DNA from: Salinivenus iranica
GTDB lineage: Bacteria; Bacteroidota; Rhodothermia; Rhodothermales; Salinibacteraceae
DNA: 36,112 nucleotides
Direction of reading: 5' to 3'
Assembly: GCA_002894665.1 (NCBI GenBank)
Contig: NCRB01000024.1
Coordinates: forward strand, 1-36,112
The notes beneath the pieces are model-generated. The model had not been told where the DNA came from. It was given only the letters and a program-made list of their open reading frames with translations, and did no database searches. A program made the translations under genes and the position numbers. This document shows positions 1 to 36,112 of this stretch, in pieces. Every line of letters begins with the position of its first letter. The first letter of the stretch is position 1.

Positions 1-996
1 CTCCGCCCCCGCCGCCTCCGCCGCACGGAGAACATCCGCCGCATGGCGCGGGAGACGCGGCTCACGACCGACAACCTGATCGCCCCGCTCTTCGTGATGG
101 ACGGAACGAACGAGCGCGAGGAGGTCTCGTCGATGCCCGGCACCCACCGCCACACGATTGATCGGCTCGTGGACAAGGCCGAAACGCTCCACACCCTCGG
201 CATCCCGGCCGTGGCCCTCTTCCCCGCCATCCCGGACGCCCAGAAGACACCCGACGCCGCCCATGCCCTGGAGCCGGACCACCTGTACCCGAACGCCATC
301 CGGGCGCTCAAGAACGCCGTGCCGGAGCTGATAGTCATCACCGACACGGCCCTCGACCCTTACAACAGCGACGGCCACGACGGCATTGTGCGCGACGGCG
401 AGATTCAAAACGACGCCACGATCGACGTGATGCGCAAGATGGCCGTGCTCCACGCCGAGGCCGGCGCCGACATCGTGGCCCCCTCCGACATGATGGACGG
501 GCGCGTGGGCCTGATCCGGGAGGCGCTCGACGACGCCGGACACACGGACACGGCGATCCTGTCCTACACTGCCAAATACTCGTCGTCCTACTACGGCCCC
601 TTCCGCGACGCGCTCGACTCGGCACCGGAAGACAAGGCCGCCACGCCGGACAAGGACATTCCGGACACCAAGGACACCTACCAGATGGACCCGGCGAACG
701 GCGAGGAGGCCGTGCGCGAACTCATGCTCGACCTGGACGAGGGGGCCGACATGGTGATGGTGAAGCCCGCCCTCCCCTACCTCGACGTCATCCATCGCGT
801 GCAGCAACACAGCGACGTGCCCGTGGCCGCCTACAATGTGAGCGGCGAGTACGCCATGATCACCGCGGCCGCCCAGAACGGCTGGCTCGACCGCCGGAAG
901 TGCGCGATGGAGGCCCTCACCGGCATTCGCCGCGCCGGGGCGGACCTTATCCTCACCTACTTTGCCGAGGACGCCGCCCGCTGGCTGGCCGAATGA
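1..996 (+). CDS. hemB: Delta-aminolevulinic acid dehydratase (porphobilinogen synthase), 5'-truncated by window edge
   Basis: HemB condenses two 5-aminolevulinate molecules into porphobilinogen, the first common tetrapyrrole step towards heme and corrinoids, in the cytoplasm. The reading frame is open from base 1 and reads RPRRLRR before the first internal Met at 43. This matches the usual HemB N-terminus, so the true start lies upstream and the Met at 43 is not the start. Counting from that Met, the Schiff-base lysines are K178 (YTAKYSSSYYGPFRDA) and K241 (MVKPALPYLDV), and the IVAPSDMMDGRV block is present. The metal segment (343-384) is the Asp-rich type, DTALDPYNSDGHDG, instead of the three-Cys zinc site of the E. 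coli type. This suggests a Mg-dependent enzyme. A slightly enlarged loop rich in Asp and Lys follows the first active-site segment. The next gene starts 140 bp downstream. Confidence 0.96.
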   Translation, partial: LRPRRLRRTENIRRMARETRLTTDNLIAPLFVMDGTNEREEVSSMPGTHRHTIDRLVDKAETLHTLGIPAVALFPAIPDAQKTPDAAHALEPDHLYPNAIRALKNAVPELIVITDTALDPYNSDGHDGIVRDGEIQNDATIDVMRKMAVLHAEAGADIVAPSDMMDGRVGLIREALDDAGHTDTAILSYTAKYSSSYYGPFRDALDSAPEDKAATPDKDIPDTKDTYQMDPANGEEAVRELMLDLDEGADMVMVKPALPYLDVIHRVQQHSDVPVAAYNVSGEYAMITAAAQNGWLDRRKCAMEALTGIRRAGADLILTYFAEDAARWLAE

Positions 997-1136
997 GGCC
1001 GTCGGGAGGAGCGCCCCGGCCGGCACCAGCAAATGATTTCTTGAGCTTCACGCAGCGCCCCTTTACCGTACTCGGTTCGCTTCGTACGTTCGAAGTCACG
1101 CTCCGCCTTTTCACTTCCCAACCTTCCCCCCTGAAA

Positions 1137-1655
1137 ATGGCAGTTGAGATCAGCCACATCGACTACAGCGACCTCTCCGGTGGCCTCGTCCGCATGATGG
1201 ACCGGTTCAAGGAAGAGGGCACCCTCACCGGCGACGTTGAGGACGACGACCGCCTCCGCGGGGACCCAAACGCCGCCCTCCTGGGCCTGCTCTACGACCA
1301 GCGCGTCCGGGCCGAAAGCGCCTTCACCGGCCCCCTCCGTCTCAAGGACCGCCTCGGGCACCTCGACATGGGCCAGATCGCGGAGATGGACTTCGATACC
1401 TTCCAGGACCACTTCTCGGAGTCCCCCGCCGTACACCGCTTCACCAACAAGATGGCGGAAAACACGCAGGAAGTGGCCGGCATCATCGCAGACGAGTACG
1501 ACGGCAACGCCGCCAACCTATGGAACGACGGGGCGGACCTCGACACCATCGAGACGCGCCTGCAGGACCTGCCCGGCTTCGGCCCGGCCAAGGCCTCGAA
1601 GATCAAGTACGTGCTCCACTACTTCGGCCACCGCGACTTTTCGGACCAGGAATAG
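1137..1655 (+). CDS. HhH-GPD superfamily base-excision DNA repair protein (small family)
   Basis: This 172-residue cytoplasmic protein resembles the small uncharacterised HhH-GPD family found in many bacteria. The N-terminal half has the LLYDQRVRAESAFTGP segment followed by RLKDRLG, typical of that family. The helix-hairpin-helix lies near the C-terminus (LPGFGPAKASKIKYVL). Family knowledge suggests non-specific DNA backbone contact and possibly glycosylase activity. The chain ends shortly after the hairpin, so a classical GPD catalytic Asp is not obvious; that appears normal for this short family. The ATG at 1137 was chosen because family similarity begins there, although the frame is open from 900. 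The gene follows hemB on the same strand, and its stop lies 12 bp from the stop of a converging gene. Confidence 0.82.
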   Translation: MAVEISHIDYSDLSGGLVRMMDRFKEEGTLTGDVEDDDRLRGDPNAALLGLLYDQRVRAESAFTGPLRLKDRLGHLDMGQIAEMDFDTFQDHFSESPAVHRFTNKMAENTQEVAGIIADEYDGNAANLWNDGADLDTIETRLQDLPGFGPAKASKIKYVLHYFGHRDFSDQE

Positions 1656-1667
1656 CCCCGCGCTGCG

Positions 1668-2594
1668 CTAGCCCACCCACGAGACCAGAAGCGCCATGGG
1701 CCCGATCTGGTACAGAATGACGAGGCCAAGGACGGCCAGGTACGCGAGGCGCCACCGGGCCCGCTCGGGGCGCACCTGCGCCACGCCCATGATGAGCAAG
1801 ATCCAGGCGAAGCCGCCCACGTTGGCCAGTGCGTAGGTCGTGGCCGCGAAGGTGAGGAGCGACAGGTCGCGTCCCAGCGCCGCCCACCGGGAGCGCCCGG
1901 GCCACAGGAAACTCCCGATGATGGCCGATTCGATGGCCAGCGTCCAGGCCACCATGCCGATGGAGAGCCTGCGCACCACCGCCGGCCCGTCGAGCGCGAC
2001 CCGGTCCAGCGCGCTCGAATACGCCTTTAGATTCGAGATCGCCATCTGGTTCGCGTTGAAGGTGGAGGCGTCCATTCCGGCGAGGAGCTGGGCGGCCCGC
2101 GTGATGCGGTCGTCGGTGAGCATGGCGTGCTGGTAGTACTCGCCCGTGAGAAAATCGGGCGTCCGCAGCTTCCACCCCACGGCCAGCAGGAAGCACAGCC
2201 CCACCAGCAGCCGCCCGTTCACCCGCAGTGCCTGCTCCGTGTCGTCGGCCCGGCAGGCGAGGCCCACGGCCACGCACCAGTAGGTGATCAGGTACTTGTG
2301 GTTGTCGGCGTCGTGCCACGTGAGCACGCAGTAGAGCCCCATCAGCGCGGCCAGGGCCCACCAGTAGGCGGGCACGCGCCGCAGCGGGCGGTACAGAAAC
2401 CCCGCCACCGCCCCCAGCTGCAGGCCTGCCCGCGTCTCCGGAAGAACGCCCGGATACAGGAGAAGCAGGATGAGCGTGAGCGGCGCCACGAGTTCGATCG
2501 CTTCCCGCTGCTCGACCCACTGGCCGACGGCCCGCCCGTCGGATCGGAGACGGGCCCAGGCAGCCCCCATGGAGGAGTCAGAAAACAAATCCAC
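1668..2594 (-). CDS. Polytopic integral membrane protein, HTTM/VKGC-like
   Basis: A 308-residue inner-membrane protein with roughly six to eight hydrophobic helices. Visible ones lie near residues 36-50, 78-94, 104-118, 128-142, 212-230 and 270-305. A hydrophilic stretch in the middle (about 145-200) begins with a GWKLRTPDFLTGEYY segment, which recalls the K-L-x-P-x-x-x-x-G motif of HTTM/vitamin K-dependent carboxylase-like membrane proteins. That resemblance is my reading and no search was run. The first Met was used, but a start at Met9 is also possible. It lies 42 bp downstream of the single-pass protein encoded at 2637-3233 on the same strand, so the two probably form a transcription unit and may act as a membrane pair. 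The substrate is unknown. Confidence 0.72.
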   Translation of the reverse strand: MDLFSDSSMGAAWARLRSDGRAVGQWVEQREAIELVAPLTLILLLLYPGVLPETRAGLQLGAVAGFLYRPLRRVPAYWWALAALMGLYCVLTWHDADNHKYLITYWCVAVGLACRADDTEQALRVNGRLLVGLCFLLAVGWKLRTPDFLTGEYYQHAMLTDDRITRAAQLLAGMDASTFNANQMAISNLKAYSSALDRVALDGPAVVRRLSIGMVAWTLAIESAIIGSFLWPGRSRWAALGRDLSLLTFAATTYALANVGGFAWILLIMGVAQVRPERARWRLAYLAVLGLVILYQIGPMALLVSWVG

Positions 2595-2636
2595 AGCACT
2601 CGGCGGGGAGACAAAGAGACGGCAGATCGCGAGAGT

Positions 2637-3233
2637 TTACGACGGGTCGTCTGGGGCGCGGGTCGCTCGGACAAGCGGCTCGGCCGCTAACTGATAGGGC
2701 TCCGACCGGAACCGCGCCCGCCAGACCTCCACGCGAACGGTCTCCACCGTCGCCACCGGGCGGTCCGCCGTTTCGTACGGCGGCTGGTAGCGATAGAGCC
2801 CCGCTGGGCGGTCCGGAGCACCAATCGTCGTGTCGACCGCCGACGCCTCGGCCCGCACCCAGTCTGCCCGTGCCAGGAACTGCGCGAGGCGGCGGACGCG
2901 TAGTTCAGTGGGACGGGCCCGCATCCGCTCGACGTACGGGTCGAGGTGCGAGGGCGTCGGCACCGGCACGGCCCGCTCGGGGGTGATGAGCGTGCACCGC
3001 ACGAACCGTGCCTGCCGCTTGTCCATCGTCGAGAACATCCCAAAGCCGCCGCCCTCCCACGGCGTCTGATTCTTCGCCTCCACGAGGTACGAGTGCACCC
3101 CAGCGACCGTTAGCAACAGAACCGGTGCCAGAAACCACGCAATCGCCTGTTGACGGGAGGGCCACGTCACGGAACCAGGGGCGTTGGCGAGGAAAGTGGG
3201 CGCGTCGCCCAAAACATAACGGCCCGCGATCAC
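2637..3233 (-). CDS. Single-pass membrane-anchored protein of unknown function
   Basis: A 198-residue protein with one hydrophobic helix at about residues 30-50 (AIAWFLAPVLLLTVAGVHSY). A soluble, probably extracytoplasmic domain of about 145 residues follows. A glycine/aromatic motif directly after the helix (WEGGGFGMFSTMD) is the most distinctive segment. I do not recognise a named domain. The gene immediately precedes the polytopic membrane protein encoded at 1668-2594, 42 bp apart, so co-transcription and a shared complex are likely. The converging strand shift and the terminator at 3267-3292 separate it from the cold-shock gene upstream. Confidence 0.7.
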   Translation of the reverse strand: MIAGRYVLGDAPTFLANAPGSVTWPSRQQAIAWFLAPVLLLTVAGVHSYLVEAKNQTPWEGGGFGMFSTMDKRQARFVRCTLITPERAVPVPTPSHLDPYVERMRARPTELRVRRLAQFLARADWVRAEASAVDTTIGAPDRPAGLYRYQPPYETADRPVATVETVRVEVWRARFRSEPYQLAAEPLVRATRAPDDPS

Positions 3234-3261
3234 AGTCGAAACGCCTCAACCGCCCCCAAAC

Positions 3262-3292
3262 AGAAAAAGCCCGTCCGGGACCGGACGGGCTT
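3262..3292 (-). terminator. Rho-independent terminator of the cold-shock gene
   Basis: On the minus strand, AAGCCCGTCC pairs with GGACGGGCTT around a six-base centre, and a T-run (TTTTT) follows directly. The stem begins about 33 bp after the cold-shock stop codon. It is one of very few clear intrinsic terminators in this window, consistent with a highly expressed monocistronic csp transcript. Confidence 0.85.
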
Positions 3293-3325
3293 CAACTTCT
3301 GCCGACGCAAAGTCGGAGGTCGGGG

Positions 3326-3535
3326 CTATCCAACCGGGGAGGCGTTCAGGGCGCTCAGGCCCTTCTCCGTCCGCTCGGTTTCAAAAGCCATCGACTGGCC
3401 CTCGGACAGGTCTTCGCCGCGGGTCGCGCCGGTGATATTGCTTACGTGGAGAAAGACGTCATCGCCACCCTCTTCCGGTTCGATGAAACCAAATCCTTTC
3501 TCGCTGTCGAAAAACTTAATGGTTCCGTGCTGCAT
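3326..3535 (-). CDS. csp: Cold-shock domain protein (CspA family)
   Basis: A 69-residue single cold-shock domain, the usual family length. It is an OB-fold RNA/DNA chaperone that melts RNA secondary structure in the cytoplasm. The N-terminus [20 protein letters not shown] carries RNP1 (KGFGFI), and RNP2 follows as DVFLHVS. The sequence is acidic (for example EPEEGGDD), in keeping with a salt-in halophile. A GAGGA Shine-Dalgarno sequence lies about six bases before the ATG at 3535, one of the few strong ones here. The gene is monocistronic, with its own terminator downstream and about 196 bp of untranslated sequence upstream. Such leaders often regulate csp mRNA, but I could not define a specific structure. 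Confidence 0.95.
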
Positions 3536-3731
3536 GCAGTCCTCGTATTGGTTTTATTGGCGCCTCACCCTCCACTGAGGCACAGAAACGCAGTCATCTC
3601 GTCGAGTCCTCACTGTTGCGGTGACGCTGTTGTATTTGAAGTCACCCGTGTCATGCCCTACCGTCTGCACAGTTCCCGCCGCGTGGTTCTACAACCCGTT
3701 CTTCACCGAGGCCTCGTCTCGTCGACTTCCC

Positions 3732-5714
3732 CTAGAACCTCAGAAGCTCTTCTATTTTCGGCCGCAGCCGTGCCTTCGCCGAAAAGATCTCGTCCTCGAG
3801 CGGCTTGGCGAACGGCACCGGAAGGTCTGCCGCCGCGACCCGCGTGACGGGCGCATCCAGCAACTGGAATCCGGCCTCGCCCAACTCCGCGGCCAACTCG
3901 GCCCCAAAGCCGGCCGTACGCGTCGCTTCGTGTAGGACCAGCAGGCGATTGGTCTTCTCCAGCGAGTCGATCACCGTCTCGCGGTCCCACGGCACCAGGG
4001 TACGGAGATCCACCACTTCCAGCTCCGCGCCGTTCGCCTCGGCCTGATGCTCGGCCTCCGCCAGCGCCCAGTGCACGCCTACGCCGTAGGTGACGATGGT
4101 GGCGTCGCTCCCCTCCCGCGCAATCCGCGCCTGCCCCAGCGGCAGGGAAAAGGGCTCATCCGGCACCATGCCGCGCACGGAGCGGTAGAGCTTCTTGTGC
4201 TCGAAGAAGAGCACCGGATTGGGCTCGCGGATCGCCGTTTGCAGCAGCCCCTTCGCGTCGCGGGGCGTGGCGGGCACCACCACCTGTAGCCCCGGCGTAT
4301 GGGCGAACCACGCCTCCATCGACTGCGAATGGAACGGCCCAGCCCCGATGCCCCCACCAAAGGGCGCGCGGATCGTCACGTTCACCGGCTGGCCCCACCG
4401 GTAGTGGGTCGTCGCCAGGTTGTTGACCGTCTGATTGAAGCCGCACGTGATGAAGTCGGCGTACTGCATCTCCACGACCGGCCGCAGCCCCTCCACGGCC
4501 AGCCCCAGCCCCGCCCCAATCGCCCCGCTTTCGATGATGGGCGTGTTGCGGACGCGCTCCGGCCCAAACTCGTCGACGAACCCGTCCGTCACCTTAAAGA
4601 CCCCGCCGTACTCGGCCACGTCCTGCCCCATCACGATCACGTCCTCGTCCTCCTGCATCGCCTGCCGGAGCCCCTCCTGGATGGCGTCGATGAAGCGGGC
4701 CTCCTCGGTGTCGCTGTCCGGCGCAGGCGATGTCCCCTCCGGGGACGGGGCGAACAGGGCGTCGCGCTCCGCCTCGGGCGTGCTCGTGACCTCGGGCTGG
4801 CCGAGCGCCCACTCCGCCAGCTCGTCCACCTCAGTCTCCAGTTCGGTCCGGATGCTGTCGATCTCCTCCGCTTCGATGAGCCCCTCTGCCGTCACCGTAC
4901 CCACGAACCGGTCGACCGGGTCGTTCTCTTTCCACTCCGCAATCAGGTCGTCGGGCACATAGGCGGTGCCGGAGGCCTCTTCGTGGCCCCGCACCCGGAA
5001 GGTCTTCATTTCCAATAGGATTGGACCATCACTCAGGGCATGCGCCCGGGCCTCGCGCACGGCCTCCATCACGGCAAAGAGGTCGTTGCCGTCCAGCACG
5101 CGACCGGGCAGGTCGTAGCCCGCGGCCGCATCGGCGATGTCGTCGGGCGCCACGGCCTCCTCGGTGGGCGTGGAGAGGCCGTAGCCATTATTTTCCACCA
5201 GAAAGATCACCGGGAGGTCCCACACGCTCGCCAGGTTGAGCGCCTCATGGAAGTCGCCTTCGCGCGTGCCGCCGTCGCCGCAAAAGGCACACGCCACGCG
5301 GTCCGCGTCCCGGCAGCGGAACGCCTGCCCCAGCCCGCACGCCACCGGCAACATGGCAGCCATGTGCGAAATCATTCCAACGATGTTTTTCTCCGGTAGG
5401 CCGAAGTGAAAGGTGCGGTCGCGCCCGTTTGTGAAGCCGCCCGCCTTGCCCATCAACTGGCAGAAGAGGCGCTCGCGGTCCACGTCGCGGGTTGTCCACA
5501 CGCCCAGGTTGCGGTGCATCGGCAGGAGGTAGTCCCGATCCTCGAGGGCGGAGGTTGTCCCCACGGCGATGGCCTCCTGGCCCATGCCGCTAAACCACTT
5601 GGCGATGCGCCCCTGTCGGATCAGGGTCAGCATCTTCTCTTCAATGACGCGCGGCTCCAGGAGGGCGCGGGCCAGGGTGCGCAGCGTGCGGTCGGGGGCA
5701 GTGAGATCAGACAT
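3732..5714 (-). CDS. Fused E1 alpha-beta subunit of a 2-oxoacid dehydrogenase complex (branched-chain/pyruvate type)
   Basis: This 660-residue protein joins the two usual E1 subunits in one chain. E1 decarboxylates a 2-oxoacid with thiamine diphosphate and passes the acyl group to the lipoyl domain of E2. Residues 1-325 are E1 alpha, with the ThDP motif running from GDGGTREGDF (146-155) to ENNGYG (174-179). Residues about 338-660 are E1 beta, with GQDVAEYGGVF, IRAPFGGG and a C-terminal transketolase domain (DLRTLVPWDRETV). A linker of about 25 residues rich in Pro, Ser, Glu and Asp (about 312-337) connects them. The ATG at 5714 was chosen because alpha-subunit homology starts right after it; the frame is open further upstream without homology. 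No E2 or E3 gene is nearby. Substrate preference cannot be read from the sequence; branched-chain 2-oxoacids are my best guess. Confidence 0.93.
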   Translation of the reverse strand: MSDLTAPDRTLRTLARALLEPRVIEEKMLTLIRQGRIAKWFSGMGQEAIAVGTTSALEDRDYLLPMHRNLGVWTTRDVDRERLFCQLMGKAGGFTNGRDRTFHFGLPEKNIVGMISHMAAMLPVACGLGQAFRCRDADRVACAFCGDGGTREGDFHEALNLASVWDLPVIFLVENNGYGLSTPTEEAVAPDDIADAAAGYDLPGRVLDGNDLFAVMEAVREARAHALSDGPILLEMKTFRVRGHEEASGTAYVPDDLIAEWKENDPVDRFVGTVTAEGLIEAEEIDSIRTELETEVDELAEWALGQPEVTSTPEAERDALFAPSPEGTSPAPDSDTEEARFIDAIQEGLRQAMQEDEDVIVMGQDVAEYGGVFKVTDGFVDEFGPERVRNTPIIESGAIGAGLGLAVEGLRPVVEMQYADFITCGFNQTVNNLATTHYRWGQPVNVTIRAPFGGGIGAGPFHSQSMEAWFAHTPGLQVVVPATPRDAKGLLQTAIREPNPVLFFEHKKLYRSVRGMVPDEPFSLPLGQARIAREGSDATIVTYGVGVHWALAEAEHQAEANGAELEVVDLRTLVPWDRETVIDSLEKTNRLLVLHEATRTAGFGAELAAELGEAGFQLLDAPVTRVAAADLPVPFAKPLEDEIFSAKARLRPKIEELLRF

Positions 5715-5947
5715 CAGAGCGGAGACGATTGCGACGAGAACTGTTTGGGGACGTTCGGTCCGACGCGCAATAGGTTCCGTCTTCCCGCGTTCCTCACCCC
5801 GCGTAGAGACGGCCGGCGTGTCCCGAACGGAATGTCCTGTTCTCCCCCTCCGTGACAAAACCGGGTGCAGGGACGATGCGTGTGTCCTGCAACTCCCCAT
5901 CGCGGCGCACCCGCGGGGGCGCGTCCCCTCGCCCCGTCCCCGTGCCG

Positions 5948-6862
5948 CTACGCACTCGGCGCCTCGTCCTCGGACGGGACGAGCGAGCGTCCAAAGGATT
6001 TGACAGTAAAGACCGGGCACCGGGCGCGGCGCACGACCGTTTCCGACACGCTCCCCATCAGCATCCGCTCCAGGCCCGAGCGTCCGTGGCTAGCAATCGC
6101 CAGGAGGCCGGCCTCGAGGTCGTCCGCGGCGTCCAGAATGCCGGCGACCGGGTGCCCCGCACGAACGGTGTGCGAGACCGTCGTCTCCCCCCCGCCCAGG
6201 TCCTCCACCATGTTGGCAAGAATCACCTCGGCCCGATTCACCAGGGGCTCTTCCCCCGGCCCCGCAACGTTCATCCCGTACGCGTCCGGCACCCTGAGGG
6301 GCTCCACCACGTGCAGCAACACGAGCTCCATCTCGTACACCGCCGCCACGTCGTGGGCGTGCGCCAGCAGGCGCTTCTGGTGTGACGAAAAGTCCACCGG
6401 CACCAGCGCGGGCCGGTCCGCGAGCGCACCGGGCCCCGGCCCGTCCCCCCCAACGGTCAGCACCGGCTGCGGGGCGCGTCGGACGACCTCTTGCGCCACG
6501 CTTCCCATCACCAGCCGCTCTACGCCCCGGCGCCCGTGAGTCCCCATCACGATGAGATCCACGTCCCGCTCCTCGGCGTAGGCCCGGATGCCCCCGGCGG
6601 CCGATGGGTGCCCCACGGTCCGCTCCTTCACCCGCACCGTGTCGAGGGCGGCATTGGGGGAAGCGGAGGGCAGGTGCAGGTCCTCAAGAATATCGGCCTC
6701 CGTGACATCAATCACATCGGCGAGCTGCGGCTTCCGCTCTTCCACGTGGACCAGGTGCAGTTCTGCGTCCCACGCGTCGGCGAGAAAGAAGGCATGACGA
6801 CGGGCCTGCTCTGCACAGTCGGTGCCGTCGGTCGGACAAAGGATGCGGTCGAGTTGAATCAT
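5948..6862 (-). CDS. Tandem-domain universal stress protein (UspA family)
   Basis: A 304-residue cytoplasmic protein with two Usp domains. Each starts with a hydrophobic strand and conserved Asp (ILCPTDGTDCAEQ at the N-terminus; PALVPVDFSSHQK in the second half). Each ends with an ATP-binding type loop (GTHGRRGVERLVMGS; SHGRSGLERMLMGS). Usp proteins bind ATP or other small ligands and act in stress survival. The start MIQLDRILCPTD at 6862 fits the domain edge; upstream in-frame sequence has no homology. It lies 233 bp upstream of the E1 gene on the same strand, so co-transcription is uncertain. It is divergent from the flavin reductase-like gene at 7130. Confidence 0.92.
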   Translation of the reverse strand: MIQLDRILCPTDGTDCAEQARRHAFFLADAWDAELHLVHVEERKPQLADVIDVTEADILEDLHLPSASPNAALDTVRVKERTVGHPSAAGGIRAYAEERDVDLIVMGTHGRRGVERLVMGSVAQEVVRRAPQPVLTVGGDGPGPGALADRPALVPVDFSSHQKRLLAHAHDVAAVYEMELVLLHVVEPLRVPDAYGMNVAGPGEEPLVNRAEVILANMVEDLGGGETTVSHTVRAGHPVAGILDAADDLEAGLLAIASHGRSGLERMLMGSVSETVVRRARCPVFTVKSFGRSLVPSEDEAPSA

Positions 6863-7129
6863 GGCGGGAGAGGGAAATCGAAAACGAGTAAAGAGCGGGG
6901 ATTCTGAGTGCGGGACGTCCTGCACGTGCCGTGCGGGCGTCCCCCACGTCCGAAGACCAAATTTCCGAGGCGATGGAGGAGGCCCCTCCCCGCACGAGAT
7001 GAGCCGCCTGGACTGTAGTTTATTGGGCGCAGAACGGGTACATTAGAAAAACGAACTTTTGGCCTGTGTTCTTGATCATACAGAACGCAGCACTCCTCTG
7101 CATCTTTTCCCATCATCTCCTGCTTTCTT

Positions 7130-7750
7130 ATGGACACGCTCGACTCCGATACGGTCGTCTCCCTCGACCCAGACCAGCCGTTCTGGGAGCGCTTCTACAT
7201 GGTGGCCCCCCTGGTCGTGATCGGTACGCAGAACGATGATGACACCTACAACCTGGCCCCCAAGCACATGGCCAGTCCCATGGGATGGTCGGACTACTTC
7301 GGCTTTGTGTGTACGCCGCGTCACAAAACGTACCGCAACGCGGTCGCGCAGGACGTCTTCACGGTCAGCTTTCCGAAGCCCTCGCAGGTGGTGCTCGCCA
7401 GCCTCGCCGCCTCGCCCCGCGTGGGTCCCCCCGAAGGGCCCCGGCGCAAGCCCAGCCTCGATCAGTTGCCCACTCGCGCCGCCACAGAGGTGGAGGGGGT
7501 GTTTTTGGAGGATGCTTATCTGTTTCTGGAGTGCGAAGTGGAGCGTCGGGTGGACGAGCTTGGCGAAAACAGCCTCCTGATCGGCAAGGTGCAGGCCGTG
7601 CATGTCGACAAAAAAGCGCTGCGCGTGTCCGAGCAGAGCGACAACAAGACCCTCCGCGAGACCCCCCTCCTCGCCTACCTCCCGCCGAACCGCTACGCCA
7701 GCATTGACTCGGCGAATGCATTTCCCTTCCCCGCCGGCTTCGAGAAGTAG
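7130..7750 (+). CDS. Flavin reductase-like (FMN-binding split barrel) protein
   Basis: A 206-residue cytoplasmic protein of the flavin reductase/DIM6-NTAB fold. Evidence is the N-terminal MVAPLVVIGTQNDDDTYN segment, the LAPKHMASPMGW turn expected to contact FMN, and the later NAVAQDVFTVSFPKPSQV stretch. Relatives use FMN and NAD(P)H for reduction or act as partners of oxygenases. The exact substrate is unknown. Start ATG 7130 follows a 267-bp region divergent from the tandem usp gene. The M20 peptidase gene starts 28 bp after its stop, suggesting an operon of three genes up to 10083. Confidence 0.85.
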   Translation: MDTLDSDTVVSLDPDQPFWERFYMVAPLVVIGTQNDDDTYNLAPKHMASPMGWSDYFGFVCTPRHKTYRNAVAQDVFTVSFPKPSQVVLASLAASPRVGPPEGPRRKPSLDQLPTRAATEVEGVFLEDAYLFLECEVERRVDELGENSLLIGKVQAVHVDKKALRVSEQSDNKTLRETPLLAYLPPNRYASIDSANAFPFPAGFEK

Positions 7751-7778
7751 CCGTTCTCCTCGCCATATCCCCGGTCCC

Positions 7779-9011
7779 ATGGCAGACGCTCCCTCTTCCT
7801 CCCTGGCCCACTCAATTCGCGACTACCTGGCCGCCCACCAGCGCCAGATGCTGGCCGTGCTGGAGGCACTGGTGCGGGCCGAGTCGCCCACCGACGTGCC
7901 CGAGGCCCAGGCCGAGGTGCAGGCCGTCCTCGCCCGCCTCCTTCGCACGCTGGACTACGAGGTGCAACACCTGCCGGCCGAGGCGAGCGGCGGCCACCTC
8001 TACGCCCGCCCTGCCCACCGGGACCGGGGCCGCCCCATCCAGCTGCTCGTCGGCCACTGCGATACGGTGTGGCCCCTGGGCACGCTCGACGACATGCCGT
8101 TCGAGGTGGACGGCAACGAGGTGCGCGGCCCCGGCGTCTTCGACATGAAGGGCGGCCTCGTCCAACTGCTCTTTGCACTGGCCTCCCTCCGGGCCACCGA
8201 CGCACGCCCGGACGCCGTCCCGGTCGTGTTCATCAACTCGGACGAGGAAAATGGCAGCCCCACCTCGCGGCGCCCCCTCCGCCGCCTCGCTCGCTGCGCC
8301 CACCGCGCCTTCGTGCTGGAGCCCGCCCTGGGCCTCGACGGCAAGCTGAAGACCTCTCGGAAGGGGGCGGGCCGGTTCACGGTGCGCATCACGGGCAAAA
8401 GCGCCCACGCCGGGCTCGACCCCGAGAGCGGATCGAGTGCCATCCTGGAACTCTCCCACGTCGTGCAGCGCCTGCACGACCTCAACGATCCCGAGGCAGG
8501 CGTTTCGGTAAACGTGGGCACCATCGGCGGCGGCACGCGCCCCAACGTCGTGGCCCATACCAGTCGGGCCGAGGTGGACGTGCGCGTCCGGACGCAGGCG
8601 CAGGCCGACGAGGTGGAACGCACCCTCCGGTCCCTGCAGGCCACCACAGACGGCACCGCGCTCGACATCGAAGGCGGCATCGGGCGTCCGCCCATGGAGC
8701 CAACGCCGGCCTCGCGCGAGTTGTGGACCCAGGCCCAGCACGCCGCCTCCCTCCTCGGCGTGGACCTGTCGGAGGGGCGCTCCGGAGGCGCCTCCGACGG
8801 AAACACGATCAGTCCATTTACCCCCACGCTCGACGGCCTCGGCCCGGTGGGCGACGGGGCCCACGCCCGCCACGAGTTCTGCTACCTCGACAAGATGGTG
8901 GAGCGGAGCGCCCTTCTGGCCCTTCTCCTGGTGCATCCCCTGCTCCCGGAGACCCTCTCCCACGACCCGGCCGCCGCTCCCGCCGAGGCGCCCCCCTCGG
9001 CGTCTTCCTAA
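7779..9011 (+). CDS. M20 family metallopeptidase, glutamate carboxypeptidase (CPG2)-like
   Basis: A 410-residue zinc exopeptidase of the M20A type. The metal ligands and catalytic residues are visible: H93 and D95 (VGHCDTVWP), bridging D122 (GPGVFDMKGG), the catalytic Glu pair E156/E157 (SDEENGS), E181 (VLEPALG) and a late His in GDGAHARHEFCYLDK. The dimerisation (lid) domain has the CPG2-like GKSAHAGLDPESGSSA segment. No signal peptide is seen, so a cytoplasmic location is likely. The family removes C-terminal Glu or other residues from peptides or folates; the actual substrate is not known. The ATG at 7779 is supported by homology beginning near residue 12. It sits between a flavin reductase-like gene (28 bp) and a P-loop protein gene (37 bp), probably in one operon. 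Confidence 0.9.
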   Translation: MADAPSSSLAHSIRDYLAAHQRQMLAVLEALVRAESPTDVPEAQAEVQAVLARLLRTLDYEVQHLPAEASGGHLYARPAHRDRGRPIQLLVGHCDTVWPLGTLDDMPFEVDGNEVRGPGVFDMKGGLVQLLFALASLRATDARPDAVPVVFINSDEENGSPTSRRPLRRLARCAHRAFVLEPALGLDGKLKTSRKGAGRFTVRITGKSAHAGLDPESGSSAILELSHVVQRLHDLNDPEAGVSVNVGTIGGGTRPNVVAHTSRAEVDVRVRTQAQADEVERTLRSLQATTDGTALDIEGGIGRPPMEPTPASRELWTQAQHAASLLGVDLSEGRSGGASDGNTISPFTPTLDGLGPVGDGAHARHEFCYLDKMVERSALLALLLVHPLLPETLSHDPAAAPAEAPPSASS

Positions 9012-9048
9012 CCCGTCATCCTTTCTCTCGTTGTACCGTTCCCCTCCC

Positions 9049-10083
9049 ATGTCCGACGCCCCTCTCTTCGACCGCTGCATCTTCAGTTCGCTCACCCGCA
9101 TCAGCGCCCTCGACACCACCCCATTCACGCTCACCGCACGGCCCGCGTCCGACTGGAGCGGGGGCGACTACGTCGTGGGCGTCGTCACCGACACCTCCGG
9201 CTACCGGGCAATCGAGTTGCCCAGCGGCCGTGATATGGAGGTGGCCGAGGGCGACGCCGTGATGGGGGCCCTGGGCACGCGGAAGGCCACCCTTGAGATG
9301 ACCGGCTCCTGGCGGGCGATCGGCGCGGACGGGACGATGCATGCGCTCACCCGCGCCGGGCTTTTTGGGCGCGTCGAGTCGCGCTCCACCCTCGTCCAAC
9401 GCCCGATCGAGCTGCAGTACCACGGACATGTGGAGCGGCAGGGCGAGAAGGTGACGATGCAAAGCGTCCTCCCCTCCGTCGAGCCCCGCCCCTTCGACGT
9501 CCCCACCATTCTGTTCGTCGGCACGTCGATGTCCGCCGGCAAAACCACCGCCGCCCGCATTGTGACGCGCCGGCTGAAGCGGATGGAGCTCCGCGTGGTG
9601 GGGGCGAAAGTGAGCGGGGCCGGGCGCTACCGCGACCTCCTGTCCATCCAGGACGCCGGGGCGGATTGGGGCTACGACTTCGTCGACGTCGGTCTGCCGT
9701 CCACCGTGGTGCCGGCCGCCGAATACCGCACGGCCCTGCGGCAACTGCTCTCGCGCATGGCCCAGCCGCCCGCCGACGTGGCCGTCGTAGAAATCGGGGC
9801 CTCTCCCCTCGAGCCGTACAACGGGGCCATCGCCGTGGAGGCCCTGCAGGAGGCCCTCGCGATGACTGTTCTCTGCGCCTCCGACCCCTACGCGGTCCTC
9901 GGGGTCGAGGAAGCCTTCGGCATGCTCGCCCCCGACCTCATCACAGGCATCGCCACCAACACCGCCGCGGGCGTCGACCTCCTGAAGCAGCTCACCGACC
10001 GTCCCGCCTTCAACATCCGGGACAAGGACATGCGCTCCCGCCTCGACGCCCTGCTCCGCGACCGCCTCCCGGTCCTCGACTAG
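9049..10083 (+). CDS. Two-domain P-loop NTPase-like protein of unknown function
   Basis: A 344-residue soluble protein. Residues 1 to about 145 look beta-rich and contain GDYVVGVVTDTSGYRAIELP and a GDAVMGALGTRKATLEM stretch. From about 155 there is a Rossmann-like P-loop domain with Walker A GTSMSAGKTT (about 164-173), then VVGAKVSGAGRYRD and a Walker B-like hydrophobic strand VAVVEIGASPLEP. The second half recalls MobB/CobB or DUF1611-type single-domain NTPases, but the motifs do not match any one of them well. I therefore give no function. The ATG at 9049 is preferred over a TTG 18 bases upstream. The gene follows the M20 peptidase by 37 bp, so the two products may act on the same metabolite. 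Confidence 0.78.
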   Translation: MSDAPLFDRCIFSSLTRISALDTTPFTLTARPASDWSGGDYVVGVVTDTSGYRAIELPSGRDMEVAEGDAVMGALGTRKATLEMTGSWRAIGADGTMHALTRAGLFGRVESRSTLVQRPIELQYHGHVERQGEKVTMQSVLPSVEPRPFDVPTILFVGTSMSAGKTTAARIVTRRLKRMELRVVGAKVSGAGRYRDLLSIQDAGADWGYDFVDVGLPSTVVPAAEYRTALRQLLSRMAQPPADVAVVEIGASPLEPYNGAIAVEALQEALAMTVLCASDPYAVLGVEEAFGMLAPDLITGIATNTAAGVDLLKQLTDRPAFNIRDKDMRSRLDALLRDRLPVLD

Positions 10084-10258
10084 GCCCCTCGATCAAGGCC
10101 GGGACGGAGCGTCGCCCTGCACGTGACCTCCTCGGTCAGCCCCACAAAGGCCTGACCGCTGGTCCTCGCGCTTCAAGAGCACGCGGTTCCTCCGGTCACG
10201 GCGGCCCCGGCCCGTCGGCGCCCCGCCCCCCGCCGATCCAACGGGCCGCCACGCGGGC

Positions 10259-11197
10259 CTACGCGCCCTGCGTTGAGGCTTTGGCCTTCGGCAGGAGCGA
10301 CTTCGTATCCGGCTTCACCACGAAGACCGGCGTGGGCGACTGTCGCAACACCCGCTCCGTGACACTTCCCAGCAGGAGCCGATCGAGCCCCGTGCGGCCG
10401 TGGGTGGCGATCACCACGAGGTCGACCTCCTGCTCGTCCACGTACTCAAGGATGCTGCGGGCCGGCGAGCCCACCTCGGAGGACACCATCACGTGTTCGT
10501 ATCCAATCTCCTCCCGCGCCAGGTCGCCGAGCTGCTCTTCGGATCGCTCCAGCACCTCGGGCATGGGGAAGCGGACCGATTCGAGGCCGTAGGCCGACGG
10601 GTAGGTGGGCGTCTCGACCACGTGGAGCAGATCCACCTCTGCCCCGTACGTCAGGGCGATCTCCTTGGCGTGGCGCAGCGCCGCGACCGACGCGTCGGAG
10701 AAGTCGATGGGCACGAGAACCCGACGCACAGCCTGGTCCGGCGCCCGCTCCGCGTCGGCCCGGACCGTCAGGGCCGGGCAAGGCGCCGTGCGCACCACCT
10801 CCTCCGTGACGCTCCCAAAGAGCATGCGATCCACCCCGCGGCGGCCGTGCGTTCCCATCACCACGAGATCGATGGCGTTGGCGTCGGCGTAGTCGACGAG
10901 CGCCTCGCCCGGCACGGCCGACTCGATCTGCTCTTGCACGATGGACATGGTGCCCAGATCGGGCCAGTTGGTCTCCGCGTTGGCCCGGGAGGGGCGCCGC
11001 AGCCACGTGTTGAGCGTGTCAACCCCGATCGGAAATTGATGTTTGGCCTCCTCGTAGTCGTGCTGGTGGCGGCCCGTCACGTTCACCACGTGCAACTCCG
11101 CATCGTGCCAGTTCGCCAGAAAGGCGGCCTGTGGAAAGGCCCGCTTCGAGCCCTCAGAAAAATCAGTCGGAAAGAGAATGCGCTGAATGGAGAGCAT
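10259..11197 (-). CDS. Tandem-domain universal stress protein (UspA family), second copy
   Basis: A 312-residue cytoplasmic protein with two Usp domains. The first starts IQRILFPTDFSEGSKRAF and carries the nucleotide-binding type loop GTHGRRGVDRMLFGSVTEEV. The second starts RRVLVPIDFSDASVAAL and carries ATHGRTGLDRLLLGSVTERV. Both loops keep the G-x2-G-x9-G-S pattern of ATP-binding Usp proteins. The first domain has an insertion of about 35 residues (around 45-80) rich in charged residues. The C-terminal tail has several lysines, unusual for this acidic proteome. It lies 53 bp after the SDR gene at 11251-12006 on the same strand, so these two are probably co-transcribed. It is a paralogue of the protein encoded at 5948-6862. 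Confidence 0.92.
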   Translation of the reverse strand: MLSIQRILFPTDFSEGSKRAFPQAAFLANWHDAELHVVNVTGRHQHDYEEAKHQFPIGVDTLNTWLRRPSRANAETNWPDLGTMSIVQEQIESAVPGEALVDYADANAIDLVVMGTHGRRGVDRMLFGSVTEEVVRTAPCPALTVRADAERAPDQAVRRVLVPIDFSDASVAALRHAKEIALTYGAEVDLLHVVETPTYPSAYGLESVRFPMPEVLERSEEQLGDLAREEIGYEHVMVSSEVGSPARSILEYVDEQEVDLVVIATHGRTGLDRLLLGSVTERVLRQSPTPVFVVKPDTKSLLPKAKASTQGA

Positions 11198-11250
11198 AGA
11201 GACAGAAGGTGTGGGTTGTGAGAGATGAAAAGGGTCGATCGCGACCGTCG

Positions 11251-12006
11251 CTACTGCGCCGTAAAGCCGCCGTCGAGGACAAGCTCGGAGCCCGTCATGA
11301 ACTTCGACTCCTCAGACGCAAGGTACGTCACGGCGTAGGCCACGTCGTCCGGCTCGCCCATGTGCCCAATCGGGTGCATCGCGTCGAGCTCTTCCTTCGT
11401 CGCGCCTTGTACCTCGGCCCCGTAGTCGGCCATCTGCGTGTCGATGTACGCCGGATGGATCGAGTTGACGCGGATGCCGTCGTCGGCCAGCTCCATCGCC
11501 GCGTCTTTTGTCATGATGCGGACGGCGCCTTTGCTCGCCCCGTAGGCCGTGTGCCCGGACAACCCCACGAGGCCTGCCACCGACGACAGATTGATCACGG
11601 AGCCTCGTTCCTGCTCGCGCATCAGCGGCGTGCAGTGCTTCATGCCCAGAAAGACGCCGGTGACGTTGATGTCCATGAGGCGGCGCCAGTCGTCAACCGA
11701 CATTTCGTCCACCGGCTCGATCTGGTAGATGCCCGCGTTGTTGATCAGTACGTCGGGGCCCCCGAGGGCCGACTGCACTTCATCGACCACGCGCGACCAG
11801 TCGTCCTCGGACGTCACGTCGTGCTCGAAGAAGGCGGCGTCGTGCCCATCCGCGGTGAGGGCCGCGACTGCCTCCTCTCCCGGCTCAGTGTCAATGTCGG
11901 TGAGGGCCACCTTCGCGCCCTCTTCGGCGAGCATGCGAGCGACGGCCCGCCCAATGCCCCGAGCGGCGCCGGTTACAAGTGCTGTTTTCCCTGAGACGCG
12001 TCCCAT
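11251..12006 (-). CDS. Classical short-chain dehydrogenase/reductase (SDR)
   Basis: A 251-residue NAD(P)-dependent oxidoreductase of the classical SDR type. The Rossmann glycine motif is TGAARGIG (12-19), with NNAG at 89-92. The catalytic triad is Ser141 or 142, Tyr155 and Lys159 (YGASK). Asp37 (ALTDIDT) after the second strand favours NAD over NADP. The C-terminal FMTGSELVLDGGFT signature is typical of secondary-alcohol and cyclic-alcohol dehydrogenases. The substrate cannot be determined. It lies upstream of the second tandem usp gene (53 bp), and its start ATG at 12006 is 117 bp from the tonB stop. The tonB gene may therefore read into it. Confidence 0.93.
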   Translation of the reverse strand: MGRVSGKTALVTGAARGIGRAVARMLAEEGAKVALTDIDTEPGEEAVAALTADGHDAAFFEHDVTSEDDWSRVVDEVQSALGGPDVLINNAGIYQIEPVDEMSVDDWRRLMDINVTGVFLGMKHCTPLMREQERGSVINLSSVAGLVGLSGHTAYGASKGAVRIMTKDAAMELADDGIRVNSIHPAYIDTQMADYGAEVQGATKEELDAMHPIGHMGEPDDVAYAVTYLASEESKFMTGSELVLDGGFTAQ

Positions 12007-12123
12007 AATATCGATGTGGTTGTTTGTGGAGGAGTTGTGTGTGCAAAGAGAAGATAGGAGCGCGCATGCACGTGCGCAGTGGAGGAATCTCCGACATGAC
12101 TGTAGGGATCCCCCCCTTTCCCC

Positions 12124-12837
12124 CTACTCCAGGCGGAAGGTGAAGGTGACCGTTCCGGTCTGGTTTTCCTGCGGGGCCCCCGGGGGCAGGGGATTGAACT
12201 GCCAGCGCTGGAGCGCATCCATCACCGCCGCCTCAAGCTGTGGATTGCCCTTGATCAGCGGGACGCGGCGAACGATGCGGCCCTGCGGGTTGACGGTGAT
12301 CTGGACGCGGATGCGAGCGTTCACATTTGCCGCGTACTCCGGAAGCGGAGCAAACTCCGGATCGCGGTCGAGTCCTTCGATGTTGTAGGGCGCGGAGGCC
12401 TCTTCCGTCGCCCCTTCGCCCGGATCGCCGGTCGCGTCGCCGGGCTCCTCACTCGGTTCTTGCTCATCGGCCGCCTGGTCGAGTTCGGGCTGCGGCTCGG
12501 TCTCCGGCGGCTCGGCCTGTTCCTCCTCGGGCGGCACCGTCTCCTCACTTGACTCTTCTTCCTCGGGGAGATCCACCGGTTCGGTTTCCGGCTCGGCGGC
12601 CTCCTCCGGCTCCGTTTCGGGCTCTGGGGTTTCGGTCTCGGCCTCCGGGGCGGCCGCCTCCTCCACGGCCTCCGTCGCGTCGACGGGCTGGCCGGCCTGG
12701 AAGTCGCCAAACTCCACTTCCACGTAGCCCAACTGCTGGGGCGGCGGCGTCGAGGCCGTGAGGGTCCAAAAAAGCAGGGCGAGGAGCACGTGGAGCCCGA
12801 CGCTCAGACCGGCCCCTATCCAGTCGCTCGTGGTCAT
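12124..12837 (-). CDS. tonB: TonB-family energy transducer with an acidic linker
   Basis: A 237-residue inner-membrane protein that transmits proton-motive energy to outer-membrane TonB-dependent receptors. One N-terminal helix (about 8-27, GAGLSVGLHVLLALLFWTLT) anchors it. Residues about 50-150 are a periplasmic linker made of Pro and Glu with Asp and Gln. The C-terminal TonB domain (about 160-237) shows IRVQITVNPQGRIV and the AVMDALQRWQFNP block. The linker has almost no lysine, unlike the Pro-Lys/Pro-Glu linkers of Proteobacteria, which fits a halophile. No exbB or exbD gene is adjacent. It lies 90 bp downstream of the PorV-like gene. It is a candidate partner for the BtuB-like receptor at 29.2-31.2 kb, though other TonB proteins may exist outside the window. 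Confidence 0.93.
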   Translation of the reverse strand: MTTSDWIGAGLSVGLHVLLALLFWTLTASTPPPQQLGYVEVEFGDFQAGQPVDATEAVEEAAAPEAETETPEPETEPEEAAEPETEPVDLPEEEESSEETVPPEEEQAEPPETEPQPELDQAADEQEPSEEPGDATGDPGEGATEEASAPYNIEGLDRDPEFAPLPEYAANVNARIRVQITVNPQGRIVRRVPLIKGNPQLEAAVMDALQRWQFNPLPPGAPQENQTGTVTFTFRLE

Positions 12838-12927
12838 GGATCTGCAGAGATGATGAGACAGCCGCCGGAGGCAAGACGCCCGCGTCCTACCAATGAGACC
12901 GCCGCCGGGAGGGGATGGTTCGCCGCG

Positions 12928-14082
12928 TCAGTCGGTCCCGCCGCGCTTCAGGCCCGGCTGTTCAAGCCGGAGCTGGGCCGAAATGCGGTACGAGTAGCCG
13001 AGGTCTTGGGCCGTGAGCCCCGTGAAGTCGCCGAAACTGAAGTCGACGGACACCTGGGCCAAGTCGAGCCCCGCCCCGATCGACGGCGTGAGGTCGAGCC
13101 CGAACGAGTCGCCATACCGGATCCGCTGCAGGCCCCCGCGCAGTTCGGCCACGCCCTTGTAGTTGAACGCCGCGCCCAGCCGGGGCCGAAACGACACGTC
13201 GCCGATGTTGGGGACGAACGCCCGCTGTCCGTCCACGGCCACATCGGTGTCGAGGGCAACCGTGAGCGTATGCCCGCTGCCCACCGGCCACGCGGCCCCC
13301 GCCCCGAGGCGCACCACCGGCAGCACCAGGGCCGTGCCCCCATCGGGCAGGTCCTGCGCAAAGACGTCCTGGAACGTGTAGGGATCGCCGGTCTCCGGGT
13401 TGATGTCGGCGTCGTCCAGCTCAAACGCCCCCCGGTTCACACTCCAGCTCTGCAGCATGGTCGACACATCCTGCACGACTGCTCCGACGCGATACGGCCC
13501 CGACCGGTACTGCGCCGCCACGTCCATGCTGTATCCCCAGGCGTTCGCAAAATCGCCGATGGCGCGACGGAGGCCCTTAAACGTGACGCCGACGGACAGC
13601 CGATCGCTCACCTGCCGGCTGTACCCGACGAAGAGGGCCCAGTCGGCCGCCGAGAAGGTGGTAATGAGGCTTTCGTAGTTGGGCTTCGGCTGTTGGCGGA
13701 CCGGGTCCCAGGCGTTCAGCGTGTTGACGATGTCGTTCACGCCACTGCGGAAGACGGACACGCCAACGGTCGAGCGCTCGGTCGCCGGAAACGCCACGGC
13801 CCCGTAATCGAACGAGACGGCCCCGGCAAACCGCTCGACGTGCATGTAGCTCACCTCGGGATAAGTGAGGTGGCTCAGGCCGGCCGGGTTCCAGTAGCCG
13901 GCGCTCACCTCGTCGGCCAGGCTCACGTAGGCCCCGCCCATGCCCAGGGCCCGGGCGTCCACGCCGCCCGCCAAGAAGTCGGCCCCGTACTTGGCGATGC
14001 GCTGCCCGTGCGCCGCGCCCCCGCTGAGTCCAAGGAGAAGGAGTGCGAGCAGGAGCGCCCGACGGCACCTCACGACAGTCAT
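12928..14082 (-). CDS. PorV/PorQ-family outer-membrane beta-barrel protein
   Basis: A 384-residue outer-membrane protein. A signal peptide is clear (MTVVRCRRALLLALLLLGLSGGAAHGQ, cleavage after AHG). The mature start matches the PorV/PorQ pattern, with GGVDARALGMGGAYVSLADE followed by YWNPAGLSHL. The rest is a series of amphipathic strands ending in YRISAQLRLEQ. Relatives include type IX secretion components and FadL-like barrels; transport of a specific substrate cannot be inferred. The ATG at 14082 was chosen because it gives a proper signal peptide; an in-frame TTG lies 48 bases upstream. It sits 52 bp downstream of rsmB and 90 bp upstream of tonB. No other type IX secretion genes are in the window. 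Confidence 0.85.
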   Translation of the reverse strand: MTVVRCRRALLLALLLLGLSGGAAHGQRIAKYGADFLAGGVDARALGMGGAYVSLADEVSAGYWNPAGLSHLTYPEVSYMHVERFAGAVSFDYGAVAFPATERSTVGVSVFRSGVNDIVNTLNAWDPVRQQPKPNYESLITTFSAADWALFVGYSRQVSDRLSVGVTFKGLRRAIGDFANAWGYSMDVAAQYRSGPYRVGAVVQDVSTMLQSWSVNRGAFELDDADINPETGDPYTFQDVFAQDLPDGGTALVLPVVRLGAGAAWPVGSGHTLTVALDTDVAVDGQRAFVPNIGDVSFRPRLGAAFNYKGVAELRGGLQRIRYGDSFGLDLTPSIGAGLDLAQVSVDFSFGDFTGLTAQDLGYSYRISAQLRLEQPGLKRGGTD

Positions 14083-14134
14083 GAGAATGGAGCCCGTTTG
14101 AACACGCGATGCACTCCGTAGCACGCGCAAGGAC

Positions 14135-15478
14135 CTAGGATGTTACGTGGCGGAGCCGGGCCGCAAACGCGCCGTCCATGCGGTGTCGGTGCGGACGAGT
14201 GGCGAGAAACCCGCTCGGCGAGATCATCTCCGCTGGCACCAGCCCCTCGGCCGCCTCCACGGTGAAATCGGCGTGGCGGGCCAGAAAGCGGTCGACGCGG
14301 TGCTCGTTTTCTTCCGGCGCGATCGTGCAGGTGCTGTAGACGAGCAGGCCGCCGGGGCGCACCAGTTGGGCCGCGGCGTCGAGCAGTTCGTCCTGCAGGG
14401 CCGCAAGCTCCTCCAGGTCGTCCGGGGCACGCTGCCAGCGGAGGTCGGCCCGCTTGCCGAGCACGCCGAGCCCCGAGCAGGGGGCGTCGAGCAGTACGCG
14501 GTCGGCCCGCGGCGGATCGGGACGGTCGGCCACGGCACGCAGATCGGCCGCTTCCGTCTCCACACAGTCGGCCACGCCGTGCGCCTCGGCCCCTTCGTGC
14601 ACCCGTGCCAGGCGCCCCTCGTGCGAGTCGATGGCGCGGATCCGGCCCGTCCCCTCCATGGCCGCCGCCAGGGCGAGGGTTTTGCCGCCGGGGGCCGCAC
14701 AGCCGTCAATGACGGTCTCGCCCGGCTGCGCATCCACGAGACGGACGACGTGGCTGGCGCTCTCGTCCTGCACGGCGACGCGTCCCTCGTCCAGCAGGCC
14801 GCCCTGGAGGAGGGGCTGGAGGCGCTTCAGGCGCAGGCTCGTGTCGAGGGAGGGCGAGCGGGTATACACGATCTCGCGCTCGTCGAGCCACTCCTCCACC
14901 TCGGCCCGGGTGGTGCGGAGCGGGTTGATGCGCACGTGATGGGCCGGCCGCCGGTTGTTCCACTCCAGGAGCTCGACGGCCTCCTCGGGCCCAAAGCGGT
15001 CGAGCCACCGCCGGACGAGCCACGTGGGGTGCGAGTGCCGGAGGGCAAGGTCCTCCGCCTCATCGCCGGTGTCGGGCTGGGGAAGCGCGTCGCGGCGGTC
15101 GATGGCGCGGAGCACGCCATTTACGAGGTTGGCCGCGCCCTGGCGCAAGGTCTGCTTCGCCAGCTCCACGTACTCGTGCACCACCGCCCGGGTGGGCGTC
15201 GCCTGAAACTCCAGCTCGTAGAGCCCCAGGCGCAGGATGTATCGGAGGCGGGCCTCCATGCCATCGTAGTCGCCGTTGTAGGCGTCGGCCAGCACAAAAT
15301 CGAGCCACCGGCGCTGCCGCGTGACCCCCGCCACCAGTTCGCGGGCCTGTCGGCGGGTGCGGGCGTCGGCGTCGTCGGCCGACAGCTTGCCCACAAAGGC
15401 ATCGTCGCGCGCCACCCGCTCCAGGTGGCGAAGGGCAAGTCGGCGCGAGGGGGAAACGGCGTCGGTGGAAGGGGGCAT
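14135..15478 (-). CDS. rsmB: 16S rRNA (cytosine-967-C5) methyltransferase RsmB
   Basis: A 447-residue rRNA methyltransferase that forms m5C967 in 16S rRNA using S-adenosylmethionine. Residues about 8-130 form a NusB-like RNA-binding domain (ARELVAGVTRQRRWLDFVL; AVVHEYVELAKQTL). The methyltransferase domain holds the SAM motif VIDGCAAPGGKTLALA (256-271). It also has both catalytic segments, DAPCSGLGVLGKR (331-343) and YSTCTIAPEENE (381-392), where Cys384 would be the nucleophile. The ATG at 15478 was chosen because homology starts nearby; the frame is open 144 bases further without homology. It lies 247 bp downstream of the glycosyltransferase gene on the same strand. Confidence 0.95.
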   Translation of the reverse strand: MPPSTDAVSPSRRLALRHLERVARDDAFVGKLSADDADARTRRQARELVAGVTRQRRWLDFVLADAYNGDYDGMEARLRYILRLGLYELEFQATPTRAVVHEYVELAKQTLRQGAANLVNGVLRAIDRRDALPQPDTGDEAEDLALRHSHPTWLVRRWLDRFGPEEAVELLEWNNRRPAHHVRINPLRTTRAEVEEWLDEREIVYTRSPSLDTSLRLKRLQPLLQGGLLDEGRVAVQDESASHVVRLVDAQPGETVIDGCAAPGGKTLALAAAMEGTGRIRAIDSHEGRLARVHEGAEAHGVADCVETEAADLRAVADRPDPPRADRVLLDAPCSGLGVLGKRADLRWQRAPDDLEELAALQDELLDAAAQLVRPGGLLVYSTCTIAPEENEHRVDRFLARHADFTVEAAEGLVPAEMISPSGFLATRPHRHRMDGAFAARLRHVTS

Positions 15479-15725
15479 GGGCGCAGCGGTCTGTCGAAAG
15501 AACGTGGAGCCTCTGTACGCCCGCCCCGAATCGGCGTTTTCGGCGGCCCAAATCTTCACGCGAGCACCGCGAAGAGGCCTCCAGCCCAACGGCCGATTCC
15601 GCCGCTCCCTTTTCCCTGCCATCCGCCCTCCTCCCCTGCCCTCCTGGACGCGTGGGGGCCACCCCAGCGTGGCATTTTTCGTGCCCTCAGGGGCGGAGGG
15701 GTCGACCGTTCTCTCGCGCTCGCAA

Positions 15726-16784
15726 TCATCCCGCGCGCTCCGCCCAGGCTCGGATGTTCAGGTAGAGCGGGGCGGCCCCCCGGCTCGGCAGCAGGGACCA
15801 AAGGTACCGCGCAACCGCCCCCACCCATACGCGCCCCGCCGTACGGTACGCCCCCTTTCGCCACTCGGACGCCGCGGCGTACAGCCGATCCGCTGTGGGC
15901 TTGCGACACTCCGCAAACAGCAAGGCCCGCTGCAGGTCCCTGTTTCCCCGCTCCTCGCGTAACGCCTTCCAGCGCCACCGCCGGAGCAGCTTTTCATACT
16001 GCCGGTCCATCTTTCGGATGTCTGCGGTCACCTGGCGGTCATGGACGCGGTAGTGCGTCAGCGCGTCGGGCACGCGGTGGATGGAGACCTGGAGCGCAAG
16101 CTGAACAAAGAGGTCGACGTCCGACAACCCCTCCCGGAGCGTCGACTCGTTGAATCCTGTTGTCGCTGCGAAGGCCGACTGCCGCATCAGCATGCACGAC
16201 GGAATCATGCCGCAATGCGTGAGTACGGCGGGGAGCGGGGTCTCGGGGGCCTGCTCGGGCAGGACCTCCACGCCGAAACGGGAGGGGACGTGGCGGCGAT
16301 GCCACTCGTTTTTGAAGTGCGTCGGCAACGCGCCCCCTTTCACGTCCACCACGTCGAAGCGCCAGTGGACCACCGCGACGTCCGGGTGTCGATCGAGGTA
16401 CGCGACCGCGGTGTCCAGCGCACGGGGCACCAGGGCATCATCCGCATCGAGGAAGAGCAGGTACTCGACCGTGTCCGCCACCCGCGACGCGGCACGGTTT
16501 TTCGTGATGGCGTGGCCCCGGTTTGGCTGGTGAAAGACCTGTCGACGCGGGTCTTGGTCGGCGTATGTGTCGAGAAGCGCGGCCGTGCGATCGGTACTCC
16601 CATCGTTTACGATCACGTGCACCCAGTCCGTAAACGTTTGCGCGTCGACCGATGCGATGGTGTCGCCGACAAAAGCCTCGGCATTGTAGCACGGCGTAAT
16701 GATGCCGACTCGGGCCGACGGTTGGCCCGTCCGTTCCGGCACGGGGGCACGGTCCAGATTCGCCGGGGCGGAGGGGACGGACAT
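15726..16784 (-). CDS. Family 2 glycosyltransferase
   Basis: A 352-residue GT-A fold glycosyltransferase that transfers a sugar from a nucleotide donor, probably for surface polysaccharide or glycoconjugates. The N-terminal nucleotide-binding half shows VGIITPCYNAEAFVGDTIAS, VNDGSTDRT (59-67) and the metal-binding LDADD (112-116). A later SDVDLFVQLAL segment resembles the ED/base region of the family. The C-terminal 110 residues are basic and helical (RRWRWKALREERGNRD), unusual for this proteome and possibly membrane- or nucleic-acid-facing. The ATG at 16784 is used; an ATG 15 bases upstream is equally possible. It follows the PRTase-HAD fusion gene by 125 bp on the same strand, so the two may serve one polysaccharide pathway. 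Confidence 0.88.
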   Translation of the reverse strand: MSVPSAPANLDRAPVPERTGQPSARVGIITPCYNAEAFVGDTIASVDAQTFTDWVHVIVNDGSTDRTAALLDTYADQDPRRQVFHQPNRGHAITKNRAASRVADTVEYLLFLDADDALVPRALDTAVAYLDRHPDVAVVHWRFDVVDVKGGALPTHFKNEWHRRHVPSRFGVEVLPEQAPETPLPAVLTHCGMIPSCMLMRQSAFAATTGFNESTLREGLSDVDLFVQLALQVSIHRVPDALTHYRVHDRQVTADIRKMDRQYEKLLRRWRWKALREERGNRDLQRALLFAECRKPTADRLYAAASEWRKGAYRTAGRVWVGAVARYLWSLLPSRGAAPLYLNIRAWAERAG

Positions 16785-16909
16785 GGGAGAGGCCTTCATT
16801 TGGAAAGGATCAGAGGGAACGAGTGGATCGACCCCGTCTCCGCAGTCAATCTGCGCGGGGACGGTGTACACTTCGCTCGGAATGGTCCGGACTCAACAGC
16901 CGGGCTTTC

Positions 16910-17929
16910 TCAGGCCCCTACAAATCGCTTTTTTGCCTCGCGCACCCACCGGCGCGCCCCGTGGGCCTGTGCGCGGACCGCCCCACTGGCCCGCCGCATG
17001 CTGCGACGCAATCGGCCCACCACCGTGCCGTGCTGATGGTAGTCGGCCGGGGCGGTTTGTTCGTTTTGCCACGGATACACCCCCGGATTATTCATCTGCA
17101 TCGTGTCAAGGCAGAACACCGGCTTCCCGCTCCACCGGGCAATTTGCCGGGCCTGCTCGGCCTCGCTCTCCAGAAAAAGCTGAAATCGCTTGTCCGAACG
17201 ATAGACCTCCGCCTTGTAGGCCCCGTGGGTCTGCTCAGCCGTGGGGCGATCGCCCCTCATGATGAGCTCTTCGTAGCGCACACCATGACGCCGCAGCCAC
17301 GCCTCGGTGGGCGCACGGTACTTCTCCTGGCGCGACGTGACGATGCGGGCAATCGTTTTTGTAGGAAGCATATACGGCTCGGCCTCCCGCAGAAAGTGCT
17401 CATACAGGGGGCCGTCGTCGTCCTCGTGCGGCTCGGGGTTCCGGCACAGCACGCCGTCCATGTCCACGCACCCATGCTCGATCACCCAGGAATGCATGAG
17501 CTTCCACTCGAAGACATACGGCATGTGCAGGGATTCGTAGGCCACGTCCAGCGCCACGCCGGCGCGAGGATCGTAGTACGCCGCCCCAAGAAGCATCGTG
17601 TGCTGCTCGCGGAGCGGCGCCACCTGCTCCATTACCTCCCGCATGGCGGATCCGGTCGATACACAATCGTCCACCACGAGAATGGTAAGCGAGCAATGGT
17701 TCAGCCTCTCCCCATCCAGCGGATTGCTGCAGCGCGGCCCGCTGGCGAGGAGGTCGCCCTCCAACAGGCCCCGCAGGTCGGCCAACGGGAGGTTGCGGTA
17801 CAGCGCAATCAAGTTTGCGACCAGCAACCCGCTACGAGGCACCCCCACAACAAGATCAATCTCGCGAGGAAGCGTGGCGCTCCACGTCCGCATGTCGTCG
17901 GCAAGACGGGCAATGCTTCGGTAGTTCAT
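16910..17929 (-). CDS. Phosphoribosyltransferase-HAD phosphatase fusion protein
   Basis: A 339-residue cytoplasmic protein with two enzyme-like domains. Residues 1 to about 150 are a type I PRTase domain, with VVGVPRSGLLVANLIA (27-42) and the PRPP loop VVDDCVSTGSAM (85-96). Residues about 153-275 resemble a HAD phosphatase, with motif I VDMDGVL (D156, D158), motif II VTSR (197-200) and the motif III candidate K239 (YKAEVYR). The motif IV region reads FLESEAEQA (252-260), without the usual acidic DD or ED pair. The C-terminus (about 300-339) is basic. Such fusions occur near nucleotide-sugar and polysaccharide genes, and the neighbour here is a GT2 glycosyltransferase. A role in making or recycling a phosphoribosyl compound for a glycan is possible but unproved. 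Confidence 0.82.
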   Translation of the reverse strand: MNYRSIARLADDMRTWSATLPREIDLVVGVPRSGLLVANLIALYRNLPLADLRGLLEGDLLASGPRCSNPLDGERLNHCSLTILVVDDCVSTGSAMREVMEQVAPLREQHTMLLGAAYYDPRAGVALDVAYESLHMPYVFEWKLMHSWVIEHGCVDMDGVLCRNPEPHEDDDGPLYEHFLREAEPYMLPTKTIARIVTSRQEKYRAPTEAWLRRHGVRYEELIMRGDRPTAEQTHGAYKAEVYRSDKRFQLFLESEAEQARQIARWSGKPVFCLDTMQMNNPGVYPWQNEQTAPADYHQHGTVVGRLRRSMRRASGAVRAQAHGARRWVREAKKRFVGA

Positions 17930-18241
17930 TTACATTGAACGCTTGGTGGTCAGGGATACAGAATGCCCCACCCCGCCGGGTGGGCCGTCAGATTATTCGT
18001 GGGGGGCTCCATGATACCCAGGCGCAGTGGGCCACCGATAGGCTTTGGTGTACAGTTCTTAGTGCTTCTGGCGCATCCGCGCCCCACGGTCATCGAGGAG
18101 GGCTGGGCTGGCGACAGGCGTCCAGGCTCACGACCAGACGGTTCCCCTCCCGTGCGTCGAACCTTCCGCTGTCCCTGCGTGTAGAGTCGCACTCGCCCCC
18201 GTCCGGTCCCTCCTCTCCTCTTCCGCACCCGTCCCCCCGCC
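17930..18241. other. Intergenic region between divergent genes; one GC hairpin, no gene seen
   Basis: This 312-bp region separates the PRTase-HAD gene (-) from the TPR gene (+) and must hold both promoters. I see no coding frame with protein-like composition. A perfect 7-bp stem (CCCACCC / GGGTGGG with loop CGCC) lies at 17967-17984, close to the minus-strand start, where it could be a 5'-leader structure. No T-run follows it on either strand. Confidence 0.5.
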
Positions 18242-19861
18242 ATGCGCCTCCTCCGCTGCTCCCTGCTCGTCCTTGTCGCGTTCCTCCTCGTCGGGCCCGC
18301 GTACGCCCAACAGACCGACTACGGGGACACCGACTTCCCGAACTCCGGCGACTCCGCGGCCCAGGAGTCGTTTCTGAAGGGGGTGCTCATGCTCCATAGC
18401 TTTGAGTACGACGACGCCCGGGCGGCCTTTCAGGACGCCCAGGAGATCGACCCCGACTTTGCGATGGCGCATTGGGGCGAAGCCATGACGCACAACCACC
18501 CAATCTGGATGGAGCAGGACCGCGAGGCGGCGCTCGAGGCGCTGCGCGACCTGGCGGAGACCCCCGAGGCGCGACTGGACGCAGCCCCGACGGAACGCGA
18601 GGCGCACTACCTTCGCACGCTGCACGTCCTCTACGGCGCCGGGGCCGACGACCCGCAGGGCAAGGAGGCGCGCGACGACGCCTACGAGGACGCGATGGCA
18701 GAACTGGCGGCGGCGTACCCCGACGACCTCAACGCGCAGGCCTTCCACGCCCTCTCCATCCTCGGCACGGCGCACGAGGGGCGCGAGTTTTCGACGTACA
18801 TGCGCGCCGCCGCGATCGTGGAGGAGGTGTTCGACGAGAACCCCGAACATCCCGGCGCGGCCCACTACCTGATCCACGCCTACGACGACCCGGTGCACGC
18901 GCCGCTCGGCCTGCGCCCCGCCCGCGTGTACGCCGACATTGCCCCGTCCGCCCCGCACGCCCTCCACATGCCGTCCCACATCTTCTTCGCCCTCGGCCTG
19001 TGGGATTCGGGAGCGGCGTCAAATGTCGACTCCTACGAGGCGGCGAGGGCCAAGAGTGAGCAAGCCACCACGGGACTGAGCGGCGGCGGCTTTCACGCGC
19101 TGCAGTGGCTCCACTACGCCCGCCTGCAGCAGGGCCGCCACGACGAGGCCGGCTCCGTGCTGCGCACGATCCGGCGGCACGCCACCGACGCGGACGTCTC
19201 GACCGGGTACGCCACCTTCCTTCGCTGGTCGGCCCCCCTCGCCCACGTCGTGGAGACCCAGCGGTGGGGCCAGTACGGGGCGCTCCTCGACTCGATGGAC
19301 GTGACGCCCTCGGCCCTCACCCCCCGTGGGGCCGTAACCGTCCACGCCGGCCAGGGGCTGGCCGACGCGAAGCAGAACAACCTGTCGGCCGCCCGGATGC
19401 AACTGAAACAGGCCCGGGCCGCACTGGGCAACGAGGAGGCGGACGCCCTGCGCATCCAGATCCTTCAGCTGGAGGGCCTGATCGCCCTGGAGTCGGGCGA
19501 CACGGAACGGGCCACGACGCGTCTCGCCGAAGCCGCCGAGCTCGAATCGGAGCGTCCCCTGGACTTCGGCCCGCCCTTTCCCATCAAGCCGGCGCACGAG
19601 CTGTACGGCGAAGCCCTGCTCGCCCTCGACCGTCCCGAGGAGGCGCTGAGCCAGTTCAACACGACGCTGGAGCGCTACCCGGATCGCGCCCTCGCGCTGA
19701 AGGGCAAGGCCGCCGCCGCGGCCCAGGCCGGGCACTCGGAAGTGGCCGACGCCGCCCGGTCCGCCCTCGCGGAGCAATGGACCGAGGCAGATGGACGCGT
19801 CCGCTCCCAACTGCAGTCGCTCAGCGGGGCCGCCCCGACCGACGCCGGCACGTCGCGCTAA
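18242..19861 (+). CDS. Exported TPR protein with conserved-looking histidine motifs
   Basis: A 539-residue protein with a signal peptide (RLLRCSLLVLVAFLLVGPAYAQ), so it is periplasmic or outer-membrane associated. Tetratricopeptide helices occur near residues 45-85 (EYDDARAAFQDAQEIDPDFA) and 420-510 (PEEALSQFNTTLERYPDRAL). The middle carries three His-rich segments: AHWGEAMTHNHPIW (76-89), HPGAAHYLIHAYDDPVHAPLG (203-223) and APHALHMPSHIF (237-248). Such clustered motifs are unusual in plain TPR scaffolds and look like a metal or ligand site. I recognise this as a widespread TPR family but know no established function. The gene stands alone, with its stop 6 bp from the stop of the converging trmH gene. 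Confidence 0.82.
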   Translation: MRLLRCSLLVLVAFLLVGPAYAQQTDYGDTDFPNSGDSAAQESFLKGVLMLHSFEYDDARAAFQDAQEIDPDFAMAHWGEAMTHNHPIWMEQDREAALEALRDLAETPEARLDAAPTEREAHYLRTLHVLYGAGADDPQGKEARDDAYEDAMAELAAAYPDDLNAQAFHALSILGTAHEGREFSTYMRAAAIVEEVFDENPEHPGAAHYLIHAYDDPVHAPLGLRPARVYADIAPSAPHALHMPSHIFFALGLWDSGAASNVDSYEAARAKSEQATTGLSGGGFHALQWLHYARLQQGRHDEAGSVLRTIRRHATDADVSTGYATFLRWSAPLAHVVETQRWGQYGALLDSMDVTPSALTPRGAVTVHAGQGLADAKQNNLSAARMQLKQARAALGNEEADALRIQILQLEGLIALESGDTERATTRLAEAAELESERPLDFGPPFPIKPAHELYGEALLALDRPEEALSQFNTTLERYPDRALALKGKAAAAAQAGHSEVADAARSALAEQWTEADGRVRSQLQSLSGAAPTDAGTSR

Positions 19862-19867
19862 CCGACC

Positions 19868-20632
19868 CTATTTCTGCAGTTTGCGCCGGATGATCTTCTC
19901 GGCGTGGCCCACGCTGCGCAGGCAGAAGCGCGCCGTCAGCCGCTGCTGTGCGTCGTCGGCCAGGTCGGCGTGATGCCCCTGCCGGTTGAGGCGATCCTGC
20001 TGTGCGTGATACAGGGCCACCGCCGCCGCCACGGACACGTTAAAGCTCTCCGTAAAGCCCGGAAGCGGCACCACACAGGCCGTGTCCACCGCCTCCATCA
20101 TGGCGTCGGACACGCCCGCCTCCTCGTTCCCAAATACCAGTGCCGTCGGCTCGGTGAAATCGAGCGCCCGGATGGGCACCGTGTCGGCGTGCAAGTGCAT
20201 GGCCACGATCTGGTAGCCGGCCTCGTGGAGGGCGTCCGCACAGGCCGTCGGCTCGTCCCAGTACCAGAGGTCGAGCCAGTTTTCCGCCCCGCCCGACGTG
20301 CGCCCCGAGTGCTTGAATCGCTCGTTGTCGCCCTTCACGACGTGAAAGTCCTGATACCCCATCGCCTCGGCGGAGCGCATGACGGCACTCACGTTGCCGG
20401 TGTTCACAAGGCCCTCGACCACCGGCACCACGGAGCGGGTGCGCTCGCCCACCACCTCCCGAATCCGTCGCAGCCGCCGCTCCCGCATGTGGGGGCGGAG
20501 CAGCTCCACCACGCGGGCCGGGGCGAGGCGCACGTCGCCAAACGTGAACGGGTCGGCATCGGTGGGCGGACGACCGCCGGAGGCAATGAGGCGGCGCATC
20601 TCTTCTTCGGCGTCTACGTCGGCAGTCGACAT
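19868..20632 (-). CDS. trmH: SpoU/TrmH-family tRNA or rRNA 2'-O-ribose methyltransferase
   Basis: A 254-residue SPOUT methyltransferase that uses S-adenosylmethionine to methylate a ribose 2'-OH. TrmH proper acts on G18 of tRNA. The three SpoU motifs are present: NTGNVSAVMRSAEAMG (77-92, with catalytic-type R86), ALVFGNEEAGVS, and VPLPGFTESFNVSVAAAVAL. The N-terminal helical region (RERRLRRIREVVGERT) precedes the core and the C-terminal helix ends RSVGHAEKIIRRKLQK, both as in TrmH. Assignment to tRNA rather than rRNA is likely but not certain. The ATG at 20632 was chosen over a start 69 bases upstream because the extra N-terminus has no homology. It is divergent from the LolA-like gene. Confidence 0.88.
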   Translation of the reverse strand: MSTADVDAEEEMRRLIASGGRPPTDADPFTFGDVRLAPARVVELLRPHMRERRLRRIREVVGERTRSVVPVVEGLVNTGNVSAVMRSAEAMGYQDFHVVKGDNERFKHSGRTSGGAENWLDLWYWDEPTACADALHEAGYQIVAMHLHADTVPIRALDFTEPTALVFGNEEAGVSDAMMEAVDTACVVPLPGFTESFNVSVAAAVALYHAQQDRLNRQGHHADLADDAQQRLTARFCLRSVGHAEKIIRRKLQK

Positions 20633-20792
20633 CGGAATGTCCGGCGGTCCCGGATCTTTTCGTTTCGGTAGACAGTAGATCGCGTCACTCTTTTCGAACA
20701 CCGAACGTCTTTTCCGCCGGCCGCAGTTCCGCCTTCATCGGGTTCTCTGCCGCCGCCCGGCCCCTTTCTCGCTCCCAGCCCCCCTCTCCGAC

Positions 20793-21602
20793 ATGACCCG
20801 CCTCGCTCACACTCTCGTCGTTTCGCTTCTCCTTTCCGCCGCTCTCGTTGCCCCGCCCCTGGCGGCCCAGTCGGCCCAGTCGATCGTCGAAGAAATGAAG
20901 GCCCGCCACGAGGCCCAGCTCGAAACGGTCGACAACTACGTCATCGAGACGAACCTGTACACCGCGTACCACCGCAAGACCACGCGCGACGGCCAGACGA
21001 CCTACGAGACGGCCACCCGCATGCGTGGACCGTCGGAAACGCTCAACACGCTCGGCACCATGCCCACAACGACCTCCGGCGTGGCCCACCTCGACCGCGT
21101 TGCCACCCACGCCACCTACGACGGCACCGAGTCAATCAATGGCACCACGAGCCACGTGCTCCGCATCAGCGACCCCGCCGCGGTGTACGACGAGATGACG
21201 GGCGACATGGAGGAAATGGTGTACTATGTCAACGCCGACACCTACGCTCCCTCCCGCGTGGTGATCACGATCGCGCCGCACTCCGGAGGCGACCCGTCCA
21301 CGATGACCATCAACTACCGCGACTACCGGACCGTGGACGGCCTCACCCTCCCCTACGTGATGGAAATGTCGATGGACCTCGGGATGAGCGAGGAGCAGCG
21401 GCGCCAGCTCGAGCAGATGCAGGAAAAGCTGGAGCAGATGCCCGAACAGCAGCGCGAACAGATGAAGCGCGTGATGGGGAAGAGATTTGAGCAGATGCAG
21501 AACATGATCGCCGGAACGCCCACCTCGATCGAGGTCCAATCCGTCCGCGTCAACGACGGGATCCCGGAGGGCATCTTCGCGGACGACGACGGGAACTCGT
21601 AA
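20793..21602 (+). CDS. Exported LolA/LolB-fold lipoprotein-sorting-like protein with coiled-coil insertion
   Basis: A 269-residue periplasmic protein. A signal peptide ends after LAAQ (residue 26). The body has the pattern of outer-membrane lipoprotein-sorting proteins, with IVEEMKARHEAQLETVDNYV, then strands including YYVNADTYAPSRVVI and MTINYRDYRTVDGLTLPYVM. A highly charged Gln/Glu/Met-rich stretch of about 40 residues (about 197-236, EEQRRQLEQMQEKLEQMPEQ and on) is predicted to be a helical coiled coil and is not part of a normal LolA barrel. Lipid or lipoprotein carriage is therefore only a suggestion. A start ATG at 20793 gives a good signal peptide. It is followed after 144 bp by an SDR gene. 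Confidence 0.75.
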   Translation: MTRLAHTLVVSLLLSAALVAPPLAAQSAQSIVEEMKARHEAQLETVDNYVIETNLYTAYHRKTTRDGQTTYETATRMRGPSETLNTLGTMPTTTSGVAHLDRVATHATYDGTESINGTTSHVLRISDPAAVYDEMTGDMEEMVYYVNADTYAPSRVVITIAPHSGGDPSTMTINYRDYRTVDGLTLPYVMEMSMDLGMSEEQRRQLEQMQEKLEQMPEQQREQMKRVMGKRFEQMQNMIAGTPTSIEVQSVRVNDGIPEGIFADDDGNS

Positions 21603-21746
21603 TCCGCCGGCCCCCGGCGCCCCAGTGGCGCCGCATGGCGTCTTCTGCAAACTAACAGAATCCTCAGCGGCGGGGACGATCCCCTCCGGGACGTGGAAGT
21701 ACAGCGGGACACGTGTTGTTGTCTTTTCCCTCACTCCCCGCTGCCC

Positions 21747-22466
21747 ATGGACCTTACCGATTCCGTCGCCGTCGTCACCGGAGCCAGCGCCGGCCTCGGC
21801 GCCCACCTCGCCCGCACCCTCGCCGACCGCGGCGCCACCGTGTTCGGCCTTGCCCGAAGCACCGACAAGCTGGAAACCCTGCGGGACGAGATCGGCAGTG
21901 CCTTTCACCCCGTCGCCTGCGACGTGCGGGACGAGGACGAGGTGGCCGCCGCCTTCGACGAGGTCCGCACCGTCGGCGGGCGGATCGACGTGCTCGTCAA
22001 TAACGCAGGCCTCGGCCAGTTCGGCCCGGTCGACGAGCTGTCGGTGGACGAGTGGGACGTGCAGATGGACACCAACGTGCGGGGCGTCTTCCTCTGTACC
22101 CGCGAGGCGGTGCCCACCATGCGCGCCCAGAACGACGACCGCGGCTTTGGGGGCCACATCGTGAACGTCGCCTCCATCGCCGGCCTGCTGGGCAACCCCA
22201 ACCTCACGGCCTACAACGCCTCCAAGTTTGGCGTCCGCGGCTTCAGCGAGGCCCTGATGAAGGAGGTCCGCGACGATGGCATCCGCGTGACGTGCCTGTA
22301 CCCCGGCTCCATCGACACCAACTTCTTCGACGTGGCGGGCGTCGACAAGACGGACCATCCCCTCACGCCCGAGGACGTGGCCGCCACGGTGCTCCACGTG
22401 CTGGAGGCCCCGGCCAACCACCTCATCTCGGAGGTGGTCCTGCGCCCGCTCCGTCCGCGGGGATAA
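21747..22466 (+). CDS. Short-chain dehydrogenase/reductase (SDR)
   Basis: A 239-residue classical SDR. The glycine motif is TGASAGLG (11-18), NNAG lies at 85-88, and the catalytic residues are Ser143, Tyr156 and Lys160 (YNASK). An Arg after the second strand (GLARSTDKLE) suggests NADP(H) preference. The C-terminal part (TPEDVAATVLHVLEAP and HLISEVVLRPLRP) places it near the YdfG/serine-3-dehydrogenase-like group, which often reduces 3-hydroxy acids or small aldehydes. The substrate is unknown. The ATG at 21747 starts just before the Rossmann strand. It converges with the DUF6249-like gene, 43 bp apart. Confidence 0.92.
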   Translation: MDLTDSVAVVTGASAGLGAHLARTLADRGATVFGLARSTDKLETLRDEIGSAFHPVACDVRDEDEVAAAFDEVRTVGGRIDVLVNNAGLGQFGPVDELSVDEWDVQMDTNVRGVFLCTREAVPTMRAQNDDRGFGGHIVNVASIAGLLGNPNLTAYNASKFGVRGFSEALMKEVRDDGIRVTCLYPGSIDTNFFDVAGVDKTDHPLTPEDVAATVLHVLEAPANHLISEVVLRPLRPRG

Positions 22467-22509
22467 GCGGCCCGGCACCCTCGACCGGGCGCGCTCGCCC
22501 TCGGACGGC

Positions 22510-22920
22510 CTACAGTTCCCCCTGCAGTTCCGACTCCTCCCGGGGCGCCCGGCCGGGGGCGGACCCACTCGCGGCCGCGGCCCGTCCCGCTTCCGCATCC
22601 TGCTCCACGAGGTAGTAGCTGAGGAGGGCCCCACCGGTCGCCAGGAGCATGAGCCCGTAGGCAACCGGCGACTCAAACCCGATCGACAAGAGGTCGATCA
22701 GCAGCACCGCAGCCCCCAGGGCCAACACCACCAGGCCCCACTTCAGGGCCGACTGGGTGCTGGGAGCACCGGAACGACCGCTCAGGATTGCGTCTGTGAC
22801 CTCCGGCGAGGCGTGGGCCTCCATCGCCTTGCGCCGGATGCGCGTGTCCGAGATCAGCTTCGCAATATAGGCAACGAGGGCGAAGAAGCCGAGGGGAACG
22901 AGGATTTCGACGGAGCCCAT
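22510..22920 (-). CDS. Small three-helix membrane protein, DUF6249-like
   Basis: A 136-residue inner-membrane protein with hydrophobic helices at about 4-23, 60-80 and 86-105. A cytoplasmic-type basic segment follows the first helix (TRIRRKAMEAHASPEVTDAI), and an acidic tail closes the chain. The layout, with one N-terminal helix, a K/R-x-M-x-A-H/L segment and two further helices, resembles DUF6249 proteins common in Bacteroidota. Those proteins are often encoded next to ECF sigma factors. Here the gene is divergent from such a sigma gene, 179 bp apart. No function is known. The ATG at 22920 was preferred because the frame upstream has no membrane-protein character. Confidence 0.75.
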   Translation of the reverse strand: MGSVEILVPLGFFALVAYIAKLISDTRIRRKAMEAHASPEVTDAILSGRSGAPSTQSALKWGLVVLALGAAVLLIDLLSIGFESPVAYGLMLLATGGALLSYYLVEQDAEAGRAAAASGSAPGRAPREESELQGEL

Positions 22921-22956
22921 GGGGGTACAGGTCTTTGGAGTAAGGACGAGACAAAC

Positions 22957-23059
22957 GGTGCGGGGGACGTTCGCCCCTGCACCAACAGCAGACAGCCCCA
23001 TTGTGGAATGGGTTGCACCCCTCAGGAGAGGAGGGCCTTCGGGGGGCGTGAACGCCCCC
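22957..23059. other. Two GC hairpins in the divergent promoter region of the ECF sigma gene
   Basis: Within the 179-bp region between the DUF6249-like and sigma genes there are two inverted repeats. One is GGTGC-GGGG pairing with CCCC-T-GCACC (22957-22983, one bulged base). The other is a perfect 7-bp stem GGGGGCG/CGCCCCC with a TGAA loop (23042-23059), 40 bases before the sigma start. They may be leader structures or protein-binding sites. No T-run follows, so they are not standard terminators. Confidence 0.35.
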
Positions 23060-23099
23060 TGCAACCTTCTGGCGGATGTGCCTGTCTATTGGGCACACC

Positions 23100-23711
23100 A
23101 TGAGCCACGCCCCCGAACGTACCGAGCGCGAGCTGGTCGAGCAAATCCTCGACGGCGACCGCGAGGCGTTCCTCGATTTTATCGACCGCTACGAGCGGCT
23201 CGTGAAGCACGTCGTCTTTCGGATGGTGGACGACGATCGAGACCGGGAGGAGCTCTGCCAGGATGTGTTCGTGCGGGCGTACCGGTCCCTCGACGGATTT
23301 CGGTTCGAGTCGAAGCTGTCGACCTGGCTCGCCCGCATCGCCCGCAACACGTGCCTCAACCATCTGGAGAAGAAGGACCTCCCACTGTACGCCGATCACG
23401 CCCCGGCGCCCGACGGCGAGTCGCCCGATGCCCGCGCGGCCCTCAACCGCCTGGAGGACCCCGACGCGGACGTCGACCAGGACGCGATGGACCGCGAGCA
23501 ACAAGATGTGGTCCGGCGCGGCCTCGACACGCTCGCCGAACACTACCGCACGGCGCTGACGCTGTATCATTTGGAGGGCATGAGCGTATCCCAAATCAGC
23601 GAGGTGATGGGCAACCCCGAGGGCACGGTGAAAAGCCACCTGTACCGGGGCCGCAAAAAACTCAAAGACTGGTTGCTGGAGCACTACGACCAGGAGGAAC
23701 TCACGACATGA
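23100..23711 (+). CDS. ECF-type RNA polymerase sigma factor
   Basis: A 203-residue sigma-70 family factor of the extracytoplasmic-function class. Region 2 is visible at about 10-80 (FLDFIDRYERLVKHVVFRMV; ELCQDVFVRAYRSLDGFR; STWLARIARNTCLNHLEK). Region 4 has the HTH at about 150-190 (YRTALTLYHLEGMSVSQISE; GTVKSHLYRGRKKLKDWL). The linker between them is acidic and long (about 35 residues). It directs RNA polymerase to an unknown stress or envelope regulon. Its TGA stop overlaps the next ATG (ATGA), so it is translationally coupled to the membrane protein at 23708, the likely anti-sigma factor. The start at 23100 fits the family; an in-frame ATG at 23076 is an alternative. Confidence 0.93.
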   Translation: MSHAPERTERELVEQILDGDREAFLDFIDRYERLVKHVVFRMVDDDRDREELCQDVFVRAYRSLDGFRFESKLSTWLARIARNTCLNHLEKKDLPLYADHAPAPDGESPDARAALNRLEDPDADVDQDAMDREQQDVVRRGLDTLAEHYRTALTLYHLEGMSVSQISEVMGNPEGTVKSHLYRGRKKLKDWLLEHYDQEELTT

Positions 23712-24160
23712 CCGACCGCGATCAGCACCTACAAGACGCATTCGACCGCCACCTCCGGGGCGAGGGCCCGCCGCCCGAGGCAGACGACCCCGAGGCCGAG
23801 GCCTACCGGCACGTCTACGCCGTGCTCGGAGAAGAACCGGCGGGCGACCTGTCGGACGACTTTGCCGCACGGGTGGCCGATCGGGTCGGCCTTGACCCGG
23901 CCCCCGCCCGCTCGTGGGTCGAAATCGCCCCCCTCTTCCTGCTCGTCGCCGGCCTGGGCGCAGGACTCGCCCTACTTCCGTCTCTCTCCGGTCCGCTTGC
24001 CGAGGGGGTGCAGGGGGGCATTCGCACCGTTCGGGCCCTCTCCGCCAACGTCCGCCTCGACGTCCTGGGCGCGGCGGGGCTGGTGCTCCTCCTCACGGTG
24101 CTGGCCGACGCCCTGTGGCAGCAGTGGCCCCGCCTGCGCCGCGTCACCACTGCCTCGTGA
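23708..24160 (+). CDS. Putative membrane anti-sigma factor
   Basis: A 150-residue protein with a soluble N-terminal part (1 to about 68), very acidic, and two hydrophobic helices (about 71-92 and 118-137), ending in a short basic tail. Its ATG overlaps the stop of the ECF sigma gene, the classical arrangement for a sigma/anti-sigma pair. From context I infer that it holds the sigma factor at the inner membrane until a signal arrives. The zinc-binding H-x3-C-x2-C motif of the common anti-sigma domain is absent. An N-terminal helix (QHLQDAFDRHLRGE) could be the sigma-binding element. I do not recognise a family. Confidence 0.75.
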   Translation: MTDRDQHLQDAFDRHLRGEGPPPEADDPEAEAYRHVYAVLGEEPAGDLSDDFAARVADRVGLDPAPARSWVEIAPLFLLVAGLGAGLALLPSLSGPLAEGVQGGIRTVRALSANVRLDVLGAAGLVLLLTVLADALWQQWPRLRRVTTAS

Positions 24161-24264
24161 GGCCTCCCTCGCCGCGCCGACCGGCGGGCCGGAACTTGCG
24201 CCGCGGCCGAATGGCTTTTATTCTTTGCTCCGCGATGCGCACTTGAATTTTCCTTCCCGCGATT

Positions 24265-25404
24265 ATGGAACGGCGTGACTTTACGAAGAAGGCCCTCCTC
24301 GGGGCGGCCGGGGCGGGGCTGCTCACCGGCTGCAGCAACGACGAATCCGCGGCCGGGGGCGACGCGCCCAACGTCCAGACAAACCAGCAGGTGCGGTGGC
24401 GCCTGGCGTCGAGCTTCGGGCGCTCGCTCGATACCATCTACGGCGCCGCCGAGATCCTGGCCGATCGCCTCGCCTCGCTCACCGATGGCAACTTCCAGAT
24501 CCGCTCCTATCCCGGCGGCGAGCTCGTGCCGCCCTTCGAGGTGCTGGGCAGCGTGCAGAACCGCACCGTGGAGATGGCCCACACCGCCAGCTACTACTTC
24601 ATCGGCAAAAACCCCGCCCTCGCCTTCGACGCGACCGTGCCGTTCGGGCTCACGGCCCGCCAGTACCGCGCCTGGATGTACTACGGGGGCGGACTGGAGC
24701 TCATGCGCAACCTCTTCTCCGACTTCAACATTATCAACTTTCCCGGCGGCAATACCGGCGCGCAGATGGGCGGCTGGTTCAACGTCGAGATCAACTCGCG
24801 GGCCGACATGAACGGCCTCAAGATGCGCATCCCGGGCCTCGGCGGTCAGGTCATGTCCGAAATGGGCGTCAACACGCAGGTACTCCCCGGCGGCGAGATC
24901 TACCCGTCACTGGAGCGAGGCGCCATCGACGCCGCCGAGTGGGTGGGCCCCTACGACGATGAAAAACTCGGCTTCCATGAGGTTGCCGATTACTACTACT
25001 ACCCCGGCTGGTGGGAGCCCGGTCCGGCCCTCAGCTTCTACGTAAACCGCGACGCCTACGACGCCCTCCCCACCCAGTACCAGGAGGCCCTGCAGACCGC
25101 CGCCGCCGAGGCTGACCTCCACATGCTGGCGCAGTACGATCACAAAAACCCCGCGGCGCTCGACCGTCTGCTCGACGAAGGCACCACGCTCCGCCGCTTT
25201 CCCGACGACGTGATGACCCGCGCCCAGGAGGTCACCACCCAGCTTCTCGAAGACAACGCCCAAGAAAGCGAACAGTACCGGAAGATCTACGACGCCTACC
25301 GGGACGCCCGCGAGAATGCCTACCGCTGGTTTGGCACGGCCGAAATGGCCTACGCCGACTTTGCCTTCCCCCGCATGGGCAAAAACGCAGACGCCTCGGC
25401 CTGA
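24265..25404 (+). CDS. TRAP transporter solute-binding protein, TakP-like (DctP family)
   Basis: A 379-residue periplasmic binding protein. The N-terminus MERRDFTKKALLGAAGAG followed by LLTGC is both Tat-like (RRDF) and a lipobox with Cys23, so a lipid-anchored protein is likely. The body matches the TakP-type DctP subgroup: RWRLASSFGRSLDTIYG, MAHTASYYFIGK, FPGGNTGAQMGGWF, then GLKMRIPGLGG and a YPSLERGAIDAAEWVGPY segment. Family members bind 2-oxo acids or related carboxylates, often as a dimer with a cation. No dctQ or dctM permease gene is adjacent, so its membrane partner lies elsewhere or is absent. It is 104 bp downstream of the anti-sigma gene and 33 bp before the uracil-DNA glycosylase-like gene. 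Confidence 0.92.
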   Translation: MERRDFTKKALLGAAGAGLLTGCSNDESAAGGDAPNVQTNQQVRWRLASSFGRSLDTIYGAAEILADRLASLTDGNFQIRSYPGGELVPPFEVLGSVQNRTVEMAHTASYYFIGKNPALAFDATVPFGLTARQYRAWMYYGGGLELMRNLFSDFNIINFPGGNTGAQMGGWFNVEINSRADMNGLKMRIPGLGGQVMSEMGVNTQVLPGGEIYPSLERGAIDAAEWVGPYDDEKLGFHEVADYYYYPGWWEPGPALSFYVNRDAYDALPTQYQEALQTAAAEADLHMLAQYDHKNPAALDRLLDEGTTLRRFPDDVMTRAQEVTTQLLEDNAQESEQYRKIYDAYRDARENAYRWFGTAEMAYADFAFPRMGKNADASA

Positions 25405-25437
25405 TCCACGCCCCTCCTCCTCTCCCCCTTCCCGAGC

Positions 25438-26091
25438 ATGCTCTCCAACGTCTGGTCCCTTCTCGAATCGGAGGTCGTCCCCGCTCCCTCCACCGACGAG
25501 GCCTTCAATCCCTATCGGGACCGGCACGACGACCTTGACTGCGCGGACGCGCCCGCCCGGCGGCAAGAAAATCTTCGCGCCTTCCTGTCCTGCTACGACA
25601 CAGCCCCGCCCCTCTTTCTGCTGCTCGAGGCGCCGGGCCCCTGGGGCTGCCGGTTCACGGGCGTCCCCATCACCAGCGAGGCGCAGCTGCTCGACCCGGA
25701 CTTCCCGATCGACGGGCAGAAGACGAGCCAAAACGACGACCCGCACACCGAATACAGCGCCTCGATCTTCTGGCGCGTGCTGCGGCCCTACTTCCCCAGC
25801 TTCTTCGTCTGGAACAGCCTGCCCCTCCACCCGCACGCTCCCGACGAACCGCTTTCGATTCGGACCCCCCGCCGCACGGAAGTGCGGGAATGGAAGCCGC
25901 TCCTCCGGGCGCTGCTCGACACCCTTCAGCCCGACCGCATCATCGGGGTCGGACGCAAGGCCGAGCGCGCCCTCACCGAGGCCGGCGCCGACCCCACCTA
26001 CGTACGGCACCCCTCCCAGGGCGGAGCGAAAAAGTTCGAGAGGGGGATGAACGAGCTGACCGACGCTGTGGGCCTCACGCCCTCGGCCTGA
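25438..26091 (+). CDS. Uracil-DNA glycosylase superfamily protein
   Basis: A 217-residue cytoplasmic protein of the UDG fold, which excises uracil or related bases from DNA. Motif A is read in LEAPGPWGCRFTGVPITSEA, where the usual activating Asp or Asn position is not clear. The middle VWNSLPLHPH segment fits the core strand, and motif B is VRHPSQGGAKKF. The C-terminal RIIGVGRKAERAL segment is also typical for the superfamily. It resembles a subgroup annotated as uracil-DNA glycosylase in several phyla, but activity is unproven. It starts 33 bp after the TRAP binding-protein gene and may be read from the same promoter. Confidence 0.8.
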   Translation: MLSNVWSLLESEVVPAPSTDEAFNPYRDRHDDLDCADAPARRQENLRAFLSCYDTAPPLFLLLEAPGPWGCRFTGVPITSEAQLLDPDFPIDGQKTSQNDDPHTEYSASIFWRVLRPYFPSFFVWNSLPLHPHAPDEPLSIRTPRRTEVREWKPLLRALLDTLQPDRIIGVGRKAERALTEAGADPTYVRHPSQGGAKKFERGMNELTDAVGLTPSA

Positions 26092-26191
26092 AGCCCCGCA
26101 GAATGGCCCGGACCGTCCTCCCCCGCCCCGCGCCGGGAGGGCCTGCGATTGATCGCTGGTACCGTGGCCTCGTTCAGATCCCCTCTCGGCC

Positions 26192-26370
26192 TCCGGACGC
26201 CCCCTCCTTCAAGACCCCAAAAGCCCCTTCCGGGTCCGCGCCTCACCCGAGGCCCGTCCTCCGACGCGGCCCGTCGGCTGGCCCGGCAGGGCGCCACAAT
26301 CGTGACGGCGGACTTCGGCGACGTGGACAGCCTGACGCGGGCCTTCGACGCCTGGCCGGCGGCGAACAAG
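26192..26370 (+). pseudogene. Frameshifted remnant of an NmrA-like NAD(P)-binding protein gene
   Basis: Between the glycosylase and WYL genes lie 504 bp without an intact gene. One frame reads PLLQDPKSPFRVRA (about 26201-26242). The next frame then continues LTRGPSSDAARRLARQG (about 26243-26294) and ATIVTADFGDVDSLTRAFDAW. Joined, this is the second-strand region of NmrA/atypical SDR proteins (F-x-V-R-A-L-T-R-x-P, then G-A-x-V-V-x-A-D and D-x-x-S-L-x-x-A-F). One missing base near 26242-26243 explains the shift. The GxxGxxG start and everything after the first 60 or so residues are gone, so this is a decayed fragment. The remaining intergenic bases show nothing else. Confidence 0.6.
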
Positions 26371-26595
26371 AGCCGGTTCCTCGCCCGGCGGCACGTGCAC
26401 CCCGGGCACTCCCCTCCTTTGCAGGAGCGAGAGGCCCCGTCGTGGGCAACCGGGAGGGACGGGGGTCGACCGTCCCTCCGCGCGCCCTCCCGTCCAGCCC
26501 CCAATCGGGGAGCGGGTCCCGGGCTGAATGTCCGCCCCCCAGTTGGTTATGTTGTGGGCCAATGCGATTTTCTTTGTTCTGCCCTCCGACTCCCC

Positions 26596-27558
26596 ATGGA
26601 CCCGTCCGAGCGCTGGCCCGCGATTCTCTTGCAGCTGGAGCCCGACGCCTGGCGGCGGGCCGAAGACCTCGCCCAGGCCCTGGGCGTGAGCGAGCGCACG
26701 GTGTACCGCGACGTACAGGCGATGGTGGAGGCCGGGGTGCCCCTTCAGGGGGTTCCGGGAAAGGGCTACCGCGTGCCGCACGACTACCTGCTGGAACCGG
26801 TCACCCTTACCACCGACGAGGCGGTCATGCTGGTGCTGAGCAGCGCCTACGCCGCCCAGAACGTGGACGGTCGCTACCGCGCCGCGGCCCAGTCGGCCCA
26901 GGAAAAGCTCCACGGGGTGCTCTCCGATGAGGATCGGGAACGGGCGTTTGCCCTTCAGGGAAGCGTCTCGCTCGTGCCGCCGAGTGCCTTCGGGCCGCCA
27001 ACTGACGACATGCTGCTTCAGCGCGTCCGACAGGCCCTGGTGGAAGAGCGCGCCCTCACGGTCACGCTCGCCTCGGACGAGACCAACCGGCGATTCAACC
27101 CGTACGGCCTCGTCCAGCAGGGAGGGACCTGGCACGTGGTGGGGCACGCCCCCAGCCGGGGCCGCGTCGTCCACCTCCGCCTCCCCGAGCTCCGCTCCGT
27201 CGAGCTCACCAACGATCGGTTCGAGCGCCCGTCCAGCTACCGAACGCCGCCCGAGGGCCCGTCCTCTCCGCCCGAGCGCACCGTTCGCGTCGCCTTTGAT
27301 GCCGAGGTCGCCTCGGATGTCCAGGTTGCGCCCTCCCTTCACGTCACCGACCGGGAGCCGCAACCCGACGGCCGCCTCCTGCTGACCTTGAGCGTGCGCC
27401 ATGAACGGGAGGTGCTTCCGTGGCTGCTGGGCTGGGGCCGCCACGCCTACGTGGTGGAGCCGCGCTCCCTCCGCGAGCGGATTGCCGCGGAGGCCCGGGC
27501 CGCAGCCGAGCAATACCAGTCCGCCCCCACGCTGCTCGACGCCGCGCCCCCCTCCTAA
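26596..27558 (+). CDS. HTH and WYL-domain transcriptional regulator
   Basis: A 320-residue DNA-binding regulator. Residues about 8-62 are a DeoR/HTH_11 winged helix (RAEDLAQALGVSERTVYRDV and GVPLQGVPGKGYRV). The WYL domain lies at about 140-215, with RRFNPYGLVQQGGTWHVVGH and VHLRLPELRSVEL; the W-Y-L core reads W-H-V here. A C-terminal WCX-like extension follows (ERTVRVAFDAEVA; LPWLLGWGRHAYVVEP). WYL regulators sense a ligand, often nucleic-acid or nucleotide related, and usually repress neighbours. The ATG at 26596 begins right before the HTH. The hydrolase gene starts only 8 bp after its stop, so it is a likely target or operon partner. Confidence 0.93.
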   Translation: MDPSERWPAILLQLEPDAWRRAEDLAQALGVSERTVYRDVQAMVEAGVPLQGVPGKGYRVPHDYLLEPVTLTTDEAVMLVLSSAYAAQNVDGRYRAAAQSAQEKLHGVLSDEDRERAFALQGSVSLVPPSAFGPPTDDMLLQRVRQALVEERALTVTLASDETNRRFNPYGLVQQGGTWHVVGHAPSRGRVVHLRLPELRSVELTNDRFERPSSYRTPPEGPSSPPERTVRVAFDAEVASDVQVAPSLHVTDREPQPDGRLLLTLSVRHEREVLPWLLGWGRHAYVVEPRSLRERIAAEARAAAEQYQSAPTLLDAAPPS

Positions 27559-27566
27559 ACCGGCCC

Positions 27567-28424
27567 GTGCCCGTGCCGCCTCCTGGTCCGCCCAACGCCT
27601 CCCGGACGCATCGCACCCCCGCCGGCTCGCTGGGCTACACGGACGTCGGCTCGGGGCCCACTGTGGTGTTTCTGCACGGCAATCCCACGAGCGCGCACCT
27701 GTACCGCCACCTCCTCGCGGCCCTTCGACCCGACTACCGCTGCGTCGCTCCCGACCACCTCGGCTTCGGCCGGTCGGCCGCTCCCCCTGGAGGGTCGTAC
27801 CGTCCCCCCGCCCACGCAACCCGGGTCGAGCACCTGCTTCGCCACCTCGGGCTCACGGACATCACGCTCGTGCTCCACAACTGGGGCGGCCCCATCGGCC
27901 TCTCCTACGCCCTCCGGCACCCCGAGACCGTGCGGGGCCTCGTGTTGATGAATACATGGGCCTGGCCCCTCACGCACCGTCCGCTCGTTCGCCTGTTTGG
28001 GCGCCTCGTCGACACGAAGGGGGGGCGAATGCTGTTCGAGCGACACAACCTGTTCGCCCGCGCCGTGATGCCCTGGACCACGGGCCCCGCCTCGTCCGGC
28101 GACTGGATCGACGCCTACGCCGCCGCCCTTAACACCCGCCCCCGCCGCCGCGCCTGCTGGACCTTCGCCCGGAGCCTGATCGCCGAAACTCCGTGGCTGC
28201 GGGCCCTCTGGACCGACCGCCCCCGCCTGCCAGACGTCCCCGCGCTGTTGTGCTGGGGAATGGCCGATCCGGCCTTCGGCTCCGAGCCGTGCCTGCGTCG
28301 GTGGCAGTCCCTGCTCCCCTCCGCCCGCATCCATCGGGCGCACGGCGTGGGCCACTACGTGCCCGAGGAGATGGGCGCCGACCTGGTCCCGCCCGTCCGG
28401 TCGTTTCTTGCGTCGACCCGTTAA
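27567..28424 (+). CDS. Alpha/beta hydrolase, haloalkane dehalogenase-like with Asn at the nucleophile position
   Basis: A 285-residue cytoplasmic alpha/beta hydrolase close to haloalkane dehalogenases. The oxyanion-loop motif FLHGNPTS is at 35-42 and CVAPDHLGFGRS at 59-70. The nucleophile elbow reads LVLHNWGGPIG (101-111), with Asn105 where dehalogenases have Asp and the halide-binding Trp106 kept. The acid is probably D234 (GMADPAFG) and the His is H263 (GVGHYVPEE). With Asn the enzyme could be inactive, could autodeamidate to Asp, or could have another activity. The start is GTG 27567 (or GTG 27573), since no ATG precedes the homologous region. It is 8 bp after the WYL regulator gene. Confidence 0.85.
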   Translation: MPVPPPGPPNASRTHRTPAGSLGYTDVGSGPTVVFLHGNPTSAHLYRHLLAALRPDYRCVAPDHLGFGRSAAPPGGSYRPPAHATRVEHLLRHLGLTDITLVLHNWGGPIGLSYALRHPETVRGLVLMNTWAWPLTHRPLVRLFGRLVDTKGGRMLFERHNLFARAVMPWTTGPASSGDWIDAYAAALNTRPRRRACWTFARSLIAETPWLRALWTDRPRLPDVPALLCWGMADPAFGSEPCLRRWQSLLPSARIHRAHGVGHYVPEEMGADLVPPVRSFLASTR

Positions 28425-28452
28425 GCCCCCCGGCCCGCCGGCCCGCCGGCTC

Positions 28453-28472
28453 AGCGGGATGTCCTTCCCGCT
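28453..28472 (+). terminator. Hairpin after the hydrolase gene, possible terminator
   Basis: A perfect 7-bp stem AGCGGGA/TCCCGCT with loop TGTCCT lies 28 bp after the hydrolase stop codon. It is preceded by a short GC repeat (two copies of CCCGCCGG). No T-run follows, so termination would be weak or factor-dependent. Confidence 0.35.
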
Positions 28473-28632
28473 CTATCGGGATGCCGTCTGTGGAAACCCA
28501 GGGCAGCTCGCCCACCTCCTGTCCCCCTCCGCTACGTCCACGGGCTGGAGATCGATGTCGAGCGGGCCCGCTGTCGGTGTCCTCCGAACACGCCAGAGGA
28601 AGACCCAACGTACGAAAGATTTCGTGAAGGGA

Positions 28633-28662
28633 TTGGGGTTGGGCATGCTCACCATCTACGTT
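28633..28662 (+). promoter_or_regulatory. Possible promoter of the cobalamin-riboswitch transcript
   Basis: TTGGGG (28633-28638) and TACGTT (28657-28662) are separated by 18 bases. This would place the transcript start about 20 bases before the aptamer. The match is imperfect and the promoter consensus of this phylum differs from that of E. coli, so this is only a candidate. Confidence 0.28.
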
Positions 28663-28689
28663 AAGACTAGTTCTTTCACACACGCCGCG

Positions 28690-28997
28690 GGTTCTTGCGC
28701 CGGACCTGCTCCGGCCAAGATGAAAAGGGAACGCCAGTGTCGCCTCGTGCGAGTGGTGCGCAATGACCGATCGCTTGCCGGTCGGAATTCGCCACTTGCG
28801 AGGGGCCAGTCTGGGGCTGTACCCGCAACTGTAATCCGAATCATGGACTGACCTTATCCCGATGGGTCCCACTGCGCTTGCGAAGTCGCTCCCCGAGCGG
28901 CTTGCAGTCGCGGGAAGGGCACGCGTCGGGCCCAGTCCTTGCTTGCCGGCTCCCACGCCGGAAGCTCGTTCGGAGAGCCAGGAGACCTGCCTGCGTG
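28690..28997 (+). ncRNA. Cobalamin riboswitch
   Basis: A B12-sensing leader RNA that controls the downstream receptor gene. Conserved core parts are in order: AAAAGGGAACGCCAGTGT (28723-28740), GGGGCTGTACCCGCAACTGT (28813-28832) and the B12 box AGCCAGGAGACCTGCCTGCG (28976-28995). Ligand binding usually lowers expression by hiding the ribosome site or forming a terminator. The aptamer spans about 308 nt, longer than the usual 200 or so. The reasons are an inserted long stem (28743-28803) and a long segment between the core and the B12 box. The expression platform and a Shine-Dalgarno hairpin follow up to 29184. Confidence 0.93.
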
Positions 28998-29143
28998 CGT
29001 GACACGGCGTCCGGCCCGTGCCGGATGGCCGTTCATTGCCAACTCCCTCCGGGATTAGAGGTTGGTGGCGTGCCCCGCTCTGCCCCACGGATGCGCGTAG
29101 GTGCCCCCTTCGTATCCGTCCGGTGCCATTCGACAGAGCAGCC

Positions 29144-29171
29144 GCCCGCACCTCACATCTGAGGGGAGGGC
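29144..29171 (+). promoter_or_regulatory. Hairpin covering the Shine-Dalgarno sequence of the BtuB-like gene
   Basis: CCTCA (29151-29155) and TGAGG (29160-29164) form a perfect stem with loop CATC. Outer bases GCCC (29144-29147) and GGGC (29168-29171) can extend it. The purine-rich ribosome site GGAGGG (29165-29170) lies in or next to this stem. This fits the translation-control platform of a cobalamin riboswitch. The site is 8 bases before a TTG at 29179 and 14 before the ATG at 29185. Confidence 0.5.
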
Positions 29172-29184
29172 ATTTTGATTGTTT

Positions 29185-31173
29185 ATGGCTGCTCCGTCCC
29201 GATCCACATTGCGTCGCCGATCCGTCCCGTGTCGGATCGTTGCCCTTCTTACGGCCTGCGGCCTAGCCCTGCTGGCCGGATGTCTGGCCCGCCCGGTCGC
29301 GGCCCAGGTCCCCGACTCGCTGTCCGCCGACACGGCCGACACCGCCTGGCGGACTGCGCTCCCGCCCCTCACCGTGACCGCCACGCGCGTCCCGGCGGCC
29401 CCGTCGCAGGCACCGGCCCGCATCAGGGTCCTCGACTCAACCGCCCGGGCCCAGACGGGAGCCACGTCCGTCTCCGAACTGCTGGAGGAGCGCGCCGGCC
29501 TCCACGTCCGCCAGTACGGCCCCGGCGGGCTCGCGACCGTCTCCCTGCGGGGGACCGGCGCCTCCCAAACGGCCTTTCTGCTGGACGGGCACCGCATCGG
29601 AAACCCCCAACTGGGCCAGCTCGACCTCCGCCTTCTGCCGACGATGCTCCTCTCCTCCGTGGAGGTCATGCACGGACCGGCCTCGCCCCTGCACGGGAGC
29701 GACGGGATTGGGGGCGCCGTGCACCTGCGCTCGCGCCGTCCCACCGCTCCGCTCCAGGCCCGCGCCTCGGTGCAGGGGGGTGCCTTCGGCAGCCGGTCGA
29801 CGAACGTGCTGCTCGGCGGGGAGGGCACTCAGACCTCGGTCGTAGCCGCGGCCGAGTATCGGTACACCGACGGCGACTTTCCCTACACCGACGAGGCCCT
29901 CTTTCCGCCCCGCACGGTGCGCCGCCAGAACGCCGACCGTGAACACCTGAGCATCTACTCGTCCGTCCGCACCCGATGGGCGAACCACAACCTGCGCGTC
30001 GCCGGGTGGGCCACCCGGGTGGAGCGCGGCCTCCCCGGCCCAAGCATCACGGCCGCCAGCGACGAGCGGCAATGGGACACCCAGCTCCGCCTCTGGGCCG
30101 ACGACACGATCCAGCAGCCCTGGGGCACACTCAGCCTCGGCGGCCTCGTCCAGCACGGCCGCCTCCGCTACGCCGACCCCGACCAGAACCTCGATCAGAC
30201 GGGCCGCACGTGGCGCTCCTCGCTGGAAGCCGAGGCGCGCGTGCCGCTGGCCGGCCGGTGGCTCGTGACGGGAGGCATCACGACCGCCCGAGCAACCGCC
30301 CGTCACCCCCGCCTCGAACAGGACGCCCACGAGCAACAGGGGGCGGCCTTCGTGAGTGGGCGCGGGACGTGGGGCCGACTCCGCCTCTTTCCCGCGGTCC
30401 GCCTCGACATCTACCACATGCCGGGGGCCGACACCTACGGATCCGTGAACCCACGGCTGGGGATCAACTGGCAGCCCCTTTCGGGCGTGGAGGGCGTTCG
30501 GGTGAAGGCCCACGCGGGCCGCGCCTTTCGCACGCCCACCCTCAATGACCGCTACTGGCAACCCGGCGGGCGACCGGACCTGCGCCCCGAGCGAGGGTGG
30601 AGCGTGGATGCAGGGGCCCTGTGGAACGGACCCCACGGTCGCGTGGAAGCCTCCGTCTTCGCCAACTGGCGACGCGACCAGATCGTGTGGCGCCCCTCGA
30701 GCAACGGATCCTGGCGCCCCGCCAACGTCCAGCGGGTGCGCGCCCGCGGCTGGGAGCTTTCCGCCGAGCGGCAGTGGCGCCTCCCCGGCGCGGTCCAGCT
30801 CGACGCCGGACTCACCTACACCTACACCGACGCCCGCAACCGCTCCGCCCCCGACGCCGACACCTACAACGCCCCCCTCCGCTACGTCCCCCGCGACCAG
30901 ATGAAGCCCCACCTCACCGTCTCGTGGGGCCCGGCGGCCCTCGACCTGAACGCTCGCTACACCGGCCGCCGGTACGTCACCAGCGACGGCAGCCGCTCCC
31001 TGGACCCGTACGTGCTCCTAGACGCCCAAGTGCGGCTCTCCCACCGCCTCGGCGGCGTCCAGGGCACCGCCTCGGCCCAGCTCGAAAACGCCCTCGACAC
31101 CGACTACACCGTCGTCAACAACCACCCCATGCCGCCTCGCCATCTGACCCTGCGGCTCACCGCTTCCTTCTGA
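29185..31173 (+). CDS. btuB: TonB-dependent outer-membrane cobalamin receptor (BtuB-like)
   Basis: A 662-residue outer-membrane receptor, the size of BtuB, that imports cobalamin using TonB energy. A signal segment (IVALLTACGLALLAGCLARP) precedes a TonB-box-like LPPLTVTATRVP. The plug domain is read in SVSELLEERAGLHVRQYGPG, VSLRGTGASQTAFLLDGHRI and VEVMHGPASPLHGSDGIGG. The barrel runs from about residue 180 to the end and closes with LRLTASF, with a C-terminal Phe. Substrate is assigned from the cobalamin riboswitch 190 bp upstream. The start is uncertain: ATG 29185 is listed, but the Shine-Dalgarno sequence at 29165-29170 fits the in-frame TTG at 29179 better (two extra residues). The BtuG-like gene follows after 89 bp. 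Confidence 0.93.
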   Translation: MAAPSRSTLRRRSVPCRIVALLTACGLALLAGCLARPVAAQVPDSLSADTADTAWRTALPPLTVTATRVPAAPSQAPARIRVLDSTARAQTGATSVSELLEERAGLHVRQYGPGGLATVSLRGTGASQTAFLLDGHRIGNPQLGQLDLRLLPTMLLSSVEVMHGPASPLHGSDGIGGAVHLRSRRPTAPLQARASVQGGAFGSRSTNVLLGGEGTQTSVVAAAEYRYTDGDFPYTDEALFPPRTVRRQNADREHLSIYSSVRTRWANHNLRVAGWATRVERGLPGPSITAASDERQWDTQLRLWADDTIQQPWGTLSLGGLVQHGRLRYADPDQNLDQTGRTWRSSLEAEARVPLAGRWLVTGGITTARATARHPRLEQDAHEQQGAAFVSGRGTWGRLRLFPAVRLDIYHMPGADTYGSVNPRLGINWQPLSGVEGVRVKAHAGRAFRTPTLNDRYWQPGGRPDLRPERGWSVDAGALWNGPHGRVEASVFANWRRDQIVWRPSSNGSWRPANVQRVRARGWELSAERQWRLPGAVQLDAGLTYTYTDARNRSAPDADTYNAPLRYVPRDQMKPHLTVSWGPAALDLNARYTGRRYVTSDGSRSLDPYVLLDAQVRLSHRLGGVQGTASAQLENALDTDYTVVNNHPMPPRHLTLRLTASF

Positions 31174-31262
31174 CGGAGAATCGTCTTGAGTGCGGATTTC
31201 ACTTGTTTCCTCGTTGCCCTCACGGGCTGCTCCCCACTCCCCACCATTCCCCCCATTCCTCT

Positions 31263-32345
31263 ATGCGCTCTCGCGTCTTTCTCCCGCTACTGCTCGCCGT
31301 TTTGCTCCCCGTAACGCTCGTCGGGTGCGACCTGCTCGGCTCCGACGATTCCGGCTCCGCTACCGCCAGCGGCGTCTACGTCGCCAACGGCGGCGGCTTC
31401 GGCAACCAGAACGCAAGCCTAACGCTCTACGACCCCGAGACCGATGCCACCCAAACGCTCCCGTCCGACGGCTCAGGCTTCGCCTCCTACATCCAGAGCC
31501 TCACCCTGAGCAACGACCGGCTGTTCGTGGTCTTCGGCGAAACGGGCACCGTCGACCGCTACAGCCCCGAAACGGGAACCCAAAGCGGACAAATTCGCGG
31601 CATTCCCAACCCCCGCTACGTCGCAATAGATGGAAATACCGCGTACATTACCAGCCAGGACTACGGCCCCGATCCCTCCGACCTCGACGTGGTGGACCTC
31701 TCCACCAACACAGTCGTCGACTCTGTAAACGTGAGCGGCACGCCCGAAGACGTGGCGGTGGCCGACGGACGCGTGGTGGTGGCCCTGGGCGGGTTCAACG
31801 CCGGATCGAGCGTCGCCCTCGTCTCGCCGAGCGACCTGAGCGTGGAAACGCTGGACGTCGGCTGCACCGGCCCGCGCTCGCTCGTCGCCGACGCCGAGGA
31901 CGAGGTCCACGTCTTCTGCACCGGCCGCCCCCCCTCCGAAAACGCCGACGGCGTGCCCGGCGAAGTGGTTACCGTCGATCCGTCGGCCGGCAGCGTCACG
32001 GGCTCCGTTGAGCTGTCCACCCAGATTGCCTCCGAAAGCCTGGCCCAGTATGTGTCCTACAGCGCCGCCGCGGACGAGGCCCACGCCATCCTGGCCACGG
32101 GCGAGCTGTTGCGCTTCGATGCGGCCACGAACAGCGTAGCCGACCGGGTCGACGTGTCCGGCGCGCCCGTCGGCGCCGTGGCGTACAGCCCCTCCACCGA
32201 GCGGCTGTTCGTGGGGCGACTCGCAGCCTCGGGCAACCCCTTCTCCACCCCTGGCACCGTGACCATCCACGAGCGCGACGGCACCGCCCTCGACACCCTC
32301 GCGGCCGGCGTCGCTCCCTCCCACATCATCGTCGATCGCGAATAG
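31263..32345 (+). CDS. Surface lipoprotein beta-propeller, BtuG-like cobalamin-binding protein
   Basis: A 360-residue lipoprotein with lipobox LVGC and Cys22 after a good signal peptide. The acidic sequence after the Cys (DLLGSDDSGS) could act as a surface-export signal as in Bacteroidota. The rest consists of YncE/YVTN-type propeller repeats: DLDVVDLSTNTVVDSVNVSG then TPEDVAVADGRVVVALGG, and GEVVTVDPSAGSVTGSVELS. Two Cys residues (GCTGPRS and VFCTG) may pair. In Bacteroides, BtuG is a surface propeller that captures B12 with extreme affinity and hands it to BtuB. This gene follows a riboswitch-controlled btuB, so the same role is inferred. Direct homology to BtuG was not tested. Confidence 0.82.
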   Translation: MRSRVFLPLLLAVLLPVTLVGCDLLGSDDSGSATASGVYVANGGGFGNQNASLTLYDPETDATQTLPSDGSGFASYIQSLTLSNDRLFVVFGETGTVDRYSPETGTQSGQIRGIPNPRYVAIDGNTAYITSQDYGPDPSDLDVVDLSTNTVVDSVNVSGTPEDVAVADGRVVVALGGFNAGSSVALVSPSDLSVETLDVGCTGPRSLVADAEDEVHVFCTGRPPSENADGVPGEVVTVDPSAGSVTGSVELSTQIASESLAQYVSYSAAADEAHAILATGELLRFDAATNSVADRVDVSGAPVGAVAYSPSTERLFVGRLAASGNPFSTPGTVTIHERDGTALDTLAAGVAPSHIIVDRE

Positions 32346-32370
32346 CCGCCCGGCCCGCTCCCGTTCCCCC

Positions 32371-32589
32371 ATGCCCATCGACCGCTGCTACTGCTACCAG
32401 CAAACCTTCGCGACGCTCAAGGAGGTCGCCGACGAAACGGGGGCCGCGTCCGTCGAGGCCCTGCAGGAGCACGTTCGCTTTGGCCAAAACTGTGAGCTGT
32501 GCCACCCCTACGTCCGGCGCATGCTGGCAACGGGACAGACCTCCTTCGACGAGGTGATCCGGGCGGAGGACAATTCCGCGGAGGCGTAG
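32371..32589 (+). CDS. BFD-type [2Fe-2S]-binding domain protein
   Basis: A 72-residue small protein with four Cys in the bacterioferritin-associated ferredoxin pattern: C6 and C8 (CYC) and C41 and C44 (CELC), with a helical middle (LKEVADETGAASVEALQEHV). BFD-like domains bind a [2Fe-2S] cluster and pass electrons or help mobilise metal ions. The gene begins 25 bp after the BtuG-like gene. That makes it the third gene of the riboswitch-led unit, and a role in reduction of imported corrinoid is conceivable. It could equally serve iron metabolism unrelated to B12. No signal peptide is seen, so it is cytoplasmic. Confidence 0.87.
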   Translation: MPIDRCYCYQQTFATLKEVADETGAASVEALQEHVRFGQNCELCHPYVRRMLATGQTSFDEVIRAEDNSAEA

Positions 32590-32659
32590 CCCGGAGCAAC
32601 CTCCCGGACGGCGGCTCGTACGGGCACCTGTAGTGGCTCGCTCACCCGTTCTCGCCCCC

Positions 32660-33403
32660 ATGGCCTCGCTCCTCTACGTCTTTCCGCACCCCGACGACGA
32701 ATGCTTCGGCCCGGCCCCCGCCCTGGCCCGCCAGCGCCGGGCCGGGCACGAGGTGCACCTGCTCACGCTCACCCGGGGCGAGGCCACGGCGCAGCGCGAG
32801 CGGCTCGGCCTCTCGAAAGCCGAAATGGCCGAGACGCGGTACACCGAGATGCAGGACGTCGCCGAGGCGCTCGACCTCACGTCGCTTGCCGTCCGGGAAT
32901 ACGCGGACGGTGAGCTGGCCGAGTGCAACCCCCTGACGCTGGAGGATGAGATTGCGATCCACATTCACGAGACGCAGCCCGACGTCGTCGTCACCTATCC
33001 GGTACATGGCATCAGTGGGCACCCCGATCACCTCGTGACACACGCCGTAGTGAAGCGTGTGGCCTGCGCCCTCCGCGCCGACGGGGCGGCCCACCCCCAG
33101 CGGCTGGCCTTTTTTACACTCCCCCCACCCGCGGACGACGCCGACCGGCCCGGCCACCTGCAGCACTCGCCCGAGGCCCTCATTGATTGCGTCGAGTCCG
33201 TGTCGGACGCGGACATGGCGACCGCCCGCGAGGCCCTCTACTGCTACGAGACCTACCGCCCGGTCATCGACGAGCACCAGCCTCTTCGCAGCGTGGGCAC
33301 CCGCATTCGGTTTGAGATCTTTGGAGAGACGCATGATCCCCCGCTCCCGTCCCTCACGGACGGCCTGCAGGCGCCCGCGGACGCCCCATTGGTTTCAGAA
33401 TGA
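32660..33403 (+). CDS. PIG-L family deacetylase
   Basis: A 247-residue zinc-dependent N-deacetylase of the PIG-L/LmbE fold. The metal site is complete: FPHPDDE with H10 and D13 near the start, and the later SGHPDH motif with H121 and H124. The family removes acetyl groups from N-acetylglucosamine conjugates, as in bacillithiol or mycothiol biosynthesis (BshB, MshB). The LTLTRGEA segment after the first motif is typical. Thiol biosynthesis is possible, but no bshA or bshC gene is nearby. It starts 70 bp after the BFD-type gene and ends 99 bp before the histidine kinase gene. The ATG at 32660 is placed directly before the family start. Confidence 0.9.
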   Translation: MASLLYVFPHPDDECFGPAPALARQRRAGHEVHLLTLTRGEATAQRERLGLSKAEMAETRYTEMQDVAEALDLTSLAVREYADGELAECNPLTLEDEIAIHIHETQPDVVVTYPVHGISGHPDHLVTHAVVKRVACALRADGAAHPQRLAFFTLPPPADDADRPGHLQHSPEALIDCVESVSDADMATAREALYCYETYRPVIDEHQPLRSVGTRIRFEIFGETHDPPLPSLTDGLQAPADAPLVSE

Positions 33404-33502
33404 TAATCGCCCCCTCCGGTCTTCCGGGGAACGCCCATCTGGGGCGGCCGCGTACGATCCAGTGTGAAATTTTTTGCGATCTTCCGCGCCCACACGGCCC
33501 CC

Positions 33503-34558
33503 ATGGTGTCCGAGCGGTGGCTGCCCTCCGTCGTCAATCGTCTCGCCCTCCGGATCGCCCTCGCGGTGGCGGGGGTCGCGATCGGCATCCTGTGGATGCT
33601 CACCGGGGCCGGGGAAAGCCTGGGCGGCGGCGCGGCCTGCGGCCTGGCGACCTATCTGATTGGCCACCTCGCCCTGCACCGCCGCCTGCGCCACGCCACC
33701 TCCACGCTCCGCCGGATTCGGCAGCACGACTTCGAGGACCTCACCCCGCCCGCCTCCGCCCCCTCCGACGAGCTCGGCACCCTGCTCCGCGAGCTCTACC
33801 GGACGGGCCAGACCCTGGAAAACGAAATTCAGGAGCTGAAGGCCATGGAAAGCTACCGGCGCGAGTTTATCGGGAATGTCTCGCACGAGCTCAAAACCCC
33901 GATCTTCTCCATCCAGGGCTTTACCGAAACGCTCCTCGACGGCGCCCTGAACGACGAAGCGGTGAATCGCTCCTTCCTCGAAAAAATCGCCCACAACGTC
34001 AACCGCCTCGAAACGCTCGCCCACGACCTGTCGGCCATCACAAAAATCGAGACGGGCGAGATGGACATGTCGTCCCAGCGGATCGTGGTGGACGACCTCT
34101 TCGACGCGGTCGTCGAGTCGCTGGAGCTGAAAGCCGACCAAAACGACGTGATCCTTCAACGCCAGCCCGCAAACGGCCTGCCGCCCGTCTACGGCGACCG
34201 CGACCGCATTCGGCGCGTCCTCGTCAACCTGGCCGACAACGCCATCAAGTACAACGATGCGGGCGGCACCGTCACGCTCCAGGCGGCCGCCCCCTCGCCG
34301 GGCGAGGTGGAGTTCCGAGTCGTTGACGACGGCATCGGCATTCCGACGGAGCATCTTCCCCGCCTCACGGAACGATTCTACCGGGTCGACCAGAGTCGCT
34401 CTCGCAACCGCGGGGGGAGCGGGCTGGGACTGGCCATCGTGAAACACATTCTGGGGGCCCACAACCGCACCCTTCACGTAGAGAGCACCCCGGGCGAGGG
34501 CTCCACCTTTAGCTTTACGCTCCCGACCGACCCACAGACGTCTCTCTCCTCTACCTAG
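33503..34558 (+). CDS. Membrane sensor histidine kinase, PhoR-like
   Basis: A 351-residue sensor kinase. Two helices (about 15-35 and 41-58) are separated by only a few residues, so there is almost no periplasmic sensor domain. A HAMP-like stretch follows (RLRHATSTLRRIRQHDFEDL). The HisKA domain has the H-box GNVSHELKTPIFSIQGF with phosphoacceptor H128. The ATPase domain has the N-box NLADNAIKYND (N246), DDGIGIP (275-281), the F-box-like RFYRVDQSRSRN and the glycine box GGSGLGLAIVKH. The PhoR-type architecture suggests phosphate or envelope sensing. No response regulator is adjacent in the window. The ATG at 33503 is chosen; a GTG at 33464 would add 13 residues. Confidence 0.92.
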   Translation: MVSERWLPSVVNRLALRIALAVAGVAIGILWMLTGAGESLGGGAACGLATYLIGHLALHRRLRHATSTLRRIRQHDFEDLTPPASAPSDELGTLLRELYRTGQTLENEIQELKAMESYRREFIGNVSHELKTPIFSIQGFTETLLDGALNDEAVNRSFLEKIAHNVNRLETLAHDLSAITKIETGEMDMSSQRIVVDDLFDAVVESLELKADQNDVILQRQPANGLPPVYGDRDRIRRVLVNLADNAIKYNDAGGTVTLQAAAPSPGEVEFRVVDDGIGIPTEHLPRLTERFYRVDQSRSRNRGGSGLGLAIVKHILGAHNRTLHVESTPGEGSTFSFTLPTDPQTSLSST

Positions 34559-34589
34559 CACGGCCGCTATGCCTTCGTCTTTGCCGCCC

Positions 34590-34614
34590 ACCACGGGCAG
34601 ATGCATCCCGTGGT
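34590..34614 (+). terminator. Hairpin after the histidine kinase gene, possible terminator
   Basis: A perfect 8-bp stem ACCACGGG/CCCGTGGT with a nine-base loop lies 31 bp after the kinase stop. It is followed by a T-rich stretch (ATGAAGTTTGATTTT) rather than a pure T-run, so a weak intrinsic terminator is possible. Confidence 0.4.
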
Positions 34615-34621
34615 ATGAAGT

Positions 34622-34649
34622 TTGATTTTGAGATGCAATGTCCTACAAT
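34622..34649 (+). promoter_or_regulatory. Candidate promoter upstream of the microprotein gene
   Basis: TTGATT (34622-34627) and TACAAT (34644-34649) are spaced by 16 bases in an AT-rich patch that stands out in this GC-rich sequence. Transcription would start near 34656, about 45 bases before the ATG at 34700. The match to a sigma-70 promoter is good. Confidence 0.5.
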
Positions 34650-34699
34650 AACGTACCCCTTCGTTCTGGATTGTCTCGCCTCCAGGCGATCTCCCCACC

Positions 34700-34792
34700 A
34701 TGGAAAATCCGATTGACCGCACGATCCGCCTGCTGGCACTCGCCGCGGGCCTCGTGAGCCTCGCTGTATTTTTTGTCTTCCATTTTGTCTAG
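34700..34792 (+). CDS. Small single-helix membrane microprotein (30 residues)
   Basis: A short frame encodes 30 residues: a polar start MENPIDRTIR followed by a hydrophobic helix LLALAAGLVSLAVFFVFHFV up to the TAG stop. The shape, with a short charged head then about 20 apolar residues, is that of small membrane regulators or subunits. A good promoter lies 50 bp upstream and a terminator-like hairpin just before that, so it could be an independent gene. No Shine-Dalgarno sequence is visible, in line with many genes here. It is separated from the kinase gene by 141 bp and from the GroES-like gene by 161 bp. Coding status is inference and no homologue is known to me. Confidence 0.5.
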   Translation: MENPIDRTIRLLALAAGLVSLAVFFVFHFV

Positions 34793-34953
34793 CCTCGTGG
34801 CAACCCGACGCCGCGTGGCTTTAAACCGGGTTGGACGACGAGCCTCGCCGACGGGTGTCCGTTTTCGCGAAACCTCGGCGGACCGACGAACCTGCGTCCG
34901 CAGGCCTCGTTAGGGGTGCTTGTCGTGTTCTTACCGCCCTCATGTATCCTTCT

Positions 34954-35361
34954 ATGGCTGAGCTTATCGTCGTTGGCGATCGTGTGCTCATCAAACCTCA
35001 GACCGGCGAGGACCGCACCGACACCGGACTCGTCCTCCCCGCCTCCGTCTCCGACCAGGAAGGCGTGGAGAGCGGCCGCGTCGTCCAGACCGGCCCCGGC
35101 TACCTGACCCAGAATCCGGAGTACAGCGAAAGCGAATCGTGGAAGGAGTCGACGCCGGTGCGGTACCTTCCCCTGCAGGCCGAGCCGGGCGACCACGCCT
35201 TCTTCGTCCCCAACGAGGCCGTGGACCTGCGCTACGATGGCACCAACTACCTCATCGTGCCCCACAACGCCATCCTCGCCCTGGTCCGCGACGACGAGCC
35301 GTCCGAGGAGCCGTCGGACACGACGCTAGACGACCTCGACGACCTCTTGGACGACGAGTAG
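34954..35361 (+). CDS. GroES-like (Cpn10) co-chaperonin paralogue with acidic tail
   Basis: A 135-residue protein of the GroES fold, longer than the usual 95 or so residues. The core shows VVGDRVLIKPQTGEDRTDTG then LVLPASVSDQEGVESGRVVQ, and the end of the domain is NYLIVPHNAILALVRDDE. The middle (about 50-80) has an inserted segment with SESESWKES, where the mobile-loop and dome elements differ from GroES. The C-terminal 25 residues are almost all Asp, Glu, Ser, Pro and Leu (for example DDLDDLLDDE). No groEL gene is adjacent, and no CIRCE operator is seen upstream. It may therefore be a divergent paralogue with a separate job. An ATG 12 bases upstream (34942) is an alternative start. Confidence 0.85.
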   Translation: MAELIVVGDRVLIKPQTGEDRTDTGLVLPASVSDQEGVESGRVVQTGPGYLTQNPEYSESESWKESTPVRYLPLQAEPGDHAFFVPNEAVDLRYDGTNYLIVPHNAILALVRDDEPSEEPSDTTLDDLDDLLDDE

Positions 35362-35362
35362 G

Positions 35363-36112
35363 CTACGACTTGAAGGCCGACGGCTCCGGCCACGGGGTCT
35401 CGGTGGACTCCGTCGGGGCCGGGACGGGGTCCGGATCGGGAGCATCGGGGAGGGACGGCGCGGGCGCCTGGTGCCGATCGGGCCACGTGTCGAGCCCGCA
35501 GAGGTAGCGGAAGTAGCGCAGGGGCGAGACGGAGGGCATCTCGTCGAGGCGGTCGCGAACCCGCTCGCGCTCGGTCTTCTGGACCTCGATCTTTTCCTGC
35601 GTGCGGGCCCGCTGCGCGTCGATGTCCTCAATGCGGTGCTCCACGTAGCGCTGCAGCCGCCGCTCCTGGGCGGGCGAGAGCTCTTCGGGGACCTCGTCCG
35701 CGTACCGCTCCTCCAGCGCCGCCCGCCACATCTTGATCCGGGCCCGCGCCTCGTCGCTGATGCGGCGCACCTCGTCGAGCGCCTCGGGCGTGGCCTCCGA
35801 GGCCGTGCGGATGTTGGCCACCTTGAGGCGGACCACGTGCTTGTGGATGATGCCCTCCAGCTCGCGCACCTCCCCGATGAAGTGGTGCTTGAGTCGGCTA
35901 TGGAGCGCCTCCTCCCGCACCTCCGCCAGGCGCTCGGCGCGGCGCTCGTCCATCGAGGTGCGGAGGTCCGCCCGCTTCTCCTTCAGGCTCTCCTGCTCAC
36001 GCCGCAGCCCCCGAATTGCCACGTCGAATCGGGCCGCCTCCTGCTCCAGCCGCTGCCGACGCCGCACGAGCGAGAGCGCCCCGTACCGCCGCACGGCCGC
36101 CCCGCCCAGCGC
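35363..36112 (-). CDS. Coiled-coil protein of unknown function, 5'-truncated by window edge
   Basis: The frame is open to the right edge of the window. It reads ALGGAAVRRYGALSLVRRRQ at the edge, so the true start is probably outside; a GTG at 36094 is the only start-like codon near the edge. At least 249 residues are seen. Most of them form long charged helices (RRRQRLEQEAARFDVAIRG; REQESLKEKRADLRTSMDE; DIDAQRARTQEKIEVQKTE), as expected for coiled coils. A Pro-rich tail (PAPSLPDAPDPDPVPAPTES) closes the chain. No domain is recognised. Its stop lies one base from the stop of the converging GroES-like gene. Confidence 0.7.
   Translation of the reverse strand, partial: ALGGAAVRRYGALSLVRRRQRLEQEAARFDVAIRGLRREQESLKEKRADLRTSMDERRAERLAEVREEALHSRLKHHFIGEVRELEGIIHKHVVRLKVANIRTASEATPEALDEVRRISDEARARIKMWRAALEERYADEVPEELSPAQERRLQRYVEHRIEDIDAQRARTQEKIEVQKTERERVRDRLDEMPSVSPLRYFRYLCGLDTWPDRHQAPAPSLPDAPDPDPVPAPTESTETPWPEPSAFKS

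Follow-up and report, generated by a model that had tools for sequence, protein, structure and literature searches.

The locus described here raises two questions: which of the genes behind a cobalamin riboswitch in the halophile Salinivenus iranica make up one B12 unit, and what a small [2Fe-2S] protein of the BFD type might do among them. The window, by which we mean the whole stretch of DNA that was analysed (36,112 nucleotides), is an entire contig, and the riboswitch in it is followed by five same-strand genes encoding a BtuB-like receptor, a BtuG-like propeller, a BFD-type [2Fe-2S] protein, a PIG-L deacetylase and a histidine kinase.

Riboswitch, receptor and propeller

The Rfam match and the domain searches agreed with this arrangement of a riboswitch and five same-strand genes, which a first-pass annotation had read from the DNA, and the intergenic gaps of 89, 25, 70 and 99 bp given there were reproduced when ATG start codons were used. 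The features of the locus, with their positions in the window, are the following.

28673..29008, + strand: cobalamin riboswitch aptamer (RF00174), 57.2 bits, E 8e-12, full model 1-189
29136..29194, + strand: predicted hairpin, candidate translational expression platform, pairing the Shine-Dalgarno-like GAGGGGAGG ahead of btuB
29179..31173, + strand: BtuB-like TonB-dependent outer-membrane receptor, 664 aa, TTG start with an ATG at 29185, Plug and barrel domains over cut-off
31263..32345, + strand: BtuG-like beta-propeller lipoprotein, 360 aa, lipobox LVGC with an acidic stretch after Cys22, sequence and predicted fold best matching BtuG
32371..32589, + strand: BFD-type [2Fe-2S] protein, 72 aa, Fer2_BFD 31 bits (cut-off 26), CxC-x32-CxxC, signal peptide absent by eye
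32633 (GTG) or 32660 (ATG)..33403, + strand: PIG-L (LmbE-like) deacetylase, PF02585 99.7 bits (cut-off 28.2)
33464 (GTG) or 33503 (ATG)..34558, + strand: PhoR/PnpS-like histidine kinase with a short membrane anchor, HisKA and HATPase_c over cut-off

The covariance-model score of the aptamer (57.2 bits against a gathering threshold of 31.5) places it within RF00174, and a genome-wide search returned it as the single match to this family in the genome. The riboswitch annotated earlier was therefore real, although its start at 28690 lies 17 bases inside the match. The region 29120-29205 around the candidate expression platform folds with -34.5 kcal/mol (z -2.94), and 2 of 200 shuffled sequences were equally stable. 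A promoter and terminator scan yielded no terminator-like site in 28000-34900, compared with 3.3 in shuffles; its single sigma-70-like site, at 34622, lies beyond the kinase gene, and promoters of the Bacteroidota type fall outside the coverage of a sigma-70 scan. Since the predicted hairpin pairs the Shine-Dalgarno-like sequence and terminator-like sites are missing from this interval, the candidate platform suggests translational control by the riboswitch. With this one promoter-like site and no candidate terminator, the scan did not place the ends of the transcript.

The receptor is TonB-dependent and lies nearest to known B12 receptors, its best PDB matches being the BtuB-type chains 8bmx, 8p97, 8p98 and 8blw of Bacteroides complexes, followed by E. 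coli BtuB. The NCBIfam equivalog TIGR01779 was the best of 24 models, still below its cut-off (136 vs 599.7 bits). The propeller, too, led back to these Bacteroides complexes in a PDB sequence search, matching their surface proteins (best E 6e-9). When its structure was modelled with AlphaFold2 (mean pLDDT 87), BtuG chains or 3dsm of B. uniformis took the top 16 places among PDB matches, at E values from 2e-20 to 1e-17, with the next match at 2.6e-14; the predicted fold of the window propeller is that of BtuG, at an identity of 17-19% in the structural alignments. The Pfam family DUF5074 stayed below gathering on the window propeller (22.4 vs 27.2 bits) and was passed by three of seven relatives' propellers tested (32.3, 34.2 and 27.9 bits). 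The genomic context is likewise that of BtuG, the propeller gene adjoining btuB behind a cobalamin riboswitch. Furthermore, the signal LVGC-DLLGSDD combines a lipobox cysteine with an acidic stretch, as in a surface lipoprotein, and by analogy with the surface lipoproteins of the phylum this stretch might act as a surface-export signal. The lipobox was also present in the 98% identical propeller of locus L061 and, by a simple pattern, in 33 of 45 propellers of relatives. As a separate observation, the propellers of some families carry a type IX secretion tail, which suggests that some lineages place the capture propeller on the surface via type IX secretion instead of lipidation.

Conservation of the locus across the order

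Matches to the BFD protein were present in 49 of 60 genomes (own included), matches to the propeller likewise in 49 and a riboswitch in 55. Besides the window, 48 genomes contributed 49 BFD loci, one of them having two, and we based the upstream counts on the 38 order-level loci with at least 5.5 kb of upstream sequence, excluding 11 loci with less. Comparison of gene order across these relatives showed BFD co-conserved with btuB and the propeller: riboswitch and btuB lie ahead of BFD in 36 of the 38 loci and the propeller in 34, and every one of those 36 genomes has an Rfam riboswitch match over cut-off at the same place. The exceptions were G033 and G044, which have neither btuB nor propeller upstream, and G029 and G053, in which btuB is directly 5' of BFD and the propeller is missing. 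A further five genomes of the order carry BFD, two of which were read, G278 with btuB and propeller and G331 without btuB upstream. In a set of 35 named loci, which overlaps the order loci, btuB was upstream of BFD in 26, and three of the other nine stop at a contig edge. The presence of a riboswitch was tried as a discriminator and proved uninformative, as 288 of 296 genomes of the phylum have one.

The three-gene unit is the norm in this order. Conserved gene order among close relatives might arise by chance or by simple synteny, and own-genus genomes do share much gene order. In the close relative Salinivenus lutea the BFD protein (L081) is 94% identical to that of the window, and G001 has the remaining proteins of the locus at 97-99% identity. 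An origin by chance or simple synteny is nevertheless very unlikely, indeed close to negligible, where the first three genes are concerned, because 11 of the 12 BFD-bearing families have at least one BFD behind btuB or the propeller (the contig of family f11 holds only the propeller), because full-length BFD proteins outside the own family are just 47-66% identical to the window protein, and because the outer neighbours of the locus accompany it almost only in the own genus. In the same tblastn, cpn10 was found at 10 loci, WYL at 6 and UDG at 4, all of the own genus, and the outer hydrolase on the same strand at 5 loci (4 of the own genus, 1 of the same family) plus one weak opposite-strand match; these counts are lower bounds, as the fetched stretches differ in length. 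On this comparative evidence btuB, the propeller and BFD very probably constitute one conserved B12 unit. The gene order is not a chance arrangement, as it recurs in relatives; the proposal of the first-pass annotation of a B12 unit of the first three genes in a halophile outside the gut Bacteroides is well supported by the order-wide co-conservation. The remark that this is not a standard B12 locus holds relative to Bacteroides loci, against which it is unusual, and does not hold within this order, where it is the common B12 locus.

The position of the last two genes is different. Of the 43 loci that extend at least 2 kb beyond BFD, 24 have PIG-L behind it, in families f1, f3, f8, f10 and f13; of the 36 that extend at least 5.5 kb, 18 have the kinase on the downstream side. 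Such adjacency is what one would expect if all five genes formed a single B12 regulon, with PIG-L trimming a corrinoid or a cell-surface conjugate and the kinase sensing B12 or its status, and in G033 both genes stay with BFD while btuB is elsewhere. Nevertheless, we consider the five-gene regulon unlikely: PIG-L is not beside BFD in 19 of the 43 loci, G015, G017 and G025 keep its orthologue away from BFD, and in G012 a second copy lies at another place (G018, in which BFD ends the contig, was left out of this comparison of orthologues). The kinase has PhoR/PnpS-like scores and sits behind a response regulator in 8 of the 18 loci, all 8 being among the 10 assessable ones that are not of the own genus. 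The deacetylase scored below the cut-offs of the bacillithiol deacetylase equivalogs (BshB2 56.3 vs 195.25 bits, BshB1 33.6 vs 182.5 bits). The kinase was annotated as having almost no sensor domain, and its HisKA domain does begin at residue 132, preceded only by a short hydrophobic stretch. It resembles PhoR/PnpS kinases in model scores and in its short N-terminal part, and differs from them in that both scores are below cut-off (PnpS 271 against 400 bits, PhoR 250 against 334.2 bits) and that no response regulator lies between PIG-L and the kinase in the window. The kinase is probably one half of a regulator-kinase pair that forms a separate regulatory module. As judged from gene order, PIG-L and the kinase are long-standing conserved neighbours that are separable from the B12 unit, and leaving their membership undecided, as was done at first, was fair in view of these counts.

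The BFD protein as a putative corrinoid electron donor

The BFD protein has a Fer2_BFD domain with four cysteines (C6, C8, C41 and C44) that are invariant in 43 and 35 alignment rows, together with the conserved segments CHPYVRRML and TG-x-T-x-F. Its Pfam domain and its predicted structure (pLDDT 88) recall bacterioferritin-associated ferredoxin, Bfd, which would release stored iron: P. aeruginosa Bfd takes the first four places among the structural matches, and weak matches to the bacterioferritin model occur in 25 of 60 genomes, the own genome included at 25.7 bits. The structural match is weak, however (E 0.06, probability 0.99, none below 0.001), and a PDB sequence search with the protein gave matches at chance level only. 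Moreover, bacterioferritin (TIGR00754) over its cut-off of 125.55 bits was found in none of the 60 genomes, the best scoring 42.6 bits; of 14 control genomes, 2 passed. An iron-store role is unlikely because of this result; we rejected it as the main reading and hold a true Bfd to be highly improbable. The window protein is like Bfd in size, CxC/CxxC motif and predicted fold, and differs from it in its B12 linkage, in the CHPYVRRML and TG-x-T-x-F segments and in the missing bacterioferritin over cut-off among the 60 genomes.

The own genome holds putative users of imported corrinoid. PduO is over cut-off, and next to it lies an ABC ATPase that scores best, though below cut-off, on a corrinoid-transporter model (277 vs 537 bits; BtuD 142 vs 281 bits); PduO itself is present in 54 of 60 genomes. 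The AdoCbl-dependent class II ribonucleotide reductase NrdJ scored 440 bits against a cut-off of 399.95, and because this cut-off also admits an enzyme of a relative, L192, that was verified as class I (412 bits, with a NrdA score of 744), the assignment draws in addition on how poorly the own-genome protein fits the NrdA model (239 vs 341 bits). Flavodoxin systems are known to reduce corrinoids for adenosylation or for the reactivation of MetH. When coenzyme B12 is scarce, the riboswitch, to judge by its family, would permit expression of btuB and its neighbours, which are presumably co-transcribed; the surface propeller, by homology to BtuG and BtuB, would capture corrinoid and hand it to the BtuB-like receptor. 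The 72-residue BFD protein, presumably cytosolic, would then most likely supply single electrons that reduce the imported Co(III)/Co(II) corrinoid, and from the reduced corrinoid the PduO-type adenosyltransferase would make the coenzyme B12 that the class II ribonucleotide reductase requires. In relatives having MetH, electrons from BFD might also serve its reactivation. A donor for corrinoid reduction ahead of adenosylation is the simplest account of BFD, and we put the probability of this whole statement, a riboswitch-controlled unit for B12 capture, import and processing with BFD as corrinoid electron donor, at roughly 0.4. The broader idea that BFD stands for a new class of dedicated, stand-alone mini [2Fe-2S] corrinoid donors, co-regulated with B12 uptake and serving PduO (or CobO) and MetH and replacing flavodoxin across the order and beyond, is put forward tentatively and may well prove wrong.

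Two narrower roles were discarded. A MetH-specific donor as the general role was rejected, as the MetH activation domain was found in none of four own-genus genomes; MetH and BFD are adjacent in L150. A CobO-specific donor was also rejected, none of the 92 genomes with PF02572 belonging to the order or class of the window, and the order has PduO.

BFD homologues are not confined to B12 genes. In families f17-f20, a homologue lies behind dcd in 28 loci and ahead of an RsmE-type gene in 26 (44 compared; the names dcd, of the dCTP-deaminase type, and RsmE-type were HMM-checked on L161 only), and btuB was not found in those stretches. We take this lineage to be Balneolaceae-like, because L114 of the Balneolales groups with L161 in the BFD tree. 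Because the sister-lineage homologue sits behind dcd, the role of BFD need not be in B12 only. The unrelated contexts that, according to the first-pass annotation, would speak against the unit are thus found in part, namely for BFD in the sister lineage. Families f40, f43 and f54 have a BFD homologue without btuB. Within the order, G044 and G331 keep BFD with no btuB upstream in genomes without a riboswitch match, and in G033 the BFD gene, accompanied by PIG-L, regulator and kinase, lies about 78 kb from the btuB-propeller locus with no riboswitch match nearby. Conversely, riboswitch-btuB loci and PduO are present in families f14 and f15, yet none of six genomes has a match to this BFD (G039 is without a riboswitch match).

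The dcd and RsmE-type neighbourhoods, the loci of f40, f43 and f54 and the BFD genes of G044 and G331 are what would be expected of a general [2Fe-2S] carrier or Fe-S helper, for instance in nucleotide or rRNA metabolism, that leaves corrinoids untouched and was fixed in the B12 operon by simultaneous need. We regard such a carrier as possible though somewhat less probable than the donor reading, for BFD is repeatedly linked to different B12 genes, namely btuB and the propeller, BtuF-like, DUF6580, MetH and a CobO type, and in a rough BFD tree of 95 rows the B12-linked and dcd-linked proteins fall on opposite sides with the exception of one B12-linked row, L058, a tree that is indicative only as it was built on few columns.

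The donor reading draws on these recurring B12 neighbours. In L067, L070, L071, L072, L074 and L077 the propeller and BFD are separated by genes for a membrane protein of the DUF6580 family and a BtuF-like binding protein (one protein of each was checked with Pfam). Outside the order, family f16 has the arrangement btuB-propeller-BFD-DUF6580, with DUF6580 behind BFD in L143 and L144, and L150 of family f51 has riboswitch-propeller-btuB-DUF6580-MetH-BFD-P-loop-deaminase-CobO type, the last protein being over the Pfam cut-off and below that of the NCBIfam equivalog (111 vs 168 bits). These loci suggest that DUF6580 is a membrane protein linked to B12; our literature search returned no paper for DUF6580.

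Comparison with known systems

How Co(II) corrinoid is reduced in organisms that use B12 but have no known reductase dedicated to corrinoids is, to our knowledge, a recurring gap in B12 assimilation, for which a small redox protein in the uptake locus of most sampled families is a direct candidate. The literature search returned no paper joining cobalamin riboswitch, 2Fe-2S, btuB and BFD, and among the matches listed, from a search with subscription papers mostly outside it, none described a B12 locus that contains a BFD gene. As a donor, BFD would act like the corrin reductase PduS (PMC2982820) and like flavodoxin systems in passing electrons to Co(II) corrinoid; the protein encoded in the window is a Fer2_BFD protein of 72 residues without a flavin domain and with no known homology to those systems.

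The closest known systems are the BtuB-BtuG transport loci of Bacteroides, described in the main text of three reports (PMC6143338, PMC8941943, PMC10404256) as a cobalamin riboswitch with btuB beside a surface propeller lipoprotein; the word "ferredoxin" is absent from these main texts. The window locus has in common with them, as far as those texts describe them, the riboswitch, the adjacency of btuB and propeller and a propeller fold matching BtuG, and it differs in the BFD-type [2Fe-2S] gene inside the unit and, in some families, in the type IX secretion tail. The locus is a variant of the BtuBG-type locus that has BFD inside the unit; capture of the BtuB-BtuG type is thereby extended well beyond the gut Bacteroides.

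Possible surface routing of the BtuG-like propeller

The test for a type IX secretion (T9SS) tail covered 6 of the 12 propellers of relatives that were negative for the simple lipobox pattern, a class to be read in the light of start codons chosen by script, so that for most pattern-negative propellers a lipobox may still exist. All six scored over the cut-off of TIGR04183, the model for a type A sorting domain of the T9SS, which here lies at the C-terminus, and the Pfam tail model was over its cut-off in three of five.

T9SS-tailed BtuG-like propellers, by locus
Families f9, f10 and f12: L033, L035, L041, L046, L051, L058

The presence of this sorting domain in propellers with no recognised lipobox suggests that type IX secretion offers an alternative route by which the capture propeller reaches the cell surface.

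31263-32345, + strand: BtuG-like beta-propeller lipoprotein of the window

In the alignment of this gene product (A2, 21 sequences), C219 is invariant and C201 is present in at least 90%. The conservation of these two cysteines suggests that they may form a structural disulfide.

Riboswitches and ribonucleotide reductases

Class I ribonucleotide reductase genes were found downstream of a second, over-cut-off cobalamin riboswitch at three loci (L192 in genome G028, L189 in G033 and L190 in G037); in G028 they are followed by MetE, the B12-independent methionine synthase. It is as if B12 toggled cells between B12-free and B12-using enzymes. At a further locus, L209 (G003:C1:174709-177552), an intein lies inside a ribonucleotide reductase gene of the NrdE-prime type, with LAGLIDADG over the cut-off and the intein-splicing match below it. 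About 1.5 kb upstream of this gene, a sub-cut-off riboswitch match (29.2 bits) precedes an NrdB-type gene.

BFD and DUF6580 neighbourhoods

Genes of the dCTP-deaminase type, the BFD homologue and the RsmE type form a conserved neighbourhood at 28 loci among L149-L182 (families f17-f20), which sets the [2Fe-2S] gene of this sister lineage in nucleotide and rRNA-modification surroundings.

DUF6580 (PF20221), a name of which the literature searched yielded no mention, lies within B12 loci in three distinct gene orders.

B12 loci bearing DUF6580
First order: L067, L070, L071, L072, L074, L077
Second order: L143, L144
Third order: L150

This recurrence makes DUF6580 a candidate B12-linked membrane protein.
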